DNA from: Candidatus Hydrogenedentota bacterium
GTDB taxonomy: Bacteria > Hydrogenedentota > Hydrogenedentia > Hydrogenedentales > JAEUWI01
Reading direction: 5' to 3'
Assembly (NCBI GenBank): GCA_019637335.1
Contig: JAHBVV010000010.1
Coordinates: 62,001-126,000 of the forward strand
DNA length: 64,000 nt
The notes beneath the pieces were generated by a model. It saw only the letters and a program-made list of their open reading frames with translations. It ran no database searches and was not told where the DNA came from. A program made the translations under genes and the position numbers. Every line of letters begins with the position of its first letter. Within the stretch, counting starts at the first letter, position 1. This document shows, one piece after another, positions 1 through 64,000 of the stretch.

Positions 1-1
1 G

Positions 2-358
2 GTGGAGACCGGTGGCGGAGATGAGTTAGCGAGAGCGGAGTATTCAACAAACTCGGAGGTTTCCGAAAACGGTGAATTGCACCCGTCGACGACCGACATA
101 AATACACCAAATACCGCACCGTTGGACGAACCGAGACCGTCTAGTTCGACCGGCGGGTTCGGGTCTCGTTTGCAGGCGGAGGATTTAGACACGATCAGTG
201 CGACCTCAGCCAATTCATCGCCGCGTCCGGTGGCGTTTGAAGAAGGTGGCACGGCAGTCCGTACAGTTGGGGTATGGATTGCTACGTCATTCATCGGCGG
301 AGTGCTGGCACTCGGATTGTGGCGCCTCGGGCGGCGTCGGGCGCGTCGGTCTGGGTAA
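2..358 (+). CDS. C-terminal part of an unrecognised membrane-anchored protein
   Basis: The frame is open from the window edge, so the true start is probably outside. The visible part is about 118 residues. The first ~80 are rich in Ser, Thr, Asn and Pro and look disordered. One hydrophobic helix follows (about residues 88-108), then a short Arg-rich tail (RLGRRRARRSG). This arrangement resembles the C-terminal anchor of a surface or secreted protein, but I do not recognise a family. Base composition is less GC-rich at third positions than the genes downstream, so it may be foreign or not a real gene. Confidence 0.35.
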   Translation: METGGGDELARAEYSTNSEVSENGELHPSTTDINTPNTAPLDEPRPSSSTGGFGSRLQAEDLDTISATSANSSPRPVAFEEGGTAVRTVGVWIATSFIGGVLALGLWRLGRRRARRSG

Positions 359-360
359 AC

Positions 361-783
361 CACGCCGGGCCGCTGGGGCGGACGACGGCCCCGGTCTCGT
401 TCCCCTTGGGCAGCCTGGTGCATGTCGATTCGAGCAGCGGGGGCGGGCGCGTGGCGATGGGGCATGCGACGATCTACCACAGCGACCTGGAGCCGATGTT
501 TCTGGGCTCGGTCACGACGCGCCCGCGCCACCCGCAGGGCTTCGCGGAGAGCCTGGATTGCCTGCCGATCCCGGACATCGGGCACTTCAACGCGTCGGTG
601 GTGGAGGGGATGCGCCCGATCGAGCAGGAGGGCATTGTGGTGGCGGGGGAATTCAAGCCGCTGGGCCAGCTGGTGCTGTCGGCGGTGCTGGAGGACGGCG
701 AGGCGGCGCCGTGCGCGGGCTATTGCTCGGCGAACCCGGCGCGGAAGTACTATTATGCGGGGTCGGACGTGACCGTCAGCGCG
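361..783 (+). pseudogene. gene fragment of unknown family
   Basis: An uninterrupted frame with the strong G/C third-position bias of real genes here runs into the transposase remnant downstream. It has no convincing start codon or ribosome binding site. The product contains segments such as FLGSVTTRPRHPQ and PIPDIGHFNASVVEGM, which read like a globular protein, but I cannot name it. Its upstream limit is ragged and it continues in frame into RAYT-like sequence, so I read it as debris joined by recombination. Confidence 0.35.
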
Positions 784-888
784 CATACCGGCCGCCCCCT
801 GGGCACGGACAGCTTCCTGAGCAGGTTGGAAGCCCAACTCGGCCGCCGCCTCCGCGCCCTGCCCGTCGGCCGCCCGCGGAGGGTAAAG
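784..888 (+). pseudogene. C-terminal remnant of a REP-associated tyrosine transposase (RAYT, Y1_Tnp family)
   Basis: About 35 residues match the usual end of RAYT proteins: a GRPLG segment, an F-x-x-RLE-x-x-LGR-x-L helix and a basic GRPRR tail. Intact RAYTs carry an HUH motif and a catalytic Tyr upstream; neither is present, so the gene is dead. RAYTs are known to mobilise REP palindromes. A remnant here fits the palindromic repeats in the next 3 kb, although a functional link is inference. Confidence 0.6.
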
Positions 889-899
889 ACGGGTGACAA

Positions 900-990
900 T
901 TGGCAGTTGGCAGTTGGCAGTTGGCAGTTGACAGTTGACAGTTGACAGTTGACAGTTGACAGTTGACAGTTGACAGTTGACAGTTGACAG
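900..990 (+). repeat. heptanucleotide tandem repeat, 13 copies
   Basis: Thirteen perfect head-to-tail heptamers are present: four TTGGCAG followed by nine TTGACAG, with a partial fourteenth (TTGGCA) after. The single-base variant is sorted into two blocks, as expected from slippage expansion. Translating across the array gives only repetitive peptide, so I treat it as non-coding. Confidence 0.95.
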
Positions 991-1042
991 TTGGCACAGG
1001 GGTGGTGAAAGGGTGGGTCATGCAGGATGCCGGGCTTTCTGG

Positions 1043-1137
1043 GAGTTGCGCCGCTCGTGTGGGGTGTTGATGGCGGTGGTGGGTTGGTGTTGCTCCAGGC
1101 ACACGAATCCGCCTGGGGCGGAATCGCGTGGCACGGG
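1043..1137 (+). repeat. dispersed repeat, copy 1 (inverted copy near 38991-39088)
   Basis: This stretch shares the blocks TTGCGCCGCTCGTGTGGGGT and TTGCTCCAGGCACACGAA, in the same order, with the reverse complement of 38991-39088. It ends in a palindromic segment around CGCCTGGGGCG. Similarity probably extends upstream, since GCAGGATGCC occurs at the matching side of both copies. It is non-coding. Confidence 0.75.
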
Positions 1138-1169
1138 GGAGTTGGTTGTGGCGGGGATGGAGTGGTTAG

Positions 1170-1215
1170 CGGTGGGATTGCACGGGCAATCTCTTGGGGG
1201 CTTGACCGTGGCACA
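1170..1215 (+). repeat. imperfect palindrome related to 3681-3720
   Basis: The segment GCACGGGCAA, a short spacer, then GGGCTTGACCGTGGCACACC repeats the palindrome at 3681-3720 with a few substitutions that weaken the stem. It is REP-like in size and symmetry. Confidence 0.7.
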
Positions 1216-1251
1216 CCTGGGTGATGGCGGGCGGACGGGGTGACTCTGGCC

Positions 1252-1375
1252 GGGACGTACCCCCGCTTGCTGGCTTTTGTGGGTGGGGTTGGGTGTGTGG
1301 TTTGGACGTTGGGTGTTGTGCGTTGCGTGTGGCGTGTGTGCGGCGGTACGTCCCTTGTGGGCTTGTCCGTGGCGC
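1252..1375 (+). repeat. dispersed repeat with 10-bp inverted ends (second copy 3516-3640)
   Basis: GGGACGTACC at 1252-1261 and its exact reverse complement GGTACGTCCC at 1345-1354 bracket a G/T-rich core. The unit is followed by TTGTGGGCTTGTCCGTGGC. The same arrangement recurs at 3516-3640 in the same orientation on the other side of the permease gene. Confidence 0.8.
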
Positions 1376-1468
1376 GCTTGTTGCCGGGGGCGTTGGAGTG
1401 GCCTGGGTGACGGGGTCAGGTCCGCCGGGAGCGTCCCCTGGTTTGTACGGGGCTTGTTTCCGGCCGTT

Positions 1469-3004
1469 TCAGAGCTCGTTCAGGGCGTCCAGGCGGCCTT
1501 CCATGAGTTTTGCGAAGGGGCGCGTGACCTCGATTCGCTCGAGTATTATCTTGGCGACGGCGGTCATGGGGACGGCGAGCAGCATGCCGCTGAATCCCCA
1601 AAGGACGCCCCAGAAGATGAGGGCCATCAGAATAACGACGGGGTGCAGCCCGAGGGTATTGCCCATGATCTTGGGTTCCAGGACGCTTCCAATCATGATC
1701 TGGATGATGGTGGGGAGGAGTATGGCGAGTGCGATTGTCGTGCTGGAGGTGTCGGGGCGGAGCATGACGAAGGGCACGGGCAGCAGGGTGGCGATGATGG
1801 ATCCGAGCGTGGGGATGAAGTTCAGAATAAAGGCGAAAGCCCCGAAGGACATGGAGTAGCGGACGTCGAGGGTTTTGAGGACGGCGAAGACCAGCATGCC
1901 GGTGAGAAATGACATGATTATCTTGATGATGATGTATTTCTGGACGCGGGTTTCAATTTCCAGGAGGACCCCGGTTCGAAGGGTCATGCTTTTCTCGCGG
2001 CCCGTAAGCAGAAACGCGGTGAACAGCATCACAAGCATTCCGTTGGACAGGACGGAGAAGACGCCGGAGGAGAGGGTGCGCGCCACTCCTTTTATGGCGC
2101 CGGTGGGCATGAGCAGCGAGAGGTCGAGCGGGCTTGGCTCGTTGGGGGGGAAGTTCAGGTCGGCGTCCGTGTTCGATGGGTTGCTTTTGGCGGCGGGCCG
2201 GCGTGACGAGTTTTCTTCCGCTATCAGATCCACGACTTTTTGCAGGGGCTTTGAGCGTTCGGCCTGGATAATCAACCTCGAGAGTTGCGCTTCGTATTCG
2301 GCCGCGTTGTTGGCGAATTGGCGGACGGTAATGGAAACGAGGAGGCCGGTGGCGAGGACGGCGCCGAAGCCCATCGAGAGCGTGAGGACGAGCGCCACCG
2401 CCCGCCCGATCCGAAGGGTCTTCACCTGAAAATCGATGATGGGTATGAGCACGAGGGACAGGAACGCGGCCAGGGTAAAGGGGATGAGGACGGCGCGAAG
2501 GAGGTACAAGGTGACCGCCAGGCCGATCATGGTGAGAAAGGCGATGCACAGGATCAGAATGCGGGACTCGTAGTGCCGGCTTGTCGCGGGCAGCCACTCG
2601 ACATCAAGCGGTTGCGGGTCGTCTTTCGCCACAGTGTAGTCCGCCTCTATCGGCGCGCCGCCGGGCTCTTTCTCTTCCCGGGCCGGCGTGCTGGCCGGGG
2701 CCTCGGTCGTTTCCGGGGGCTCGGGCTCGAGCTGTTTGCGCCAGGAGGCGAGTTGGGAGGAAGTGAGATTCTCGCGCTTCAGCAGCCGCTTTTTCGCATC
2801 CGGTGATGGGGCCGCGCCGGCTTCCTTGAGAATGCGCTTCTTATACGCCGCAGTGAAGCGGCGCCGCCCGGCGCCGGCCTGTTTCGTGGATGACGGTTTG
2901 GCTGGCGCAGCGGCCGCTTTTTTCGCGGGAGCGCGTTTGGCGCGGGCGGGAGCCCGGGGGCCATCCGCGGCCGAGTCCTTTTGTGATCCGGGTTTGCCGC
3001 TCAT
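1469..3004 (-). CDS. AI-2E family permease with an N-terminal transposase-like helix-turn-helix
   Basis: The 511-residue protein has two parts. Residues ~48-95 match the helix-turn-helix of IS3/IS911-type transposase OrfA (RRRFTAAYKKRIL... then LTSSQLASWRKQLE). They sit in a disordered Lys/Ala/Pro-rich N-terminus. From about residue 145 on it is a typical AI-2E/PerM/YdiK membrane protein with around eight hydrophobic helices, including the FNFIPTLGS-type and LEPKIMG segments common in that family. Members export small molecules or ions; the substrate here cannot be told. The start is placed at the first ATG after a good GGAGG (reverse strand). The gene stands alone between repeat clusters. 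A DNA-binding-like domain on the cytoplasmic N-terminus of a permease is unusual. Confidence 0.88.
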   Translation of the reverse strand: MSGKPGSQKDSAADGPRAPARAKRAPAKKAAAAPAKPSSTKQAGAGRRRFTAAYKKRILKEAGAAPSPDAKKRLLKRENLTSSQLASWRKQLEPEPPETTEAPASTPAREEKEPGGAPIEADYTVAKDDPQPLDVEWLPATSRHYESRILILCIAFLTMIGLAVTLYLLRAVLIPFTLAAFLSLVLIPIIDFQVKTLRIGRAVALVLTLSMGFGAVLATGLLVSITVRQFANNAAEYEAQLSRLIIQAERSKPLQKVVDLIAEENSSRRPAAKSNPSNTDADLNFPPNEPSPLDLSLLMPTGAIKGVARTLSSGVFSVLSNGMLVMLFTAFLLTGREKSMTLRTGVLLEIETRVQKYIIIKIIMSFLTGMLVFAVLKTLDVRYSMSFGAFAFILNFIPTLGSIIATLLPVPFVMLRPDTSSTTIALAILLPTIIQIMIGSVLEPKIMGNTLGLHPVVILMALIFWGVLWGFSGMLLAVPMTAVAKIILERIEVTRPFAKLMEGRLDALNEL

Positions 3005-3515
3005 CGTTGTGCTTTTCGAAACATGCTCCGACCCATGGCGGAGAACCTCCTGTCAACGTAACGCCGCGCCTGATAGGGGCCGCTGCGCGCCGCCGCGCCG
3101 CAGGATGCGAAACCCACAGGAAAACGTGCGAGAACATCGCACTTTCAGGTAGCCGCGAACCGACACTGCCCGCGCTGGACAGTGGGGCGCGACCGCGATC
3201 GCCGTACTGAATTCCGATTCAATTCTAGAACCCGGATGCCGCTTCAACGAGCCGCCGCATGGGCGTTTCAGGCAGCTTCAAGGGTAGGGGAATACACCAT
3301 GAAAATGCAAGCTCGCGGCGAAAACGGCGCCAGAAATCATTGAAAACTCCCCGGCGCCCGCCGGTTGTAATCGCCACGAACCGGCGCGGCGCCCACAGGC
3401 GCGCCGCAAAGCTGGATCAAATTCCACCATAGATTCCCGCCGCGCCCCACTACGTGTCTCCGCCGTAAAATTATGGCGGTTGGCCCGCCCACCGTGGCTG
3501 CGGCGGACTTGGGCC
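3005..3515. other. intergenic stretch without a recognisable gene
   Basis: This lies upstream of the permease gene and downstream of gdhA. Short open frames exist on both strands, but none has protein-like composition or a ribosome binding site. I see no clear promoter or RNA. The repeats start at its right end. Confidence 0.5.
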
Positions 3516-3640
3516 GGGACGTACCCCCGCGTGGTGGCGTTCGTGGGTGGGGTTGGGCGTGTGGCTGGACGTGGTGTGTGGTGGGCTGGTTGTGGCGTAT
3601 GCGCGGCGGTACGTCCCTTGCGGGCTTGTCCGTGGCACGC
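3516..3640 (+). repeat. dispersed repeat with 10-bp inverted ends, second copy
   Basis: GGGACGTACC at 3516-3525 and GGTACGTCCC at 3608-3617 are an exact inverted pair around a G/T-rich core. The unit repeats 1252-1375 in the same orientation, including the trailing GGGCTTGTCCGTGGC block. Confidence 0.8.
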
Positions 3641-3680
3641 GTGGGTTGGTTGCACCGGGGATGGGGTGGTTTGGGTGGGA

Positions 3681-3720
3681 GTGCACGGGCAAGCCCTTGT
3701 GGGCTTGACCGTGGCACACC
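3681..3720 (+). repeat. REP-like palindrome
   Basis: GTGCACGGGCAAGCCC, a short loop, then GGGCTTGACCGTGGCAC forms a long, slightly imperfect hairpin. A decayed relative is at 1170-1215. It lies just downstream of gdhA on the opposite strand and could fold in that transcript, but no U-run follows in the gdhA direction. Confidence 0.75.
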
Positions 3721-3768
3721 TGGGGTGATGCGGCGGGGGATTGGGGGCTGGGCGCGTTTGCTTTTTTT

Positions 3769-5124
3769 TCAGACGCAGCCGTAGGCGAGCATGGCGTTGG
3801 CTACTTTGATGAAGCCGGCGACGTTGGCGCCCTGGACGTAGTTGACGTGGCCGTTGGTTCCGGCGCCGTGCATGACGCATTTGTTGTGGATGTCGAGCAT
3901 TATCTTCTGGAGTTTGGCGTCGACTTCGTTGCGGGACCAGGAGAGGCGCATGGCATTCTGGCTCTGTTCGAGGCCGGAGACGGCGACGCCGCCGGCGTTG
4001 GCGGCTTTGGCAGGGCCGTAGAAGATTTTGGCGTGGAGGAACTGGTGGACGCCGTCGAGGTCGGTGGGCATGTTGGCGCCTTCGCTGACGGCCTTGACGC
4101 CGTTCTTGAGGAGGATGGCGGCGTCTTCTCCGCTGATTTCGTTCTGGGTGGCGGAGGGAAAGGCGACGTCGCAGGGGACGCACCACGGGCGCTTGTCGGG
4201 GTGGAAGCTGGCCTGGGGATATTTTTCGGCGTATTCGGCGATGCGCCCGCGGCGGACTTCCTTGAGGTTCTTGACGAAGGCGAGTTTTTCGGGGTTGAGG
4301 CCGTCGGGGTCGTGGATGAAGCCGCTGGAGTCGGAGAGGGTGAGGACTTTGGCGCCGAGTTCGAGGGCTTTTTCGACGGTGTAGATGGCGACGTTGCCGG
4401 AGCCGGAGACGGTGCAGGTCTTGCCGGCGAGGCTGTCGCCCTCGTGGTTGAACATGTTCTCGCAGAAGTAGACGCAGCCGTAGCCGGTGGCTTCGGGGCG
4501 GATGAGGCTGCCGCCGTAGGCGAGGCCCTTGCCGGTGAGGACGCCGGTGTGCTCGTTGGCGAGGCGCTTGTACTGGCCGAAGAGGTAGCCGATTTCGCGT
4601 CCGCCGACGCCGATGTCGCCGGCGGGCACGTCGCGGTCGGCCCCGATATGGCGGAAGAGCTCTGTCATGAAGGCCTGGCAGAAGCGCAGGACCTCGCGGT
4701 CGCTCTTGCCCTTGGGGTCGAAGTTGGCGCCGCCCTTGCCGCCGCCCATGGGGAGGCCCGTGAGGCTGTTCTTGAAGGTCTGCTCGAAACCGAGGAACTT
4801 GAGGACACTGTGGTTCACGGAGGGGTGGAAGCGGAGGCCGCCCTTGTAGGGGCCGATGGCGCTGTTGAACTGGACGCGCCAGCCGCGGTTCACGTTAAAT
4901 TTGCCGCGGTCGTCTTCCCAGGTCACACGGAAGATTATGCTGCGCTCGGGCTCGGCCATGCGTTCGAGGATGTGCGCGTCGCGGTACTCGGGGTGTTCGA
5001 GGAGGAAAGGCATCACGCTCTCGGCGAATTCTTCCACGGCCTGGTGGAATTCGGATTCGCCCGGGTTGTTGCGCCGGATTTCTTCCATGAACCGGGCGGT
5101 TTCCTTGGTTGCCTTGTCACGCAT
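3769..5124 (-). CDS. gdhA: NADP-type glutamate dehydrogenase
   Basis: This cytoplasmic enzyme makes glutamate from 2-oxoglutarate and ammonium and is central to nitrogen assimilation. The 451-residue length is normal for the hexameric small-subunit class. Visible family features are KGGLRFHPSV, the GGGKGG substrate-binding stretch with the catalytic lysine, PAGDIGVGGREIGY, and the Rossmann nucleotide-binding segment VSGSGNVA. The start follows GGAAAGG by a normal distance on the reverse strand. It is monocistronic, with repeats downstream and a divergent parvulin gene upstream. Confidence 0.97.
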   Translation of the reverse strand: MRDKATKETARFMEEIRRNNPGESEFHQAVEEFAESVMPFLLEHPEYRDAHILERMAEPERSIIFRVTWEDDRGKFNVNRGWRVQFNSAIGPYKGGLRFHPSVNHSVLKFLGFEQTFKNSLTGLPMGGGKGGANFDPKGKSDREVLRFCQAFMTELFRHIGADRDVPAGDIGVGGREIGYLFGQYKRLANEHTGVLTGKGLAYGGSLIRPEATGYGCVYFCENMFNHEGDSLAGKTCTVSGSGNVAIYTVEKALELGAKVLTLSDSSGFIHDPDGLNPEKLAFVKNLKEVRRGRIAEYAEKYPQASFHPDKRPWCVPCDVAFPSATQNEISGEDAAILLKNGVKAVSEGANMPTDLDGVHQFLHAKIFYGPAKAANAGGVAVSGLEQSQNAMRLSWSRNEVDAKLQKIMLDIHNKCVMHGAGTNGHVNYVQGANVAGFIKVANAMLAYGCV

Positions 5125-5294
5125 GTGGGTCTGCCTTTCCAGGATAAATCAGGTGATGTCCCCCTTCCCAACCGGCACACGTTTTCCCTTGAAATCCATG
5201 GCCGAATTCTCTCCCCTGCAGGCCATTATTTTCCTCTGATCATGGCGCCGATGTCAATCTGAGGCCCGCCGATGTATTCGCGCCCCCCGGCTTT

Positions 5295-5302
5295 GCTACA
5301 CT
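5295..5302 (+). promoter_or_regulatory. extended -10 promoter element of the parvulin gene
   Basis: TG-C-TACACT is an extended -10 with no good -35 at 17 bp. The expected transcript start near 5309 lies upstream of the ribosome binding site at 5335-5340. It therefore excludes the longer frame starting at 5272. The same TGnTAnAnT pattern lies ahead of several other genes in the window. Confidence 0.55.
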
Positions 5303-5349
5303 TTCGGGCGGCGGTTGCAGGGTCGCACCGTTATGGAGGACAACGCCGG

Positions 5350-6204
5350 GTGGCGATTACGGTAAATGACGAAGTGCTGGATGACGACGCCGTCGCGGGC
5401 GTATTGCAGGAGCTGGCCGCGCAGGATGCGGCGATCCGGGAGTTGGACGAGGCCGAGCGGCGGCGGCGCGCGGAGGAAGCCCTGATCGAGCGGACGCTGG
5501 TGCGCCAGGCGGCGCAGTCGGAGGGTCCGCCGGTTCGCGCGGTGGACATCAAGCGCGAGGTGAAACGCGCGATAGCGAATGCGGGCAGCCAGGATGCGTT
5601 CGACAAGTATCTTGAGCAGGCCGGCTTGACCCTGGCGGCGGTGGAGGCGGATATCGAGATGCGGCTGAAGATCGACGGGCTTCTCGACCGTGTTTGCGCG
5701 GGGCTCGCGCCGCCGGATGACGCGGCCTGCCGCGCGTTCTATGACGCGCATCCGGACCTCTTCATGACCGAGGAGCATATCCGCGCGTCGCACATCGTGC
5801 TGCACTGCTCGGGCAACGCGCTGGAAGAGCACGCGGCGCACGCGCGCCTGAAGGCGGTGCACGAGGAAATACTTGAGGGCAAACCGTTTGAGTCCTTCAC
5901 GCGGCATTGCAACGACTGCCCGGACGACGAGGGCGACCTGGGCTATTTCGGGCGCGGCATGATGGTGCCGGAGTTCGAGGACGTCGTGTTCAACATGCAG
6001 CCCGGCGAGGTGAGCGACGTGTTCAAGACGCGCTTCGGCCTGCACATCGCCAAGGTGACCGATCGTATCCCCGCGGCGCCCCGCCCCTTCGAGGACGTGA
6101 AGGAGGAGGTGCGGCGCCACCTGTACGAGCAGGGGGAGAACGCGCGCATCGACGCGTACACGGCGGAATTGAAGCGCCAGGCGACGATAACGCGCGACGC
6201 CTGA
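5350..6204 (+). CDS. parvulin-type peptidyl-prolyl cis-trans isomerase
   Basis: The 284-residue protein has an N-terminal helical SurA/PrsA-like region and a C-terminal PpiC rotamase domain (about residues 145-240). The domain has the usual ASHIVLH start, the D-x-GDLGYFGRG turn and the FEDVVFNMQPGEVS segment. It catalyses proline isomerisation and may chaperone other proteins. I chose GTG at 5350 because GGAGGA lies nine bases upstream and a promoter sits at 5295-5302; a longer frame from 5272 would begin inside the promoter. From this start I see no signal peptide, so a cytoplasmic location is possible although most relatives are exported. Confidence 0.88.
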   Translation: MAITVNDEVLDDDAVAGVLQELAAQDAAIRELDEAERRRRAEEALIERTLVRQAAQSEGPPVRAVDIKREVKRAIANAGSQDAFDKYLEQAGLTLAAVEADIEMRLKIDGLLDRVCAGLAPPDDAACRAFYDAHPDLFMTEEHIRASHIVLHCSGNALEEHAAHARLKAVHEEILEGKPFESFTRHCNDCPDDEGDLGYFGRGMMVPEFEDVVFNMQPGEVSDVFKTRFGLHIAKVTDRIPAAPRPFEDVKEEVRRHLYEQGENARIDAYTAELKRQATITRDA

Positions 6205-6269
6205 GATAGGCCGTCAGCCGACATAGGGCGTTTCGCGTCCTTTCCGACGATTAGAAAGACAGGAGCCGC

Positions 6270-9113
6270 ATGATTCTACGCATATTGAACACCGCTGTCA
6301 TTGTATTGGCCGCAGCCTCTCTGCCGGCCGATGTTTTCGAGGGGGCGGAGTGGCTTCGGGACCCGCGCATGGCGGATCAGCCCATCGTCAATCAACTCGC
6401 CCGGGCCAGCGTCCCGGCGCCCGAGGCCGTAGGCCCGAAAAACGTGCACACCCTGCTGCGCAAGGAAATCGCGCTCAAGGCGCGGCCATCGAGCGCCATG
6501 CTTTACATCACGGGCGACGACTACTACCACTTTTTCATCAATGGCAGCCCGGTGGTGCAGGGTCCGGAGGGGGGGTATCACTTTTCTCACCCCTACTACT
6601 GGCTGGACGTGACGGAATTCCTCGATGCGGGCGCAAATTGCCTGGCGAGCCACAGCTACTACCAGGGGCTGCGCAACCGGGTGTGGGGCAGCGCCGACAA
6701 CCGGTCGGGCTTCATGCTGCGCCTCGAAGTGACGTACCCGGACGGCGCGACGGAGGAGTTCGTGACGGATTCCTCCTGGAAAGCGCACTCCTTGCAGGCG
6801 TTTCCGGGGGAGGAGACCGTGGGCTACCAGACCCAGTTTCTGGAGCATATCGACATGCGCCAGATGCCGTCCGGCTGGGCGCTTGTGGGATTTGACGACA
6901 ACGCCTGGGCGGCGCCGCTGACGGGGCGGCAGGATCATGTTTTCGCGCGGCAGGCCACGCCGCCGCTCCAGCGCTACCGCATCGATCCGCCGGTTAGAAA
7001 AGACCTTGGGAACGGGGCCTGGTTCTACGACTTCGGCGTCGGAATCGTGGGGCAAACCCGGGTGGAGATCCAGGGGCCGGAAGGCCACACGATCACGGTC
7101 CGGCATGCCGAGGAACTGGACGAAAACGGGCGGGCGCGCTACAAGATGCGCGCGAACATCACCTACGAGGAGAAGCCCGTGCTTTCCGGGGGGAAGGACG
7201 TCATCCCCTTCTACGATTACCGCGGATTTCGCTACATCGAGGTGCTGGACGCGCCGGAGGAGCCGGAGGTGTGGGTCATGGCGCGGCACCATCCCTTCGA
7301 TCCCGCCGCGAGCGCATTCACTTCGAGCGATGCCGAGCTGGAGCAGATCTTCCGCATCTGCAAGAACGGTATCCACATGGGCTGCCAGGGCGGCTTCCTG
7401 GATTGTCCTACGCGTGAAAAGGGGCAGTACCTCGGCGACGCCGTGATCGCGGCGCGGGCGCAGATGTGGCTGACGGGCGACGCGAGCCTGACGCGCAAGG
7501 CGCTCTACGAGTTCTATCTTTCCTGCCAGGTGCACCCGGGCATGCTGGGCGTTGCGCCGGGGCATTTCATGCAGGAGATAGCCGAGTTTCCGTTGCAATA
7601 CGCGCTGCTGTTGGAGCAGTACTACCAGCGCACCGGGGACCGCGAGTTCGTTCAGCTGATGGCCGACAACGTGTTTCCCGGGTTGTACGGGTATTATTCG
7701 GGGTTTGAGAACGAAGCCGGGCTCATTGTGGGCTTGGAGCGCTCCGAGAAGTGGCTGGTGGTCGACTGGCCACCGAACCTGCGGGATGGCTACGACTACG
7801 ACCTCTCCATCACCAACGGGAACACCGTGCTGAACGCCTTTTACTATGGCGGGCTTCGCGCGGCGGCGCGCATCGAACGCGCGCTGGGCCGTGACGGGCA
7901 GGCGCACGATGCGCGGGCGGACCGCCTGGAGGAGGCTTTTGCCGCACACGTCGCGAATCCGGAAACCGGGCTGTACCGCGATGCGCCGGGCTCCGAACAC
8001 AGTTCACTGCACGCCAACGCGATCCCGCTGGCCTTCGGGCTGACGGCGGGCGCGGATCCGGCCCGGATGCTGGCGCTTATCGAGGAAAAGGGCCTCAATT
8101 GCGGGGTCTACATCGCCTCCTACGTGATTGAGGCCTGTTTCCGGGCCGGCGCGCCGGACCTGGGTTTTGCGCTGCTGACGAACGATACCGATTTCGGCTG
8201 GAAGGCCATGATCCGCGCAGGCGCCACGACCTGCATGGAGGTTTGGCGTCCCGAGCAGAAGCGCAACGCGAGCTGGCTGCACCCGTGGAGCAGCAGCCCG
8301 ATTTACATCCTAGCCGAGCATGTTTTCGGGCTCAGCCCGGGGAGTCCCGGTTTCGAAACAATCCGGTTCGCGCCGCCCGCGATTTCGAACCTGCCCGCGA
8401 TGACCTTAACTGTGCCCCATCCCAAAGGCCCGTTGACGGTGGAATACGCGCCGGAATCGGGGTATGCGATCCGCGCGCCCGAGGGTGTTTCCGTGGAGCG
8501 CGTCGCGCCCGCTGATACCGTGCGGCAGGCCGCCAACACACCCGCCAGCCAGGGAGGACCCGCCATGATCGATGCATTTCAGGAATACCTCGATACCTTC
8601 GGCTGGGAAAAGCGCGTTGGCGCGGGACTTGGCGTGTGGGTTTCGGTGGATGAGCAGCGCCTGCGGCTGATTCAGGGCGGGAAGGTAGTCTGGGATGTGC
8701 CCTGCGCTACGGCGTCGGCGGGCACGGGATCGGTGTCCGGAAGCCTTCAGACGCCGCTCGGGTGGCACCGGGTCGATTCCAAGTTTGGCGATGGCGCGCC
8801 GTGGGGGCAGGTCTTTCGCTCGCGTGTGGCGACCAAGGAAGTCTGGAAGCCGGGCCAGGACACGAAGGAGGACCTGGTGCTTACGCGGGTGCTCTGGCTG
8901 GATGGCCTGGAGCCGGGGAAGAACCAGGGCAAGACGGGAGACGGGGTGCTGGTGGATTCGAAGGAGCGCTGCATCTATATCCACGGAACCAACGGCGAGG
9001 ACAAGATCGGGACGCCGTCCTCTCATGGGTGTATCCGCCTGCTGAACGACGATGTCCTGCTGGCGTTCGAGCGTATCCCGCTGGAGACCCCGGTGCTGAT
9101 TACTGAACGCTGA
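6270..9113 (+). CDS. GH78-like alpha-L-rhamnosidase fused to an L,D-transpeptidase
   Basis: This is one 947-residue frame with two unrelated enzymes. Residues 1-~20 form a signal peptide. Residues ~40-750 are a GH78-type glycosidase: an N-terminal beta-sandwich lectin-like region, then an (alpha/alpha)6 barrel with the DCPTREKGQYLGD motif. Residues ~766-947 are a YkuD L,D-transpeptidase with an HGTNG segment and the catalytic SSHGCIRL. YkuD enzymes crosslink peptidoglycan or attach proteins to it; GH78 enzymes release rhamnose from glycans. ATG at 8565 (codon 766) has a strong in-frame Shine-Dalgarno, so the second domain may also be made alone. AGGAG precedes the first ATG. The fusion may have arisen by loss of a stop between neighbouring genes, or could reflect a sequencing error. 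Confidence 0.85.
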   Translation: MILRILNTAVIVLAAASLPADVFEGAEWLRDPRMADQPIVNQLARASVPAPEAVGPKNVHTLLRKEIALKARPSSAMLYITGDDYYHFFINGSPVVQGPEGGYHFSHPYYWLDVTEFLDAGANCLASHSYYQGLRNRVWGSADNRSGFMLRLEVTYPDGATEEFVTDSSWKAHSLQAFPGEETVGYQTQFLEHIDMRQMPSGWALVGFDDNAWAAPLTGRQDHVFARQATPPLQRYRIDPPVRKDLGNGAWFYDFGVGIVGQTRVEIQGPEGHTITVRHAEELDENGRARYKMRANITYEEKPVLSGGKDVIPFYDYRGFRYIEVLDAPEEPEVWVMARHHPFDPAASAFTSSDAELEQIFRICKNGIHMGCQGGFLDCPTREKGQYLGDAVIAARAQMWLTGDASLTRKALYEFYLSCQVHPGMLGVAPGHFMQEIAEFPLQYALLLEQYYQRTGDREFVQLMADNVFPGLYGYYSGFENEAGLIVGLERSEKWLVVDWPPNLRDGYDYDLSITNGNTVLNAFYYGGLRAAARIERALGRDGQAHDARADRLEEAFAAHVANPETGLYRDAPGSEHSSLHANAIPLAFGLTAGADPARMLALIEEKGLNCGVYIASYVIEACFRAGAPDLGFALLTNDTDFGWKAMIRAGATTCMEVWRPEQKRNASWLHPWSSSPIYILAEHVFGLSPGSPGFETIRFAPPAISNLPAMTLTVPHPKGPLTVEYAPESGYAIRAPEGVSVERVAPADTVRQAANTPASQGGPAMIDAFQEYLDTFGWEKRVGAGLGVWVSVDEQRLRLIQGGKVVWDVPCATASAGTGSVSGSLQTPLGWHRVDSKFGDGAPWGQVFRSRVATKEVWKPGQDTKEDLVLTRVLWLDGLEPGKNQGKTGDGVLVDSKERCIYIHGTNGEDKIGTPSSHGCIRLLNDDVLLAFERIPLETPVLITER
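8551..8567 (+). promoter_or_regulatory. internal ribosome binding site and ATG for the L,D-transpeptidase domain
   Basis: AGGGAGGA at 8551-8558 is followed six bases later by an in-frame ATG at 8565, exactly at the junction of the two domains. The 182-residue product would be a complete YkuD domain without its own signal peptide. Confidence 0.6.
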
Positions 9114-9151
9114 GTGCGCCCATCATCGTTTCGGGCCGCATGCGCGGGGTG

Positions 9152-9160
9152 TGATACAGT
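9152..9160 (+). promoter_or_regulatory. extended -10 promoter element of glgA
   Basis: TG-A-TACAGT lies about 44 bases ahead of the glgA ATG. No consensus -35 is present. It supports the start at 9204 over the longer frame from 9114. Confidence 0.5.
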
Positions 9161-9203
9161 GAAAGTGAGGCCGGAACGCGGCACTGGAAACGAGGAAGAC
9201 GGC

Positions 9204-10670
9204 ATGACCCAGCCCTTGAAGATCCTGTTTATGACGTCGGAAGTCGCGCCCCTGGTGGTTACCGGCGGGCTTGCGGACGTGTCGGCGGCGCTGCCGCGGG
9301 CGCTGAAGGATTCGGGGCACGATGTGCGCATCGTGCTGCCCTTCTACGGCCGCCTGCCCGGTCTGCCGGAATCGGCGCGCCGGGGCGTTTGCACCGCCCA
9401 TCTCGGCGGCCACACGGCGCACGGCGGTTTCTGGGAGACGCGCCTTCCGGACAGCGAGATTCCCCTTTACCTGGTGGAGCACGATCATTACTTCCGGCGC
9501 GGCGGGATTTACGACGACGGGTCGCACGAATACTACGACAATGCCGAGCGCTTCTGTTTTTTCAGCCAGGCCGCGCTCGATGGCATAGCGGGCACGGGCT
9601 GGAAGCCCGACGTGGTGCATTGTCACGACTGGCCCACGGCGCCGGTTCCGATTTACCTCAAGACCAGCCTGGCGAATCACCCCTTCTGGCAGGGTGCGCG
9701 GGTCCTCTTCACGATTCACAATCTGGCCTATCAGGGCCGCTACGGCGCCGACCGGATGCGATACACCGGGTTCGGCGCGGAGCTGTTCAACCCCGAGTGC
9801 CTGGAATACCACGGCGACCTTAACCTGATGAAGGGGGCGATCACCTTTGCGGATCGCATTTCGACTGTCAGCCCGCGCTACGCCCGCGAAATTCAGACGC
9901 CGGAGTACGGCGCGGGGCTCGACGGCATATTGCGCGCCCGGGTGCGCGACCTTTCCGGGATTCTGAACGGCGCGGACTATGCCCGTTGGGATCCGGCGAC
10001 GGATCCACATCTGCCCGCGAACTACAGCGCGGCGGATCCTTCCGGGAAGGCGGTTTGCAAGCGGAAGTTCCAGCATCTCGTCGGGCTGCCCGAGACCGAC
10101 GCGCCCCTCTTCGGGATCGTGAGCCGCCTCGTCTGGCAGAAGGGCATCGATCTCATCATGGACAGCGTTCACCTGCTCCCCGAGGATATCGCGCAGGTGG
10201 CGGTGCTGGGCACGGGCGACCCCTACTACGAGCAGCAACTCAAGGCGCTGGAGCAGCAGCGCCCCGACGAGATCCGGGTGATGCTCGATTTCAACGTTCC
10301 GGTGGCGCACCAGCTCCAGGCCGCGTGTGATTTCTTTCTGATGCCCTCGCGTTACGAGCCTTGCGGTTTGAGCCAGTATTACAGCCTGAAATATGGCTCA
10401 ATCCCGATCGTGCGGCGCATCGGCGGGCTGGCGGATACCGTGCGCGATATGAACCGCGTCAACCTTCGCCGGGGCGTGGCGGATGGCCTGGCGTTTGTGC
10501 CGGTGACCCCGCATTCGCTGCACCGGCGCATGCTGGAAGCCATTGACCTGTACCACGACCGCGAATCCTACCGCGCGATTCAGGCGCGGGGTATGGCGGC
10601 CGATTACTCCTGGGACCGTTCGTGCGGGGCCTACGTGGAACTGTACCGCAAGTGCATGAAGGCCGCGTGA
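9204..10670 (+). CDS. glgA: glycogen synthase (GT5, ADP-glucose type)
   Basis: The enzyme adds glucose from ADP-glucose to alpha-1,4-glucan. The 488-residue length fits GlgA. The N-terminal GT5 domain has TSEVAPLV..TGGLADV and HCHDWPTAPVP. The C-terminal GT1 domain has SRLVWQKGIDLI and YEPCGLSQYYSLKYG, then RIGGLADTV. Most GlgA proteins have Lys in the first glycine-rich motif (KTGGLADV), implicated in ADP-glucose binding; here the residue is Val (VTGGLADV). The start at 9204 follows GAGGAAG. tsaE begins two bases after the stop, so the two are probably cotranscribed. No other glg gene is in the window. Confidence 0.93.
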   Translation: MTQPLKILFMTSEVAPLVVTGGLADVSAALPRALKDSGHDVRIVLPFYGRLPGLPESARRGVCTAHLGGHTAHGGFWETRLPDSEIPLYLVEHDHYFRRGGIYDDGSHEYYDNAERFCFFSQAALDGIAGTGWKPDVVHCHDWPTAPVPIYLKTSLANHPFWQGARVLFTIHNLAYQGRYGADRMRYTGFGAELFNPECLEYHGDLNLMKGAITFADRISTVSPRYAREIQTPEYGAGLDGILRARVRDLSGILNGADYARWDPATDPHLPANYSAADPSGKAVCKRKFQHLVGLPETDAPLFGIVSRLVWQKGIDLIMDSVHLLPEDIAQVAVLGTGDPYYEQQLKALEQQRPDEIRVMLDFNVPVAHQLQAACDFFLMPSRYEPCGLSQYYSLKYGSIPIVRRIGGLADTVRDMNRVNLRRGVADGLAFVPVTPHSLHRRMLEAIDLYHDRESYRAIQARGMAADYSWDRSCGAYVELYRKCMKAA

Positions 10671-10672
10671 CC

Positions 10673-11155
10673 ATGCGTTTGAGGGTGGAGACCTGCTCGC
10701 CCGAGCAAACCGAGGCGATCGGCTATGTGTTGGCGGATTGTCTGGCGCCCGGGACGCTGATCGCGCTCTTCGGCGACTTGGCGACCGGCAAGACCTGCCT
10801 GGTGCGGGGCATGGCGCGGCGCCGGGCCGGGGAGGGCGCGGTGCACAGCCCGACCTTCACGCTGGTGAATCAATACGGTGTGGAGTGTCCGCTCTATCAC
10901 CTGGATCTTTACCGGCTGGGGGGCCCGGAGATGCTGGCCGACCTGGGGTATGAAGAAGTCTTCGACGGTGGCGGGCTATGCGCGGTGGAATGGGCCGAGC
11001 GCGCCGGGGACCTCCTGCCCGCCGATCGGCTCAACATCTACCTGGCGCACGCGGGCGGGGACCGGCGCACGGTGGAAATTGAAGCGGTTGGTCTCGCGCT
11101 GCCGGCGGATCTGGCCGACCGGATTCAGTCGGCCCTGGCGGCGGCAGGGGGCTGA
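10673..11155 (+). CDS. tsaE: tRNA threonylcarbamoyladenosine biosynthesis ATPase TsaE
   Basis: This small ATPase works with TsaB, TsaC and TsaD to make the t6A modification at position 37 of ANN-decoding tRNAs. The 160-residue protein has the Walker A motif GDLATGKT, the SPTF.LVNQY segment and the YHLDLYRL stretch typical of TsaE/YjeE. ATG at 10673 lies two bases after the glgA stop. The more usual GDLGAGKT is changed to GDLATGKT, which still fits GxxxxGKT. Confidence 0.93.
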   Translation: MRLRVETCSPEQTEAIGYVLADCLAPGTLIALFGDLATGKTCLVRGMARRRAGEGAVHSPTFTLVNQYGVECPLYHLDLYRLGGPEMLADLGYEEVFDGGGLCAVEWAERAGDLLPADRLNIYLAHAGGDRRTVEIEAVGLALPADLADRIQSALAAAGG

Positions 11156-11176
11156 GTCGACGGTCGCGCGGCGGGG

Positions 11177-13480
11177 TTATTTTCCAAGCTGGCGGAGCGC
11201 GTCGCAGAGTTCGCGCGCGCTTGCGTAGCGTTCCTCGGGGTCCTTCGCGATGCACTTCATGATGAGGGCGTCGAGCGCGGGGGGGACGTCTTCGACCCGG
11301 CTGCTCGGCGGGGGCGGCGTTTCCTCGATCTGCCGCATAAGCACGTTTCCGGTGCAGAAAACGGGCTCGCCGATCAGCAATTCGTAGAGCACCATGCCCA
11401 TCGCGTAGATGTCCGAACGGCCGTCGACATCCTGGCCTTTGGCCTGCTCCGGGGACATGTAGCAGGGCGTACCCATCACCACATTGCTTGCCGTAAGGCG
11501 CTGGCCGTAGCCCTTGGCCAGGCCGAAGTCCATCAGCTTCACGAGTCCACCCTTGGCGATGAGGATGTTGTCGGGCTTGATGTCCCGGTGCACGATGCCG
11601 GCCTGGTGGACGGCGTCGAGCGCGGCGCAGGCCTGCCCGACGATGTTGACCGCTTCGCGGGCGGAGAGCTTGCCCTTCTTCTTCATGAACTGGTTCAGGT
11701 TCGGCCCCTCGATGTATTCCATCGCGATATACGAACTGCCCTGCTCCACGCCGATATCGTAGATGCTGAGAATATTGGGATGGGTCACCTGGGCGGCGGC
11801 GCGCGCCTCGCGCTGGAAGCGCAGACGATACTCCTCCGACTCATCCACCAGGGAGCCCAGGAATTTGAGGGCCACCGGGCGGTCGAGCTGCGTGTCCCGC
11901 GCCTTGTAGACGACGCCCATCCCGCCGCGCCCAAGTTCCCGCTCCAGTTCGTAGCGGTTCTTGAGGCTGTTTTCCACCATGCTCATCACGGGGGACTTGC
12001 CCTGCTCGGGGGCGGGCGTGGCCATGGTGGGCATGGAGCCGATGGCGGCGGGCCCCTGTCCGGCGCCCGCCATGGAAATGCGCGATTGCACGCTGGACAG
12101 GCGGTGCGCGACATCGCGGTATTCCACGTCAACACTCCGGATTTTCAGCAGCACCTCCCGCGAGGCCTCCAGTTTGCCCAGCTGCTCGTAGGCCAGCGCG
12201 AGCATCCAGAAGTAATCGATGTTGTCCTTGCGGACACGCTCGCCTAGCAGGTGGTTTTCGAGCGTGGCGGCGCAGTGGGCGTAGTCCTTCAACTCGTAGA
12301 AGGCGCGGCCCAGCAACTGGCGGGATTCGCCGAAGTGGGGGCTGCTTTCCGGGAGCTTCTGAAAAATCCGCACGGCTTCTTCCCAGTGTTTTGCGTGCAC
12401 CAGCGCGAAGCCCGCTCCGTAAAACTCGCCGGCGCGCTCGTAGTTTTCCGCCGCGAGCTCGGCCTCGTTGGCCTTCATGAAGCAGTCGCCCGCCCGGCGG
12501 AAGGCGCCGCCGCCCTCGTAGGCCAGGCCCGCTTCGCGCCATTTGCCGATGGACTCGTAGTAGCGCCCGCCGATTTCCGAGGCGCGCTTGGTTTCGCCCG
12601 CCTGCTGCATGCAGCGCGCGGCGGCTTCCAGCTGGCCCGCCTGGAGGAAGGACTCACCGGCCTCGATGAGTTCGCCCGCCTGCTGAAAGAGCTGGGCGGC
12701 CAGTTCCGGGCGCTTAACGTGGCGGAGGGTCTTGCCGCAATACAGGGTTACCCGCCGGAGCTGGTCGCCGGGGATCTTTGCGCGCGCGGCGGGATCCTGC
12801 AGGAGCTGGGCGCAGGCCTGTGCCGCGGCGGCCAGGTGCGCCGGATCGGGCTGCGGGCCCGAGAAGAACTTTTCGTAGGCGGAGGCGCTGTCCGCGTAGC
12901 GTTTGGCAAGGAAGTATGCGTCGCCCGCTTCGGGATACGACTTCGCGAGGAGAAACTGTTTGGCGGCTTTCCGGTAGCGCTTCTTTTCCAGGTAAAAGCG
13001 CCCGGCGGTCTGGTGGCTTCCCAGTTTCTGAAGCAGGCGCGCCGCTTTCAGCGGATAGCCGGCTTTGGCCCACTGCTCGGAGGCGTCCTGGTAGCGCCGG
13101 GCGCGCTGGTACGACCGCGCCGACTCTTTCGGGCGATCCAGCGACCGGTAGATTTCGCCCAGCTTCTCGTGGTTGCGGGCTTTTTTGAGGCGGGCGATAA
13201 TGCCCTCGGGGTTCTCGGCGACGGCCTGCTTTTCTTCGGCGGACAACGCGCCCTGACCGGACTTGTTGTATTCGCGCAGGTCCTTGTCGTACTGCCTGCG
13301 CCGCCTTCGATCCTTGACGCGCAGGTAGATTTCGTAAAGGAACAGCAGGATCGCCACGGTGCAGGCGATCTTTAGTCCCAGCAGACGCCATCCGGCGCTC
13401 ATGTCGATCCCGAGATAGGTCACAATCCAGCCGGCCGGAACTTCCAGCAGGCCATTCCAGTACCAATTCAACAGGCGCAT
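11177..13480 (-). CDS. membrane-anchored TPR protein with C-terminal Ser/Thr protein kinase domain
   Basis: The 767-residue protein starts with a hydrophobic region including one clear membrane helix (~residues 32-52). Next come a basic coiled stretch and a long array of TPR-like helical pairs (~105-460, with repeats of the A-x-x-Y/F-x-x-A-G-x form). A Hanks-type kinase occupies ~505-765: glycine loop GRGGMGVVY, VALK lysine, HRDIKPDN catalytic loop, DFGLAKG and GTPCYMSPEQ. All catalytic residues are intact, so it should phosphorylate proteins. In PknB-type kinases the kinase is N-terminal; here it follows the TPR array. It converges with tsaE (21 bp between stops). Confidence 0.93.
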   Translation of the reverse strand: MRLLNWYWNGLLEVPAGWIVTYLGIDMSAGWRLLGLKIACTVAILLFLYEIYLRVKDRRRRRQYDKDLREYNKSGQGALSAEEKQAVAENPEGIIARLKKARNHEKLGEIYRSLDRPKESARSYQRARRYQDASEQWAKAGYPLKAARLLQKLGSHQTAGRFYLEKKRYRKAAKQFLLAKSYPEAGDAYFLAKRYADSASAYEKFFSGPQPDPAHLAAAAQACAQLLQDPAARAKIPGDQLRRVTLYCGKTLRHVKRPELAAQLFQQAGELIEAGESFLQAGQLEAAARCMQQAGETKRASEIGGRYYESIGKWREAGLAYEGGGAFRRAGDCFMKANEAELAAENYERAGEFYGAGFALVHAKHWEEAVRIFQKLPESSPHFGESRQLLGRAFYELKDYAHCAATLENHLLGERVRKDNIDYFWMLALAYEQLGKLEASREVLLKIRSVDVEYRDVAHRLSSVQSRISMAGAGQGPAAIGSMPTMATPAPEQGKSPVMSMVENSLKNRYELERELGRGGMGVVYKARDTQLDRPVALKFLGSLVDESEEYRLRFQREARAAAQVTHPNILSIYDIGVEQGSSYIAMEYIEGPNLNQFMKKKGKLSAREAVNIVGQACAALDAVHQAGIVHRDIKPDNILIAKGGLVKLMDFGLAKGYGQRLTASNVVMGTPCYMSPEQAKGQDVDGRSDIYAMGMVLYELLIGEPVFCTGNVLMRQIEETPPPPSSRVEDVPPALDALIMKCIAKDPEERYASARELCDALRQLGK

Positions 13481-14180
13481 CGCGATTCCCCGTGCATCCA
13501 GCCGGTCTCCTCCCGTATCACTGCAACGGACAACAGTTTGGCTATCCTACTTGACCGGCTCGCACTGGGACAACTCCGGGAGCGGGGGTTTCAGCATGGG
13601 TGGCCTGGAGCACGAATGCAGAGCAATTCACACGGATAAAGATTGGGTACTTGGCCGGCGGGTTGGGTTGGGCTCTATTCGGGTGGCTCCTCAAGATGAG
13701 GCGTGTGAAGAGAGGATCATGGAGAGGAAGTGGTATTCGCGCGAAGGCGGAATCTCGGCGATGCCTTGGCCAGAAGATATGACCGCTCCCGACGACGGGT
13801 CGGGCGGTCGAATCGCTGCGCCCGCGTATGTTGGTCCGTACATTGGCCGCGGCGCCGGCGCGGTATTGGTAATTCAGGCGGGTAAGCTGCTACAGTACCG
13901 CCGCGCCGAGCGCGCCGGAGGAGGAATTTGGAGCGCGGGCGGGGGCAGCCGGGTTTGGCCGCATCGGTTCGCGGCGGCATTCGGACGCGCATGCCTTGAA
14001 AATCCGCCCGCTTCCATGCACAATACTTCTGGGAGCGTGCGCTTTCCGGCGGCAGCAGGCATACACCCGATTGACGCCGTATTCGACCGGCGAGGAGCGG
14101 AACCGGGGTGGTTTGGAGGATGCCGTCCCGATTGAGTTTCCGCTGCTGTAAGATGAGCCAGGATCAGGAGATACCGTACA
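13481..14180. other. 700-bp intergenic stretch without a convincing gene
   Basis: A 194-codon open frame (13551-14135, +) has no ribosome binding site and no protein-like composition, so I do not call it. The left end must hold the promoter of the kinase gene (-). On the right, TAAGAT at 14149-14154 is a possible -10 for the phosphoesterase gene. I see no repeat or RNA gene. Confidence 0.5.
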
Positions 14181-14906
14181 TTGAGGTATGCCATCATTTC
14201 CGACATTCACGCCAATCTTGAGGCGTTTTGCGCGGTCTTGGAAAAGATCGAGGATCTCGGCGTGGATCAAGTGGTTTGCCTGGGGGACGTTGTCGGTTAC
14301 AACGCAAGCCCGAACGAGTGCGCCGATATTCTGCGGGAGCGGAATATCATGACGGTGCTCGGGAACCACGACGCGGTCGCATGTGGCCTGGAAGAGCCGT
14401 GGGGCTTTAATCCAGTGGCCTTGCAGGCGGCGATGTGGACCCGGGAGAACCTGAGCCCGGAGAATCTGGAGTGGCTCAGGAGCCTGCCGGATGTGCTGAA
14501 TTTTGAGCACTTTGCGGCGGTGCATGGGGCCCCGAAGAACCGAAACACGTACTTGTTTACATGGGAGGACATCCTGCCGCATCTCGCCTTTCTGGAGGAA
14601 CAGAACTGCAACATCTGTTTCATGGGACACACGCACAGCCCGGGCATTTTTTCAACCGACGGGGTGTATTCCGTGGACGATGACTCCCGGTTCGCCCTGG
14701 GCAACGGCAAGAGCTTTTTCATCAATCCGGGGTCGGTTGGACAGCCTCGGGATAGCAATCCGCAAGCGGCGTTTGGTATTCTGGATACAGTCGAAAACGT
14801 TTTCGAGCAGGTGCGCATCAAGTATCCAATAGAGAAGGCCGCCCGGCGCGTGATTGAGGCCGGTTTGCCTCAGTTTCTGGCTGAGCGCCTGGCGCTCGGA
14901 AAATAG
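14181..14906 (+). CDS. metallophosphoesterase (YfcE/diadenosine tetraphosphatase-like)
   Basis: The 241-residue protein has the dinuclear-metal phosphoesterase motifs in order: ISDIHAN, LGDVVGYN, LGNHD, VHG and MGHTH, ending with NPGSVGQPRD. Relatives hydrolyse phosphodiesters or nucleotides; the substrate is not clear. The start is TTG at 14181, with AGGAGA eight bases upstream. It precedes hisB by 12 bases and may share its transcript. Confidence 0.87.
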   Translation: MRYAIISDIHANLEAFCAVLEKIEDLGVDQVVCLGDVVGYNASPNECADILRERNIMTVLGNHDAVACGLEEPWGFNPVALQAAMWTRENLSPENLEWLRSLPDVLNFEHFAAVHGAPKNRNTYLFTWEDILPHLAFLEEQNCNICFMGHTHSPGIFSTDGVYSVDDDSRFALGNGKSFFINPGSVGQPRDSNPQAAFGILDTVENVFEQVRIKYPIEKAARRVIEAGLPQFLAERLALGK

Positions 14907-14918
14907 GGAGTCCGCCAG

Positions 14919-15509
14919 ATGCGGCACGGAGAAGTGCACCGCAAGACGAATGAAACGGAGGTTTCTCTCCGGATCGCCATTGATGGCGCCGGGGAATCGG
15001 ATATCGCCACGGGGGTGGGTTTCTTCGATCACATGCTCACGCACCTGGCGAAGCACGGGCTCTTCGATCTGGAGGTGAAGGCGGTGGGCGATCTACATAT
15101 CGACGCGCACCACACGGTGGAAGACGTTGGCATCTGTCTGGGAAAAGCGCTGCTGGACGCCGCGGGGGACTTCCGGGGAATCCGCCGCTATGGCCAGGCC
15201 TCCATCGTCATGGACGAAGCCCTGGCGGAGGTCGCTGTTGATATGAGCGGACGCCCGTTTCTGGTGTTTAACGCGGAATTTCCCACGGCTACCGTCGGCG
15301 GGTTTGACGCGGAACTCGCGCGGGAATTCTGCCAGGCGCTGGCGGTCAACGCCCGCATGACGCTGCACGTGAACTTGCGTTACGGCGCGAACACGCATCA
15401 TTGTATCGAAGGAATTTTCAAGGCCCTGGCGCGGGCCCTTCGCAACGCGCTTGAACTGGATGCGCGCCAGACGGGCGTGCCGTCGACCAAAGGAATGCTG
15501 GAAACGTGA
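14919..15509 (+). CDS. hisB: imidazoleglycerol-phosphate dehydratase
   Basis: This enzyme of histidine biosynthesis dehydrates imidazoleglycerol phosphate to imidazoleacetol phosphate. The 196-residue length is that of the monofunctional enzyme. The metal-binding motifs are visible: GVGFFDHMLTHLAKHG, DLHIDAHHTVEDVGI and, near the end, GANTHHCIEGIFKALA. GGGAG lies eight bases before the ATG. It overlaps hisH by four bases (GTGA), indicating translational coupling. The remaining his genes are not in the window. Confidence 0.97.
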   Translation: MRHGEVHRKTNETEVSLRIAIDGAGESDIATGVGFFDHMLTHLAKHGLFDLEVKAVGDLHIDAHHTVEDVGICLGKALLDAAGDFRGIRRYGQASIVMDEALAEVAVDMSGRPFLVFNAEFPTATVGGFDAELAREFCQALAVNARMTLHVNLRYGANTHHCIEGIFKALARALRNALELDARQTGVPSTKGMLET

Positions 15510-16150
15510 TTGCCATTGTAGACTACGGCATGGGAAACCTGCGCAGCGCGCAAAAGGGTTTCGAGAAAGCCGGCTATGAGGCTGTCCTGACCCACGATCC
15601 GGCGGAGATTGACGCCGCGGACGGCGTTGTGGTGCCCGGCGTGGGCGCGTTTAAGGATTGCATGGACGGGCTTCGCGAGAAAGGGCTGGTGGAGCCTATT
15701 CTGGCGGCGGCGCATGGCGGGAAGCCCTTTATGGGCATCTGCGTGGGCCTCCAGCTGCTCTTCGAATACAGCGAAGAGGGCGAGGGGGCGGCTGGCCTCG
15801 GGATTTTCCCGGGCCGGGTGGTCCGTTTTCCGGCTTTTTCGGAGACGGGCCTGAAAGTGCCTCACATGGGTTGGAACCAGCTCGGGCGGGCGAGCGCGCC
15901 GGAGGGCGTGGACCTCCTCGAGTATACCGATGGCGCCCCGTACTGCTATTTTGTCCACAGCTATTACGCCATTCCGCAAGACCCGGCGATCACCAAGGCG
16001 ACATGCTCGTATGGCGTGACCTTTCCGGCGATCGTGGGGCGAGATAATATCGTAGCGACACAGTTTCACCCGGAGAAAAGCCAGGCCGCGGGTATCGCCA
16101 TTCTGCGCGCTTTCGGCGCGATGGTGTCCAGTGTAAGCCAGGTTTCCTGA
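15506..16150 (+). CDS. hisH: imidazole glycerol phosphate synthase, glutaminase subunit
   Basis: The glutaminase partner of HisF supplies ammonia for closing the imidazole ring. The 214-residue class I amidotransferase has the oxyanion region VPGVGAF, the nucleophile in GICVGLQLL, and the His-Glu pair in QFHPEKS. The start is GTG, overlapping the hisB stop. hisF is not adjacent here; a universal stress protein follows instead. Confidence 0.96.
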   Translation: MIAIVDYGMGNLRSAQKGFEKAGYEAVLTHDPAEIDAADGVVVPGVGAFKDCMDGLREKGLVEPILAAAHGGKPFMGICVGLQLLFEYSEEGEGAAGLGIFPGRVVRFPAFSETGLKVPHMGWNQLGRASAPEGVDLLEYTDGAPYCYFVHSYYAIPQDPAITKATCSYGVTFPAIVGRDNIVATQFHPEKSQAAGIAILRAFGAMVSSVSQVS

Positions 16151-16166
16151 AGGTTGGGGAGAGGTT

Positions 16167-16997
16167 ATGATACGACGCATACTGGTGCCTACCGACGGCA
16201 GCGACTCATCCCAGGTGGGTGTGAATTACGCCGTGGCGCTCGCGAAGTCCTTCGACGCGCACGTGCAGGGGATATACGTAATCGATATCAAGCTCCTGGA
16301 GGGCCCTTTCCTCCAGGACCTTTCGGCGTCGCTGGGCACGGCCCCCTACGTGAATTACCAGGGCAACATCTCGATGCTCCTGGAGGAGCGCGGCAAGAGC
16401 GCGCTCCGCGCCTTGAGCGACGCCTGCGAGCGCGCGGGCGTGCGCTGCGACACGGTTCAGGGTTCGGGCGTGGTTTCGCGCGTAATCGTGGAGCACAGCG
16501 GCCTGGCGGATCTGATCGTGATGGGCCGGGGGGGCGAGCACAACGAATGGCTTGAGGGCCTCGTGGGTTCCACGGCGGAGGCCGTTATCCGGCGATCCCC
16601 GCTTCCCGTGCTGATCACGGGCGCGGAAAGCCTGGGCCGGGAGCGGATACTGGTGGCGTACGATGGCAGTTCGCACGCGCAGAACGCGCTGCGGACGGCG
16701 GTTGCGTTTGCGGAAATGTGGAATACGGCCCTGAAAATACTGGTCGTCGGGGAGGATGCCGACAGCCCGGTTGCGGCGGAGGTACAAGCCTACCTGGATG
16801 CCCACAAGGTCGATGGGTCCATCCTCCAGGCGAAGGGAGACCCGGGAGAGCAGATCATCGAGCATGCGGGTGCGCTTGGCGCGGATCTGGTGGTGATGGG
16901 GGCCTACGGGCACTCCAAGGTTAGAGAGCTTGTCGTTGGTAGTACTACAACGTATGTGATCAACCACGCGTCGTGCCCCGTGCTGCTGGCACGCTGA
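16167..16997 (+). CDS. tandem universal stress protein (two UspA domains)
   Basis: The 276-residue protein contains two Usp folds (about 1-146 and 155-276). Each starts with a beta strand and an Asp-Gly-Ser turn (VPTDGSDSS and VAYDGSSHA). The second domain has the canonical G-x2-G-x9-GS ATP-binding pattern (GAYGHSKVRELVVGS). In the first (GRGGEHNEWLEGLVGS) the spacing is one residue longer, so ATP binding there is less certain. GGGAGAGG precedes the ATG. It lies 16 bp after hisH. Confidence 0.92.
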   Translation: MIRRILVPTDGSDSSQVGVNYAVALAKSFDAHVQGIYVIDIKLLEGPFLQDLSASLGTAPYVNYQGNISMLLEERGKSALRALSDACERAGVRCDTVQGSGVVSRVIVEHSGLADLIVMGRGGEHNEWLEGLVGSTAEAVIRRSPLPVLITGAESLGRERILVAYDGSSHAQNALRTAVAFAEMWNTALKILVVGEDADSPVAAEVQAYLDAHKVDGSILQAKGDPGEQIIEHAGALGADLVVMGAYGHSKVRELVVGSTTTYVINHASCPVLLAR

Positions 16998-17023
16998 CAC
17001 GCCCGCGGAGGTGCGAGGACTAG

Positions 17024-17896
17024 ATGGTTATGGCTGAACGCCCAGACGTGCACGAGGCCCTTATTGGCGTGGCGGGAGATTTGCCCGCCCTGCCGGCGGT
17101 GGTGGCCGAAGTTTTGCGTGTGACCGAGGATCCGATGTCGTCGACGTCGGATGTCAGCAGAATTGTTCAGAGCGATCCGGCGATGACGGCCAAGGTGCTC
17201 CGGGTGAGCAATTCGTCGTACTACGGAATGAAGCAATACGTTGGCACGCTGAAACTGGCGCTGGTCATTCTGGGTGTCCGCCAGGTGCGTAACATCGTGC
17301 TGGGCATATCCGTCTTTGAGACGCTCAACGGGCACTCCGATGATGTCCGGATCGCGCAGGACATCTGGAACCGTTCGCTCCACACCGCGGGAATCTGCAA
17401 GAAACTCTGCGAGGCGCTGGGCCTGGCCTTTCAGGGCGAAGAGTTCATTGCCGGTTTGCTCTCGGATATCGGCATTATGGGCCTGCTGCGCAAGGATCCG
17501 GGGAACTACCGGTCAACGTACGAATCGCTTGGGGACAACCTTGAGTTGCTCCGGCAGGCGGAGCAGGCGCAGTTCAAGTTTACCCATGCCCAGGTGGCGG
17601 AGGCGATGGCGGCCCAGTGGAATCTACCGCAGACGCTGACCGATGCGCTCGGGATGCAGTATCCCCGTGAGGGCCAGTCGTTGGCGAACGCCCGCGATCC
17701 GAAGCTTGCCGCCGTGTTGCGCATCGCGCGCGCGCTGAATTCCCGCCAGGAAGGGGGGATTGAAGCGGCGCTCGAAGAGGAGGAGGCTTGGGCGGCGCTG
17801 GATGGCGCCCGCAATCCCGTGACGCGGGAAGAGCGGCCTGGCCTCCTGGCGAGTGTGCAGGATGAAGTAAACGCGCTGCCGGCCATGTCGCTTTGA
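17024..17896 (+). CDS. HDOD domain protein
   Basis: The 290-residue protein is almost entirely an HDOD domain, a non-catalytic relative of HD phosphohydrolases found in bacterial signalling proteins. Typical stretches are LPALPAVVAEVL, SDPAMTAKVLRVSNSSYYG and LGVRQVRNIVLG. There is no receiver or GGDEF domain attached. GGAGG and GAGGA lie upstream; ATG at 17030 is an alternative start two codons on. The target is unknown. Confidence 0.88.
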   Translation: MVMAERPDVHEALIGVAGDLPALPAVVAEVLRVTEDPMSSTSDVSRIVQSDPAMTAKVLRVSNSSYYGMKQYVGTLKLALVILGVRQVRNIVLGISVFETLNGHSDDVRIAQDIWNRSLHTAGICKKLCEALGLAFQGEEFIAGLLSDIGIMGLLRKDPGNYRSTYESLGDNLELLRQAEQAQFKFTHAQVAEAMAAQWNLPQTLTDALGMQYPREGQSLANARDPKLAAVLRIARALNSRQEGGIEAALEEEEAWAALDGARNPVTREERPGLLASVQDEVNALPAMSL

Positions 17897-17935
17897 GCGG
17901 CCGCGCGCGGCCTGGAAATTGAGGTAGCAGTTCGT

Positions 17936-18199
17936 ATGGCATCGAAGGAAAAAGTGGATATTCGGCGTTCGGAGCAGTTCCAGGAAATGGACGACGCCCT
18001 GACCCGGGCCATGGCCGAATTGGATTCGACGATAGATCGCGTGAGCGCCCTGTTTCAGCCCGATGGGCCCGACGCCCCTCCTGAGGCGGGCGAAGCGCCG
18101 CCCGAAACCGAAACCGCCGCCACCACCGATGCCGCTGAAAAACCAGGCGAGCCGCCGAATGAGGACGCCGAAGGCGGCGAGGGCGGGGACCAGGTATAG
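17936..18199 (+). CDS. small acidic protein of unknown function
   Basis: This 87-residue protein has an N-terminal amphipathic or coiled segment (~residues 10-42, including FQEMDDALTRAMAELDSTIDR). A strongly acidic, Pro/Ala/Glu-rich disordered tail follows. GAGGTA lies 11 bases before the ATG, and the gene fits between the HDOD and glycosyltransferase genes on the same strand. I do not recognise a family. Confidence 0.6.
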   Translation: MASKEKVDIRRSEQFQEMDDALTRAMAELDSTIDRVSALFQPDGPDAPPEAGEAPPETETAATTDAAEKPGEPPNEDAEGGEGGDQV

Positions 18200-18275
18200 G
18201 CGGCGCGGCGAGCCGATTGGGCGCCGGCCGCATGATCGTCCATTTCCGCAGGACGGCCCAGGGTGAAACTACACC

Positions 18276-19433
18276 ATGACCGAGCGCCCGCTTCGCATTC
18301 TGTTCACCGATCCCCATTCCGATGGCGGGGGGCAGGTGCGGTATATCCAGACGCTTGCCGGCGCGCTGATACGATCGGGGCACGCGGTGTTTATCGGTTG
18401 CCGTTCCGGCAGCGCGCTCGCGCGGATCGCGTCTGAGATCGGGGCCACGCCGCTGGACTCCTTCCATTTCGCCAGGGGGCTGCGGATCCGGCGTTGGGTG
18501 GAGGATGTTCGCGCCATGCGCGCCCTGCTGCGCCAGATCCGGCCGGACGTTGTGCACGTGAGCGGTTCGCAGGATCATTGGGTGGCCGCGCTCGCCGGCG
18601 CCAATGCCTGGCCGGGGTGCTGCCTCATCCGCACCCGGCACAACACCTACAAGGTGAAACGCGGCCTGGCCAACCGGGTGCTGAACCGGCGCTGGACGGC
18701 GCACCAGATCACGGTATGCGAGATGGTCCGGCAATCGCTCGCGTCGCATCCGGCTTTTGATCCGGATCGCCTGACCGCGATCCACAACGGTGTTGATACG
18801 GTAACCTATCGGCCCGATCCCGAGGCGAGGGCGGCGGCGCGGTCCATGTTCGGCTATACGGACGCCGACTTTGTTTGCGGTATTGCCGCCCGGCTGGTGG
18901 AGGCCAAAGGGCACACATTCCTTTTCGATGCGGCGGCGCGCCTCCGGGACGCGATACCGGAGCTGCGCATCCTGGCGCTTGGCCAGGGGGCGCTCGAACC
19001 GGCGTTGCGGGCGCAGGTCCGGGCGCTTGGCCTGGAGGGCCGGGTCCAGTTCGCGGGGTACCGGGACGACATGCCGCTTTGCGTGCACGCCTTTGACGTT
19101 GGGGTGCTCCCGTCCATCGACTGTGATACCTCCTCCTTCAGCCTCAAGGAGCAGATGGCGGCGGGGCTGCCGGTGGTTGCGTCGGACTACGGCGGGCTCC
19201 CCGAGATCGTAACCGATGGCGTGGAGGGATTCGTTGCGCCCCACGGGACGGTTGAGCCCCTGGCGGAGGCGATCGGGCGCCTGGCGCGCGATCCGGCGCT
19301 GCGCGAGGCCATGGGTCGGCGAGGCCGGGAGCGCGTGCTTCGGGAGTTCTCCCTGGAGGCGTTTGCGGCGCGCACCGCGAGTGTGTACTGTAGTGTGCTT
19401 GCCGGGAAGCATACAACGGGTCTGGAGCGATAA
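18276..19433 (+). CDS. glycosyltransferase family 4 (GT-B fold)
   Basis: The 385-residue protein has the two-domain GT4 layout: N-terminal FTDPHSDGGGQVRYIQTLA, and C-terminal nucleotide-sugar site ending with KEQMAAGLPVVASDYGGLPE. It is the first of three glycosyltransferases in a row (4-bp gap, then 4-bp overlap), so they probably act on one cell-surface glycan, likely LPS. Donor and acceptor are not predictable. The ribosome binding site is weak. Confidence 0.88.
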   Translation: MTERPLRILFTDPHSDGGGQVRYIQTLAGALIRSGHAVFIGCRSGSALARIASEIGATPLDSFHFARGLRIRRWVEDVRAMRALLRQIRPDVVHVSGSQDHWVAALAGANAWPGCCLIRTRHNTYKVKRGLANRVLNRRWTAHQITVCEMVRQSLASHPAFDPDRLTAIHNGVDTVTYRPDPEARAAARSMFGYTDADFVCGIAARLVEAKGHTFLFDAAARLRDAIPELRILALGQGALEPALRAQVRALGLEGRVQFAGYRDDMPLCVHAFDVGVLPSIDCDTSSFSLKEQMAAGLPVVASDYGGLPEIVTDGVEGFVAPHGTVEPLAEAIGRLARDPALREAMGRRGRERVLREFSLEAFAARTASVYCSVLAGKHTTGLER

Positions 19434-19437
19434 CGCG

Positions 19438-20538
19438 ATGAAAATACTGCATCTCGACGAGCAGCGGGGCTGGCGCGGTGGCGAGCAGCAGGCGAGCTGG
19501 CTGATTCAGGCTTCCGCCGCGAAGGGGCACGAGTTGTGGATCGCCGGGCGGCCGGACAGCCGATTTCTCGCATCCGATCACGGCGGCGCGGCCTTGACGC
19601 GCATTACGCTTCCGTTCTGGGCCGAGTTTGATCTGTACACGGCCTGGCGCCTCGCGCAAACGGTATACGAACACGATATCGACATCATTCACGCGCACAC
19701 GAGCCACACCCACACGATCGCATGCCTGGCGCGCCTTTTTGCCCGGCGCGGCGCGGTGGTGGTGTCGCGGCGCGTGAGCTTCCCGCCCCGGCGGGATGCG
19801 GTGAACCGCTGGAAGTATGGCGCGCCGGATGTGTACCTGGCGGTATCGGAGAAGGTGGCGGAGGTGCTTCGCGAGGCCGGTATTGCCCCGGAGAAGGTCC
19901 GCTGTGTGCACAGCGCGGTGGATCCGGAACGCCTCAACGTCGAGAAGGCGGACCGGACCTCGCTGGGCCTGGAGGCGAAGGCGCGTTTCCTGTTTTCGGC
20001 CGGCGCGCTGGTGGGGCACAAGGATCACGCGACACTGCTGGACGCCATGCCGAAGGTGCGGGAGGCCTATCCGGAGTCGCGTCTGCTGATTGCGGGCGAG
20101 GGCGACCTGCGCGAGCCGCTGGAGGCGCAGATTACGGCGCTCGGTCTCCAGGACATGGTTACTCTGCTGGGGCATCGCGAGGACGTTCCCTCGATCCTGC
20201 GCGCGGCCGATCTGTATGTGTCGTCGAGTTGGTCCGAGGGGCTGGGCACATCGGTGCTGGAGGCCCTCGCGTGCGGGGTCCCTGTCGTGGCGACAGTCGC
20301 GGGCGGGATTCCAGAGATGATTGAGCCCGGGAAGACGGGCTATCTGGTGGCGAATCGGGATTCCGAGGCGCTGGCGGACGCCATTATCGAGGCGATTGGA
20401 CACCCCCGTGACGCGAAGAAGTACGCGGAAGCGGGACGGAAACGGGTCGAGCAGGATTTCACCGTTACCGCGATGGTCGAAGGGACGCTTGCGGCCTATG
20501 TTGAGACCATGAATCGCGTGAAGGGTATCTCGGAATGA
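19438..20538 (+). CDS. glycosyltransferase family 4 (GT-B fold)
   Basis: The 366-residue protein has a GT4 N-terminus (HLDEQRGWRGGEQQASWL) and the C-terminal S-W-S-E-GLGTSVLEALACGVPVV donor-site motif with the conserved E-x7-E pattern. ATG at 19438 has GGAG about ten bases upstream, overlapping the end of the previous gene. The longer frame from 19216 would run inside that gene. It overlaps the next gene by four bases. Confidence 0.9.
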   Translation: MKILHLDEQRGWRGGEQQASWLIQASAAKGHELWIAGRPDSRFLASDHGGAALTRITLPFWAEFDLYTAWRLAQTVYEHDIDIIHAHTSHTHTIACLARLFARRGAVVVSRRVSFPPRRDAVNRWKYGAPDVYLAVSEKVAEVLREAGIAPEKVRCVHSAVDPERLNVEKADRTSLGLEAKARFLFSAGALVGHKDHATLLDAMPKVREAYPESRLLIAGEGDLREPLEAQITALGLQDMVTLLGHREDVPSILRAADLYVSSSWSEGLGTSVLEALACGVPVVATVAGGIPEMIEPGKTGYLVANRDSEALADAIIEAIGHPRDAKKYAEAGRKRVEQDFTVTAMVEGTLAAYVETMNRVKGISE

Positions 20539-21338
20539 ACGAATCCTCCCAGCATGAATTGAAGCGGGGCGCCCTGACGGTGTTGATACTGGTGCCGAAC
20601 GCGCGGGATCGGATCGCGCGGTGCCTGGAGAGCGTCGCCTGGGCGGATACGGTGTTTTGCGTGGTGGATACGAAGACCGATGACGGTTCGGACGAGATCG
20701 CGCGTCAGTCGGGCGCGCGGGTGGTTCGCCACACCTACGAGAACGCCGCCGCGCAACGCAATTGGGCGCTTCCGCAGGTTGAGACCGAATGGACCCTGGT
20801 GCTCGACGCGGATGAGTGGGTTTCACCCCCGCTGGCGGCGCGGATTCGGGAGATACTGAGTTCCGGCGACGCGCTCGACGGCTACGATATTAAGCGAGAT
20901 TCGTATTTCTTCGGGAAGCTGATCCGGCACTGCGGCTGGCACCGCGACTACAACCTGCGGCTGTTCCGGACGGCTTCCGGGCGCTACCTGGAGAAACGGG
21001 TGCACTCCCGGGTGGTGGTGCACGGGGACGTGGGGCGTATCGACGCGGTGATGTATCACGATACCTACCGCACCTTCGACGAGTACTTCCGCACGTTCCA
21101 GCGGTTCACCACGTGGGGGGCGGAGGATGCCTGGGAACGGGGCAAGCGCGCGCGCCTTCGCGACCTCATGGCGCGGCCGCTCCTGCGCTTCTTCAAGATG
21201 TACATTATCCGCCAGGGTTTTCGCGACGGGTACCACGGCGCGGTCCTCTGCGGGCTCTCGGCTTGCTCGGTATTCACGAAATATGCCAAACTGTGGGATT
21301 TGGAGCGGCAAGAGAAGGACGGCGGCGCCGGGGGCTGA
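20535..21338 (+). CDS. glycosyltransferase family 2, WaaE/KdtX-like
   Basis: The 267-residue protein resembles the LPS-core glucosyltransferase group WaaE/KdtX. It has a short GT2 domain with VLDADEWVS (the DxD-type metal site), then HSRVVVHG and a C-terminal amphipathic segment. ATGA overlaps the stop of the preceding glycosyltransferase, so the two are coupled. With the Kdo kinases at 29-30.6 kb it argues for LPS-core synthesis. Confidence 0.85.
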   Translation: MNESSQHELKRGALTVLILVPNARDRIARCLESVAWADTVFCVVDTKTDDGSDEIARQSGARVVRHTYENAAAQRNWALPQVETEWTLVLDADEWVSPPLAARIREILSSGDALDGYDIKRDSYFFGKLIRHCGWHRDYNLRLFRTASGRYLEKRVHSRVVVHGDVGRIDAVMYHDTYRTFDEYFRTFQRFTTWGAEDAWERGKRARLRDLMARPLLRFFKMYIIRQGFRDGYHGAVLCGLSACSVFTKYAKLWDLERQEKDGGAGG

Positions 21339-21361
21339 CGCGGCGGAAGTATCAGGTACCA

Positions 21362-23266
21362 ATGAGCTTAGTACGACTGGATAATGTGCGGAAGACCTAT
21401 GCCGGGCGGGACGTCCTCGACGGCGTCGATTTTCGCGTGGAAGAAGGCGAGCATATTGGCCTGATTGGCCGCAATGGCACCGGCAAGTCCACGATATTCC
21501 GCCTGATCACGGGGGAGATCGACCCGGATCGGGGCATAATCGACCGGATGAAGCGGGTGAAAGTCTCGTGTTTGTCCCAGCTGCACCGGGTGGACGAAGG
21601 CAAGACCATCTACGACATTATCCTCGATTCCTTCGCGGATATCGTTCGCCTGGAAGGCGAGCTCGCGGAACTGGAGCACCAGATCGCGGCGGGCTGCGAG
21701 AAGTCCCTCGAAATCTACAGCGAGAAGCAGGAATACTTCACGATCCACGGGGGCTACGACTTTCGCGTCCGGATCAAGCAGGTCTTGCAGGGGCTGGGCT
21801 TCGCGGAAAGCGAGTTCGACCTGGGGTTCACCGCGCTCAGCGGCGGCCAGCGGACCCGGCTCATGCTGGCGCTCGTCCTCTTGCAGGAGGCGGACCTGCT
21901 GTTGCTCGACGAACCGGAGAACCACCTTGACCTGGAAGCCCGCGAGTGGCTGGAAACCTATCTGAAGGAATGCCCCCGCGCTGTCGTGATTATTTCGCAC
22001 GACCGGCAAATGCTGAACAACGTCGTGGAGCGGATAGTGGAGCTGGAGCGGGGCGGCCTGCGGAACTACCCGGGCAACTACGACGCCTATGTCGCCCGCA
22101 AGACGCTCCATCGCGAGCAGCAGCAGGCGGAGTTTGAGCGGCAGCAGGAGTTCATACGCAAGGAGCAGGCGTGGATCGACCGCTTCCGCTACAAGAACAC
22201 CAAGGCCAAGCAGGTCCAGAGCCGCATCAAGCGCCTGGAGAAGATGGAGATGGTGGACGCGCCGCTGGCGGATGCCGCCGCCGTCCGTTTCAAGATGGCC
22301 GACGTGTCGCGGACGGGCGAACTGGTGCTGGAGGCGCGGGATCTCGCGATGGGCTACGGCCCGCTGACGCTCTACAAGCATGTGAGCTTTCGCGTGCACC
22401 GGGGCGAGCGCGTGGGCATCGTGGGGCCGAACGGCAGCGGCAAAACGACCCTGCTGCGCCAGCTCGCGGAAGAGCACGGCGGCCTGGCCGGCACGGTCAC
22501 GCTCGGGCACAAGGTGCAGCGCGGATTCTATGAGCAGAACCACGAATCGCTCAATCCCTCGGCGGATATCCTCACGGAAGTGCACAGCGCGAAGCCGGAA
22601 TGGGTCCCCGAACAGATCCGCAGTTATCTGGGCCGCTTTTTGTTCACCGGCGACGACGTCTTCAAGCCGATCAGCACGCTGAGCGGCGGCGAGCTCAGCC
22701 GGGTGGCCATGGCGAAGCTGCTGTTGAGCGGCTGCAACCTGCTGCTGCTGGACGAACCCACCAACCATCTGGACATCGTGTCGCGCGAGGCGCTGGAGCA
22801 CTCGCTGGCGGGCTTCGAAGGCGCCATGATCGTGGTCAGCCACGACCGGACGCTCATCGACAAACTGGTGGACAAGCTGGTGGTGCTGGAGCGCGGCCAC
22901 GCGAGCGTGCACCTCGGCAACTACGCGGAGTATCGCGGCAGGCAGCAGGCCGAGGCGGCCGCGCCGGCGCCCGTGAAAACCACGGAAGACGTGCTCAAGA
23001 TCCGGCGGGACGGACAGGACAAGAAGAAGCGCGGGAACGATCGCGATCGCCGCAAGCAGAAGGTGAAGCTGGAGAAGCTGGAGGGGGATATCGAGGCGGT
23101 CGAGGCGATGGTGCAGGAACTGGAGGACCGGTTCAGCGAAATCGATCCGTCCGACTACGCCAGGGCGGAGTCCATGAAGCAGGAGTACGAGGCGCTGAAA
23201 CTGGATTTGGATGAACTGTACCGGTCCTGGGAGTCGCTGGCGGCGGGTGAGGAGCAGCAAGTGTGA
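21362..23266 (+). CDS. ABC-F family ATPase (Uup/YheS-like)
   Basis: The 634-residue protein carries two ABC cassettes without membrane helices, as in ribosome-associated ABC-F factors. Cassette 1 has GRNGTGKST, LSGGQRTR and DEPENHLD; cassette 2 has GPNGSGKTT, LSGGELSR and DEPTNHLD. The linker between them is charged, and the C-terminus (~555-634) is a coiled coil as in Uup. The first Walker B region has Glu where Thr is usual (DEPTNHLD). ATG at 21362 follows 23 bp after the glycosyltransferase genes. Its role is probably in translation rather than transport. Confidence 0.92.
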   Translation: MSLVRLDNVRKTYAGRDVLDGVDFRVEEGEHIGLIGRNGTGKSTIFRLITGEIDPDRGIIDRMKRVKVSCLSQLHRVDEGKTIYDIILDSFADIVRLEGELAELEHQIAAGCEKSLEIYSEKQEYFTIHGGYDFRVRIKQVLQGLGFAESEFDLGFTALSGGQRTRLMLALVLLQEADLLLLDEPENHLDLEAREWLETYLKECPRAVVIISHDRQMLNNVVERIVELERGGLRNYPGNYDAYVARKTLHREQQQAEFERQQEFIRKEQAWIDRFRYKNTKAKQVQSRIKRLEKMEMVDAPLADAAAVRFKMADVSRTGELVLEARDLAMGYGPLTLYKHVSFRVHRGERVGIVGPNGSGKTTLLRQLAEEHGGLAGTVTLGHKVQRGFYEQNHESLNPSADILTEVHSAKPEWVPEQIRSYLGRFLFTGDDVFKPISTLSGGELSRVAMAKLLLSGCNLLLLDEPTNHLDIVSREALEHSLAGFEGAMIVVSHDRTLIDKLVDKLVVLERGHASVHLGNYAEYRGRQQAEAAAPAPVKTTEDVLKIRRDGQDKKKRGNDRDRRKQKVKLEKLEGDIEAVEAMVQELEDRFSEIDPSDYARAESMKQEYEALKLDLDELYRSWESLAAGEEQQV

Positions 23267-23431
23267 AAACTGTGTCTTTCGGATGCGGTCACTGCTCGGG
23301 CGCGCGGTGTGCGGGGTCGGGCGCGGGGGTTGGCCGATAAATCGTTGCGCCGGAACGAGAAGGATTACCGGGTAATGACGGGGGCGCTCGCCGGTAAGGT
23401 GTTCGGAAAGCGGGTAAGCCCGAAAAAATAG

Positions 23432-23474
23432 TTGACAATAAAAGGTTTACATGCTATCACAATGTCTGTAAAAT
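23432..23474 (+). promoter_or_regulatory. strong, overlapping sigma70-type promoters
   Basis: Two good promoters overlap here. One is TTGACA (23432-23437), 17 bp, extended -10 TGC-TATCAC (23455-23460). The other is TTTACA (23446-23451), 17 bp, TAAAAT (23469-23474). This AT-rich island stands out in the GC-rich surroundings and points at the two mini-proteins downstream. Confidence 0.75.
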
Positions 23475-23664
23475 AATGCATGGCATGTCGGGTTTCACCA
23501 TGCCGGTGTGGCCATGGTCTGGAGTGGGCCACCCAGCCGGCGCGAAGTTGAGTGCAACCGGTCAAAACGTTAGAGTGGAACGGGGATCGTGTCCGGAGGG
23601 TGTATGCCGCATCTCGGCTGCGCCTCGATAGGTCCGAATGAAGTAGAACAGGAGAACGTCACGC
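23475..23664 (+). other. structured 5' leader of the mini-protein operon
   Basis: About 185 bases separate the promoter from the first mini-protein. Short stems are visible: GGCATG with CATGCC around 23482-23505, and GTGGCC with GGCCAC around 23509-23532. I do not recognise a riboswitch class. A regulatory leader is possible. Confidence 0.35.
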
Positions 23665-23796
23665 ATGAAGCACCACCGGTTGGTGAGCAAAACGCCGCAA
23701 ACGTCCCAGACGAGCAGTAACTTTCAGGCCAAAGTTGACTTCAAGGTCGATTTCACGGCGCAACTTGTTCAGATCGTATTTAACAAGACGACCTAG
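23665..23796 (+). CDS. mini-protein A, 43 residues, unknown function
   Basis: ATG at 23665 has AGGAG ten bases upstream and lies downstream of a strong promoter. The peptide begins MKHHRLVSKTPQTSQTSSNF and ends ..VQIVFNKTT. Its first 35 residues resemble those of mini-protein B (RL-[VI]-[ST]-K-x-P, then TS..NF..K), so the two look like a tandem duplication. It is basic at the N-terminus with alternating polar and hydrophobic residues in the middle, and has no signal peptide. It could be a small structural protein, a peptide precursor or a regulator. Confidence 0.55.
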   Translation: MKHHRLVSKTPQTSQTSSNFQAKVDFKVDFTAQLVQIVFNKTT

Positions 23797-23813
23797 ACTC
23801 CGGGGATTCCGCA

Positions 23814-24050
23814 ATGAAATTCAACCCACATCTTCGCTTAATTACGAAAGCGCCCACCTCGGCCCAGACCAACTTTGCCATTAAGCTGCAAGGCACGCTG
23901 GACATCATCGACACGCTGTTGCTCGCGCAGCGCCAGGCCCAGTGGAAGGCCTTCTTCCCCGAAGGCGGCGCCGAGGGCGAGTCCGGCAACACCGGCGGCA
24001 CTGGTGGAACCGGCGGTATTGGTGGAATCGGCGGCGGCGGCGACCAGTAG
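23814..24050 (+). CDS. mini-protein B, 78 residues, Gly-rich tail
   Basis: Starting 17 bp after mini-protein A, this peptide has a similar N-terminal part (RLITKAPTSAQTNFAIKLQG), then a helix (IIDTLLLAQRQAQWKAFF). It ends in a Gly/Thr/Ile-rich tail of 20 or so residues (GGTGGTGGIGGIGGGG). The leader-plus-Gly-tail outline recalls precursor peptides of modified natural products, but no modification enzyme is next to it. Function unknown. Confidence 0.6.
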   Translation: MKFNPHLRLITKAPTSAQTNFAIKLQGTLDIIDTLLLAQRQAQWKAFFPEGGAEGESGNTGGTGGTGGIGGIGGGGDQ

Positions 24051-24087
24051 CCGATCCGCGCTTCCTCACGCAGGTAATGGATCTATA

Positions 24088-24130
24088 GGCCCGCTCGTGT
24101 CCAACTGGGCGCGGGCGGGCTGTTCTTGTT
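24088..24130 (+). terminator. possible terminator after the mini-protein genes
   Basis: GCCCGC at 24089-24094 can pair with GCGGGC at 24111-24116 and is followed by a T-rich stretch (TGTTCTTGTT). The loop is long (16 nt) and the T-run is broken, so confidence is low. Confidence 0.35.
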
Positions 24131-24189
24131 CGTGACCGGGGCGCGCTTTTTCGAATCGCAGACAGGCATGTGTGCGAGATTGAAGCGCC

Positions 24190-24265
24190 TTGCGGCGCTG
24201 TGGACAGGCGGGACGCCTATCCTACTTTTTTGCGGCGCCTTGGACAGGCGGGACGCGTGTCCAAC
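24190..24265 (+). repeat. two tandem copies of a ~40-bp palindromic repeat
   Basis: TGCGGCGC, then TGGACAGGCGGGACGC and a TATCC/TGTCC end occurs twice in a row with few differences. In the second copy the GGACA and TGTCC ends make a hairpin. The spacing between genes here is otherwise empty. Confidence 0.65.
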
Positions 24266-24343
24266 ATTGCATGTGGACGCGGGGAGGGGCGGTCGCTGGT
24301 AGCATTGTCTGCTTACCGGCGTTTGTGGATTCTGGCCGATCTT

Positions 24344-25186
24344 TCAGATTCGGCTGCGGCCCATCTGGGATATGGCGATTCGCAGTTCGTCGCAATCCTT
24401 GAATCGTTCGTCCGGTCGCTTGGCGAGTAGGCGCAGGATGATATCGCCCAGGCCGTGGGGGCATTTGGGGTTCACGAGCGAGGGATGATCGGGCTCGGCG
24501 CTGAGGTGGCATTGGTACATGCGCTGGAGGCTGTCGACCTGGAAGGGGAGGCGCTCGGCGAACAGGAGGTAAAGGGTGATGCCGAGGGAGTACTGGTCGC
24601 TCTTGGCGGTGGCCCCTTCGCCGCGGATGATCTCCGGCGGGACGTACAAGGGGGTGATCTGTTCGCCGGCCCCCTTGTCGAACATTTCGAGGAGGAGGCT
24701 GCTGCCATAAAGGGAGAAGTCGGCGAGCTTGGCGACGCCGGTTCGCGTAAAGAGGATGTTCGCCGGCTTGATGTCGTGGTGGACGATCTTCTGGTCGTGA
24801 AGATACTGTAGACCGAAGCAGATCTGGCTCACGATTCCAATTCGCTCCTGGAGGTTCCAGGGGCGATTGACGAGGTACCATTTCAGGTCGGGCCCGTCAA
24901 TGTACTCCATGACCATGCACTTGCCTTCTTCGCCGTCGATGAAATCGTAAATTTTCACGACATGGTCGTTGGCGTACTTCTTGAAGCGCTTGACGCTCTT
25001 GACGAGGTCGCGGAGGTGGAGGCGGTTCCGGAAGAAATTTTCCCGAAAGAGCTTGATCGCGACGACCTCGCCCTTCTTCGTGTCGATTCCCCGATACACC
25101 CGGCCCGTGCCGCCTTCGCCCAGGATCCGGTCCAGTTTGTAGTGGTAGAGCTTGCTTCGATCCGGTGCGTATTGTTCTTCGGCCAT
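24344..25186 (-). CDS. Ser/Thr protein kinase with altered HRD and DFG motifs
   Basis: The 280-residue protein is a free-standing Hanks-type kinase domain without membrane helix. It has the glycine loop GEGGTGRVYRG, the VAIK lysine, and the catalytic loop IVHHDIKPANIL, where HRD is HHD. The metal-binding DFG is DFS (LADFSLYG). The catalytic Asp and Asn and the metal Asp are kept, so activity is possible, but loss of the Arg suggests it is not controlled by activation-loop phosphorylation in the usual way. It follows rsfS by 26 bp in the gatCAB-rsfS direction and may share that transcript. It converges with the mini-protein genes. Confidence 0.88.
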   Translation of the reverse strand: MAEEQYAPDRSKLYHYKLDRILGEGGTGRVYRGIDTKKGEVVAIKLFRENFFRNRLHLRDLVKSVKRFKKYANDHVVKIYDFIDGEEGKCMVMEYIDGPDLKWYLVNRPWNLQERIGIVSQICFGLQYLHDQKIVHHDIKPANILFTRTGVAKLADFSLYGSSLLLEMFDKGAGEQITPLYVPPEIIRGEGATAKSDQYSLGITLYLLFAERLPFQVDSLQRMYQCHLSAEPDHPSLVNPKCPHGLGDIILRLLAKRPDERFKDCDELRIAISQMGRSRI

Positions 25187-25212
25187 CGTTCTGCCCGCTG
25201 CCTTTCAACTGA

Positions 25213-25608
25213 TCAGGAGGTTTCCGAATCCACCGGGAACTCGGGCGCGTCGGCCCAGAGCCCGTCGAGGTCGTAGAAATCGCGCGCCTGTTCCCGGAAC
25301 ACGTGGAACAGGATATCGCCAAAGTCGATGAGCATCCACGCGTCGTGGAAGCTGCCCTCGGTGTGGCGCGCGCGGATGCCAATCTCGCGCATGCCTTCCT
25401 TCGCGGCGTTCATCACGGCCTTGGCCTGCGGCTCGCTGGTGGCGGTGCACACCACGAGCGCGTCGGCGGTGAGCGTGAGCCCGGTCACGTTGTAGGCCTT
25501 GAGGTCTTTGACCTTTTTGTCCAGCGCCAGTTCCACCAGGCGGTAGACATTGGCCTGGAGGGGGTCCTGCTCCGGCAGCTGCTGTTTCTTGGGCGTCAAG
25601 GTTGCCAA
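25213..25608 (-). CDS. rsfS: ribosomal silencing factor RsfS
   Basis: RsfS binds L14 of the large ribosomal subunit and blocks subunit joining when nutrients are short. The 131-residue protein has the family pattern VKDLKAYNVTGLTLTADALV, CTATSEPQAKAV and DAWMLIDFGDILFHVF. It starts 11 bp after gatB and is probably cotranscribed with it. An upstream nadD, the more usual neighbour, is not here. Confidence 0.94.
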   Translation of the reverse strand: MATLTPKKQQLPEQDPLQANVYRLVELALDKKVKDLKAYNVTGLTLTADALVVCTATSEPQAKAVMNAAKEGMREIGIRARHTEGSFHDAWMLIDFGDILFHVFREQARDFYDLDGLWADAPEFPVDSETS

Positions 25609-25619
25609 TGGCGCATCTC

Positions 25620-27047
25620 CTATTCGGAAAGCTTTGCGCGCAGGATATCGTTCACCATCTTCGGGTTCGCCTTACCCTGCGTCGCTTTCATTATCTGCCC
25701 TACGAGGAAGCCGATCACTTTTTCCTTGCCGGCCTTGAACTCCGCCACCTGGGCGGGGTTGGCGGCAATGACCTCGGCCACCGCGGCGTCGATCGCGCCG
25801 TGGTCGCTGATCTGCACCAGACCCTTTTCCTCCACCACGGCGGCGGGGGATTTCCCGGTCCGGTACATCTCGGCCAGCACTTCCTTCGCAATCTTGCCAC
25901 TGATTGTACCATCTTCAATCAGGTTAATCATCGCGGCGAGATACTCCGGGGTGACCGGGATACTTCCGATTTCCGCCCTGTCCTCCGTGACCAGGGCCTG
26001 GAGGTCGCCCATAATCCAGTTGGCGGCCTTTTTTGGGTCGGTTTTCGCGGCGGCCGCCTCGTAGAAATCGGCCATCGCCCGCGTGGCGGTCAGCACGCCC
26101 GCGTCGTAGTCCGACAGCCCGAAAGCCCCGGTGAGGCGGGCGCGGCGCGCGGCGGGGAGCTCGGGCAGGGCGGCGCGAATCGATTCTTCCCAGGCTTCGT
26201 CCACGACAATGGGGACGAGGTCGGGTTCGGGGAAGTAGCGGTAGTCGTGCGCGGATTCCTTGGCGCGCTGCGAGAAAGTCACGCCGCGATCATCGTCCCA
26301 GCCGCGGGTTTCCTGCACAATCGTTCCGCCATCGTTCAGAATCTGGATCTGGCGGGCGATTTCGTACTGGATCGCCTTGTACGTCCCGCTGAAGGACGCC
26401 ACATTCTTCACTTCGGTCTTCGTGCCGAAGGCCGTGCTGCCCTTCGGGCGCACGCTGATGTTGGCCTCGGCGCGGAGCTTGCCTTCTTCCATGCTGCAAT
26501 CGCTTACGTCCAGGTATTGCAGGATCTGCTTCAACTCCGTGAGGTACGCGTACGCCTCATCCGCGCTGTGGATATCGGGCTCCGTGACGATTTCCAGCAG
26601 GGGCACGCCGCAGCGGTTGAAATCCACGCCGCTCTGGCCGCCGCCGATCGTGTGGGTGTTGCGCGCGGTGTCCTCTTCCATGTGCGCGCGGGTGATGCCG
26701 ATGCGCTTCGTCTCCCCGTTCACGTGAATATCGAGGTGGCCGCCGTGATTCAGCGGCAGGTCATACTGGCTGATCTGGTAGTTCTTGGACTGGTCGGGGT
26801 AGAAGTAGTTCTTCCGGTCCATCTTCGACCAGCGGGATATCGCGCAGTTCAGCGCCAGCCCGACCGCGACCGACTTGTTGACCATTTCGCGGTTGAGCAC
26901 GGGCATGGCCCCCGGCATGCCCAGGCAAACGGGGCACACATTCGTGTTGGCGGGCGCGTGGAAGTCGGTACTGCAGCCGCAGAAGAGTTTCGACTTGCAG
27001 TTCAACTGCACGTGTACTTCCATGCCGATTACGGCTTCGTATTCCAT
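25620..27047 (-). CDS. gatB: Asp-tRNA(Asn)/Glu-tRNA(Gln) amidotransferase subunit B
   Basis: GatB activates misacylated Glu-tRNA(Gln) or Asp-tRNA(Asn) for amidation. The 475-residue protein has EAVIGMEVHVQL, a Cys cluster (CGCST then CPVC), FYPDQSKNYQISQYD and the C-terminal tail domain ending in NDILRAKL. All parts are present and the length is normal. With gatA and gatC it completes the GatCAB complex. Confidence 0.97.
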   Translation of the reverse strand: MEYEAVIGMEVHVQLNCKSKLFCGCSTDFHAPANTNVCPVCLGMPGAMPVLNREMVNKSVAVGLALNCAISRWSKMDRKNYFYPDQSKNYQISQYDLPLNHGGHLDIHVNGETKRIGITRAHMEEDTARNTHTIGGGQSGVDFNRCGVPLLEIVTEPDIHSADEAYAYLTELKQILQYLDVSDCSMEEGKLRAEANISVRPKGSTAFGTKTEVKNVASFSGTYKAIQYEIARQIQILNDGGTIVQETRGWDDDRGVTFSQRAKESAHDYRYFPEPDLVPIVVDEAWEESIRAALPELPAARRARLTGAFGLSDYDAGVLTATRAMADFYEAAAAKTDPKKAANWIMGDLQALVTEDRAEIGSIPVTPEYLAAMINLIEDGTISGKIAKEVLAEMYRTGKSPAAVVEEKGLVQISDHGAIDAAVAEVIAANPAQVAEFKAGKEKVIGFLVGQIMKATQGKANPKMVNDILRAKLSE

Positions 27048-27138
27048 GTCAATTCTCCAGCGAGAAAGTCGTTTGTCCAGGTAGCAAGGCGGATTGCGCG
27101 GTTCCGGCGATCGGGAGCGCGTCGCGCCACTCGCGGCT

Positions 27139-28602
27139 TCATCCCAGGGCGGGCGCGCCCATTTGGAGGCCCGCGTGCTGTTCGTAGCAGTGCGCGGCGC
27201 GCAGGACTGTTGCCTCGTCGAAGGCCTTGCCGATCAGTTGCAGCCCGACGGGGAGGCCCGTGGCGCTCAGCCCGCAGGGGATCGAGATGGCCGGTATGCC
27301 CGCCAGGTTGGTCGAGATCGTAAAGATGTCGTTGAGGTACATTTCCAGCGGATCCGACTTGGCGCCCATCTCAAAGGCCGGGGTCGGGGCCGTGGGGGTG
27401 AGGATGAGGTCGCACTCCGCGAAGGCCCGGTCGAAGTCCTGCTTGATGAGGGTGCGTACTTTCTGGGCCTTCAGGTAGTAGGCGTCGTAGTAGCCGCTGG
27501 AAAGCACGTAGGTGCCGAGCATGATGCGGCGCTGCACCTCCGGCCCGAATCCCTCGGACTTGGTCTTGACGTACATCTCGGTGACGTTGCCCGCGTCCGA
27601 ATGGCGGAAGCCGTAGCGCACGCCGTCGAAGCGGGCCAGGTTCGCGCTCGCCTCGGCGGGGGCGACGATGTAGTACACGGCCACGGCGTAGTCGGTGTGG
27701 GGCAGCGAAACCTCGACGATCTCGGCGCCCTGTTCGCGAAGAACCTCCGCGCTGGCCTCCACCAGTGCGCGCACCTCGCTCCCGAGCGCGTCGATGAAAT
27801 ACTCCTTCGGAAGTCCGATGCGGAGCCCCTTCACGTCGCCCGTGAGCGCGCGGGTGAAGTCCTCCACCGGGAGATCGGCGCTCGTGGCGTCCATCGGGTC
27901 CTTGCCGCAGATCACGTTCATGGCCAGCGCGGCGTCGGTCACGTCGCGGGAGAGCGGGCCGATCTGATCGAGTGAGGACGCGAAGGCGACGAGGCCGTAG
28001 CGGGAGACCCGGCCGTAGGTCGGCTTGAGGCCCACGCAACCGCAGAAGGCGGCGGGCTGGCGGATAGAGCCGCCGGTATCGCTGCCGAAGGAAATGGCGC
28101 TGGTGGCGGAGGCGATCGAGGCCGCGGATCCGCCGCTGGAGCCCCCGGGCACGCACTTCAGATTCCAGGGGTTCGCGGTCTTCTGGACGGCGCTGTTCTC
28201 CGTGGAGGACCCCATCGCGAATTCGTCCATGTTCACCTTGCCGAGGAGGATGGCGTCGGCGGCGATCAGTTTCTCGGTCACGGTGGCGTTGTAGGGGCTT
28301 TGGAAGCCCTGCAGAATCCGCGAGGAGCAGGTCGTGAAGCCCCGCGTCGTGCAAATGAGCTCCTTGAGGGATATGGGCACGCCCGCAAGCGGCCCCACCG
28401 CCTCACCGGCCTGGATACGTTGGTCGAGGCCCTCGGCCTGCGCCAGGGCCTCGTCGCGCCACACCTGCGTATATGCGCCGATCCGCCCGTCGACGGCCTC
28501 AATGCGATCAAGGTAGCTCCGGGTGACCTCGGCGGCGGATACCGCGCCAGCGGCCACGGCGTCGCGAATCTGCGCGGCGGTCTTTTCGTGCCACGCCGTC
28601 AT
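27139..28602 (-). CDS. gatA: Asp-tRNA(Asn)/Glu-tRNA(Gln) amidotransferase subunit A
   Basis: The amidase subunit releases ammonia from glutamine for the GatCAB complex. The 487-residue protein has the amidase signature: Lys in PISLKEL, cis-Ser in [11 protein letters not shown] and nucleophilic Ser in [13 protein letters not shown]. Its start overlaps the gatC stop by four bases. A 91-bp gap separates it from gatB. Confidence 0.97.
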
Positions 28603-28907
28603 GCGTCACCGCCTTCCGTATCGAGGATTTTGGGCACGATGAAAAATTCGTTGTCGTGGACCGGCGCGCCGCGCAGGGCGATCTCGCGCTCCAGGGACGG
28701 CTTGACTTCATCTTCGCGGAAGACGTTGGTCAGGGCCATCGCGTGCATCATGGGTTCGACGCCGCCGGTATCGAGCTCGTTCAGCTTTTCCATATAGGCG
28801 AGGATGTCGTTCATCTCGTGGACAAGCCGCGCTTTCGCGGCGGCGTCGAGGTCGAGTTGCGCCAATCCGGCGACATACGCAACGTCGGCTTGTGTAATCG
28901 TGCTCAT
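28599..28907 (-). CDS. gatC: Asp-tRNA(Asn)/Glu-tRNA(Gln) amidotransferase subunit C
   Basis: The 102-residue protein wraps GatA and GatB together. The family pattern is clear: [28 protein letters not shown], and VFREDEV near the end. The start at 28907 has GGAAAG nearby and lies about 35 bases from a probable transcript start. The gene heads the gatC-gatA-gatB-rsfS cluster. Confidence 0.95.
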
Positions 28908-28947
28908 GATGTTCTTTCCGAAGTGAAAAGGGGGTGCGAGGGGCCAC

Positions 28948-28953
28948 AGTATA
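28948..28953 (-). promoter_or_regulatory. -10 element of the gatCAB-rsfS operon
   Basis: On the reverse strand TATACT lies about 41 bases before the gatC start. The -35 (GGATTC at 17 bp) is poor. It faces away from the promoter at 29000-29008, so this 140-bp gap is a divergent promoter region. Confidence 0.5.
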
Positions 28954-28999
28954 CCGTATGCGGCGCTTTTGAATCCATGGGCGCGGCGTGCGGCGCGCG

Positions 29000-29008
29000 T
29001 GCTACACT
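29000..29008 (+). promoter_or_regulatory. extended -10 promoter element of the LPS kinase genes
   Basis: TG-C-TACACT, the same extended -10 as before the parvulin gene and the phosphoesterase fusion gene. It predicts a transcript start near 29015, which supports the kinase start at 29051. Confidence 0.55.
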
Positions 29009-29050
29009 CCCCCTGACAGATCCCGATTTGACACCTCCCCGGAAATCTAT

Positions 29051-29809
29051 ATGCCCCCAGCCCTGCCCGAGCACCTGAGAAGCTACCGCTACGTGGAGCA
29101 AGGCGGAAAAGCGGGCTTTGTACTGGAGTCGGAGGCGGGCGCGCTGATCCCGCTGCTCTTCGCAGACGCGGGCCCGGGCGGAAGCGAGGAGGCCGGCGGC
29201 CGCGGGCGGGTGCTCCGCTTCGAACTGGCTTCGGGCGGCGGCATCTTCCGGCGCTACCGGCGCGGCGGGCTGGCGGCGCGGGTGCTGGCCGATGGGTATC
29301 TCGGCAACCGCATGCGCCGCGAGTTTGAGCTGACTGCGTGGCTTTATGCGGCGGGCGGCGCCGTTCCGCAGCCACTGGGCGTGGTCTGGTCGCGGCGGGG
29401 CCTCCTTTACCGGGGCGCAATCGCAACGCGGGCCATTGCGGGGGATACATTGCTGGCGCGGCTTCAGCGGGGAGAGGCCGATTCGCGGCTTCTTGGGGAG
29501 TGCGGGCGGGTTATCCGGGTTATGCACGATCTCGGGGTGTGGCATGCGGACTTACAGGCCCTGAACATTTTGGCCGCCGGCGGGAGCGCCTGGCTGATCG
29601 ATTTCGACAATGCGCGCCGGATGGCGCGGGTTTCCCACGTCGCCCGCGCGCGGAATTTGCTGCGGCTGCGGCGATCGCTTGAAAAGCACGGGCAATCTCT
29701 GGATAATTTCGATGTCATTCGGGCCGGGTACGGCAATCTTGGGCTGCCGCGCTGGCTCGACTTCCTTTACCGGCTGCGGGGTCTTTTTTCAGACACCCTG
29801 CACGGGTGA
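29051..29809 (+). CDS. kdkA: 3-deoxy-D-manno-octulosonate (Kdo) kinase, KdkA-like
   Basis: KdkA phosphorylates Kdo in LPS. The 252-residue protein has a kinase-like fold with FRRYRRGGL near the N-terminus, the catalytic stretch MHDLGVWHADLQALNIL and metal-binding LIDFDNAR, as in KdkA/WaaP proteins. I chose ATG at 29051 because the promoter at 29000-29008 lies upstream of it and a GGAAA precedes it. The next gene is another LPS kinase of the same superfamily, nine bases later. Confidence 0.85.
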   Translation: MPPALPEHLRSYRYVEQGGKAGFVLESEAGALIPLLFADAGPGGSEEAGGRGRVLRFELASGGGIFRRYRRGGLAARVLADGYLGNRMRREFELTAWLYAAGGAVPQPLGVVWSRRGLLYRGAIATRAIAGDTLLARLQRGEADSRLLGECGRVIRVMHDLGVWHADLQALNILAAGGSAWLIDFDNARRMARVSHVARARNLLRLRRSLEKHGQSLDNFDVIRAGYGNLGLPRWLDFLYRLRGLFSDTLHG

Positions 29810-29818
29810 TCCGCATCG

Positions 29819-30619
29819 ATGACTTCACCTCGACTAGATGAGTCCATATCGAAGGTCCGCAACGGCTGGTCGACGATTTACTACGCGCAGGGGGCGTCGC
29901 TGAATGGAATCCTCGCGGCGCTGGCGGCCCCGGGCGAGTTGCTGAAGGATTCGCGGAAGTGCGTGGTGCGCCGGGTGGGGGATTACGTAATCAAGGAAAG
30001 CCGCGCGGCGCGGGGGGCGGGGCTTTTCAAGCACACGTTCCGGCGCGCGCGCTACCGGCAGGGCTGGATCGCGGCGCACCACCTGCGCCGCCACGGTATC
30101 TCGGCGCCTGCCCCGCTGGCCTACGTGGAGCGGGGCGCCGCGGGAATGATCACCGGGAACGCGCTCGTAACGAGCTACCTGGGCGGCCAGCAGAACGTGG
30201 AGAAGTTTCTTCAGTTGCTCATTCACCGGAAGGCGGGGCCGGACACCATTCACTATTTTCTGGCGGCGCTCGCGGAGGCCATCAACCAGTTGACGGCATG
30301 CGGCGCCTGCCACGGGGACCTTTCCGGCAAGAATGTGTTCACGGTCGATGGGCGCCACTTCTCGTTCATCGATCTGGACGACGTCGCGATAGGCGAGCCC
30401 TACGATTCCGGGCTCCGCATGAAGAACCACGTGCAGCTCTACGATTCGTTCTGCGATTTTCTCAGCGACAGCGTGCTCGTGCCGTTCATCGCGAAGATGC
30501 TTCCTCCCGATCAGGATATTCGGGTGTGGATGCCGCGGGTGCGCGAGGCGCAGGCGCAGCGGCGCGAACTGGTGGAGGAGCGCTGGGCGCGGGAGGGGCG
30601 CAGCGGCAGTTCGGGCTGA
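29819..30619 (+). CDS. lipopolysaccharide kinase family protein (Kdo/WaaP-like)
   Basis: The 266-residue protein is a kinase-fold relative of WaaP. It has VVRRVGDYVIKESRAARG (ATP-binding Lys), then ACHGDLSGKNVF (catalytic Asp and Asn) and SFIDLDDV (metal Asp). WaaP enzymes phosphorylate heptose of the LPS inner core; here the sugar is not certain. It follows the KdkA gene and is likely expressed with it. The ribosome binding site is weak. Confidence 0.82.
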   Translation: MTSPRLDESISKVRNGWSTIYYAQGASLNGILAALAAPGELLKDSRKCVVRRVGDYVIKESRAARGAGLFKHTFRRARYRQGWIAAHHLRRHGISAPAPLAYVERGAAGMITGNALVTSYLGGQQNVEKFLQLLIHRKAGPDTIHYFLAALAEAINQLTACGACHGDLSGKNVFTVDGRHFSFIDLDDVAIGEPYDSGLRMKNHVQLYDSFCDFLSDSVLVPFIAKMLPPDQDIRVWMPRVREAQAQRRELVEERWAREGRSGSSG

Positions 30620-30628
30620 GGGGCGGGC

Positions 30629-33586
<2,958 letters not shown>

Positions 33587-35989
33587 ATGTCGATTGCATC
33601 AGCAGTACCCCGGGCAGCCGTCTGGGCCGCAGCCGCCGCGCTTTGCGCGTCCTCGGCCCACGCCGGATTCTACAACGACCGGGTCAAACCCATTCTCTCG
33701 CAGCATTGTTTCGCCTGCCACGGCCCGGATGCGGCCGCGCGGAAAGCGGGGCTGCGGCTGGATGTCCCCCAGGCCGAGTCCGGCCTATCGGCGGGGCGCC
33801 TCGCGGAACTTTTCTCCGAAGGGCGCGACGGGAGCCTGATTTACGAGCGCATTACAGCGCCGGATCCCGCGGATCGCATGCCGCCGGTCAAGAAATCCAC
33901 GCTGACCCCGGAGGAGATCGAGGTTATTGGCGCGTGGCTCGATTCGGGCGCCGAGTACGAGAAACATTGGGCCTTTTCGCCCCCCGAGTGGCCGGAAATC
34001 CCGGCGGTACAGGACAGCGGCTGGGAGCGGGGGAGCATTGATCGGTTTGTTCTCGCGCGGCTGGAGCGGGACGGCATCGCCCCGTCGCCACTGGCGGATC
34101 CGGTGACGCAGATCAGGCGCCTGCACCTTGACTTGACCGGCCTGCCGCCTTCTATCGAAGAGGTGGACGCCTTTGTCGAGAACCCGAGCGACGCCGCGTA
34201 CGAAGCCGCCGCCGATCGCCTGCTCGCTTCGCCCCACTTCGGCGAGCGCTGGGGCCGGCGCTGGCTGGACCGGGCGCGCTACGCGGATTCGCACGGTTAC
34301 AGCATCGATGGGCCGCGCTCGATCTGGCCCTACCGCGACTGGGTGATCAACGCGATAAACGCGGACAAACCCTATGACGCGTTTGTGGTGGAGCAGCTGG
34401 CGGGGGATCTGTTGCCGGACGCCACGCGGGATCAGCGGGTGGCGACGGGCTTCAACCGGAACACCATGATCAACCAGGAGGGAGGCATCGACAAGGAAGA
34501 ATTCCGGATCGAGGCCGTAACGGATCGGGTGAACACGGCGGGCGCGGTCTTCCTCGGGCTTACGTTGAGCTGCGCGAAGTGCCACGACCACAAGTACGAC
34601 CCGATCTACCAGGACGAATACTTCCAACTGTTCGCGTTTTTCAACGACGATGACGAAATTGACCTCGAACTGCCGACGCCCGGCGAGGAAGCCACGCTCC
34701 GCGAAGCCCGCGCGAAAATATCGGAGATAACCCCGGAGCGGGACGCGTACCGGGAACACGCGATCGCGGAAAAGTTGCCACAGTGGATTGCGGGGCTGGA
34801 TCCGGAGGACGTGAAGACCTGGCATCTGAAGGAGCAGGAAGCGGTGGCGCGCCCGATTGCGGAGTGGACCGACGAGCACCGCGCCATGATGGAAAAGCGC
34901 TTCCTGGGCATGGACGCGGAGTATCAGGCCTTCGAGAAGCGGATTCGCGAGATTGAGAGCACGATGCCCGGCGTGGCGCGCACCATGGTGCTCCGGCGTC
35001 GCGCCGAACCCCGCAAATCCCATGTGTTTGTGCAGGGGGACTTCACGCGGCTCGGCGAGCAGGTTCAACCCGGTGTTCCCGGTGTGTTGCACGACGCCGA
35101 TCTGCCGGAGAATCCGACGCGTTTGGATCTGGCGCGCTGGATCGTGGGCCGGGGCAATCCCCTGACCGCGCGCGTGACCGTGAACCGTTACTGGCAGGAG
35201 CTCTTCGGGCGCGGGCTGGTGGAGACGGAGAATGATTTCGGCTACCAGGGCGCCCTGCCGACGCACCCGGCGCTGTTGGATTACCTCGCGAACCGCTTCA
35301 TCGCGCGGGGATGGTCGATGAAGGCGATCATCCGGGAGATCGTGCTTTCTTCGGCCTACCGCCAGGCATCGCACGCGCGCCTGGACCTCGAAACCATCGA
35401 CCCGAAGAATTACCTCTTGGCGCGGCAGAACCGCATTCGCCTCGACGCGGAGATCATTCGCGACGCGACCCTGGCGGCCTCCGGCATGCTCAATCCCGCG
35501 ATCGGCGGCCCGGGTGTTTACCCGCCACTGCCCGACGGCGTCATGAAGTTGGGCCAGGTAAGCCGCGAATGGGCCACCAGCATCGGCCCCGACCGGTTCC
35601 GGCGCGGCATGTATACCTATTTCTGGCGCGCAACGCCGCATCCGTCATTGGTGGTGTTTGACGCCCCGGACGCGACGGTGTCGTGCACGCGGCGATCGCG
35701 GTCGAACACCCCGTTGCAGGCGCTGACCCTGCTGAACGACCAAGCCTTCTACGAACAGGCGGAAGCGCTGGCCGCGCGCATTGTGTCGGCACGCGCCGCA
35801 TCCGACAGCGAACGCCTGGAGCACGCCTTCCGCGTATGTCTTGGCCGCTGGCCCGAACCCCGCGAGAAGGCTGTGTTGCAAGACCTGCTGGCCGCTGCGC
35901 GCCAGCAAAGCCCGCGCGCCCCGGACAGGGACTGGCTGCTGGTCGCCCGCGCGCTGTTGAACCTCGACGAATTCATTACCCGCGAGTAA
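33587..35989 (+). CDS. planctomycete-type cytochrome protein (PSCyt1, DUF1549, DUF1553)
   Basis: The 800-residue exported protein starts with a signal peptide (cut near residue 26, after SSAHA). Then come the PSCyt1 haem-type region with CFACHG, the DUF1549 (PSCyt2) domain (~residues 140-360; GERWGRRWLDRARYADSHGY) and DUF1553 (PSD1; ~520-770; NRYWQELFGRGLVETENDFG). This gene type is abundant in Planctomycetes and relatives and is nearly always next to a DUF1501 gene, as here. The exact function is not established. Its presence is one of the best taxonomic hints in the window. AGGAA precedes the ATG. Confidence 0.93.
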   Translation: MSIASAVPRAAVWAAAAALCASSAHAGFYNDRVKPILSQHCFACHGPDAAARKAGLRLDVPQAESGLSAGRLAELFSEGRDGSLIYERITAPDPADRMPPVKKSTLTPEEIEVIGAWLDSGAEYEKHWAFSPPEWPEIPAVQDSGWERGSIDRFVLARLERDGIAPSPLADPVTQIRRLHLDLTGLPPSIEEVDAFVENPSDAAYEAAADRLLASPHFGERWGRRWLDRARYADSHGYSIDGPRSIWPYRDWVINAINADKPYDAFVVEQLAGDLLPDATRDQRVATGFNRNTMINQEGGIDKEEFRIEAVTDRVNTAGAVFLGLTLSCAKCHDHKYDPIYQDEYFQLFAFFNDDDEIDLELPTPGEEATLREARAKISEITPERDAYREHAIAEKLPQWIAGLDPEDVKTWHLKEQEAVARPIAEWTDEHRAMMEKRFLGMDAEYQAFEKRIREIESTMPGVARTMVLRRRAEPRKSHVFVQGDFTRLGEQVQPGVPGVLHDADLPENPTRLDLARWIVGRGNPLTARVTVNRYWQELFGRGLVETENDFGYQGALPTHPALLDYLANRFIARGWSMKAIIREIVLSSAYRQASHARLDLETIDPKNYLLARQNRIRLDAEIIRDATLAASGMLNPAIGGPGVYPPLPDGVMKLGQVSREWATSIGPDRFRRGMYTYFWRATPHPSLVVFDAPDATVSCTRRSRSNTPLQALTLLNDQAFYEQAEALAARIVSARAASDSERLEHAFRVCLGRWPEPREKAVLQDLLAAARQQSPRAPDRDWLLVARALLNLDEFITRE

Positions 35990-36003
35990 GGAATGTGAGC
36001 CGT

Positions 36004-37464
36004 ATGATGTACAACGACCCCGCCGAACGCCTGCTTCACCAGATCACCCGGCGGCACTTTTTCCAGCAGTGCGGCGTGGGGCTGGGCGCGATCGCGTTAG
36101 GCTCGCTGCTGGGCGGCGCACCGGCCGCGGCCGCGCCGGCGCACGCGATGGGCGTGATGGGCGGCAAGGCGCATTACCCGGCCCGCGCCAAGCGCGTGAT
36201 CTTCATGTTCATGGCGGGCGGACCCAGCCAGCTGGAATTGTTCGATTACAAACCGGCATTGCAGAAGTACAACGACCAGCCCATCCCGCAATCCTACATC
36301 GAAGGCAAGCGCTTCGCCTTTATGGACTCCTTCGGCAACGATGGCCCGCCCAAACTCCTCGGGACCGTCCGCGATTTCAAACAACACGGGCAATCGGGCG
36401 CGTGGGTGTCGGAGTGCCTGCCGCACACCGCCAGAATCGTCGACGAAATCAGCTTCATCAAGACGGTGGCCACGGATGTGCCGAATCACGCGCCCGCAAA
36501 GGTGTTCATGAACACCGGATCGGGGCAATTCGGGCGGCCCAGCATGGGCGCGTGGATCAATTACGGCATCGGCAGCGAATCCAGCAACCTGCCGGGTTTT
36601 GTCGTGCTGCAGTCCGGCCCGCGCGGGCCCCGTGGCGGCCAGCCGCTCTGGGGCAGCGGTTTCCTGCCGGCGGCGCACCAGGGTGTCCCGTTCCGGTCTG
36701 CGGGCGATCCTATCCTGAACCTGAGCAATCCGGCGGACATCAGCGCGGCGGAACAGCGGCAGGTGATCGATGCCGTCAACGCCCTGAACCGCGCGCGGCT
36801 GGACGTTACCGGCGATGGCGAGATTGCGGCGCGCATCAGCGCCTACGAGATGGCCTACCGCATGCAAAGCAGCGCGCCGGAACTTATGGATCTCTCCGGA
36901 GAAAGCCAGGCCACGCTGGACCTGTACGGCGCGAAGCCGGGCGAGCCTTCGTATGCGATGAACTGCATTCTGGCGCGGCGACTGATTGAGCGCGGCGTGC
37001 GTTTTGTCCAGCTGTACCACACCAACTGGGACCACCACGGCGGGAACACCGAGAATCTCAGCACCCATCTGGATGAGGTCTGCATGGATGTGGACCAGGC
37101 CTCCGCCGCGCTGGTGATGGACCTGAAACAGCGCGGGCTGCTGGAGGATACCCTGGTGATCTGGGGCGGGGAGTTCGGGCGCACGCCCATGGGCGAAGTG
37201 CGCGACACGGTCGGCCGGAATCACCACATCGAATGCAGCACGATGTGGCTCGCCGGCGGCGGCGTGAAGGCGGGCTACACCCTCGGCGAAACCGACGAAC
37301 TCGGCTTCTCCCCCGTGGCCGATCGCGTGCACGTGCACGACCTCCACGCGACCATCCTGCATTTGCTGGGCATCGACCACGAGAAGCTCACCTACCGCTT
37401 CCAGGGCCGCGACTTTCGCCTGACCGACGTGCACGGGATCGTGCAGGACAATATGCTGGTGTGA
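36004..37464 (+). CDS. DUF1501 family protein, Tat-exported
   Basis: The 486-residue protein opens with a twin-arginine signal (RRHFFQQCGVGLGAIALGSLLGG). The DUF1501 domain belongs to the alkaline-phosphatase superfamily: MAGGPSQLELFDYKP near the start, NWDHHGGNTENL and IWGGEFGRTPMG further on. The partner PSCyt/DUF1553 gene ends 14 bp upstream. The pair is probably coexpressed and exported. Substrate unknown. AGGAA lies about ten bases before ATG at 36004. Confidence 0.92.
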   Translation: MMYNDPAERLLHQITRRHFFQQCGVGLGAIALGSLLGGAPAAAAPAHAMGVMGGKAHYPARAKRVIFMFMAGGPSQLELFDYKPALQKYNDQPIPQSYIEGKRFAFMDSFGNDGPPKLLGTVRDFKQHGQSGAWVSECLPHTARIVDEISFIKTVATDVPNHAPAKVFMNTGSGQFGRPSMGAWINYGIGSESSNLPGFVVLQSGPRGPRGGQPLWGSGFLPAAHQGVPFRSAGDPILNLSNPADISAAEQRQVIDAVNALNRARLDVTGDGEIAARISAYEMAYRMQSSAPELMDLSGESQATLDLYGAKPGEPSYAMNCILARRLIERGVRFVQLYHTNWDHHGGNTENLSTHLDEVCMDVDQASAALVMDLKQRGLLEDTLVIWGGEFGRTPMGEVRDTVGRNHHIECSTMWLAGGGVKAGYTLGETDELGFSPVADRVHVHDLHATILHLLGIDHEKLTYRFQGRDFRLTDVHGIVQDNMLV

Positions 37465-37636
37465 GGCAGGGTAGCCTTCCCGGCTGACCAGGCCGGCGGG
37501 ATGCGTGCCCACACGAATTTCGGCGCGATCCTCGGGCAACGAAGGGCCGGTGCGGGGGATTCCTTTCCTGGTGGGTGGCGCAACGTGTCATGAACGGCTG
37601 TACCCGGAATAATTCACCCCGATATTTCCGCGAACC

Positions 37637-38770
37637 CTACGGCGTCCAGATTGACGCGGCGATATACTGCTGCGGGTTTTCCGCATCCGCCCAGTAGTAC
37701 ATGGCCACCAGCTTCCCGTCCGGACGCTGCACCAGGCGTGGATAGCCCATGTCCGCCCACCCATCCGTGCTCTGGTAGCCCGACCGGATCTCGAACTCTT
37801 CGCCCCACGTCTTGCCATCGTCGCCGCTGTATTTCCCCGCCATCACCTCCGCGTCCCGATCGCCGTAGATGCAGCAAAGCCGCCCGTCCGCCAGGCGCAC
37901 CGTCGCGGGTGGATTCGAGTTCTCCGCGATCTTTTTCACCGTGCTACGGTATTGCCACGTTTTCCCCCCGTCCTCCGACAAGTACGCGTCAATCGTGCTC
38001 TCCAGGATCGACTTGTCCACGTAGATCTTCCGGAACGTGGACAACAGCCGATCCCCGGCGAGGCGCACCGTGCTCGGCATCACGGCGCGGTACTCTTCGG
38101 TCTCCGGCGTCATCCACGACACAAACTCGAAGTTCAGGCCGCCGTCCGTGGTTCGGATACACGCGATCCGGCATCCCCGTAGGTCCCCCCACGCGTTCGC
38201 CGTGATGAACAGCAGGCACTCGCGTGGCCCCAGGACGATGTAGTCCGTGCGGGGATTCAATTCCATGCCCTTCAGCTCCGGATGGCGGTGGATATCCCCG
38301 AGAAACCAAGGCCCCTCCCACGTCGCGCCGCGATCGTATGAGTAGTAGAAGCCCGCCTCGGGATCCTCGTTCCCATGGTAGCCCGTCGCGAACACCCGCA
38401 TCGCAAAGCCCGGGTCCGAAAAGACCAGCGGCGTCTCCAGGCGTTTCTTTCCCGCTGGCAGCCATTTCTCATTCTCATCATCCAGAAAATTCTCCGGATC
38501 GAACACCGACCACGACGCGCCGCCATCCAGGCTCCGCGCGAACACGCTGTGCTGGATCCCCGTCAGGTTGTGCCCCTCACGCGAAACGTAGTCCCCCCGC
38601 GTCAGTCCCACCAGGATCTCCTCCCCCCAATGCCACGCCCCGTTGTTCGCCGGCCAGCCGTGGAACTTGTCCTGCTCTATGGCGGCGATGTGGTGCGTAA
38701 TATCCGCCGGGGCGCCCGCGCCCGCGCCCATCGCGAGAGAAATCGAAACACACAGAATCGCATATCGCAT
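37637..38770 (-). CDS. secreted sialidase/BNR-repeat exo-glycosidase
   Basis: The 377-residue protein has a signal peptide (MRYAILCVSISLAMGAGAGA) and a six-bladed sialidase-type propeller with Asp-box-like repeats (S-x-DGGASW, YDRGATWEG, TTDGGLNFE, SEDGGKTWQ, DDGKTWGEE). Members of this group remove terminal sugars or are lyase-like; the true substrate is uncertain. I chose the start 22 codons into the open frame because the signal peptide begins there. It converges with the DUF1501 gene. Confidence 0.8.
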   Translation of the reverse strand: MRYAILCVSISLAMGAGAGAPADITHHIAAIEQDKFHGWPANNGAWHWGEEILVGLTRGDYVSREGHNLTGIQHSVFARSLDGGASWSVFDPENFLDDENEKWLPAGKKRLETPLVFSDPGFAMRVFATGYHGNEDPEAGFYYSYDRGATWEGPWFLGDIHRHPELKGMELNPRTDYIVLGPRECLLFITANAWGDLRGCRIACIRTTDGGLNFEFVSWMTPETEEYRAVMPSTVRLAGDRLLSTFRKIYVDKSILESTIDAYLSEDGGKTWQYRSTVKKIAENSNPPATVRLADGRLCCIYGDRDAEVMAGKYSGDDGKTWGEEFEIRSGYQSTDGWADMGYPRLVQRPDGKLVAMYYWADAENPQQYIAASIWTP

Positions 38771-39550
38771 CGGAACAGACCTCGTTTGAATCCAAGCACA
38801 GCCAACCGGCCACGGCATCGTAGCATATCGATGCAACGGGAAGTAGCATGCGCATCACGCCCCGCCAAGTGCTCCACGCGCGCCTGTCAGTCCACCCGGC
38901 GAAAGAAGCGGCTCCCCGGGAGGTTGGGCATCCTTGCCTGACCCAACAACCGCCCCGACACGACTACGCCGCCCCCCGCCGCCATCCCACCCCACCTGTG
39001 CCACGCGATGGCGCCCCAGGCGCCTTCGTGTGCCTGGAGCAACGCATCCCCAATCCCACCAACGCTACCCCACACGAGCGGCGCAAAAGAGGCTACAAGT
39101 CCGCCGCAGGCGGATTGGGCATCCTGCCCGACTCAGCAGGGGCGCCCGACGCCACGACCGCGACATTGGCCGGCACGCGGGCGTAACGTTATTTGGAGAA
39201 ACCCGTGGGGCGCCCCAGGTCTGGCGCTCGCAATCCGTCGGGGAGAATGCCCAACCTCCTGGATAACTCGCGCGGATTTGGGTTAATGGGTGAAACGCCC
39301 TCGTAGGATCGCGGGCGCGCGCTGTGACAAGCGCGGACACTTATTCCGCCTGCGGCGGACTTTCGGCCCACGTTGGCGCACGATGCTGGATTCGGCGGGG
39401 CATACAAAGGTGTAATGGGATCTCGGAAGTGGAGGCCGGGATTCAGACTCTAAGCGCAACCGCACGATAAATCTTCATTGCATTGGAGTCCCAAGTACAT
39501 ATATCCTGATTCTGAGGCACGAATACATCAATACAATGCGGGAGACACCC
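38771..39550. other. 780-bp gene-free stretch filled with repeats
   Basis: No credible gene lies here; the small open frames are Pro/Arg-rich. It holds the inverted copy of the 1043-1137 repeat. It also has several short related segments of the type TTGGGCATCCTGCCC (38926-38950, 39116-39140, 39245-39262). The GCCGCAGGCGG and CGCCTGCGGCGG palindromes near 39100 and 39350 belong to the same style. Confidence 0.55.
38991..39088 (-). repeat. dispersed repeat, copy 2 (inverted relative to 1043-1137)
   Basis: Read on the reverse strand, this repeats the order of blocks in 1043-1137: TTGCGCCGCTCGTGTGGGGT, then TTGCTCCAGGCACACGAA, then CGCCTGGGGCG and TCGCGTGGCAC. The distance between copies is about 38 kb. 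Confidence 0.75.
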
Positions 39551-40396
39551 ATGGCCTGCAAACCCGATACCTTCCGGGAGATTCACCGCACCTTTGACTC
39601 CGGGACACCGTGGCGTCCCGGACTCCGGCTTGAACCGGTGGTGAGTGGGCTTTGGATGGCGATCGGCCTGGTCGTATCGATCCCCGTGACGGTAGCGTAC
39701 GTGTATTACCTCGGTTCCCGTTTGGCGAATTACACCGCCCATTCCGTCCTGCTGGACTATCTCCTTCTTGCGCTGGTGCTTTTGGTCTCTCCCGCGGCAG
39801 GAGGCTTCTTTTGCCGTTTTCGGCTACTTGGCGACGCGGGCGAGCATATGACGGGCAACGATCCCCCCCAAAAGTGGTTCACCCTCCTGCGGGAAATCGC
39901 GACGTCGGATTCCTTGATGTCGCGCTTGAATCCGCCCCATCCGGATACCGCGCGCAAGAGCCGAGTTGGCGGCGCTATTCCGGGTTTTGCGGGCGCGGCG
40001 CCGCTGTACTATCTATTGGCCGGCATGGCGATTCTTGCCTTCTGCTTCATGCTGTTTCTCTTGCACCCCATCGGCCGCGACGACCTGCCGATGATCGGCG
40101 CCGCCGCAATCTGGGTGGGTGGGCCACTCTCGCTGGTGTCGCTCGTAAGTCGGCGTATGCGCCACGGCGTGCGCCTGCTGGGGCCGGGATGCTCCGGACC
40201 GCTCGAACAGGACGCGCCCTGCCGCTTCGAGGATGTTGAAGCGGCGGCCCTCCAATGGGATCGGCTCCTCGCCGTCCCGTACCTCAAGCTGACCATTCAA
40301 GGCAGGAAGATCCGTTACTACAGCCTGGAAAGCGACCCGGTGCACCTGCTGCGGGTCGCGAGATTCCGCCTGCCCCACCTGACGCTGACGCACTAA
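39551..40396 (+). CDS. multi-pass membrane protein of unknown function
   Basis: The 281-residue protein has two pairs of membrane helices (about residues 35-60 and 70-95, then ~145-175 and 190-210) and a cytoplasmic-type C-terminus. I do not recognise it. Size and layout resemble the hypothetical protein at 49072, though sequence similarity is not obvious. I chose ATG at 39551 because GGGAG lies seven bases upstream; the first ATG (39536) lacks one. Confidence 0.65.
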   Translation: MACKPDTFREIHRTFDSGTPWRPGLRLEPVVSGLWMAIGLVVSIPVTVAYVYYLGSRLANYTAHSVLLDYLLLALVLLVSPAAGGFFCRFRLLGDAGEHMTGNDPPQKWFTLLREIATSDSLMSRLNPPHPDTARKSRVGGAIPGFAGAAPLYYLLAGMAILAFCFMLFLLHPIGRDDLPMIGAAAIWVGGPLSLVSLVSRRMRHGVRLLGPGCSGPLEQDAPCRFEDVEAAALQWDRLLAVPYLKLTIQGRKIRYYSLESDPVHLLRVARFRLPHLTLTH

Positions 40397-40467
40397 CACG
40401 GGACGTTAAGCAGGATGTCGATCCCCGGGCGGCCACAGCCGAACCTCATCCTGTCAATCCTGTCCAT

Positions 40468-42813
40468 TCACTCGCCCCCAACGCGCCGCAGCGTCAACCC
40501 ACGCTTCTCCACGCCGTCCATGTTCACATTGTAGGTCCGCGACCAGGTCTTGCTCGCGCCTTCGTACGCCACCTGCACAAACAGGTCCGCGTCCTCGCCA
40601 GCGCCTTCGATCACGTACCCCGCGCGCTCGGGCAGACCGGTGAACGTGACCGGGACATAACCCGCGCCGCCGTGGATCGTGATTTCCGCCTCGCCGTTGC
40701 TATCCGTCGCGATTTCCGCGGGATAGTTCCGCGCCACGGCGCCCTTCGCGGCATCGATGCGCAGGTTGTTCATGGCCGCGAGCCGGTGCACGGGCTTCCA
40801 GGTGTCGATATTCGCCTCCAGGTGCTCCTTGAAGGCTTCGTTCGGCCCGTAATAGCTCCCGGGCTCCGCCGGAATCACCACCAGCTCAACCTCGGCCTCA
40901 ACGAAGTCCCCCGGGAGCAATTCCGTGCTGCCGGGCGGCGGCACGAGTTCGACATTCGCGCTCGGCAGACCGTTCTCCGTGCCATAGACGGCCGCGAAGG
41001 GTTGCGGGACGTCCTGGCCCCCCAGGCGGGCCTTCCAGGCGCGAATGATGAGTCCGCGGTTCGCCCACGCGCCCTGCGGGTGGTTGGCGTTGCGCTCGCC
41101 GCCGTGAAGCGAGAACCAAGGCGCGGCGCCTTCGCAGGGGATGGCGGCGCGGTGGTACTCTTCGCCGCCCCGGGGCGTTTCCCATTCCTCGGCGAGCTCC
41201 GACGCGTTCCCGCGCGCGATCATGGTGAACTGGTGGTCGTTGTAGTGGTCCGCGCCCAGCTGATAGAAGGCGAGCCGCGACCAGGCCACCGGCTTCTTCA
41301 CGTCGTAGCGGAAGGTGTGCCAGGCGCGGCCTACATCGTCGCAGCGCGGCGAGGAGACTTCGAAGCGCGCCTCGATTTCGCCGCCCGGCGTCTGGCCCGC
41401 GTAGACCGTGCGCGTCAGGTTCGGGCCCGGCTCCAGGTAGGCCGCGCGCATCCGGCTGAGGTACTGCTTCTTCCCCGCGGCGTCAAAATACACCAGGAAG
41501 TCGCCCCCGCCCACATTCACGGTCCACTGCCACGGCCCGCCCCGCATGCCCGTCACCATCAGGGGGCGCACATCGTCGATGATGGATCGGTTCAGATTGA
41601 CGTCTGGGTCGTAACAGATTGTCTCGCCCCAACTGCCGATGGCGACCTGGTCCCAGCGCTGGTTGGTCCCCCAGCCCACGAGCGAAAGCTGCGCGTGCGA
41701 CACGGCGGGCGCGCCGCCCCACCGCGCATAGGCGATGGCCATTTCCCCTTTCCACGTTTCGCCCGGGGCGACCTCAATCATCGTGAGGCCATGAAACCAA
41801 GGTCCCTCATACAGCAACCGCCGGTCGGGGAGCGAGTGCCAGTTCTTCGAGACCTGCACGGGGATGCCGGTCGGATGGTCCGCCGCGTCGCGCAGCATGG
41901 GGATCATGCCCACGACGCCGGTGAAGGCGCCATCGAAGGCGAAGTTCAGCGGCGCGCGCAGCGGCTGGTCGCCGGGGTTTTCGATGCGGACCGTGAAGCG
42001 ATCGAGGCGATCCGGCTCCTCCGACAGGCTCCAGCCGGCCTCGGGTAGATCGACATAGCGCCAGCCGCGCAAGGCATCAAACGTGACCGGCACGGCCTCG
42101 CCCGTCCGCCGGTCGGCTACTGTGATTCGCGGCTCGGGCTGTGGCGCGGCAAGTGCGGCGCCATCGGCGCCCAGGGCCAGACTGACGCGGATGGGCTCTC
42201 CCGCCTTCCAGTGCGCCCGCGGCGCCGTTTCCTCGACGCGATGCGCCCCCTGAGTGAAGCCGATCCCGATGCGGGAATCGGCCAGGTCGGCCTCCGGCGT
42301 GATTTCCAGGAAGACGCGCAGTTCATCGGGCCACGCGATGACCTCCAGGCGCGCCGTCGCGGGCAGCGCGCCGCCGTCCTCGCGCTCGAACACGAGTTGT
42401 TGAATGTCGAAGCGCTGTGCGACCTGTCCGCTCTCGATGAGGCGGACCGGGTAGGCGGCGTGGTCGCTGGTGTCCTCCGCGGCCCGGATAAACCGGTACC
42501 GCGCGCCATCCGCCTCGACCAAGAGCGACAAGGCCGCCGGTGGAAGCGAGAACACCACGTCGTTGCTGCCGGCCACGGCCTCGGCGTAGGGCGCGGGATC
42601 CGGAATCGGACCAAAGTGCGGTATGGCCAGCGAATTGACATCGATCGCGAGGCCGTAGCGGCTTGTTTGCACGCAAAGCATCCGCGTTCCATCGGCGGAC
42701 GCGCCCCGCCAGCCGTGGGGCCACCAGAGAAAGCCGTAATCTCCGATCGCGAACGCGGGAATGGCCCCCGCGAGCGCCAAGACGAACACGATAAGGCGCG
42801 AACATTGTTTCAT
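40468..42813 (-). CDS. large secreted protein of unknown function
   Basis: The 781-residue protein has a clear signal peptide (MKQCSRLIVFVLALAGAIPAFA) and then beta-rich sequence typical of exported carbohydrate-active or binding proteins (FLWWPHGWRG at the N-terminus; MIEVAPGETWKGEMAIAY mid-protein; a short Ig-like C-terminal module). I recognise no catalytic motif. It lies among sialidase, sulfatase and deacetylase genes, so a role in polysaccharide use is a reasonable guess only. The 222-bp repeat starts 25 bp upstream. Confidence 0.75.
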   Translation of the reverse strand: MKQCSRLIVFVLALAGAIPAFAIGDYGFLWWPHGWRGASADGTRMLCVQTSRYGLAIDVNSLAIPHFGPIPDPAPYAEAVAGSNDVVFSLPPAALSLLVEADGARYRFIRAAEDTSDHAAYPVRLIESGQVAQRFDIQQLVFEREDGGALPATARLEVIAWPDELRVFLEITPEADLADSRIGIGFTQGAHRVEETAPRAHWKAGEPIRVSLALGADGAALAAPQPEPRITVADRRTGEAVPVTFDALRGWRYVDLPEAGWSLSEEPDRLDRFTVRIENPGDQPLRAPLNFAFDGAFTGVVGMIPMLRDAADHPTGIPVQVSKNWHSLPDRRLLYEGPWFHGLTMIEVAPGETWKGEMAIAYARWGGAPAVSHAQLSLVGWGTNQRWDQVAIGSWGETICYDPDVNLNRSIIDDVRPLMVTGMRGGPWQWTVNVGGGDFLVYFDAAGKKQYLSRMRAAYLEPGPNLTRTVYAGQTPGGEIEARFEVSSPRCDDVGRAWHTFRYDVKKPVAWSRLAFYQLGADHYNDHQFTMIARGNASELAEEWETPRGGEEYHRAAIPCEGAAPWFSLHGGERNANHPQGAWANRGLIIRAWKARLGGQDVPQPFAAVYGTENGLPSANVELVPPPGSTELLPGDFVEAEVELVVIPAEPGSYYGPNEAFKEHLEANIDTWKPVHRLAAMNNLRIDAAKGAVARNYPAEIATDSNGEAEITIHGGAGYVPVTFTGLPERAGYVIEGAGEDADLFVQVAYEGASKTWSRTYNVNMDGVEKRGLTLRRVGGE

Positions 42814-42837
42814 TGGGCTCTCCCGGTTGTCCCCCCA

Positions 42838-43060
42838 GGGCGATCACATTTAATCCCGATCATGGCAAATGGGCGCAATCTTGAGTCGATTTGGAACCTT
42901 GAATCAACGAAAGTGAGCTAGCTGGAGCGCCGGCATCTCTGGCAAGATCAGGGATTCGCCGCAGGCGAAATGCCAGCGCTCCAACACGGGCTCTTTTCTG
43001 AGTTTCCAGTGGTTCGTATGGCGATTGGCTCGTACACGAAGTCTAAATGCGATTGCCCGG
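42838..43060 (+). repeat. ~220-bp dispersed repeat with nested palindromes, copy 1
   Basis: Compared with 59479-59700, nearly every base matches in the same orientation. Inside are two palindromes: GGAGCGCCGGCAT paired with ATGCCAGCGCTCC, and within it TTCGCC-GCA-GGCGAA. The element carries no gene. Size, nesting and lack of coding suggest a MITE-like or REP-derived element. Confidence 0.9.
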
Positions 43061-43072
43061 TTTACCCCCGGC

Positions 43073-43849
43073 TTACAGCCCGATTTCGGCGACCGAATCC
43101 ACAATCTGCGTGGGCTGGAAGGGATACTGCTTCAGGTGCTCCCGATCCGTGATGCCGCTGAGCACGAGAATCGTCCCGAGGCCCGACTGCACCCCCGCGA
43201 TGATATCGGTTTCCATGTTGTCGCCGATCATCACGGTGTTTTCCGAGTGCACGCCCAGGTGGTTCATCGCCAGGCGCATCATCAGCGGATTCGGTTTGCC
43301 GATGAAAAGGGGCTTGCGCCCGGAGGCCTGCTCGACCAGCGCCGCCATCGCCCCGCAGGCCGGCACAATGCCATGCTCCGAGGGGCCGGACTTGTCCGGA
43401 TTCGTCGCGATAAAGTGCGCGCCGCCCGCCACCAGCCGGATCGCCACGGTGATCTGGTCGATGCTGTAGGCGTGCGTCTCCCCCAGCACCACATAGTCCG
43501 GGCTTCGCTCCGTGATGACGTAGCCCACTTCGTGGATGGCGTGGGTCAGGCCGCTCTCGCCCACCACATAGGCGGTGCCTTCCGGTTTCTGGTTCTGCAG
43601 AAATTGCGCGGTCGCCATCGCGGAGGTGTAGATGCGCTCCGGCTCGATCTCCAGCCCCGTCGCGCGCAGCCGGTAGGAAAGGTCGCGGGTGGTGTAGAGC
43701 GGGTTATTCGTCAGCACCATGAACTTGCAGCCGCGTTCGCGCAGCCGCGCAATGAACGCCGCCGCGCCCGGTATCGGCGCGTGTCCGCGCACCAGCACCC
43801 CGTCCATGTCGATCAGGTAATTCGTATTCTCGGCAGATTCGCTCACCAT
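43073..43849 (-). CDS. HAD-IIA family phosphatase (NagD-like)
   Basis: The 258-residue protein is a NagD-type HAD phosphatase: [11 protein letters not shown] (nucleophile Asp plus acid), VLTNNP (motif II) and GKPNPLMM plus IGDNMETDI (motifs III and IV). NagD relatives remove phosphate from sugar phosphates or nucleotides. The start at 43849 has GGAG directly upstream on the reverse strand; the longer frame reaches 43894. It is next to glycan-processing genes. Confidence 0.9.
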
Positions 43850-44008
43850 ATAGCTCCACGATGCGGCCAGGCCATTTTCGCGGTATTGTCGCACAGGATG
43901 GGTTACGGCTGAAAACCGGGCTGGATCGCCTGTTTGAACCCCGGATACGGGCCGCGTATTATCAGAAGCAATTCAATAAAACCTCGCGTCACCGCCCGGA
44001 GACTCCCC

Positions 44009-46039
44009 GTGACCAATACCTCAATTCTCTTGCCCGTTCCATACTACCGCCTCGCCATCGTGGCGCTGCTCCTCATCAGCGCGGGCTTCCTGCCGCTAGC
44101 CGCGTCCGCGCAGGTCACCCTCGTGCGTGACGGGCAGGCAACCGCCGCCATCATCACGGCGGACACCCCCACGCCCACCGCGCAGTACGCCGCCGAAGAA
44201 CTGGTCTGGCACGTCAAGAAGGCGACCGGCGTCGCCCTGCCGGTGCATGCGGAAAGCGGCGCGCCAGATGGGCTGCACACGCGCATTTACATCGGCGACA
44301 CCGCCGCCGGACGCCACCTGGGCCTCGATCCCGTCCAACTCGCGCGCGAGACGTATATCGTCCGGTCCGTCGGCAACGATCTCTTTCTCGCCGGCCGCGA
44401 AGACGGTGGCGACCCTTTCGCGGAGGACAACCCCAATGTGGGCCCGCTCTTCGCCGTGTATGAGTTTGTGGAACGCGCCCTGGGCGTGCGGTGGCTGTGG
44501 CCGGGCGAACTGGGAACCTATATCCCCCCCGCGGACACCGTGGAAATCCCGGCCATCAACGTCGTGGGAACGCCCTCCCTGCAGTTCCGCCGCTTCTACT
44601 GGTACATGATCCGGAACGTTTCGATCGGCTCCGGAAAGCTCGATCCCCTGGACGAGCGATTCGGTTTCTCTCCCGAAGGCGCGCGGGCCTATGGCGAAGC
44701 GCTCCAGGTGCTGCTGCGCCGCCACCGCCAGGGCGGGCTCGACGCCAAACCGCCGACGGGCCACGCGTTCAGCGGGTGGTGGCAGAAGTATGGCAAGGAG
44801 CACCCCGAGTGGTTCGCCATGCGGAAGGACGGCGTGCGCGGCAGCCTCGATCCGGATGCCGTCCACGTGGACATGTGCGTGAGCAATCCGAGCCTGCATG
44901 ACTTCATCGTGAGCCAGTGGGACGGCGAGAGCGTGTTGTTGCTGGGCCCGGTGGACCGGCCCGGTCGCTGCGCCTGCGAACAGTGCCAGGCGTGGGACGC
45001 GCCCCAGCCGGAAACCCCGCCGTGGTTCGCCGAGCGCGTGTACAAGACCGACCGGCGCGCGCAGGAGGTGTTCTCGGGCGTCACGTCGGATCGCTATGCG
45101 CGCTTCTGGCAGGCCATCCTCGAAAAGGCGAAAGCGCGCAACCCGAACGCGCTGGTGTCGATGTCATTCATCTACGAAAACGAGTTTCCCGCGCCCCAAT
45201 TTGATATCCACCTCGGCCGCCAGATCTACGGCGAGTTCGTCCAGTGGCAGGATCCGCACCTCCGCTGGTTCCCGATGCACGAGGAGCCCTACGCGTGGAT
45301 CCAGGATCAGTGGCTGGGGTGGCGGAAGACCGGCATGCGGATGGGCTACCGCCCGAACTACCTCCACGACGGGTATGTCATGCCGCACTTCGAAACGCGC
45401 CAGTCCGGCGAGTTTTTTCAATTCGCCTGGAAGAACGGCATGGAGGGGGCCAGCTTCGATTCCCTTACGGGCCAGTGGGCGGTGCACGGCCCCCGACTCT
45501 ACATGCACCTGCGGCTCATGCAGGATCCCGAACGGGACCTGGACGCCATCCGCGCGGAGTACTATGCGGCCTTCGGGCCGGCGGCGAAGACGATGCAACG
45601 CTATTTCGAGTACTGGGAAGACTATGCCTTCGACAACCAGATGCGTTTCCTGAAGCTCTTCTGGGACATCGGCCACCGCTACCGGGTCTACCCGCTCGCG
45701 GCGCACCACGCTTTCCCGGAAGCCGCGTTTGCGCCCGCGCACGCGCTGCTGGCGCAGGCGCGCCAGGAGGCGGCGGCCGGCGGGGCGCGTGCCGATTTCG
45801 CCGATCGCGTGCAGTTCATCCAGACCGGCCTCGACCACGCGCGCCTCGCGACGAAGGTCACCACGCTCTTCGACGGACAGGAACTGCCACCCGAAGCCAA
45901 CCGCGACGCCGCGCGCGACGCGGTGGAGGAACTCGTCGCCTTCCGAAAGGCCCACGAGCACCTCTTTTTCTCCGATCTCCTCTGGGTCACGTCCTACTGG
46001 GAGCGGGAGAATCTGAAACTCGAGGAATTGATGCAATAA
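44009..46039 (+). CDS. DUF4838 family secreted protein
   Basis: The 676-residue protein has a signal peptide (YYRLAIVALLLISAGFLPLAASA) and an N-terminal alpha-glucuronidase-like module (AAEELVWHVKKATGVALPV). The DUF4838 domain follows (~residues 230-500; VDMCVSNPSLHDFIV and CACEQCQAWD). Members occur in polysaccharide-use clusters of Planctomycetes, Lentisphaerae and Bacteroidetes, and a hydrolytic role is suspected. I chose GTG at 44009 because GGAG lies seven bases upstream and the signal peptide follows. The gene is followed by a phosphoesterase fusion gene. Confidence 0.85.
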   Translation: MTNTSILLPVPYYRLAIVALLLISAGFLPLAASAQVTLVRDGQATAAIITADTPTPTAQYAAEELVWHVKKATGVALPVHAESGAPDGLHTRIYIGDTAAGRHLGLDPVQLARETYIVRSVGNDLFLAGREDGGDPFAEDNPNVGPLFAVYEFVERALGVRWLWPGELGTYIPPADTVEIPAINVVGTPSLQFRRFYWYMIRNVSIGSGKLDPLDERFGFSPEGARAYGEALQVLLRRHRQGGLDAKPPTGHAFSGWWQKYGKEHPEWFAMRKDGVRGSLDPDAVHVDMCVSNPSLHDFIVSQWDGESVLLLGPVDRPGRCACEQCQAWDAPQPETPPWFAERVYKTDRRAQEVFSGVTSDRYARFWQAILEKAKARNPNALVSMSFIYENEFPAPQFDIHLGRQIYGEFVQWQDPHLRWFPMHEEPYAWIQDQWLGWRKTGMRMGYRPNYLHDGYVMPHFETRQSGEFFQFAWKNGMEGASFDSLTGQWAVHGPRLYMHLRLMQDPERDLDAIRAEYYAAFGPAAKTMQRYFEYWEDYAFDNQMRFLKLFWDIGHRYRVYPLAAHHAFPEAAFAPAHALLAQARQEAAAGGARADFADRVQFIQTGLDHARLATKVTTLFDGQELPPEANRDAARDAVEELVAFRKAHEHLFFSDLLWVTSYWERENLKLEELMQ

Positions 46040-46104
46040 GCTCGCGCACCGCCTTCAGGCACAACGGAAAACCGGCGCCGCTGTGCGATTCCCGGGTTTT
46101 CCTG

Positions 46105-46113
46105 TGCTACACT
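46105..46113 (+). promoter_or_regulatory. extended -10 promoter element of the phosphoesterase fusion gene
   Basis: TG-C-TACACT, identical to the elements at 5295 and 29000. The predicted transcript start near 46120 supports ATG at 46165. Confidence 0.55.
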
Positions 46114-46164
46114 GCCTTTTTCATTCGTGTATTAACCCCCGAATTACCACGAGGAACGCCCGCC

Positions 46165-48963
46165 ATGACGTTTCGTCGCGCCACCGCGCTGATCCTGTCC
46201 CTCCTGCTTGCCCCGGCGTACGCCGCCGAAACCTTCACCTTCGGCGCGATCGCCGACTGCCAGTATTGCGACGCCGACACCGCCGGTGTCCGGCAATACC
46301 GCGACTCGCCGGCGAAGCTCCGCGCCGCGGTGGATCACCTCAACACGCTCGACCTGGAGTTTACGGTCCACCTGGGCGACTTCATCGACAAGGACTGGGA
46401 GAGCTTCGACGTGGTCGGCCCGATCTATAAGTCCCTGAAGATGCCGGCCTACCACGTGCTTGGCAACCACGATTACTCCGTGGCGGATGACAAGAAAGCG
46501 GGCGTGCACCAGCGCCTGGGCATGCCCGCCCGTTACTACGACTTCATAATCCACGGCTGGCGCTTCATCGCGCTGGACGGCAACGACATCAGCCTCCACG
46601 CCTACCCCAGGGGCAGCGCGGAATACGCCGCGGCGGAAAAGTACTACGCGGACAACCAGATCGAGTCGCCCACCTGGAACGGCGCGATCGGCCCCGACCA
46701 GCTGACGTGGCTGCGCGGCGTGCTTGATGACGTCACGGCGCGCGGCGAGTCGGCCGTGCTCATGGCGCATTTCCCGGTGTATCCCGAAGATCCGCACAAC
46801 CTGTGGAATGCCGAAGAGATCCTGGCGCTTGTTGACGAGTACCCATGCGTCAAGGCGTACATTAACGGCCACAACCACAAGGGCGCCTATGCCGAGCGCA
46901 ATGGGGTCCACTACGTGACCTTTAAGGGCATGGTGGACACCGCCGAGAATTCCTACGCGACGGTGACGGTCACCCCGGAGGAACTCAAGATCACGGGCTT
47001 TGGCCGCGAAGAGGACCGCGCGCTACTCATCCGCAAGGCGAGCTTCCTCAACCCCGTCCCGAAACTGATGAGCCTCGTGCCGCCGCTTTGGTCGGACGTG
47101 CACAAGAGCACGCCGGATAGCGACGTGGAATTGCCCATCGCCGATACGCCGTTCATGGAGCACGTGCGGAAGGATATCGCGCCCGACACCAGCCGGGCCT
47201 TTCCCGCCCCCCATCCGCCCGCGCAGATAGAGGCCATCACCCCGCCGATCACCACGCCGGCGATTAAGCAGGGCGCCCTGACGTGGGTTGGCGCGGAAGA
47301 TGGCCTCTTTCATAGCCAGGACGGCGAATCCTACACGCGCCACGCGAGCTACGGCGTGGACGGGCCGCTCTCCAACCGCATCGCGGGCCTCGCCGCGGAC
47401 TCCCGTGGCGCGCTCTGGGTCGCCACGCCCGCCGGGCTGAGTTCGCGCGACGCGGAGGGGAACTGGTCCAGTTTTCGCGGCCGCGAAGGACTGCCCTGGG
47501 AGGAACTCACCTGTATCGCCATCGACGCCAGCGACCGAATCTGGCTGGGCAGCACGCGGGGCCTGATCCAGTACCGCCCCTACGAAGAAGGCCGCCAATG
47601 GTATTACCGCGCCGGCGAGCGCTACCTGCCGCACGACCATGTGACGGGCCTCAAAATCGCCGAAGACGGGACCGTTGTGGCGTACCTGCAGGGTAAGACC
47701 GGCATGACGACCATCGCCGAAGAGCCCCGCACGCTCCACGGCAAAGCCGAACACCTGCTCCAGGAACTACTCGCGCGGAAGATGCGCCTGGGCATGCCCT
47801 CGCCCCCGCGCTACGATGATCCGTGGAACCGCCAGAACCCGGTGTGGGAGCCGCAGCCGAGCGATGGCCTCTGGAACTCCTACCACATCACGTCGATGAG
47901 CCTGGCGTATGCGCTCACCGGCGAGGAACGCTACAAGCAGGCCGCGAAGGAGAGCATGGAGGCCATGTACCTCCTGCAGAACGTCACCGGCATCAAAGGC
48001 CTTGTCGCGCGGACCGTCGTGGCCGCCGATGATCCCTACGTGGAAAAGGCGCGCACGCAGGACAACTGGCACGAATCGCCGGATGGAAACCACTGGTGGC
48101 GCGATGATGTCTCCAGCGATCAGATCGACGGGCATTATTTCGCGTTTTACACGTACTACGAGCACATCGCGAAGCATGACCCGGCGGAAAAGGAGCGCCT
48201 CGTCAAACAGATCCGGCAGGTCACGGACTATATGCTCGACAACGGCTATCAGATTCCAGACTGGGACGGGGAAGTAACCATGTGGGGCTGGTTCGACCCG
48301 GTTTCCCTGAACGACAAGCACATCCACTACCTCGAAAGCGGGATCTACTCGCTGATGATGCTGTCGTTCCTGAAAACGGCCCACCACATCACCGGCGACG
48401 AGAAGTACGAGGCGCACTACGTGGATCTCATCCAGAACCACGGCTACCTCAGTAACCTCCTGCTTCAGAAGAAGCTCTGGCCCGACGAGATGAACCACTC
48501 CGACGACCAGCTTTCCGCCATCTGCTTCTACCCCTACCTCCAGATAGAACACGATCCCTTCATCCGCGACGCCGTCCACCGTTCCCTCCGCCGCCACGCC
48601 CTGATTGAGCGCGACGAGCGCAACAGCCTCATGGCCATGGTCTACGCAAGCGTCGACCCGGAGGATGCCGAGGTGGAAGGCGCGATCCAGACGCTCCGCG
48701 AGATGCCCCTCGATCGCCGCAATTGGGCCCACGACAACAGCCACCGCGCCGACGTCACGTTTGACCCGCGCCCGAGCGTCCGCGGCCACGATATCCTGCT
48801 GCAACTGCTGCCGGCGGACGAGCGCCTCTTCGAGCGGTGGAACCAGGACCCCTACCGCGCGTTTGACGGCGGCGACGGGCGGCTCGACGGCGCCGGCGTG
48901 CACTACATGCTCGCGTACTGGCTCGGCCGCTACCACGGCGTGATCGCCCCGCCGGCGGAGTAG
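46165..48963 (+). CDS. exported fusion: phosphoesterase, propeller repeats, alpha-helical barrel
   Basis: The 932-residue protein has three parts. Residues 1-20 are a signal peptide. Residues ~22-300 form a metallophosphoesterase close to the Mn-dependent ADP-ribose/CDP-alcohol diphosphatase type (GAIADCQYCD, LGDFIDKD, LGNHDYS, AHFPVYPE, NGHNH). Residues ~370-475 contain blades of the two-component-regulator propeller type (GALWVATPAGLSS; RIWLGSTRGLIQYRP). Residues ~560-925 are an alpha-rich domain resembling (alpha/alpha)6-barrel glycan-processing enzymes. GAGGAA precedes the ATG. A longer open frame upstream is antisense-free debris of the previous gene. I know of no such combination. Confidence 0.82.
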   Translation: MTFRRATALILSLLLAPAYAAETFTFGAIADCQYCDADTAGVRQYRDSPAKLRAAVDHLNTLDLEFTVHLGDFIDKDWESFDVVGPIYKSLKMPAYHVLGNHDYSVADDKKAGVHQRLGMPARYYDFIIHGWRFIALDGNDISLHAYPRGSAEYAAAEKYYADNQIESPTWNGAIGPDQLTWLRGVLDDVTARGESAVLMAHFPVYPEDPHNLWNAEEILALVDEYPCVKAYINGHNHKGAYAERNGVHYVTFKGMVDTAENSYATVTVTPEELKITGFGREEDRALLIRKASFLNPVPKLMSLVPPLWSDVHKSTPDSDVELPIADTPFMEHVRKDIAPDTSRAFPAPHPPAQIEAITPPITTPAIKQGALTWVGAEDGLFHSQDGESYTRHASYGVDGPLSNRIAGLAADSRGALWVATPAGLSSRDAEGNWSSFRGREGLPWEELTCIAIDASDRIWLGSTRGLIQYRPYEEGRQWYYRAGERYLPHDHVTGLKIAEDGTVVAYLQGKTGMTTIAEEPRTLHGKAEHLLQELLARKMRLGMPSPPRYDDPWNRQNPVWEPQPSDGLWNSYHITSMSLAYALTGEERYKQAAKESMEAMYLLQNVTGIKGLVARTVVAADDPYVEKARTQDNWHESPDGNHWWRDDVSSDQIDGHYFAFYTYYEHIAKHDPAEKERLVKQIRQVTDYMLDNGYQIPDWDGEVTMWGWFDPVSLNDKHIHYLESGIYSLMMLSFLKTAHHITGDEKYEAHYVDLIQNHGYLSNLLLQKKLWPDEMNHSDDQLSAICFYPYLQIEHDPFIRDAVHRSLRRHALIERDERNSLMAMVYASVDPEDAEVEGAIQTLREMPLDRRNWAHDNSHRADVTFDPRPSVRGHDILLQLLPADERLFERWNQDPYRAFDGGDGRLDGAGVHYMLAYWLGRYHGVIAPPAE

Positions 48964-49001
48964 CGCGGCACGGCCCACGCCTCCTCGGGCGCCAGGTCGC
49001 G

Positions 49002-49030
49002 TTGACCGCACCGGACGCCCGGCCTATACT
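49002..49030 (+). promoter_or_regulatory. sigma70-type promoter
   Basis: TTGACC (49002-49007), 17 bp, TATACT (49025-49030). It is one of the best promoters in the window and reads into the membrane-protein gene that starts at 49072. Confidence 0.7.
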
Positions 49031-49071
49031 GCGCACGGATGGGTTGCCTGGGAAAGCCGGAGGGTGTTGCG

Positions 49072-49842
49072 ATGGCCGAGCACGACGAAATTCCGCTGCC
49101 CGCATCGCCATTTGAGCCGTATCCATTTCGCGCGGTGCGTGACGTGGATTCGGTGCGGTTCGAGGCCATCGGTGAGCCGCCCCCGGCGGAGTCGCGGCTG
49201 CGATACGGCATCCTGATTCTCATCGCGGCCGGTCTGCTGGTGTTCTACCTGGCGATTGCCATTTCGCTCGCCCTGCAGGGCCGCGGGCCTGGCTGGTGGT
49301 TTCACGCGCTCGTAGCCACGTTTGCGGTCCTGATCTCGGGCACCGTGGTCCGCGACCTACGCCTGCGTGATTACCTCCTGGAGAGCGAGATATCCCGACG
49401 GGCGGATGGCGCGCTCGAGTTGTGGTATCGGTGGCGCAATGGCGCGCCGCAGGTCTACTGCCTGACCGAGCCCGCGCGCATCATCGTATTATTCCGGCAG
49501 GATCTGGACGCCACCCGCTCGTGGCGTAAAGTGTCGGAAGACCAGTCGGCGCCCCGCGAGGAGAAGTTCCGCGACGAAATCATGATCGAGTTGTACCTCG
49601 TCGGAAACGCCATGAATCCCCGCATCCCGATACTTCGGCAACGATGGCGCCCGCTGATTCCGTGCATGACTCGATACTTCCAAGAGCACGCAACCGATCT
49701 GAACCGCGCGGAGGCGGTGGAAGCGGCCCAACCACTGGCACGCGCGCTTCACGAAGTCCTGCGCCTTCCCGTGGAGTTCCGAGTCGCTGGCGGTCCGCTG
49801 CTGGAGCGTCTCGAGACCCCTTCGGGAAGCTGGAACTCCTGA
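49072..49842 (+). CDS. two-helix membrane protein of unknown function
   Basis: The 256-residue protein has a cytoplasmic N-terminus, two membrane helices (about residues 47-70 and 76-96; LLVFYLAIAISLAL and ALVATFAVLISG) and a large soluble C-terminal part. GGAGG lies eight bases before ATG at 49072; the upstream ATG at 49039 would coincide with the predicted transcript start. I do not recognise the family. Confidence 0.7.
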   Translation: MAEHDEIPLPASPFEPYPFRAVRDVDSVRFEAIGEPPPAESRLRYGILILIAAGLLVFYLAIAISLALQGRGPGWWFHALVATFAVLISGTVVRDLRLRDYLLESEISRRADGALELWYRWRNGAPQVYCLTEPARIIVLFRQDLDATRSWRKVSEDQSAPREEKFRDEIMIELYLVGNAMNPRIPILRQRWRPLIPCMTRYFQEHATDLNRAEAVEAAQPLARALHEVLRLPVEFRVAGGPLLERLETPSGSWNS

Positions 49843-49880
49843 ATGGCGAGATTGCGCTGCGGGCTCCGTCCCCGGGGCGC

Positions 49881-50297
49881 TCAGTTCGTTCCGCCGAGCC
49901 GCATCAGGGTCTTTCGCGCGTCCTCGGCGCGAATTCCCGAGTCTTCCAGGACGGAAAGGGGCGTATGGCCGTTGAAATCGCGGATATTCGGATCCATGCC
50001 GTGCTCAACGAGCACCTCGATGACGCGCGGGTTATTATGCAGGACCGCGTAGTGAATCGCCGTCTGCCCCGCCGCATCCTGTAGCTCAATCAGGGCCGGC
50101 TGCTGTGACAGCAGGGCGGCAACCTTCGCCGCGTCCCCGAATTCGACGGCGCGGACAAAGTCCTCGACTGGATCGTTCGAATAACTCACTGCGGCGGCGG
50201 GCCCCGCGCCCGAACAGCCCGGGCCCCATGCCGCCAGCAACAGGATGGCGGCGCTCCAGGCCGCCCGCCGAGTTCCGCCGCGCAACCAATCCCTCAT
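49881..50297 (-). CDS. ankyrin-repeat protein, exported or lipid-anchored
   Basis: The 138-residue protein has a hydrophobic signal region (AAWSAAILLLAAWGPGCSG) with a Cys that could be a lipid attachment site, although the -3 to -1 residues do not match a good lipobox. Two to three ankyrin repeats follow (DAAGQTAIHYAVLHNNPRVIEVLVEHG; the next repeat has FNGHTPLSVL). Such repeats bind proteins. It shares its strand with the pseudopilin gene and follows it by about 100 bp. Confidence 0.78.
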   Translation of the reverse strand: MRDWLRGGTRRAAWSAAILLLAAWGPGCSGAGPAAAVSYSNDPVEDFVRAVEFGDAAKVAALLSQQPALIELQDAAGQTAIHYAVLHNNPRVIEVLVEHGMDPNIRDFNGHTPLSVLEDSGIRAEDARKTLMRLGGTN

Positions 50298-50394
50298 GTT
50301 CAGCCTCCAGGATACGTCGGACCTGCGTTACATGCCATACGGGCTTGTCCGGGCGGAAGGGCATTCGCGCCCCCCCGCCCGGACGGATTCTATA

Positions 50395-51453
50395 TCACGG
50401 GAAGGGTTGGCCGGTCGGCGCGTTCTGCACAACCTGCGTCACCATCCAGAACTTGCTGCCGGTGGCCTGCGGATACTTGGCGTATTCCACGTGGCCATCC
50501 ATGAAGAGGCAATTGACCCCGCCCGGCACATGGTTGTAGTTCGACGCGGTAATCAGGCCGCCCGCGTCGTTCGTCGTCAGGATCGTGTCCCACATCACCG
50601 CGATCTCCGACTGCGCCTGCGCGGACGCGCCGGGGTTGTTGATGTCCGTAATGAAGAAGCGCTCGATCCCTTCGCGGATCGGCCGTGTCGTGACCGTCCG
50701 GCCCGTGGAAATGGTCCACGAGAAGTCCGAATTCCAGCCCGATATGCGCCGCAGCGGCTGGCCGTTATTCGTAAACGTATTCGAGATCAGCGTTACGTCG
50801 GCCTCGGTCTGGAACCAGTCCCCCTGGATAACATGGCCCCAATAGCTGTAGCTGTAATTCGAGGCCAGCGCAAAGCAATTGAGTTCGGGCACGACACCCG
50901 GGCCCTTGCACTTGTTCTGCGGAACGCCCGGCACGTGCACCAGGTTACCGTATATCCGCAGATACTCGTCGGGAATAATCTGGACGCTCGCGTTGTCGGC
51001 ATAGCTGTGGCCGCTCCCGATCACGCGCCAGAAACCGCGATCCTCGGCCCCGCCCGTGTAGTCATCCGGCACCCACGAATCGTAGCCCTGGGAGTCGGAA
51101 GGGCAAAACGCCAGCTTCCAGTCCGTCCAGTACTCGGGATACAAGTGACCCGCGCTGACCCACCGCGCGAGGTCGGCCGGGCTGCTGGCATCGGTGAACG
51201 CCACACCCGGCGGCACGAGATTGCGGTTCGCATTCGCCTGGCGCGGGGGAAAACGCTCGCCCTTGCTCTCGTTGGTGTACATCTTGAAGATCACGCCAAA
51301 CTGTTTCAGATTGTTCTGGCAGGAGGCCCGCCGCGCCGCTTCGCGCGCCCGCGCGAGAGCCGGCAGCAGGATGGCCGCAAGTATGCCGATAATCGCAATG
51401 ACGACCAGCAATTCAATCAACGTAAATCCGCTTTTCTTATCACTTCGTTGCAT
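50395..51453 (-). CDS. type II secretion-like pseudopilin, DUF1559-like
   Basis: The 352-residue protein opens with a class III prepilin signal and helix ([20 protein letters not shown]), cleaved before Phe, then [19 protein letters not shown]. Its C-terminus carries the [15 protein letters not shown] motif seen in the large planctomycete and relatives' pseudopilin family. These are abundant, probably secreted or surface-assembled. No other pilus or secretion gene is near, so it would depend on a prepilin peptidase encoded elsewhere. A promoter with a ~350-base leader lies upstream. Confidence 0.92.
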
Positions 51454-52219
51454 GGTTCAAATCCCCTACTAATGATGGTGATGATAGACTCCACGAACTC
51501 CTGAACACCTGTACCGCCCGCGCCGCGTTCACCTCCTCTCCCGCTCCCGTGGATACCGGGCCCACGAAAGCCCGCATTGGGATGGCGTCCCCATCGCAAA
51601 AAGATGGAAAAGCACAACCCGAGAACGACACCAATGAAGAAAACTCTGCCCGTGCGCTGCCCGTTATACTTCGCCCGCGCGACGCCGTCCCCGGCCCGAG
51701 AGCACCACAGGCTCTTTGGCCCAATTCGGCAACCGCGAAGGCATCCGCCGCCATTGCGCAACGTCCCCGGTCATTTCGACGATCAACGCCCGAATTGAGC
51801 CGAGTAATTATTGGTATACTCTAATTTCTGGATTCTGTCAAGGGCTTACTATATTTCCGTCTTTTTCGCATATTGTCGCCGATAGTGCTATATGCCGCTA
51901 TTCCCGTATCCGGGCGCCCGCGGCCGAAGCCGAATGGGATGGAACCACCCATGGAGCCAACTCCGCCGCTGGCCGAACCCGAGTTTGAAGCGCGAATGAA
52001 CGTGAATTGCTACGATGCGGCAATTCAGCCGTTTCAGGAAGCAAGGCGCAGGAATACCAGCAAATGATCCTTCGAGTCACGAAGAAGCGCATACAGGCGG
52101 GAGGTGCGCGGTGGCGGAAATGTCAGCGCCCCTGGCCCTGTTGCCTTGCGCGCTCCGTGAAGGCTTCGGCATACTGCGGGCAGGCCGTGTATCGACGTTT
52201 CGCAAGGAGAATTTCCGCC
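51454..52219. other. intergenic region with a promoter for the pseudopilin gene
   Basis: No gene is seen in these 766 bases. The AT-rich part (51800-51910) contains the reverse-strand promoter described separately. The right part is upstream of the sulfatase gene, where I find no clear -10 but a good AAGGAGAA before the ATG. Confidence 0.5.
51813..51841 (-). promoter_or_regulatory. consensus-like promoter of the pseudopilin gene
   Basis: On the reverse strand: TTGACA (51841-51836), 17 bp, TATACC (51818-51813). The predicted transcript would have a leader of about 350 bases before the pseudopilin ATG, long enough for a regulatory structure. Confidence 0.7.
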
Positions 52220-53641
52220 ATGTATTTGTTTCGTATTGTGTCGCGTGTGTTATTTGCGCTCGCATTTCTGGCTGCCGCGCATGTTTCCTCCGCCGCGGCC
52301 GAAGAACGCCCGAATATCATCTTTCTGCTGGGCGATGACCTGCGCTGGGACGCGATGCGGCACGCGGGCAACCCGATCATCGAGACCCCGGCCCTGGACC
52401 GCCTCGCGGCGGACGGGGTGTCGTTCACGAACAGCTACGTGACGACCTCCATCTGCATGGTGAGCCGGGCGACGTTCTTCACCGGACAGTACGAGTCGGC
52501 GCACAAGATCCACGATTTCGCGACGCCGTTCGCGCCCGAGGCCTTCGCGCGGACGTATCCGATGTTGCTGCGCGCGGCGGGGTACCACACGGGCTTCATC
52601 GGCAAGTGGGGCATAGGCGGCGAACTGCCGGAGAAGGATTTCGACTTCTTCGAGGGCTTCCCGGGCCAGGGGCACTATTACGACCCCGAGGACAAGGACG
52701 AAAAGGGGCCGCACCTCACCGCGCGCATGGGCGATCACGCGCTGGCCTTTCTCGAGGCCGCGCCCGCGGACAAGCCCTTCCTGCTGTCGGTAAGCTTCAA
52801 GGCGCCACACGTGCAGGATCAGGACCCGCGCCAGTTCATCCCCGATCACAACCTGGCCCACTTGTACGCATCCGACACGATCCCGGCGCCGCGCAAGGGC
52901 GATCAGGCCTACTTCGAGGCGCTCCCGGAATTCATGCACACCACCATCCTGCGCGAACGCTGGGAAAAGCGCTTTGCGACTGAAGCGATGTACCAGGAGT
53001 CCGTGAAGAACTATTACCGGCTCGTGACCGGCATCGACCGCGTTGTGGGGCGGATTCGCGAGGCGCTGGAGGCCAGGGGCGTGGCCGGCAACACCGTGAT
53101 CGTGCTCACCGGCGACAACGGCATGTTCCTGGGGGAGATGGGCTTCGCCGGGAAGTGGTTCATGCACGAGGAGTCGATCCGCGTGCCGCTCCTCATCCAC
53201 GATCCGCGGCTGCCCGACGAACGGCGGAACCGGAAGCTCGACGCGGTCGCGCTGAACATCGACATCGCGCCGACGCTGCTCTCGCTCGCGGGGCTCCCCG
53301 CGCCCGAGGCCATGCAGGGGCGCGATCTGGCGCCCTGGCTTCGGGGCGAGGCGCCGCCGTGGCGGAGCGAATGGTACTACGAGCACCACTACATCCGCGA
53401 TCGCGTCCCCGGCATTCCCGCGACCGAGGGCGTGCACACCGGGCGCTGGAAATACATCCGCTACCCCGACAGCGAGCCCCTGATTGAGGAGCTGTACGAC
53501 ATGCACGCGGACCCGCACGAACTCGTCAACCTGGCGAAGGACCCCGCCCACGCCGACACCCTCGAACAACTCCGCGCGCGGTGGGCCGCCTGGCGCGATG
53601 CGGTCCAGAAGACGGGCCCGGAATGGTCGGAGCCGCGGTGA
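52220..53641 (+). CDS. secreted sulfatase (formylglycine type)
   Basis: The 473-residue protein has a signal peptide (LFALAFLAAAHVSSAAA) and the type I sulfatase fold: PNIIFLLGDDLRWD (metal Asp pair), active-site CMVSRATFFTGQ, GKWGIGGE and later DNGMFLGEMGFAGKW. Type I sulfatases need a Cys turned into formylglycine within C-x-P-S-R; here the Pro is Val (CMVSR), while Cys, Ser and Arg are kept. It likely removes sulfate from polysaccharides. I chose ATG at 52220 for the AAGGAGAA upstream and the signal peptide. Its last 28 bases are repeated at 56125-56152. Confidence 0.9.
   Translation: MYLFRIVSRVLFALAFLAAAHVSSAAAEERPNIIFLLGDDLRWDAMRHAGNPIIETPALDRLAADGVSFTNSYVTTSICMVSRATFFTGQYESAHKIHDFATPFAPEAFARTYPMLLRAAGYHTGFIGKWGIGGELPEKDFDFFEGFPGQGHYYDPEDKDEKGPHLTARMGDHALAFLEAAPADKPFLLSVSFKAPHVQDQDPRQFIPDHNLAHLYASDTIPAPRKGDQAYFEALPEFMHTTILRERWEKRFATEAMYQESVKNYYRLVTGIDRVVGRIREALEARGVAGNTVIVLTGDNGMFLGEMGFAGKWFMHEESIRVPLLIHDPRLPDERRNRKLDAVALNIDIAPTLLSLAGLPAPEAMQGRDLAPWLRGEAPPWRSEWYYEHHYIRDRVPGIPATEGVHTGRWKYIRYPDSEPLIEELYDMHADPHELVNLAKDPAHADTLEQLRARWAAWRDAVQKTGPEWSEPR
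53614..53641 (+). repeat. 28-bp perfect duplication, copy A (end of the sulfatase gene)
   Basis: The last nine codons and stop of the sulfatase gene (GPEWSEPR and TGA) recur exactly at 56125-56152. Weaker similarity continues for ~40 bases after the stop in both copies (AAACCC then GGTGG and GGGCGGG blocks). Confidence 0.9.
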
Positions 53642-53689
53642 ATGGGGGAAACCCGGGCGGTGGGGGGCGGGAGGCGGCTCTACGTTGCC

Positions 53690-55894
53690 TCATTCGCGCG
53701 ATTGGATGGGCCGGTATACGGTTTCGGTCTCTTCCCACTCAATGCCGGGCTTGGTCTCAATGGCATTGCCTTGACTCGGAAGCACCAGATCGATGGTGTC
53801 GCCCGCGCGGGCGCCACGGTATGTGATGGAGCCGTATCCGTTGCGGGAGACGGCGAGCAGGTGTTCCCCTTCGGGTATCGAATGCAGCTCGAAGCGCCCG
53901 AAGGCGTCGGTCTGTCCCGTATAGCGCGCGCCGGGTGCGTCCTGAACGGTGAGCGCAACGCTTGCATGCGGCACCGGAACGCCGCTCTCGTCAGTAATCA
54001 CACCGTATATGGATGCGCCGTATTCGATGGTAAATCGCAGGCCACTCTGGTGTTCGCCGGGCCGCAGCGTGATTTCGCCCGCGGGCTGCGGGGTTCCGGC
54101 GCCAGCGCCAGGATTGTGGTACGGCCCGATCTCGACGAAATAGGCGCCCGCGGGCAAACCGGCAAGGTAAAAGAACCCATCGGCTTCGGTATAGGCGTTG
54201 CGCCGGACCTGCGGGCCTTCTTCCTGCTCCTCATACCGCCGCAGACGCAGGCGAGCGAGCGCCGGCGCGCCGTGCGCGTCTGTGACGAAACCGGCAATCG
54301 AGGCGCCTGGCGAATCGTCGAGCTGGAGTACAATATCCGAGCGGCCAGCCGCGGTCAACGCAATCGGCCCGAGAATCGCGCTCTCCCCGGAGCCACCAAT
54401 CGCTTTCATGTGGACTTCATCGGATGCGCGGCATTTGGCGAGGTGGAATTTTCCATGGGCGTCGGTTTGTCCGTTGGCGGTCCAATAATCCTCGGGAGTA
54501 TCCGACAGAGGGGTCCACGCGCGCACTTCGGCGCCCGGCACGGGGTCTCCCGCCGCGTCAATAACCGTGCCTGATAGCGTTGTGGAGCTGGGCCAGGCGA
54601 AGTCCAACGTATACCCATCGGCATCGGGAGGAATTTCGGCGTTTATCTGATGCGATTCGCGCGCATGCACGAACTCAAATACACCGCTGCGCGCGGGGAT
54701 CCCGGTAAGGGTGTAGTTTCCGCCGCCGTCCGTGACGGTCTTTTTGACGCCCGCGAACTCGACATTGAAAATTGTGGCGACCACAACATTCGCAAGACCT
54801 TCCCCAGTAGCTTCTTCAAAGACCTTTCCCGAAACTGTTACGGCGGCCTCCACGAACAACTCCACCGAGAGTCCCGGCGCGCCTGAGTCGACCGGAACGC
54901 GCAAAGGTTCGCCCGCCAGCACCAGGTTATCACTGGCGCCGTACACAACATAAGTGTCCTCACTGACCCCGTCCAGAACAAAGCGGCCGGCGGCATCGCT
55001 ACGCACAGGGGGGACTTCATGATCACCGCCCAGCGCGCTGGCGCCCACCGGAAAACCTGGAACGGCGCTCCCGTCGGCGGCGGAACGCACCACGCCCTGG
55101 ATCCGGCCGCCGGGTCCCAGGACCAGAGTAACCGATTTTGCGCCGGGTTGGACAGGCTCGCTATACGCGGGAGCATAACCTGTAGCCTCCGCCACAAATT
55201 CATAATAGCCGGGAGGAAGCGCCTCAAACGTGAAGGCGCCATCCGGCCCCACGGTAACCGCCAGCCGGGCGCCATCCAATTCGAAGGGCCGGTGATCCTT
55301 CCGTAACACAGCCACGGACGCGTCCGGAACCGGCTCTCCGGTGGTATCGGTGACGCGTCCGGCAATCTTCGATGCGGGGGCCAGGACCAGGGTCTCCACC
55401 GCCCCGCCGTTGGGATCTGAAATATTCACCATCGCCAGGGCGGCGCGGTCGTCCTTCCGCGCCTCCAACAGATACGTGCCGGTGGCCAGGCCCTCGAATA
55501 GGGCGGCGCCACGCGCATCCGTGACGGCGTCGTGCCGGGCGGAGGGCGCAGGCGCGCCTCTCGCGTCAGAGGGGGAATAATGGATTGCCTCCACGGACGC
55601 GCCCGACTCGGGGTTGCCGTCGCGCGCGAGCACCGTCAGCCGAATAAACGCGTTGCCCTCAGGTCCGGAAGGTTCATGAGGCGGCTCCGGGGCAGGAAGA
55701 ACCTCCACTTGAGCGGGGGGTGATAACTCGGGCTGCGCGGGGCTCGCCACCCCCTCAAATTCCTCGGGAGCATCCTCAATACGCGGGACGCTGTACGTCA
55801 CCAGGAGGAAAATGACGCTGGCCATTCCCGCCAGACCGGCTAGTACCCAATGCAGCCTGGGATTACTCCTATTGCTTCTTGTTCGACGGCGCAT
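53690..55894 (-). CDS. membrane-anchored protein of carboxypeptidase-regulatory-like repeats
   Basis: The 734-residue protein has an N-terminal membrane helix (WVLAGLAGMASVIFLLVTYSV), a Pro/Glu-rich spacer and then about seven repeated beta-sandwich modules of the carboxypeptidase-regulatory-like type. Each has a G-x-V-x-D-x-x-G-x-P-V-P-x-A pattern (GRVTDTTGEPVPDASVAV; GTVIDAAGDPVPGAEVRAW; GVITDESGVPVPHASVAL). These serve as scaffolds or adhesion modules; no enzyme domain is visible. I prefer ATG at 55894, as GGGGA lies upstream; GTG at 55933 is possible. It sits between the duplicated sulfatase tail sequences. Confidence 0.83.
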   Translation of the reverse strand: MRRRTRSNRSNPRLHWVLAGLAGMASVIFLLVTYSVPRIEDAPEEFEGVASPAQPELSPPAQVEVLPAPEPPHEPSGPEGNAFIRLTVLARDGNPESGASVEAIHYSPSDARGAPAPSARHDAVTDARGAALFEGLATGTYLLEARKDDRAALAMVNISDPNGGAVETLVLAPASKIAGRVTDTTGEPVPDASVAVLRKDHRPFELDGARLAVTVGPDGAFTFEALPPGYYEFVAEATGYAPAYSEPVQPGAKSVTLVLGPGGRIQGVVRSAADGSAVPGFPVGASALGGDHEVPPVRSDAAGRFVLDGVSEDTYVVYGASDNLVLAGEPLRVPVDSGAPGLSVELFVEAAVTVSGKVFEEATGEGLANVVVATIFNVEFAGVKKTVTDGGGNYTLTGIPARSGVFEFVHARESHQINAEIPPDADGYTLDFAWPSSTTLSGTVIDAAGDPVPGAEVRAWTPLSDTPEDYWTANGQTDAHGKFHLAKCRASDEVHMKAIGGSGESAILGPIALTAAGRSDIVLQLDDSPGASIAGFVTDAHGAPALARLRLRRYEEQEEGPQVRRNAYTEADGFFYLAGLPAGAYFVEIGPYHNPGAGAGTPQPAGEITLRPGEHQSGLRFTIEYGASIYGVITDESGVPVPHASVALTVQDAPGARYTGQTDAFGRFELHSIPEGEHLLAVSRNGYGSITYRGARAGDTIDLVLPSQGNAIETKPGIEWEETETVYRPIQSRE

Positions 55895-55974
55895 CGAATC
55901 CCCGATCGCATTCCAATGCCAAATGCAATTCACAGGTCTTGGCTATCGTGCCGCATTACACTGCCACTATATGT

Positions 55975-56003
55975 TGTTTATCAGACTATAGCTCCTCTGT
56001 CAA
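55975..56003 (-). promoter_or_regulatory. promoter of the repeat-module protein gene
   Basis: Reverse strand: TTGACA (56003-55998), 17 bp, TAAACA (55980-55975). The -35 is perfect, the -10 has two consensus mismatches. It lies ~75 bases before the chosen start. Confidence 0.6.
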
Positions 56004-56124
56004 TGAAAAAAATGAGCAGCGATGCCATTCCAGCCTGCTTGTTGGGTGGCTGTTTGGCCGGACATCAGTTACATTGGATATTCTGCTTGCAGGGTAGCCG
56101 ATTCGCTGGTGCACGACGTCTCCG

Positions 56125-56152
56125 GGGCCCGGAATGGTCGGAGCCGCGGTGA
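56125..56152 (+). repeat. 28-bp perfect duplication, copy B
   Basis: Identical to 53614-53641, including the sulfatase stop codon, but here the sequence upstream is not sulfatase-like. It is 83 bases ahead of the deacetylase gene. Confidence 0.9.
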
Positions 56153-56234
56153 CGGACAGAAACCCAGGTGGTGTCGGGCGGGTCTAACGCGCATTGTAAC
56201 CCCGTGGAACCATTCCAAAAAGGACCTGTTATCG

Positions 56235-57191
56235 ATGAAAAGTGCGTTTCTATGTTTGATGATGGCCGCGTTGTCCCTGCCGCTTGTGGCGGGTGCGGAG
56301 CCTACCTTTGGCGAGCGGCTGGGCTGGAAGGTGACAGACCGAGTGTTGATTGTGCACAACGACGATACGGGCATGTCGCACGAGGCGAATCTGGGCACCA
56401 TTGAGGCCTACGAGAAGGGCGTGCTCAGTTCGAACAGCGTGATGATGCCGTGCTCCTGGGTTCCGGAATGGCGCGACTACATGCTGGCGAATCCCGAGCT
56501 GGACAACGGGCTGCACCTGACGCTCACGTCGGAGTGGAAGCATTACCGGTGGCGGCCCGTGGCGGGGGCGGCGTCGGTTCCCGGGCTGGTGGACAAGGAC
56601 GGCTACATGCACCGGGGCGTCATGGAGGTGTACCAGCACGCGACGGCGGACGAAGTGGAGACGGAAATTCGCGCGCAGATTGAACTGGCGGAGCGGATGG
56701 GGATGCCCATCACGCACCTCGACTCGCACATGGGCACGCTTTTCTACAATCCCGGGTATTTCGAGCGCTACATCAAGGTGGGGATCGAGAAGCAGATCCC
56801 GATCATGATGATCAGTGGTCGCGGCGAGGCGGAAAACGAAGTGCAGCGCCAGATGTTGCCGCGGATTCAGGCGGCGGCGAAGATGGTGTGGGAAGGGGGC
56901 CTTCCGGTACTGGATTATCTGTACACCTCGACGGCGGACACGAACGATCCGGAGGAGATGACCGAGGCGCTGATCAAGAACCTGCGCGAGCTGAAGCCGG
57001 GCATCACGCAGATTATCCTGCACGCGACGCGGCACAGCCCGAATTTTGAAGCGATTTCCGGTTCCGGCAAAAAGCGCGAGGCGGAGCTGGAGATGGTGCT
57101 GAGCCCGGCGGTGAAGAAGGTCATCGAGGAGGAGGGAATCATCCTCACCACCTACCGCGAGCTGATGGAGCGCCGGAAAGCGGTGAAATAG
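56235..57191 (+). CDS. YdjC/ChbG-type carbohydrate deacetylase
   Basis: The 318-residue protein has a signal peptide (MKSAFLCLMMAALSLPLVAGA) and the ChbG/HpnK (YdjC) fold: VHNDDTGMSHEANLG (the usual ADDFG is NDDTG), GLHLTLTSEW, and THLDSHMGTLF. Family members are metal-dependent deacetylases acting on chito-oligosaccharides or related sugars. The metal-binding Asp and His residues appear kept. It probably once followed the sulfatase gene directly (see the 28-bp duplication). AAGGA precedes the ATG. Confidence 0.87.
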   Translation: MKSAFLCLMMAALSLPLVAGAEPTFGERLGWKVTDRVLIVHNDDTGMSHEANLGTIEAYEKGVLSSNSVMMPCSWVPEWRDYMLANPELDNGLHLTLTSEWKHYRWRPVAGAASVPGLVDKDGYMHRGVMEVYQHATADEVETEIRAQIELAERMGMPITHLDSHMGTLFYNPGYFERYIKVGIEKQIPIMMISGRGEAENEVQRQMLPRIQAAAKMVWEGGLPVLDYLYTSTADTNDPEEMTEALIKNLRELKPGITQIILHATRHSPNFEAISGSGKKREAELEMVLSPAVKKVIEEEGIILTTYRELMERRKAVK

Positions 57192-57199
57192 CCCGCGCG

Positions 57200-58309
57200 C
57201 TATGCGCCGTTGATCGCGGTAAAGATCTCCGGCTCCAAGACCGCTTTGGTTTCGATGCCCGGTACCGCCTTGCGCAGGTACCGGGCAATTTTTGTGGCGA
57301 TGTTGCGCTCGGTGCCCACGTGGCCCGCGTCGATCAGGGCCAGGCCGCGTTCCCGGGCGCTGTCGGCTTCGTGATACTTCAGGTCGCCCGTGACGTAGAC
57401 ATCGATATCCCTGGGCACGCGGGGAATCTCGCCGCCGCCGGCCCCGCCGCAGACCGCGACCGTCCGGACTTTCGTGTTCGGCTGTCCCACGAAGCGCACG
57501 TGCTGGAGTTTGAGCGCCGCGCGAACGTGTTCCGCGAAGGCGCGCAGGGGCATGGGGGACTTCAGGACACCGCGCGCGCCGAGGCCGAAGCGGGGGTCGC
57601 GATTTTCGAGGGGGACGATGTCATAGGCCGGCTCTTCGTAGGGGTGGGCGTCGCGGAGCGCGCGGATCGCGGTGGGTACGTTGACGCGCGGCAGCAGCAT
57701 CTCCAGGCGGCGCTCCGGCTCCTCGTTCAGTGCGCCGGCGCGCCCGGAGAAGGGGTTGGCCGTGTCGTCGGGGCGAAAGGTCCCCGTGCCCGCCGTGCTG
57801 AAGCTGCACTCCGAATACGCGCCAATCTGGCCGGCCCCCGCGTTCGCCAGGGCCTCGCGGACCACGGCCAGGTGGGTCTCGGGAACGAAGGTAACGAGCT
57901 TGACCTGGCCGGCGCCCGGCGCGGGGATGAGCGGGGCGACCTCCAGCAGGCCGAGATCGTCCGCCAGCAGCGTGTTGACGCCCTGGGGCACGACGTCGAG
58001 GTTGGTGTGCGCCGCGAAACAGGCGATGTTCGCCGCCGCGATGCGCAGGCACAGCGCGGTGTGCGGATCGTCCGTGCGGAGGTTCTTCATCGGCCGGAAG
58101 ACGAGCGGGTGGTGCGCCACGATCATCTGGGCGCCCCAGCGTTCCGCCCGCCGCACGACGTCCTCCGTGATCGTCAAACAGGTAAGTACGCGCTGCACCG
58201 GCTGGGACGGCTGGCCCGTTTGCAGGCCGACGGCGTCCCAGTCATACGCCAGGGCCGCCGGGGCCCACGCTTCCATGGCGTCACAGAGGGTCTTTACGGT
58301 TGCGGGCAT
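57200..58309 (-). CDS. Nif3-like dinuclear metal-centre protein
   Basis: The 369-residue protein is a Nif3/YbgI family member with the PII-like insertion between its two halves. The metal-binding motifs are visible: VAHHPLVFRP, AHTNLDVVPQGVN, VTGDLKYHE and DAGHVGTE. It is sometimes annotated as GTP cyclohydrolase I type 2, but that activity is poorly supported. GGGAG lies six bases before the ATG on the reverse strand. It is 18 bp downstream of the MNT gene. Confidence 0.93.
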   Translation of the reverse strand: MPATVKTLCDAMEAWAPAALAYDWDAVGLQTGQPSQPVQRVLTCLTITEDVVRRAERWGAQMIVAHHPLVFRPMKNLRTDDPHTALCLRIAAANIACFAAHTNLDVVPQGVNTLLADDLGLLEVAPLIPAPGAGQVKLVTFVPETHLAVVREALANAGAGQIGAYSECSFSTAGTGTFRPDDTANPFSGRAGALNEEPERRLEMLLPRVNVPTAIRALRDAHPYEEPAYDIVPLENRDPRFGLGARGVLKSPMPLRAFAEHVRAALKLQHVRFVGQPNTKVRTVAVCGGAGGGEIPRVPRDIDVYVTGDLKYHEADSARERGLALIDAGHVGTERNIATKIARYLRKAVPGIETKAVLEPEIFTAINGA

Positions 58310-58327
58310 GCGGTGCTCCCGGGGGGA

Positions 58328-58621
58328 TTACGGAACGTCAATTCTTTCTGCGTTTATGATGGGCTGCAGCTCGCGCCGGAGCGCCTTGTCGGTGACAAGA
58401 TCTATGGTGCGCCCCAGCAAGTCTTCAAGATAGAATTGAACCCCGAAGTAGCGGGACGCGGTGGCCGGGCCGTCAAAAGTGACCAGGATATCCAAGTCGC
58501 TATCCGACCGCATTTCATCCCGAGCGGCCGATCCGAACAGCGAAAGGCTCTTGAGTCCGAATTGTTCCCGAAGCGCCTGCTTGTGTGTTCTGAGCACGGT
58601 CAGTACTTCTTGCTGTGTCAC
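58328..58621 (-). CDS. minimal nucleotidyltransferase (MntA-type)
   Basis: The 97-residue protein has the MNT fold with GSAARDEMRSDSDLDILV (Gly-Ser, two catalytic Asp) and a third Asp in TIDLV. MNT proteins usually pair with a HEPN toxin (HepT), which they neutralise by AMP transfer; no HEPN gene is next to it here. I chose GTG at 58621 because GGAG lies six bases upstream; the longer frame reaches GTG at 58633. Confidence 0.82.
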   Translation of the reverse strand: MTQQEVLTVLRTHKQALREQFGLKSLSLFGSAARDEMRSDSDLDILVTFDGPATASRYFGVQFYLEDLLGRTIDLVTDKALRRELQPIINAERIDVP

Positions 58622-58728
58622 GAAATTCTCCACGAATAGTTGATTATTCGTAACATTCTAGCCGTTTGAAGCAGCGACGCGTGGAAACAGCGCAAACCGC
58701 CCGTTAACATGCGAGGAAGCGCGGCAAA

Positions 58729-58913
58729 GGATCGCGGACATTCCTGTCCGCGGCAGGACGAGCGCAAGACATTTCGTAATCGATGCGCACGTGAAGAGAC
58801 CCACGCCCCGAATGCATTCCGCTCCTTGGGGCGTCACGTTTCGATTCCAGACGAATTGCGTCTCTCTTTATGTCCCGAGCTTCCTTTACCGCGGACACGA
58901 ATGTCCGCGATCC
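58729..58913. repeat. inverted pair of 25-bp palindromes (REPIN-like)
   Basis: 58729-58753 and 58889-58913 are reverse complements with one mismatch. Each is itself a hairpin: CGCGGACA, four bases, TGTCCGCG. The 135-bp spacer has no gene. Two inverted REP palindromes around a spacer is how REPINs, the units moved by RAYT transposases, are built. Confidence 0.8.
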
Positions 58914-59022
58914 TGTTGTTCATGCCTGTCTTGGCCGAGACAGGCCTTCAAGGCGTCAGGTGCTTCATTCCGCATTTCTCTCGGCCTGTCCCTATTCTAC
59001 ACTATCGGCTGCTCCGTGTGCC

Positions 59023-59320
59023 CTTGTTCCGCGGAGCGGAACGGTATGCATTCCCACGGAGACCGTGGGAGCGAGGGGGGAGTGGGATGTGATATTCGCA
59101 CGCTTGTCCCGCGGAGCGGAACGGAACGCATTCCCACGGAGACCGTGGGAACGAGGGGGGGAGTGGGATGTGATATTCGCACGCTTGTCCCGCGGAGCGG
59201 AGCGGAACGCATTCCCACGGAGACCGTGGGAACGAGGGGGGGAGGGGGATGTGATATTCGCACGCTTGTTCCGCGGAGCGGAACGGAACGCATTCCCACG
59301 GAGACCGTGGGAACGAGGGG
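59023..59320 (+). repeat. 80/81-bp tandem repeat, ~3.7 copies
   Basis: Copies begin at 59023, 59103, 59184 and 59265 (the last is partial). Each contains TTCCCACGG-AGA-CCGTGGGAA (9-bp perfect stem) and CCGCGGAGCGG. Several long open frames cross the array on both strands only because the unit length is near a multiple of three; I do not call them. Confidence 0.93.
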
Positions 59321-59369
59321 CTGGGTACGCGCCTGGTGATCCGGAGAGAAACGGTATGTGCCGCGCGAT

Positions 59370-59406
59370 CCTGCCTTTCCGGACGCGAAGTCCCCGGAAA
59401 GGCAGG
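59370..59406. repeat. perfect 13-bp hairpin
   Basis: CCTGCCTTTCCGG and CCGGAAAGGCAGG are separated by 11 bases. No T-run follows on either strand, so a terminator role is doubtful. It may be another REP-like palindrome. Confidence 0.75.
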
Positions 59407-59478
59407 TTCGTGCGCACCCCCCTCCGTTGGGATTGTCTCGATGGATGGGGCGCGATGCCTTTCGGTGGTCCGCCGCCG

Positions 59479-59700
59479 GGGCAATCGCACCTAAACCCGA
59501 TCATGGCAATTGGGCGCAATCTTGAGTCGATTTTGAACCTTGAATCAAGGAAAGTGAGCACGCTGGAGCGCCGGCATCTCTGCCGGCAAGGTCAGGGATT
59601 CGCCGCAGGCGAAATGCCAGCGCTCCAATACGCGCCCTTTTCTGAGTTTCCAGTGGTTCGAATGGCGATTGGCTCGTACACGAATTTATATGCTATTGCC
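59479..59700 (+). repeat. ~220-bp dispersed repeat with nested palindromes, copy 2
   Basis: Matches 42838-43060 along its whole length, in the same orientation, with scattered substitutions and a short insertion (CCGGCA) that restores the stem GCCGGCATCTCTGCCGGC. It ends ~100 bp before leuS. Confidence 0.9.
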
Positions 59701-59736
59701 GCGCCGCGCCGCGCCGTGCACGGGTGGCGGGCGGTG

Positions 59737-59745
59737 TGGTATAGT
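59737..59745 (+). promoter_or_regulatory. extended -10 promoter element of leuS
   Basis: TG-G-TATAGT lies 51 bases before the leuS ATG. There is no good -35, as for the other extended -10 elements here. Confidence 0.55.
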
Positions 59746-59796
59746 GCGGGCTCCGATTTGTTCCCATTCATCTACCGGCGGAGTTGTATCTGAACC

Positions 59797-62325
59797 ATGT
59801 CGAATGGCGCCTATAATCACCAGGAAATTGAGAAGAAGTGGCAGGATTTTTGGCTTGAAAACAAGACCTTCAAGTCCGAGATCGACCCGGAAAAGCCGAA
59901 ATTCTACTGCCTCGACATGTTCCCCTATCCCAGCGGGGATGGCCTGCACGTGGGGCATCCCGAAGGCTACACCGCCACCGACATCGTCTCGCGCTACAAG
60001 CGGATGAAGGGCTACAACGTCCTGCACCCGATGGGCTGGGACGCGTTCGGCCTGCCGGCGGAGCGCCACGCGGTCCGCACGGGCGAGCACCCGGCGATCA
60101 TCACGAACAAGAACTGCGACAACTTCCGCAAGCAGATCCAGGCGCTCGGGCTGTCCTACGACTGGGATCGCGAGATCAACACCACCGATTCGAAGTACTA
60201 CAAGTGGACCCAGTGGATCTTCAAGGTGCTTTTCGAGCGCGGCCTGGCCTACGAGGTGGAGGCGCCGGTGAACTGGTGCCCGGCCCTGGCCACCGTGCTG
60301 GCGAACGAGGAGGTGAAGGACGGGAAGTACGTGGAGACCGGGGATCCGGTCGAGAAGCGCATGATGCGCCAGTGGATGCTGAAGATCACGGCGTACGCCG
60401 AGCGCCTGCTGGAGGACCTCGAAGGCCTGGACTGGCCCGAGGGCATCAAGGCGATGCAGCGCGAGTGGATCGGCAAGAGCACCGGCGCCGACGTGGATTT
60501 CATGGTGGTGGGTTCGGGGGAGGTGTTTACCGTGTTTACCACGCGTCCCGATACGCTCTTCGGGGCGACCTACTGCGTGTTCGCGCCGGAGCACCCGCTG
60601 GTCCGCCAGATCACCACGGACGCGCAGCGCGGGGCGGTCGAGGCCTACATCGAGGCGGCCTCGAAGAAGAGCGCGCAGGACCGCATGCGCGAGGACAAGG
60701 AAAAGACCGGCGTCTTCACGGGCGCGCTGGCGATCAATCCGGTGAATGGCAAAGACATCCCGATCTGGATTGCGGATTACGTGTTGGCCGACTACGGGTA
60801 CGGCGCGATCATGGCGGTGCCGGGGCACGATACGCGCGACTATGAATTCGCGAAGGCCTTCGACCTGCCGATTGTCGAAGTGATTTCCGGCGGCGACGTC
60901 TCGAAAGAGGCCTTCACCGGGAACGGCACGCTGGTGAATTCGTCGTTCATCGATGGCCTGGACGTGCCCACCGCCAAGCAGACCATGATCGAGTGGCTCG
61001 ACGAGCAGGGCATCGGCAAGGGCACGGTGAACTACAAGCTCCGCGACTGGCTCTTCTCGCGCCAGCGCTACTGGGGCGAGCCATTCCCGCTGATCCGGAC
61101 CGAGGACGGGACCATCAAGACCGTGCCGATGACGGACCTGCCGCTGACGCTGCCGGAACTCGACGAATACAAGCCGACGGCGGACGGCGAGCCGCCCCTG
61201 GCCCGGGCTACCGAGTGGGTGAACACGACGGACCCGGAGACGGGTAAGCCGGCCATGCGCGAGACCAACACCATGCCGCAGTGGGCCGGTTCATGCTGGT
61301 ATTTCCTGCGCTACTGCGATCCGCTGAACGACGAGGCGGCCTGGTCGAAGGAGGCGGAGGACTATTGGATGCCGGTGGACCTCTACGTCGGCGGCGCGGA
61401 GCACGCGGTGCTGCATTTGCTCTATTCCCGCTTCTGGCACAAGGTGCTCTACGACGCGGGCTACGTCCACACGAAAGAGCCCTTCCAGAAGCTCTTCAAC
61501 CAGGGCATGATCCTCGCCTATTCCTACAAGGACGATCATGGCAAGTACTACTATCCGCATCAGGTCGAGAAACGCGGCGAGGGGTACGTCGTGAAGGCGA
61601 CCGGCGCGCCGGTCCAGACTCAGATCGAGAAAATGAGCAAGTCCCGCTACAACGTCGTGAATCCCGACGACGTGGTGAAGGCCTACGGCGCGGACTCCAT
61701 GCGGCTCTACGAAATGTTCATGGGCCCGCTCGACCGTGACAAGCCCTGGACCGACGAAGGCGTGCAGGGCGTGCACCGCTTTCTCAAGCGGGTCTGGTCG
61801 CTTTACATCGATACGGAGAGCGGCGCGTTGCACGGCCGGATCGTGGAGCGGGGGGGCGACCCCGCGATGCGCAAGGAACTCCACAAGACGATCAAGGCCG
61901 TGAGCCACGACATCGAGGGGCTGTTGTTCAATACGGCCATTGCGCGCATGATGGAATTCGTGAACGCCGCAATGAAGGCGCCCGCGATCGACCGCGCGGT
62001 CCTGGAGGAGTTCATCCTGCTGCTCGCGCCCTTCGCACCCCACCTGGCCGAAGAAGTCTGGCGGCGACTCGGGCACGATGGCACCCTCGCCTACGCGCCG
62101 TGGCCCGGCTGGGACGAGGCCCTGCTCGTGGAAGACGCCATCGAGCTTCCGGTGCAGGTCAACGGCAAGCCCCGCGCGACCATCAGTGTACCCAGGGACG
62201 CAGACAAAGAAACGATTCTCGCCGCCGCCAAGTCCGAGCCAAAGGTGCAGGCCCAGATCGACGGCAAGACACTCGTCAAGGAGATCTACGTGCCGGGGAA
62301 GATTGTGAATTTGGTGGTGAAGTAG
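59797..62325 (+). CDS. leuS: leucyl-tRNA synthetase
   Basis: The 842-residue class I synthetase has the HIGH motif as HVGH (residues 51-54, within [17 protein letters not shown]), the CP1 editing domain ([12 protein letters not shown] and [15 protein letters not shown]), KMSKSRYN at about residue 610, and the C-terminal anticodon domain. Length and motif order are normal for bacterial LeuRS. It appears monocistronic, with repeats upstream. Confidence 0.98.
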
Positions 62326-62449
62326 CCTGAAATGGTACAAATCAATTGATTACGTTGATCTCCCGGGCCTGCCCGGGTTAAAGCATTGAGGAAAGCCCCA
62401 CGGCATTACATTTATCGGCGTGTGCTGCAGGGATCGCGACGGGGGCTGA

Positions 62450-62478
62450 TTGACCCTGGGCGATATTCGGACTACAAT
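62450..62478 (+). promoter_or_regulatory. promoter of the AbrB-type antitoxin gene
   Basis: TTGACC (62450-62455), 17 bp, TACAAT (62473-62478). It predicts a leader of about 40 bases before ATG at 62526. Confidence 0.65.
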
Positions 62479-62525
62479 GATTTGGGTAGGTAGGAGAGAC
62501 ATCGTTCATCCGGAAAGGCGCGAGT

Positions 62526-62759
62526 ATGGAATGCACCATCATGCGGAATGGGGAAATTTCATTGCCCAGGCAATTTCTGGATGCCCTGCACCTGAAGCAG
62601 GGAGACAGATTGATACTGGAGCAGCGCGACGACGGATGCTGGCTTCTTCGCCCCAGAACGCGCCCCGTTGAGTCATTGAAGGGGCTCATTCCGTATTCCG
62701 GCCCAACGAAGACCATTGAAGATATGGATCGGGCAATTGCAGAGAATGCTGGAAAGTAG
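62526..62759 (+). CDS. AbrB/MazE-type antitoxin
   Basis: The 77-residue protein has an N-terminal swapped-hairpin AbrB domain (MRNGEISLPRQFLDALHLKQGDRLILEQ) and a C-terminal tail (IEDMDRAIAENAG) of the kind that binds a PIN toxin. GGAAAGG lies upstream. The toxin gene beside it is truncated, so the antitoxin is probably a relic or acts only as an autoregulator. Confidence 0.85.
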   Translation: MECTIMRNGEISLPRQFLDALHLKQGDRLILEQRDDGCWLLRPRTRPVESLKGLIPYSGPTKTIEDMDRAIAENAGK

Positions 62760-62764
62760 CCTTC

Positions 62765-62872
62765 TTGTTTGCTCTGGATACCAATGTGCTTGTTCGTTAC
62801 ATCGTTCGTGATGACGAGCGCCGAATACAAGACGTAACGCGAATCTGGAACCTGCAAATCCGGCCACATTAA
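62765..62872 (+). pseudogene. truncated PIN-domain (VapC-type) toxin
   Basis: Starting with TTG five bases after the antitoxin stop, 35 codons read FALDTNVLVRYIVRDDERR..., the hallmark PIN start with its first catalytic Asp. The frame stops after about a quarter of the normal ~130 residues. The other acidic residues of the active site are missing, so the toxin is dead. Confidence 0.75.
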
Positions 62873-63057
62873 TGCCAGCCTTTGTAGGGTTACCCACCCA
62901 ACCCAGCCACTAAGTTTTGTGCCGCGCCGACGGCTACCCCCACATATTGCGGTAACGGGCTCCCGTCGTGTATGATCAGGGTGGGTCCTTCAGCGCGCCA
63001 TGCCCGTTGCGGGTGCGCTGTGGCAGGGGCTCAGTCCAATCGTAAGGGTTTCTCGCC

Positions 63058-63165
63058 GTGGGTCTCCTCGAGCTTGTAGTCAGCATATTCGCCAGCATCA
63101 TTCAGTTTTTTGTCTTCACCGCGCAGGCCATTCTCACTGTTCTGTTCGGCACGTCCGCGCAGTAG
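63058..63165 (+). CDS. 35-residue hydrophobic peptide
   Basis: GTG at 63058 has AAGGG about ten bases upstream. The peptide (GLLELVVSIFASIIQFFVFT then AQAILTVLFGTSAQ) is almost one membrane helix. Size and composition resemble small membrane proteins or type I-like toxins, but there is no visible antisense RNA or partner. It could also be chance in a 300-bp gap. Confidence 0.35.
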   Translation: MGLLELVVSIFASIIQFFVFTAQAILTVLFGTSAQ

Positions 63166-63198
63166 GCGCCCGCGATTCCGAAAGGCCCTGCGGGGTGT

Positions 63199-63648
63199 TC
63201 AGGGCTGTTCGGGAAGGTCCTGCTTCACGTAGAGCCAGGCCGCCTCGGGCCCGAGGGGCGTTTCCACGCACGCCAATACGCGCTGGTACAGTGAAGGGCC
63301 GCCGGGCTCGAATTCCTCGTAACGGTCGAGCCGGGGGAGGGCGTGCGCCGGGTCGCGCAACACCGCGAGTTCCCCCTCCACCCACGTCCAGTCGCCCGGC
63401 GGCGTCACCACCTCGGCCCGCCTGACGACCCATGCGAGCGCCGCGTCGGCCAGCGGATCCGCAGTTCCCTCCGCCAGCACCGCCTCGGGTGGGATGCGTA
63501 GCGCGGGGTAGCCTGCGGGAAGCCGGTGAAGCCGCCCGGGAATTCGGGCTGGCTTGACGGATTCAAGAAACGGCGCGACGAGGGCGTGGCCGGGTTCTCC
63601 GGTGCGGAGGGTGCCGTAGAAGAAGAGGGGGATGCCATTTATCGGCAT
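63199..63648 (-). CDS. gamma-glutamylcyclotransferase-like (AIG2/BtrG type)
   Basis: The 149-residue protein has the N-terminal FFYGTLRTGEPGH motif that binds the gamma-glutamyl group, a central acidic region and the WVEGELAVL stretch, followed by LDRYEEFEPG with the catalytic-type Glu. Members cyclise gamma-glutamyl compounds. The start at 63648 has GGAAAG upstream; the longer frame would overlap the next gene. Confidence 0.83.
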   Translation of the reverse strand: MPINGIPLFFYGTLRTGEPGHALVAPFLESVKPARIPGRLHRLPAGYPALRIPPEAVLAEGTADPLADAALAWVVRRAEVVTPPGDWTWVEGELAVLRDPAHALPRLDRYEEFEPGGPSLYQRVLACVETPLGPEAAWLYVKQDLPEQP

Positions 63649-63664
63649 GCCGCAGCTTTCCATG

Positions 63665-64000
63665 TCAACTCGCTGCGCCGGGCGCATGGTCTTGTACACC
63701 TCGATCGCGTGGAATCGCGCTCAGGATGCACAGCACCGCGAGCGGCGCGAGGAAATGCGCGCTTCGGACGAGGACCTCGTGGTGGTGTCCCACGCCAAAA
63801 GTCGTAACGCGCGCCAGTGCGGTGACGAGTCCCCAGAAGGCCATCCAATAGAGGACGGCGGGTCGGGGGCGTACGAGCACCAGCACGGCCACGAGAATAT
63901 CCACCACCCCGATGGCGCGCATGATTTGAACTGTTACGAATTCCGAGAGAAAATGCCCGGTGAAATTGTAGGCCGTGCCGATGATATAGTCGATGAAGCG
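63665..64000 (-). CDS. DoxX-like membrane protein, 5' end beyond the window
   Basis: The frame is open to the window edge; 111 residues are visible. Three membrane helices can be made out (GVVDILVAVLVLV, LYWMAFWGLVTAL, LAPLAVLCILSA). Sequence and layout fit the DoxX/SURF4-like group, but family assignment is tentative. It probably forms a unit with the cyclotransferase gene 16 bp downstream. Confidence 0.6.
   Translation of the reverse strand, partial: RFIDYIIGTAYNFTGHFLSEFVTVQIMRAIGVVDILVAVLVLVRPRPAVLYWMAFWGLVTALARVTTFGVGHHHEVLVRSAHFLAPLAVLCILSAIPRDRGVQDHAPGAAS

Follow-up and report, generated by a model that had tools for sequence, protein, structure and literature searches.

This locus raises three questions: whether a glycosidase and a YkuD enzyme encoded in one open reading frame form a single gene, what the YkuD half does, and whether that half is also made on its own from a start codon inside the frame. 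The window (the whole stretch of DNA that was analysed, 64,000 nucleotides) belongs to contig C10 of the metagenome-assembled genome G000, Candidatus Hydrogenedentota, and its closest named matches bear that name. A previous sequence-only reading had described the gene as a rhamnosidase fused to a peptidoglycan transpeptidase.

Gene structure and domain assignment

The frame (947 amino acids) runs on the forward strand from the ATG at 6270 to the TGA at 9113 without interruption. Its product combines a signal peptide, a complete GH78 α-L-rhamnosidase and a YkuD domain in a single frame, which bears out the sequence-only reading on this point; relatives keep the frame at full length. The exported two-enzyme protein proposed there agrees with the N-terminal signal peptide predicted on the fusion from its hydrophobic core, signal peptides having been judged throughout by hydrophobicity only. 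The GH78 domains were found with Pfam at scores over the curated cut-offs, except for PF17390 (20.9 versus 22.1 bits). An AlphaFold2 model of the fusion, made from three sequences, had a mean pLDDT of 40 and was unusable. The following features were assigned:

6261..6265, + strand: Shine-Dalgarno sequence AGGAG of the main start at 6270 (sequence)
6270..9113, + strand: fusion gene, 947 aa, predicted signal peptide, GH78 and ElsL-like YkuD (open frame; Pfam; same architecture in 30 genomes)
6270..6329, + strand: predicted signal peptide MILRILNTAVIVLAAASLPA (hydrophobic core here and in other fusions)
6483..6962, + strand: GH78 N-terminal domain PF08531, aa 72-231 (Pfam)
7005..7268, + strand: GH78 concanavalin-like domain PF05592, aa 246-333 (Pfam)
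7308..8324, + strand: GH78 catalytic (α/α)6 domain PF17389, aa 347-685 (Pfam; RhaB alignment)
8328..8519, + strand: GH78 C-terminal domain PF17390, aa 687-750 (Pfam, slightly below the cut-off)
8520..8564, + strand: variable inter-domain linker (alignment of 25 complete fusions)
8551..8558, + strand: candidate internal Shine-Dalgarno sequence AGGGAGGA (match of at least 5/6 in all four genus members)
8565..8567, + strand: candidate internal start codon, M766 (ATG, TTG, ATG and ATG in the four genus members)
8565..9113, + strand: ElsL-like YkuD domain, 182 aa (Pfam; NCBIfam; catalytic residues)
aa 789-944, + strand: PF03734 YkuD (Pfam)
8982-8984, + strand: YkuD catalytic H905
9030-9032, + strand: YkuD catalytic C921

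The candidate internal Shine-Dalgarno sequence and its ATG do lie at the domain boundary, as had been claimed, between the GH78 C-terminal domain and YkuD. In the alignment of the 25 complete fusions the linker region (745-778) usually comprises 28-38 residues.

Distribution of the fusion

A search of related genomes located the one-frame GH78-YkuD architecture in 30 of 68 Hydrogenedentota genomes (window genome included) and in 8 of 11 families; four of the 30 copies are cut by contig ends. The complete fusions share 44-70% identity with the window protein. A single scan of genome contigs with the window protein gave matches in Hydrogenedentota only. In the 25 complete fusions, distances within one half were correlated with those within the other (Mantel r 0.71, a value reached in 0 of 2000 permutations); trees of the two halves largely agreed on the family groups, although they conflicted in places (G005) and many of their branches were weak. 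The G021 fusion (968 aa) is not broken, its TAA being its normal end. No gene neighbourhood of the fusion is conserved beyond the genus; only an upstream PPIase gene recurs. Judged from these comparisons, the fusion is real and old in Hydrogenedentota.

Identity of the YkuD half

Among all NCBIfam models, NF040925 (ElsL) was the best match of the YkuD half, and no other was covered almost from end to end (112.4 bits, profile positions 9-160 of 164). With 112 bits against a curated cut-off of 270, membership of the ElsL family is not established; the resemblance nevertheless shifts the activity to be expected. NCBIfam transpeptidase models gave at most 31 bits, over the active-site motif only, and the PDB matches also covered the motif region, mostly of proteins named transpeptidases; in both collections, similarity to characterised transpeptidases is thus confined to that region and does not extend over the full length. 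The ElsL model was matched by all 58 YkuD relatives scanned, and His905 and Cys921 are invariant in these 58. As a control, the two other YkuD proteins of the genome match LdtE models, and match ElsL weakly or not at all. Pfam and the common HGT...SHGC motif cannot separate a carboxypeptidase from a transpeptidase. The designation "peptidoglycan transpeptidase" is probably wrong, since among characterised proteins the L,D-carboxypeptidase ElsL is the closest relative over the full length.

In Acinetobacter baumannii, ElsL works in peptidoglycan recycling as a cytoplasmic L,D-carboxypeptidase; it has no leader, has a catalytic Cys and replaces a missing LdcA (PMC8649774, PMC9239154). The full-length fusion has the signal peptide and the accessory domain that ElsL lacks; the 182-aa product of the internal start alone would have neither. 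LdcA (PF02016), which usually carries out this reaction in bacteria, was absent from 67 of 68 genomes of the phylum, the exception being G036, which has it twice; the same search detected it in 6 of 14 control genomes.

Variation at the active site was seen in five fusions (L018, L020, L063, L077 and L035), in which the His of SHGC is replaced by Met, Gln or Lys, and in family f7, which is without the Arg after the catalytic Cys; the YkuD activity of both sets may differ. Another YkuD protein of the window genome (contig C24, L108, 2015-3622) has a PilZ domain at its N-terminus, encoded in one frame with YkuD; the pairing is unusual.

GH78 half and envelope context

Residues D378, E383, D390 and E657 align with D567, E572, D579 and E841 of RhaB (PDB 2okx), the catalytic acids of that enzyme; the matching residues are kept in at least 24 of the 25 complete fusions. 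The GH78 half shares 25-26% identity with the other GH78 proteins of the genome and forms a separate group; three of those proteins fit the Pfam model much better. G000 encodes two Omp85 proteins, which makes an outer membrane likely; no LptD was detected in this genome. Since Omp85 and the dTDP-rhamnose pathway enzyme family RmlC are both present, the organism may make rhamnose for its own envelope. The suggestion that the fusion attaches a rhamnose-processing enzyme to the wall found no support: the halves have repeatedly separated in evolution, and no sign of wall attachment was found.

Separation of the two halves

The genes collected comprise twenty-four stand-alone YkuD genes, five with a decayed or truncated GH78 part, and several GH78-only genes. 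Gain and loss cannot be distinguished from an unrooted tree by itself; the direction is readable from the sequence itself in at least two lineages. The stand-alone YkuD genes of G055 and G047 retain the signal peptide of the fused gene of G049 (same genus), so in such lineages the fusion was the earlier state, with the GH78 half lost later by internal deletion and the signal peptide kept. G043 retains the fused linker of G041, and G004 the end of GH78. One copy in G013 consists of YkuD and only the end of GH78 (L061, 2764-4365) and another of GH78 only (L062), with a signal peptide common to both, apparently as expected if a duplicated fusion gene had divided its two jobs. In genus g29 both halves persist as separate genes. 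A frame shift in the linker of G030, which may be natural or an assembly error, leaves YkuD in a leaderless frame, its ATG overlapping the GH78 end.

The exported form clearly matters, as nearly all stand-alone YkuD relatives have a signal peptide (judged by hydrophobicity) or a lipobox.

Further arrangements were noted. The same YkuD domain lies behind ankyrin repeats in G018 (L052, 3296-4888) and, in G056 (L046), follows a frame that contains membrane segments and is truncated where the contig ends. In G003 a GH78-only paralog (L079, 1-2196) precedes the fusion by about 1.5 kb, in the same orientation, and ends just short of the position equivalent to the internal start site of the fused copy.

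The internal start site

The GGGAGG within AGGGAGGA ends 7 nt before the ATG at 8565. A Shine-Dalgarno match of at least 5 somewhere in the 20 bases upstream was found for 27 of 268 internal in-frame ATGs in the long open frames of the window, including two other ATGs of the fusion gene itself. The combination in one genome alone is unremarkable and constitutes weak evidence; the site is notable only because it is kept in all four genus members. There, ATG, TTG, ATG and ATG occupy the same aligned place, with a match of at least 5/6 at a spacing of 7 nt, in a linker that around them is otherwise hardly alignable. Within the 920 aligned columns of the fusion gene this combination is shared by all four members at only one place, and it is shared by all four at none of the 1204 aligned columns of the control genes, glgA and a kinase (2,124 columns in total for the three genes; gdhA was left out, having no orthologs in two genus members). 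Compared with most other internal ATGs, the internal start has weaker local RNA structure around it, although in one species the difference is slight. The three closest species share 70 invariant Gly columns; GGA is the codon in all three species at just one of these, the first Gly of QGGP.

Across the phylum, a good Shine-Dalgarno match precedes 8 of 20 linker ATGs in the fusions and 5 of 440 in the rest of the genes. Synonymous codon shuffling gave a mean of 2.9 such linker sites, and none of 300 trials reached 8. The excess persisted when counted by genus (P = 0.008), when counted by genus under another linker definition with stand-alone genes included (P = 0.03) and, at a smaller size, with ATG, GTG and TTG pooled (P 0.02). 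The enrichment is moderate. The test was designed after the data were seen, and related genomes are not independent. Most genera have no ATG with a good match in the linker. Such sites also lie between signal peptide and YkuD in four stand-alone exported relatives (G011, G039, G042 and G057), in which group the excess is not significant.

Use of the internal start is suggested by these data. The proposal that it could release a free transpeptidase domain without a signal has become more credible as to the site, which is conserved in all four genus members; its use is suggested only, and the word "transpeptidase" in it is probably wrong.

Evaluation of the explanations

The best explanation, to which we would give somewhat less than an even chance, is an ancestral exported rhamnosidase/L,D-carboxypeptidase gene that in the window's genus, and perhaps in others, also yields a leaderless carboxypeptidase. 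Translation from 6270 would give a protein exported to the periplasm, in which the GH78 half would take terminal α-L-rhamnose, or a sugar like it, off a glycan that either belongs to the envelope or has been imported. A flexible linker would connect it with an ElsL-type YkuD domain, expected to cut the terminal D-Ala off tetrapeptide stems as an L,D-carboxypeptidase. In the window's genus, 8565 would probably serve ribosomes as a second start, giving the 182-aa YkuD domain alone, without signal peptide; this form would stay cytoplasmic as a recycling L,D-carboxypeptidase, the role of LdcA or ElsL elsewhere, in an organism presumed to recycle its peptidoglycan. The internal start gains a possible purpose because YkuD resembles a cytoplasmic enzyme and LdcA is so widely missing. 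That one gene serves two compartments in this way, with the long product exported and the leaderless carboxypeptidase replacing LdcA in recycling, is put forward tentatively. In the stand-alone lineages a cytoplasmic form is not obviously needed, since with a signal peptide or lipobox the exported form would suffice.

There is an appreciable chance, though we lean against it, that translation yields the full-length exported protein and nothing shorter, the internal site being a by-product of a Gly/Glu-rich linker. Both halves would then be periplasmic, with YkuD trimming stems as an L,D-carboxypeptidase like Csd6 of Helicobacter pylori, a known example of this fold and activity outside the recycling pathway (PMC4599014). 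The export of the stand-alone relatives, the lack of the site in most genera and the SD-like stretches upstream of roughly 10% of internal ATGs in the window's frames are in keeping with this. Against it, the site is kept at one position of an otherwise unalignable linker in four of four genus members, with the sole Gly column of 70 that has GGA in all three closest species, and synonymous shuffles yield fewer linker sites.

A genuine L,D-transpeptidase activity of the YkuD half is unlikely; it would make the protein an exported glycosidase-transpeptidase on or near the sacculus, active in 3-3 cross-linking or protein anchoring. The catalytic His and Cys, the Pfam name of the domain and the names of most PDB motif matches would fit, as would the varied accessory domains of known L,D-transpeptidases described in the part of a 2025 review consulted (PMC12729407), which names no glycosidase-fused example. 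Against this stand the full-length match to ElsL, with transpeptidase models matching the motif only, and the genome's own two other YkuD proteins, which do match LdtE.

The alternative offered by the sequence-only reading, two genes joined when a stop codon was lost, and sequencing error are ruled out by 30 genomes from separate assemblies that share the single frame, and an artefact or strain-specific event is extremely improbable even though G030, the only separated neighbour found, has two overlapping frames at the linker, the joint frame there having been lost by the linker shift.

In the literature searched, no paper mentions a rhamnosidase together with YkuD, or a rhamnosidase with a transpeptidase and fusion. 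That a rhamnosidase is linked to an enzyme of cell-wall peptides throughout an almost uncultured phylum points to an uncharacterised glycan metabolised at the wall. If used, the internal start would neatly allow a single enzyme to be placed on each side of the membrane, and would provide an L,D-carboxypeptidase, apparently lacking otherwise from these genomes.

Comparison with known systems

The fusion shares its domain order and all four RhaB catalytic acids with the GH78 enzymes RhaB (2okx) and SaRha78A (3w5m); it differs from them in its C-terminal YkuD domain and in belonging to a phylum-specific group with a DCPxREKGQYLGD motif. With the YkuD L,D-transpeptidases (LdtA-E, LdtBs) it shares the HGTxx...SHGC catalytic motif, to which the similarity is confined. 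Csd6 and Pgp2 (Helicobacter, Campylobacter) likewise have the YkuD fold and act as L,D-carboxypeptidases, but carry a different accessory domain and gave no match as full-length relatives. ElsL (LdtK) stands alone in the cytoplasm, whereas the Hydrogenedentota domain is fused behind a GH78 half predicted to be exported; the two are alike in that YkuD is matched over nearly the whole model, in that LdcA is missing in both, and in that the internal-start product (182 aa; model 164) would be leaderless and of similar size.

Follow-up and report, generated by a model that had tools for sequence, protein, structure and literature searches.

The locus studied here raises the question of what two very short, adjacent reading frames with similar beginnings contribute to the cell. 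It lies on contig C10 of a 7.16 Mb Candidatus Hydrogenedentota genome; the window is the whole stretch of that contig that was analysed, 64,000 nucleotides in length. A first-pass annotation had described a compact unit of a strong AT-rich consensus promoter, a structured leader and two related mini-genes, one with a Gly-rich tail, and had suggested secreted or modified peptide precursors of no known class. The unit consists of the following features, numbered in the window:

23432–23460, + strand: promoter with −35 TTGACA (23432–23437), a 17-nt spacer and −10 TATCAC (23455–23460), read from the sequence; near-consensus sites are kept in relatives
23461–23664, + strand: untranslated leader with an AGGAG ribosome-binding site (23650–23654); fold z = +1.3, length not conserved
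23665–23796, + strand: ORF1, 43 aa, with a leader-like N-terminus (MKHHRLVSKTPQTSQ) and then one amphipathic helix (residues 19–42), based on conservation, selection, motif rank and AlphaFold
23814–24050, + strand: ORF2, 78 aa, with a leader-like N-terminus (HLRLITKAPTSAQ), a helix (residues 21–42), Trp-Lys and a variable Gly-rich tail, on the same four grounds

The two mini-ORFs stand as annotated, separated by 17 nt, and their N-termini are indeed alike (RLVSKTPQTSQTSSNFQAK / RLITKAPTSAQTNFAIK). The promoter is also real by the measure of conservation: it matches the consensus at 10 of 12 positions, and sites with at least 10 of 12 matches lie in the 400 nt preceding ORF1 at 78% of 41 loci, compared to 2.6% of random 400-nt stretches from the same loci. 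The structured leader had to be dropped, as the 199-nt mRNA leader shows no excess folding over shuffled sequence (z = +1.3, with an equal or better fold in 185 of 200 shuffles) and differs widely in length among relatives. No Rfam elements or tRNAs were found within the window. The Gly-rich tail is present on ORF2 but is not a conserved feature; the counterpart of GGTGGIGG in relatives is a low-complexity region, mostly of T, D and G, that varies in length and sequence. Just 3′ of the pair, two near-copies of a GGACAGGCGGGACGC repeat (24190–24265) possibly represent a dispersed repeat element.

ORF1 and ORF2 occur in tandem, in the same order and 11–30 nt apart, in all 40 relatives fetched. 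Matches to ORF2 come from genomes across the order, and a profile built from 34 ORF2 sequences matches 54 of the 68 Candidatus Hydrogenedentota genomes at E ≤ 0.001. Among the 14 relatives in named records, three are uncultured bacteria and the other 11 carry the names Candidatus Hydrogenedentes, Hydrogenedens or Hydrogenedentota. Most codon differences in the pair are at third positions. For sister pairs with measurable dS, NG86 dN/dS lies between 0 and 0.11, with one exception of 0.28 that is based on two differences in all; purifying selection on ORF2 is seen in its first 50 codons. ORF1 and ORF2 are coding genes under purifying selection, and neither the lack of homologs nor the lack of selection on the peptides that had been set out beforehand as evidence against the annotation was observed. 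No covering family for the pair exists in Pfam, NCBIfam or PHROGs, and a search that also included PADLOC returned no match to a known protein family, which upholds the earlier statement that no known class can be assigned. A mobile origin was likewise rejected, since no relatives were found in viral contigs or plasmids.

The surroundings of the pair are variable. In the window, a stand-alone Ser/Thr kinase-like ORF of 280 residues (24344–25186, − strand) is convergent to it. Members of this kinase family adjoin the pair, with GatB and GatA coming next, in just 15 of 41 loci, and PEPCK or other genes take that place elsewhere; the kinase was therefore rejected as a partner and its position attributed to local synteny. 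PEPCK-like genes of two families, assigned by eye, replace ABC-F just upstream of the pair in L026, L027, L031, L035 and L042 and in L041, L043, L044, L048, L049 and L060. The ORF1/ORF2 unit has moved between loci yet stayed intact. A third mini-gene with the N-terminal motif described below is located upstream of the pair in two genomes (L026, 858–974; L029, upstream of 558).

AlphaFold models of both proteins contain single helices only. ORF1 consists of a basic N-terminus and one confident helix (residues 19–42), while in ORF2 one helix (residues 21–42) is followed by a nearly invariant Trp-Lys and a tail of low confidence.

The N-terminus is the part of the pair that links it to other genes. 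A broad alignment, together with a search of genomes apparently without the pair, led to further mini-genes of the same genomes, which have only their N-terminus in common with ORF1 and ORF2, in the form of the motif K-H-x3-[ILV]-[ST]-[RK]-x-P-x2-A-Q. In the broad alignment this motif is kept in both genes of the pair across the phylum while their cores diverge. The relationship was examined with a scoring matrix derived from 44 mini-genes of the cluster described below, with no window-type sequence included, which was run on all starts of the 25–130-codon ORFs of the window. ORF2 ranked first (23.3) and ORF1 second (21.9) among 2157 starts, with the next at 8.4 (mean −13.7, SD 5.4). A profile of 50 N-termini, this time with window-type members, gave nine matches in the source genome at E ≤ 0.1: the window pair, five on contig C26 and one each on C4 and C1. 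The "duplicated peptide family" of the first-pass annotation is thus supported and extends beyond the pair. The mini-gene on C4 (..AFYAKTPE / ..AFYAKTPD; L175, 13413–13583, and L279, 7868–8035, − strand) is matched by a close ortholog in G001 and stands apart from any MAT cluster (see below); no processing genes were recognised near the ninth, on C1 (L139, 6279–6398, − strand; MKHISPVSKTPQTASAV..., 39 aa).

The five mini-genes on C26 form an array of their own:

L156, 9287–10334: five tandem motif mini-genes on contig C26 of the source genome, directly upstream of a GNAT gene

Next come genes for the GNAT protein, a protease resembling CPBP/Rce1, an ABC ATPase of DrrA-like type, an ABC-2 permease and, last, a protein of 613 residues that we call MAT. 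The order GNAT-CPBP-ABC-permease-MAT is intact in all 20 loci of sufficient length, 18 of which have between one and five motif mini-genes just upstream. Mini-genes with a common leader-like N-terminus and divergent cores thus lie beside the processing genes, as expected of RiPP-type systems, in 18 of 20 complete loci. The clusters in L213 and L214 have no upstream motif mini-gene by pattern, and may contain diverged copies that the pattern missed. The MAT cluster of the source genome is preceded by genes resembling those of glutamate synthase (gltB and gltD by sequence; L156, 3031–9067), an upstream neighbour that several relatives seem to share. ORF1, ORF2, MAT, the permease and the protease match none of the PADLOC defence models.

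MAT is present in 62 of 68 genomes of the phylum and in none of 318 others. The N-terminal profile has no match in six genomes of other phyla, nor in G023, G028, G032 and G035, all of which are without MAT and the permease. Three of these four MAT-less genomes could be placed in a GatB marker tree, where they form one clade whose sister is MAT-bearing; the joint absence of MAT and motif thus amounts to one evolutionary event. Only this well-supported clade was used, as the tree rows of G000, G016, G021, G022 and G009 are evidently misread antisense frames. An apparent exception to the association of MAT with the motif, G009, is explained by a GNAT-CPBP-ABC-permease segment that runs off the end of its contig. 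In G006, which is 60% complete, the pair is present and no MAT was detected. The pair itself has ABC-F/kinase or PEPCK genes for neighbours and never shares a fetched stretch with MAT.

From the shared motif and this phyletic pattern, we infer that the unlinked pair uses the MAT machinery. ORF1 and ORF2 are thus probably, on sequence grounds, distal leader-bearing substrates of a phylum-specific, RiPP-like modification and export system. The tandem mini-proteins would be expressed from their own strong promoter. The first ~15 residues (consensus M-[KR]-H-x3-[ILV]-[ST]-[RK]-x-P-x2-A-Q) would serve as a recognition leader and the remainder as the product, an amphipathic helix that in ORF2 is followed by the conserved Trp-Lys and the variable tail. 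The leader may be bound by the RRE-like N-terminus of MAT, an RRE/SPASM/GNAT-like protein whose gene lies at a distant locus, usually in single copy, and the core would be either modified or merely escorted by MAT. The adjacent CPBP/Rce1-like membrane protease could then remove the leader, perhaps after P-x-x-A, and the neighbouring ABC-2 system would export the peptide. Secreted or modified precursors, as proposed earlier, remain the likeliest interpretation, since across the phylum the motif is also found at the start of mini-genes that neighbour an ABC exporter, a membrane protease and an RRE/SPASM protein. Two points against our preferred reading are that the pair itself does not lie beside MAT, and that its cores are kept throughout the phylum, which resembles housekeeping proteins more than natural products of the typical kind. 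No earlier description of such a system was found in the literature searched.

The anatomy of MAT bears on what the system might do to its substrates. Its SPASM domain is recognised by TIGR04085 above the NCBIfam cutoff. CteB is the one match among solved structures: MAT residues 234–384 align with the C-terminal part of CteB, and residues 13–84 align weakly (domain E about 0.5) with residues 6–77, the RRE region, which in CteB binds its leader peptide (PMC8326336). This RRE-like region is strongly conserved among 22 MAT sequences. Cysteines 409, 412, 418, 441, 74 and 77 are invariant and Cys72 is nearly so (numbered along the stop-to-stop frame of L156). The C-terminal region of MAT is homologous to the stand-alone GNAT of the cluster (hhalign probability 98.4%) and contains the strongly conserved motifs WENW, YDREMD and LHP. 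The CxxxCxxC radical-SAM motif is absent from all 25 MAT sequences, and no CoA-binding P-loop ([QR]xxGx[GA]) is conserved in 20 GNAT or 22 MAT C-terminal sequences; these features thus point to no particular modification.

These two absences, together with the form of the peptides as short amphipathic helices, would also suit an unlikely but reasonable alternative, namely that the motif is only an export or sorting tag and MAT a non-catalytic, leader-binding escort, with unmodified structural or surface-active helices leaving through the CPBP protease and the ABC-2 system. No homology is detectable between the cores of the pair and those of the cluster peptides, and a proposed relationship of the window cores to the type C peptides of the cluster (EVKLTF) was unsupported after leader removal. 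Unrelated cores are expected for leader/core precursors and are equally compatible with a shared sorting tag. The conserved SPASM and N-terminal cysteines, and the C-terminal WENW, YDREMD and LHP, argue against a mere escort and suggest a catalytic or cofactor role.

A second alternative, which we regard as rather improbable, is that ORF1 and ORF2 form an intracellular, two-component helical housekeeping pair, in which the motif is an inherited relic and the MAT system is not used. The pair has its own strong promoter, a constant pairing, a locus apart from MAT and helices conserved in both partners, all consistent with such a role. Against it, the motif persists in both genes phylum-wide while the cores diverge, and it is missing in the clade that is without MAT. 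That the peptides are instead selidamide-like, with the GNAT and the GNAT-like end of MAT acylating a lysine after the helix as GNATs lipidate Lys or Orn in selidamides (PMC9505594), appears very doubtful: the two GNAT-like units of the cluster and a lysine in the C-terminal part of 43 of 44 cluster peptides (1.2 on average) fit this chemistry, but the missing P-loops weaken it as a mechanism, and some ORF1 orthologs have Arg at the place of that lysine.

If our preferred reading of the pair as distal substrates is correct, leader-guided peptide processing would seem to have a core cellular role. RiPP-like clusters are usually patchy accessory traits. In this deep and uncultured phylum the MAT system looks near-universal; a single conserved machine would serve about nine candidate substrates in the source genome, including the two of the strongly promoted distal pair. 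In a broader interpretation, which we put forward tentatively, the RiPP-like system could be vertically inherited and near-phylum-wide: a single RRE/SPASM/GNAT-like protein of radical-SAM descent, with its SAM cluster lost, would serve both a local array and several dispersed mini-proteins, the promoted pair among them, as a housekeeping pathway of peptide modification or export with undescribed chemistry. As a SPASM protein without a SAM cluster, MAT offers an activity that is directly testable with short synthetic leaders.

Among known systems, MAT resembles the maturases of SCIFF/ranthipeptide maturation (CteA and CteB, PDB 5WGG) and QhpD in joining an N-terminal RRE-like region to a C-terminal SPASM domain, and in being encoded beside short precursors with a conserved N-terminus. 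The radical-SAM motif defines the SCIFF and QhpD maturases. Unlike them, MAT has no CxxxCxxC, ends in a GNAT-like region and does not come near the SCIFF and QhpD cutoffs, and most of the mini-proteins are without cysteines. Similarities to selidamides, the GNAT-lipidated RiPPs such as phaeornamide and the nostolysamides, include core lysines and the grouping of GNAT-like proteins with an exporter and with precursors that bear a leader; in contrast, the cluster GNATs are without a P-loop, no lanthionine synthetase is seen in the cluster, and the leader differs from NHLP or Nif11. Since neither the radical-SAM motif nor the GNAT P-loop is present, the system is not placed under SCIFF, QhpD or selidamides. 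CPBP-protease sorting (Synerg-CTERM/MrtS and JDVT-CTERM/MrtJ) has the same combination of a membrane protease of the CPBP/Rce1 family and a short motif common to several small proteins, but the motif of the present system is at the N-terminus and its protease falls far short of the cutoffs of those families.
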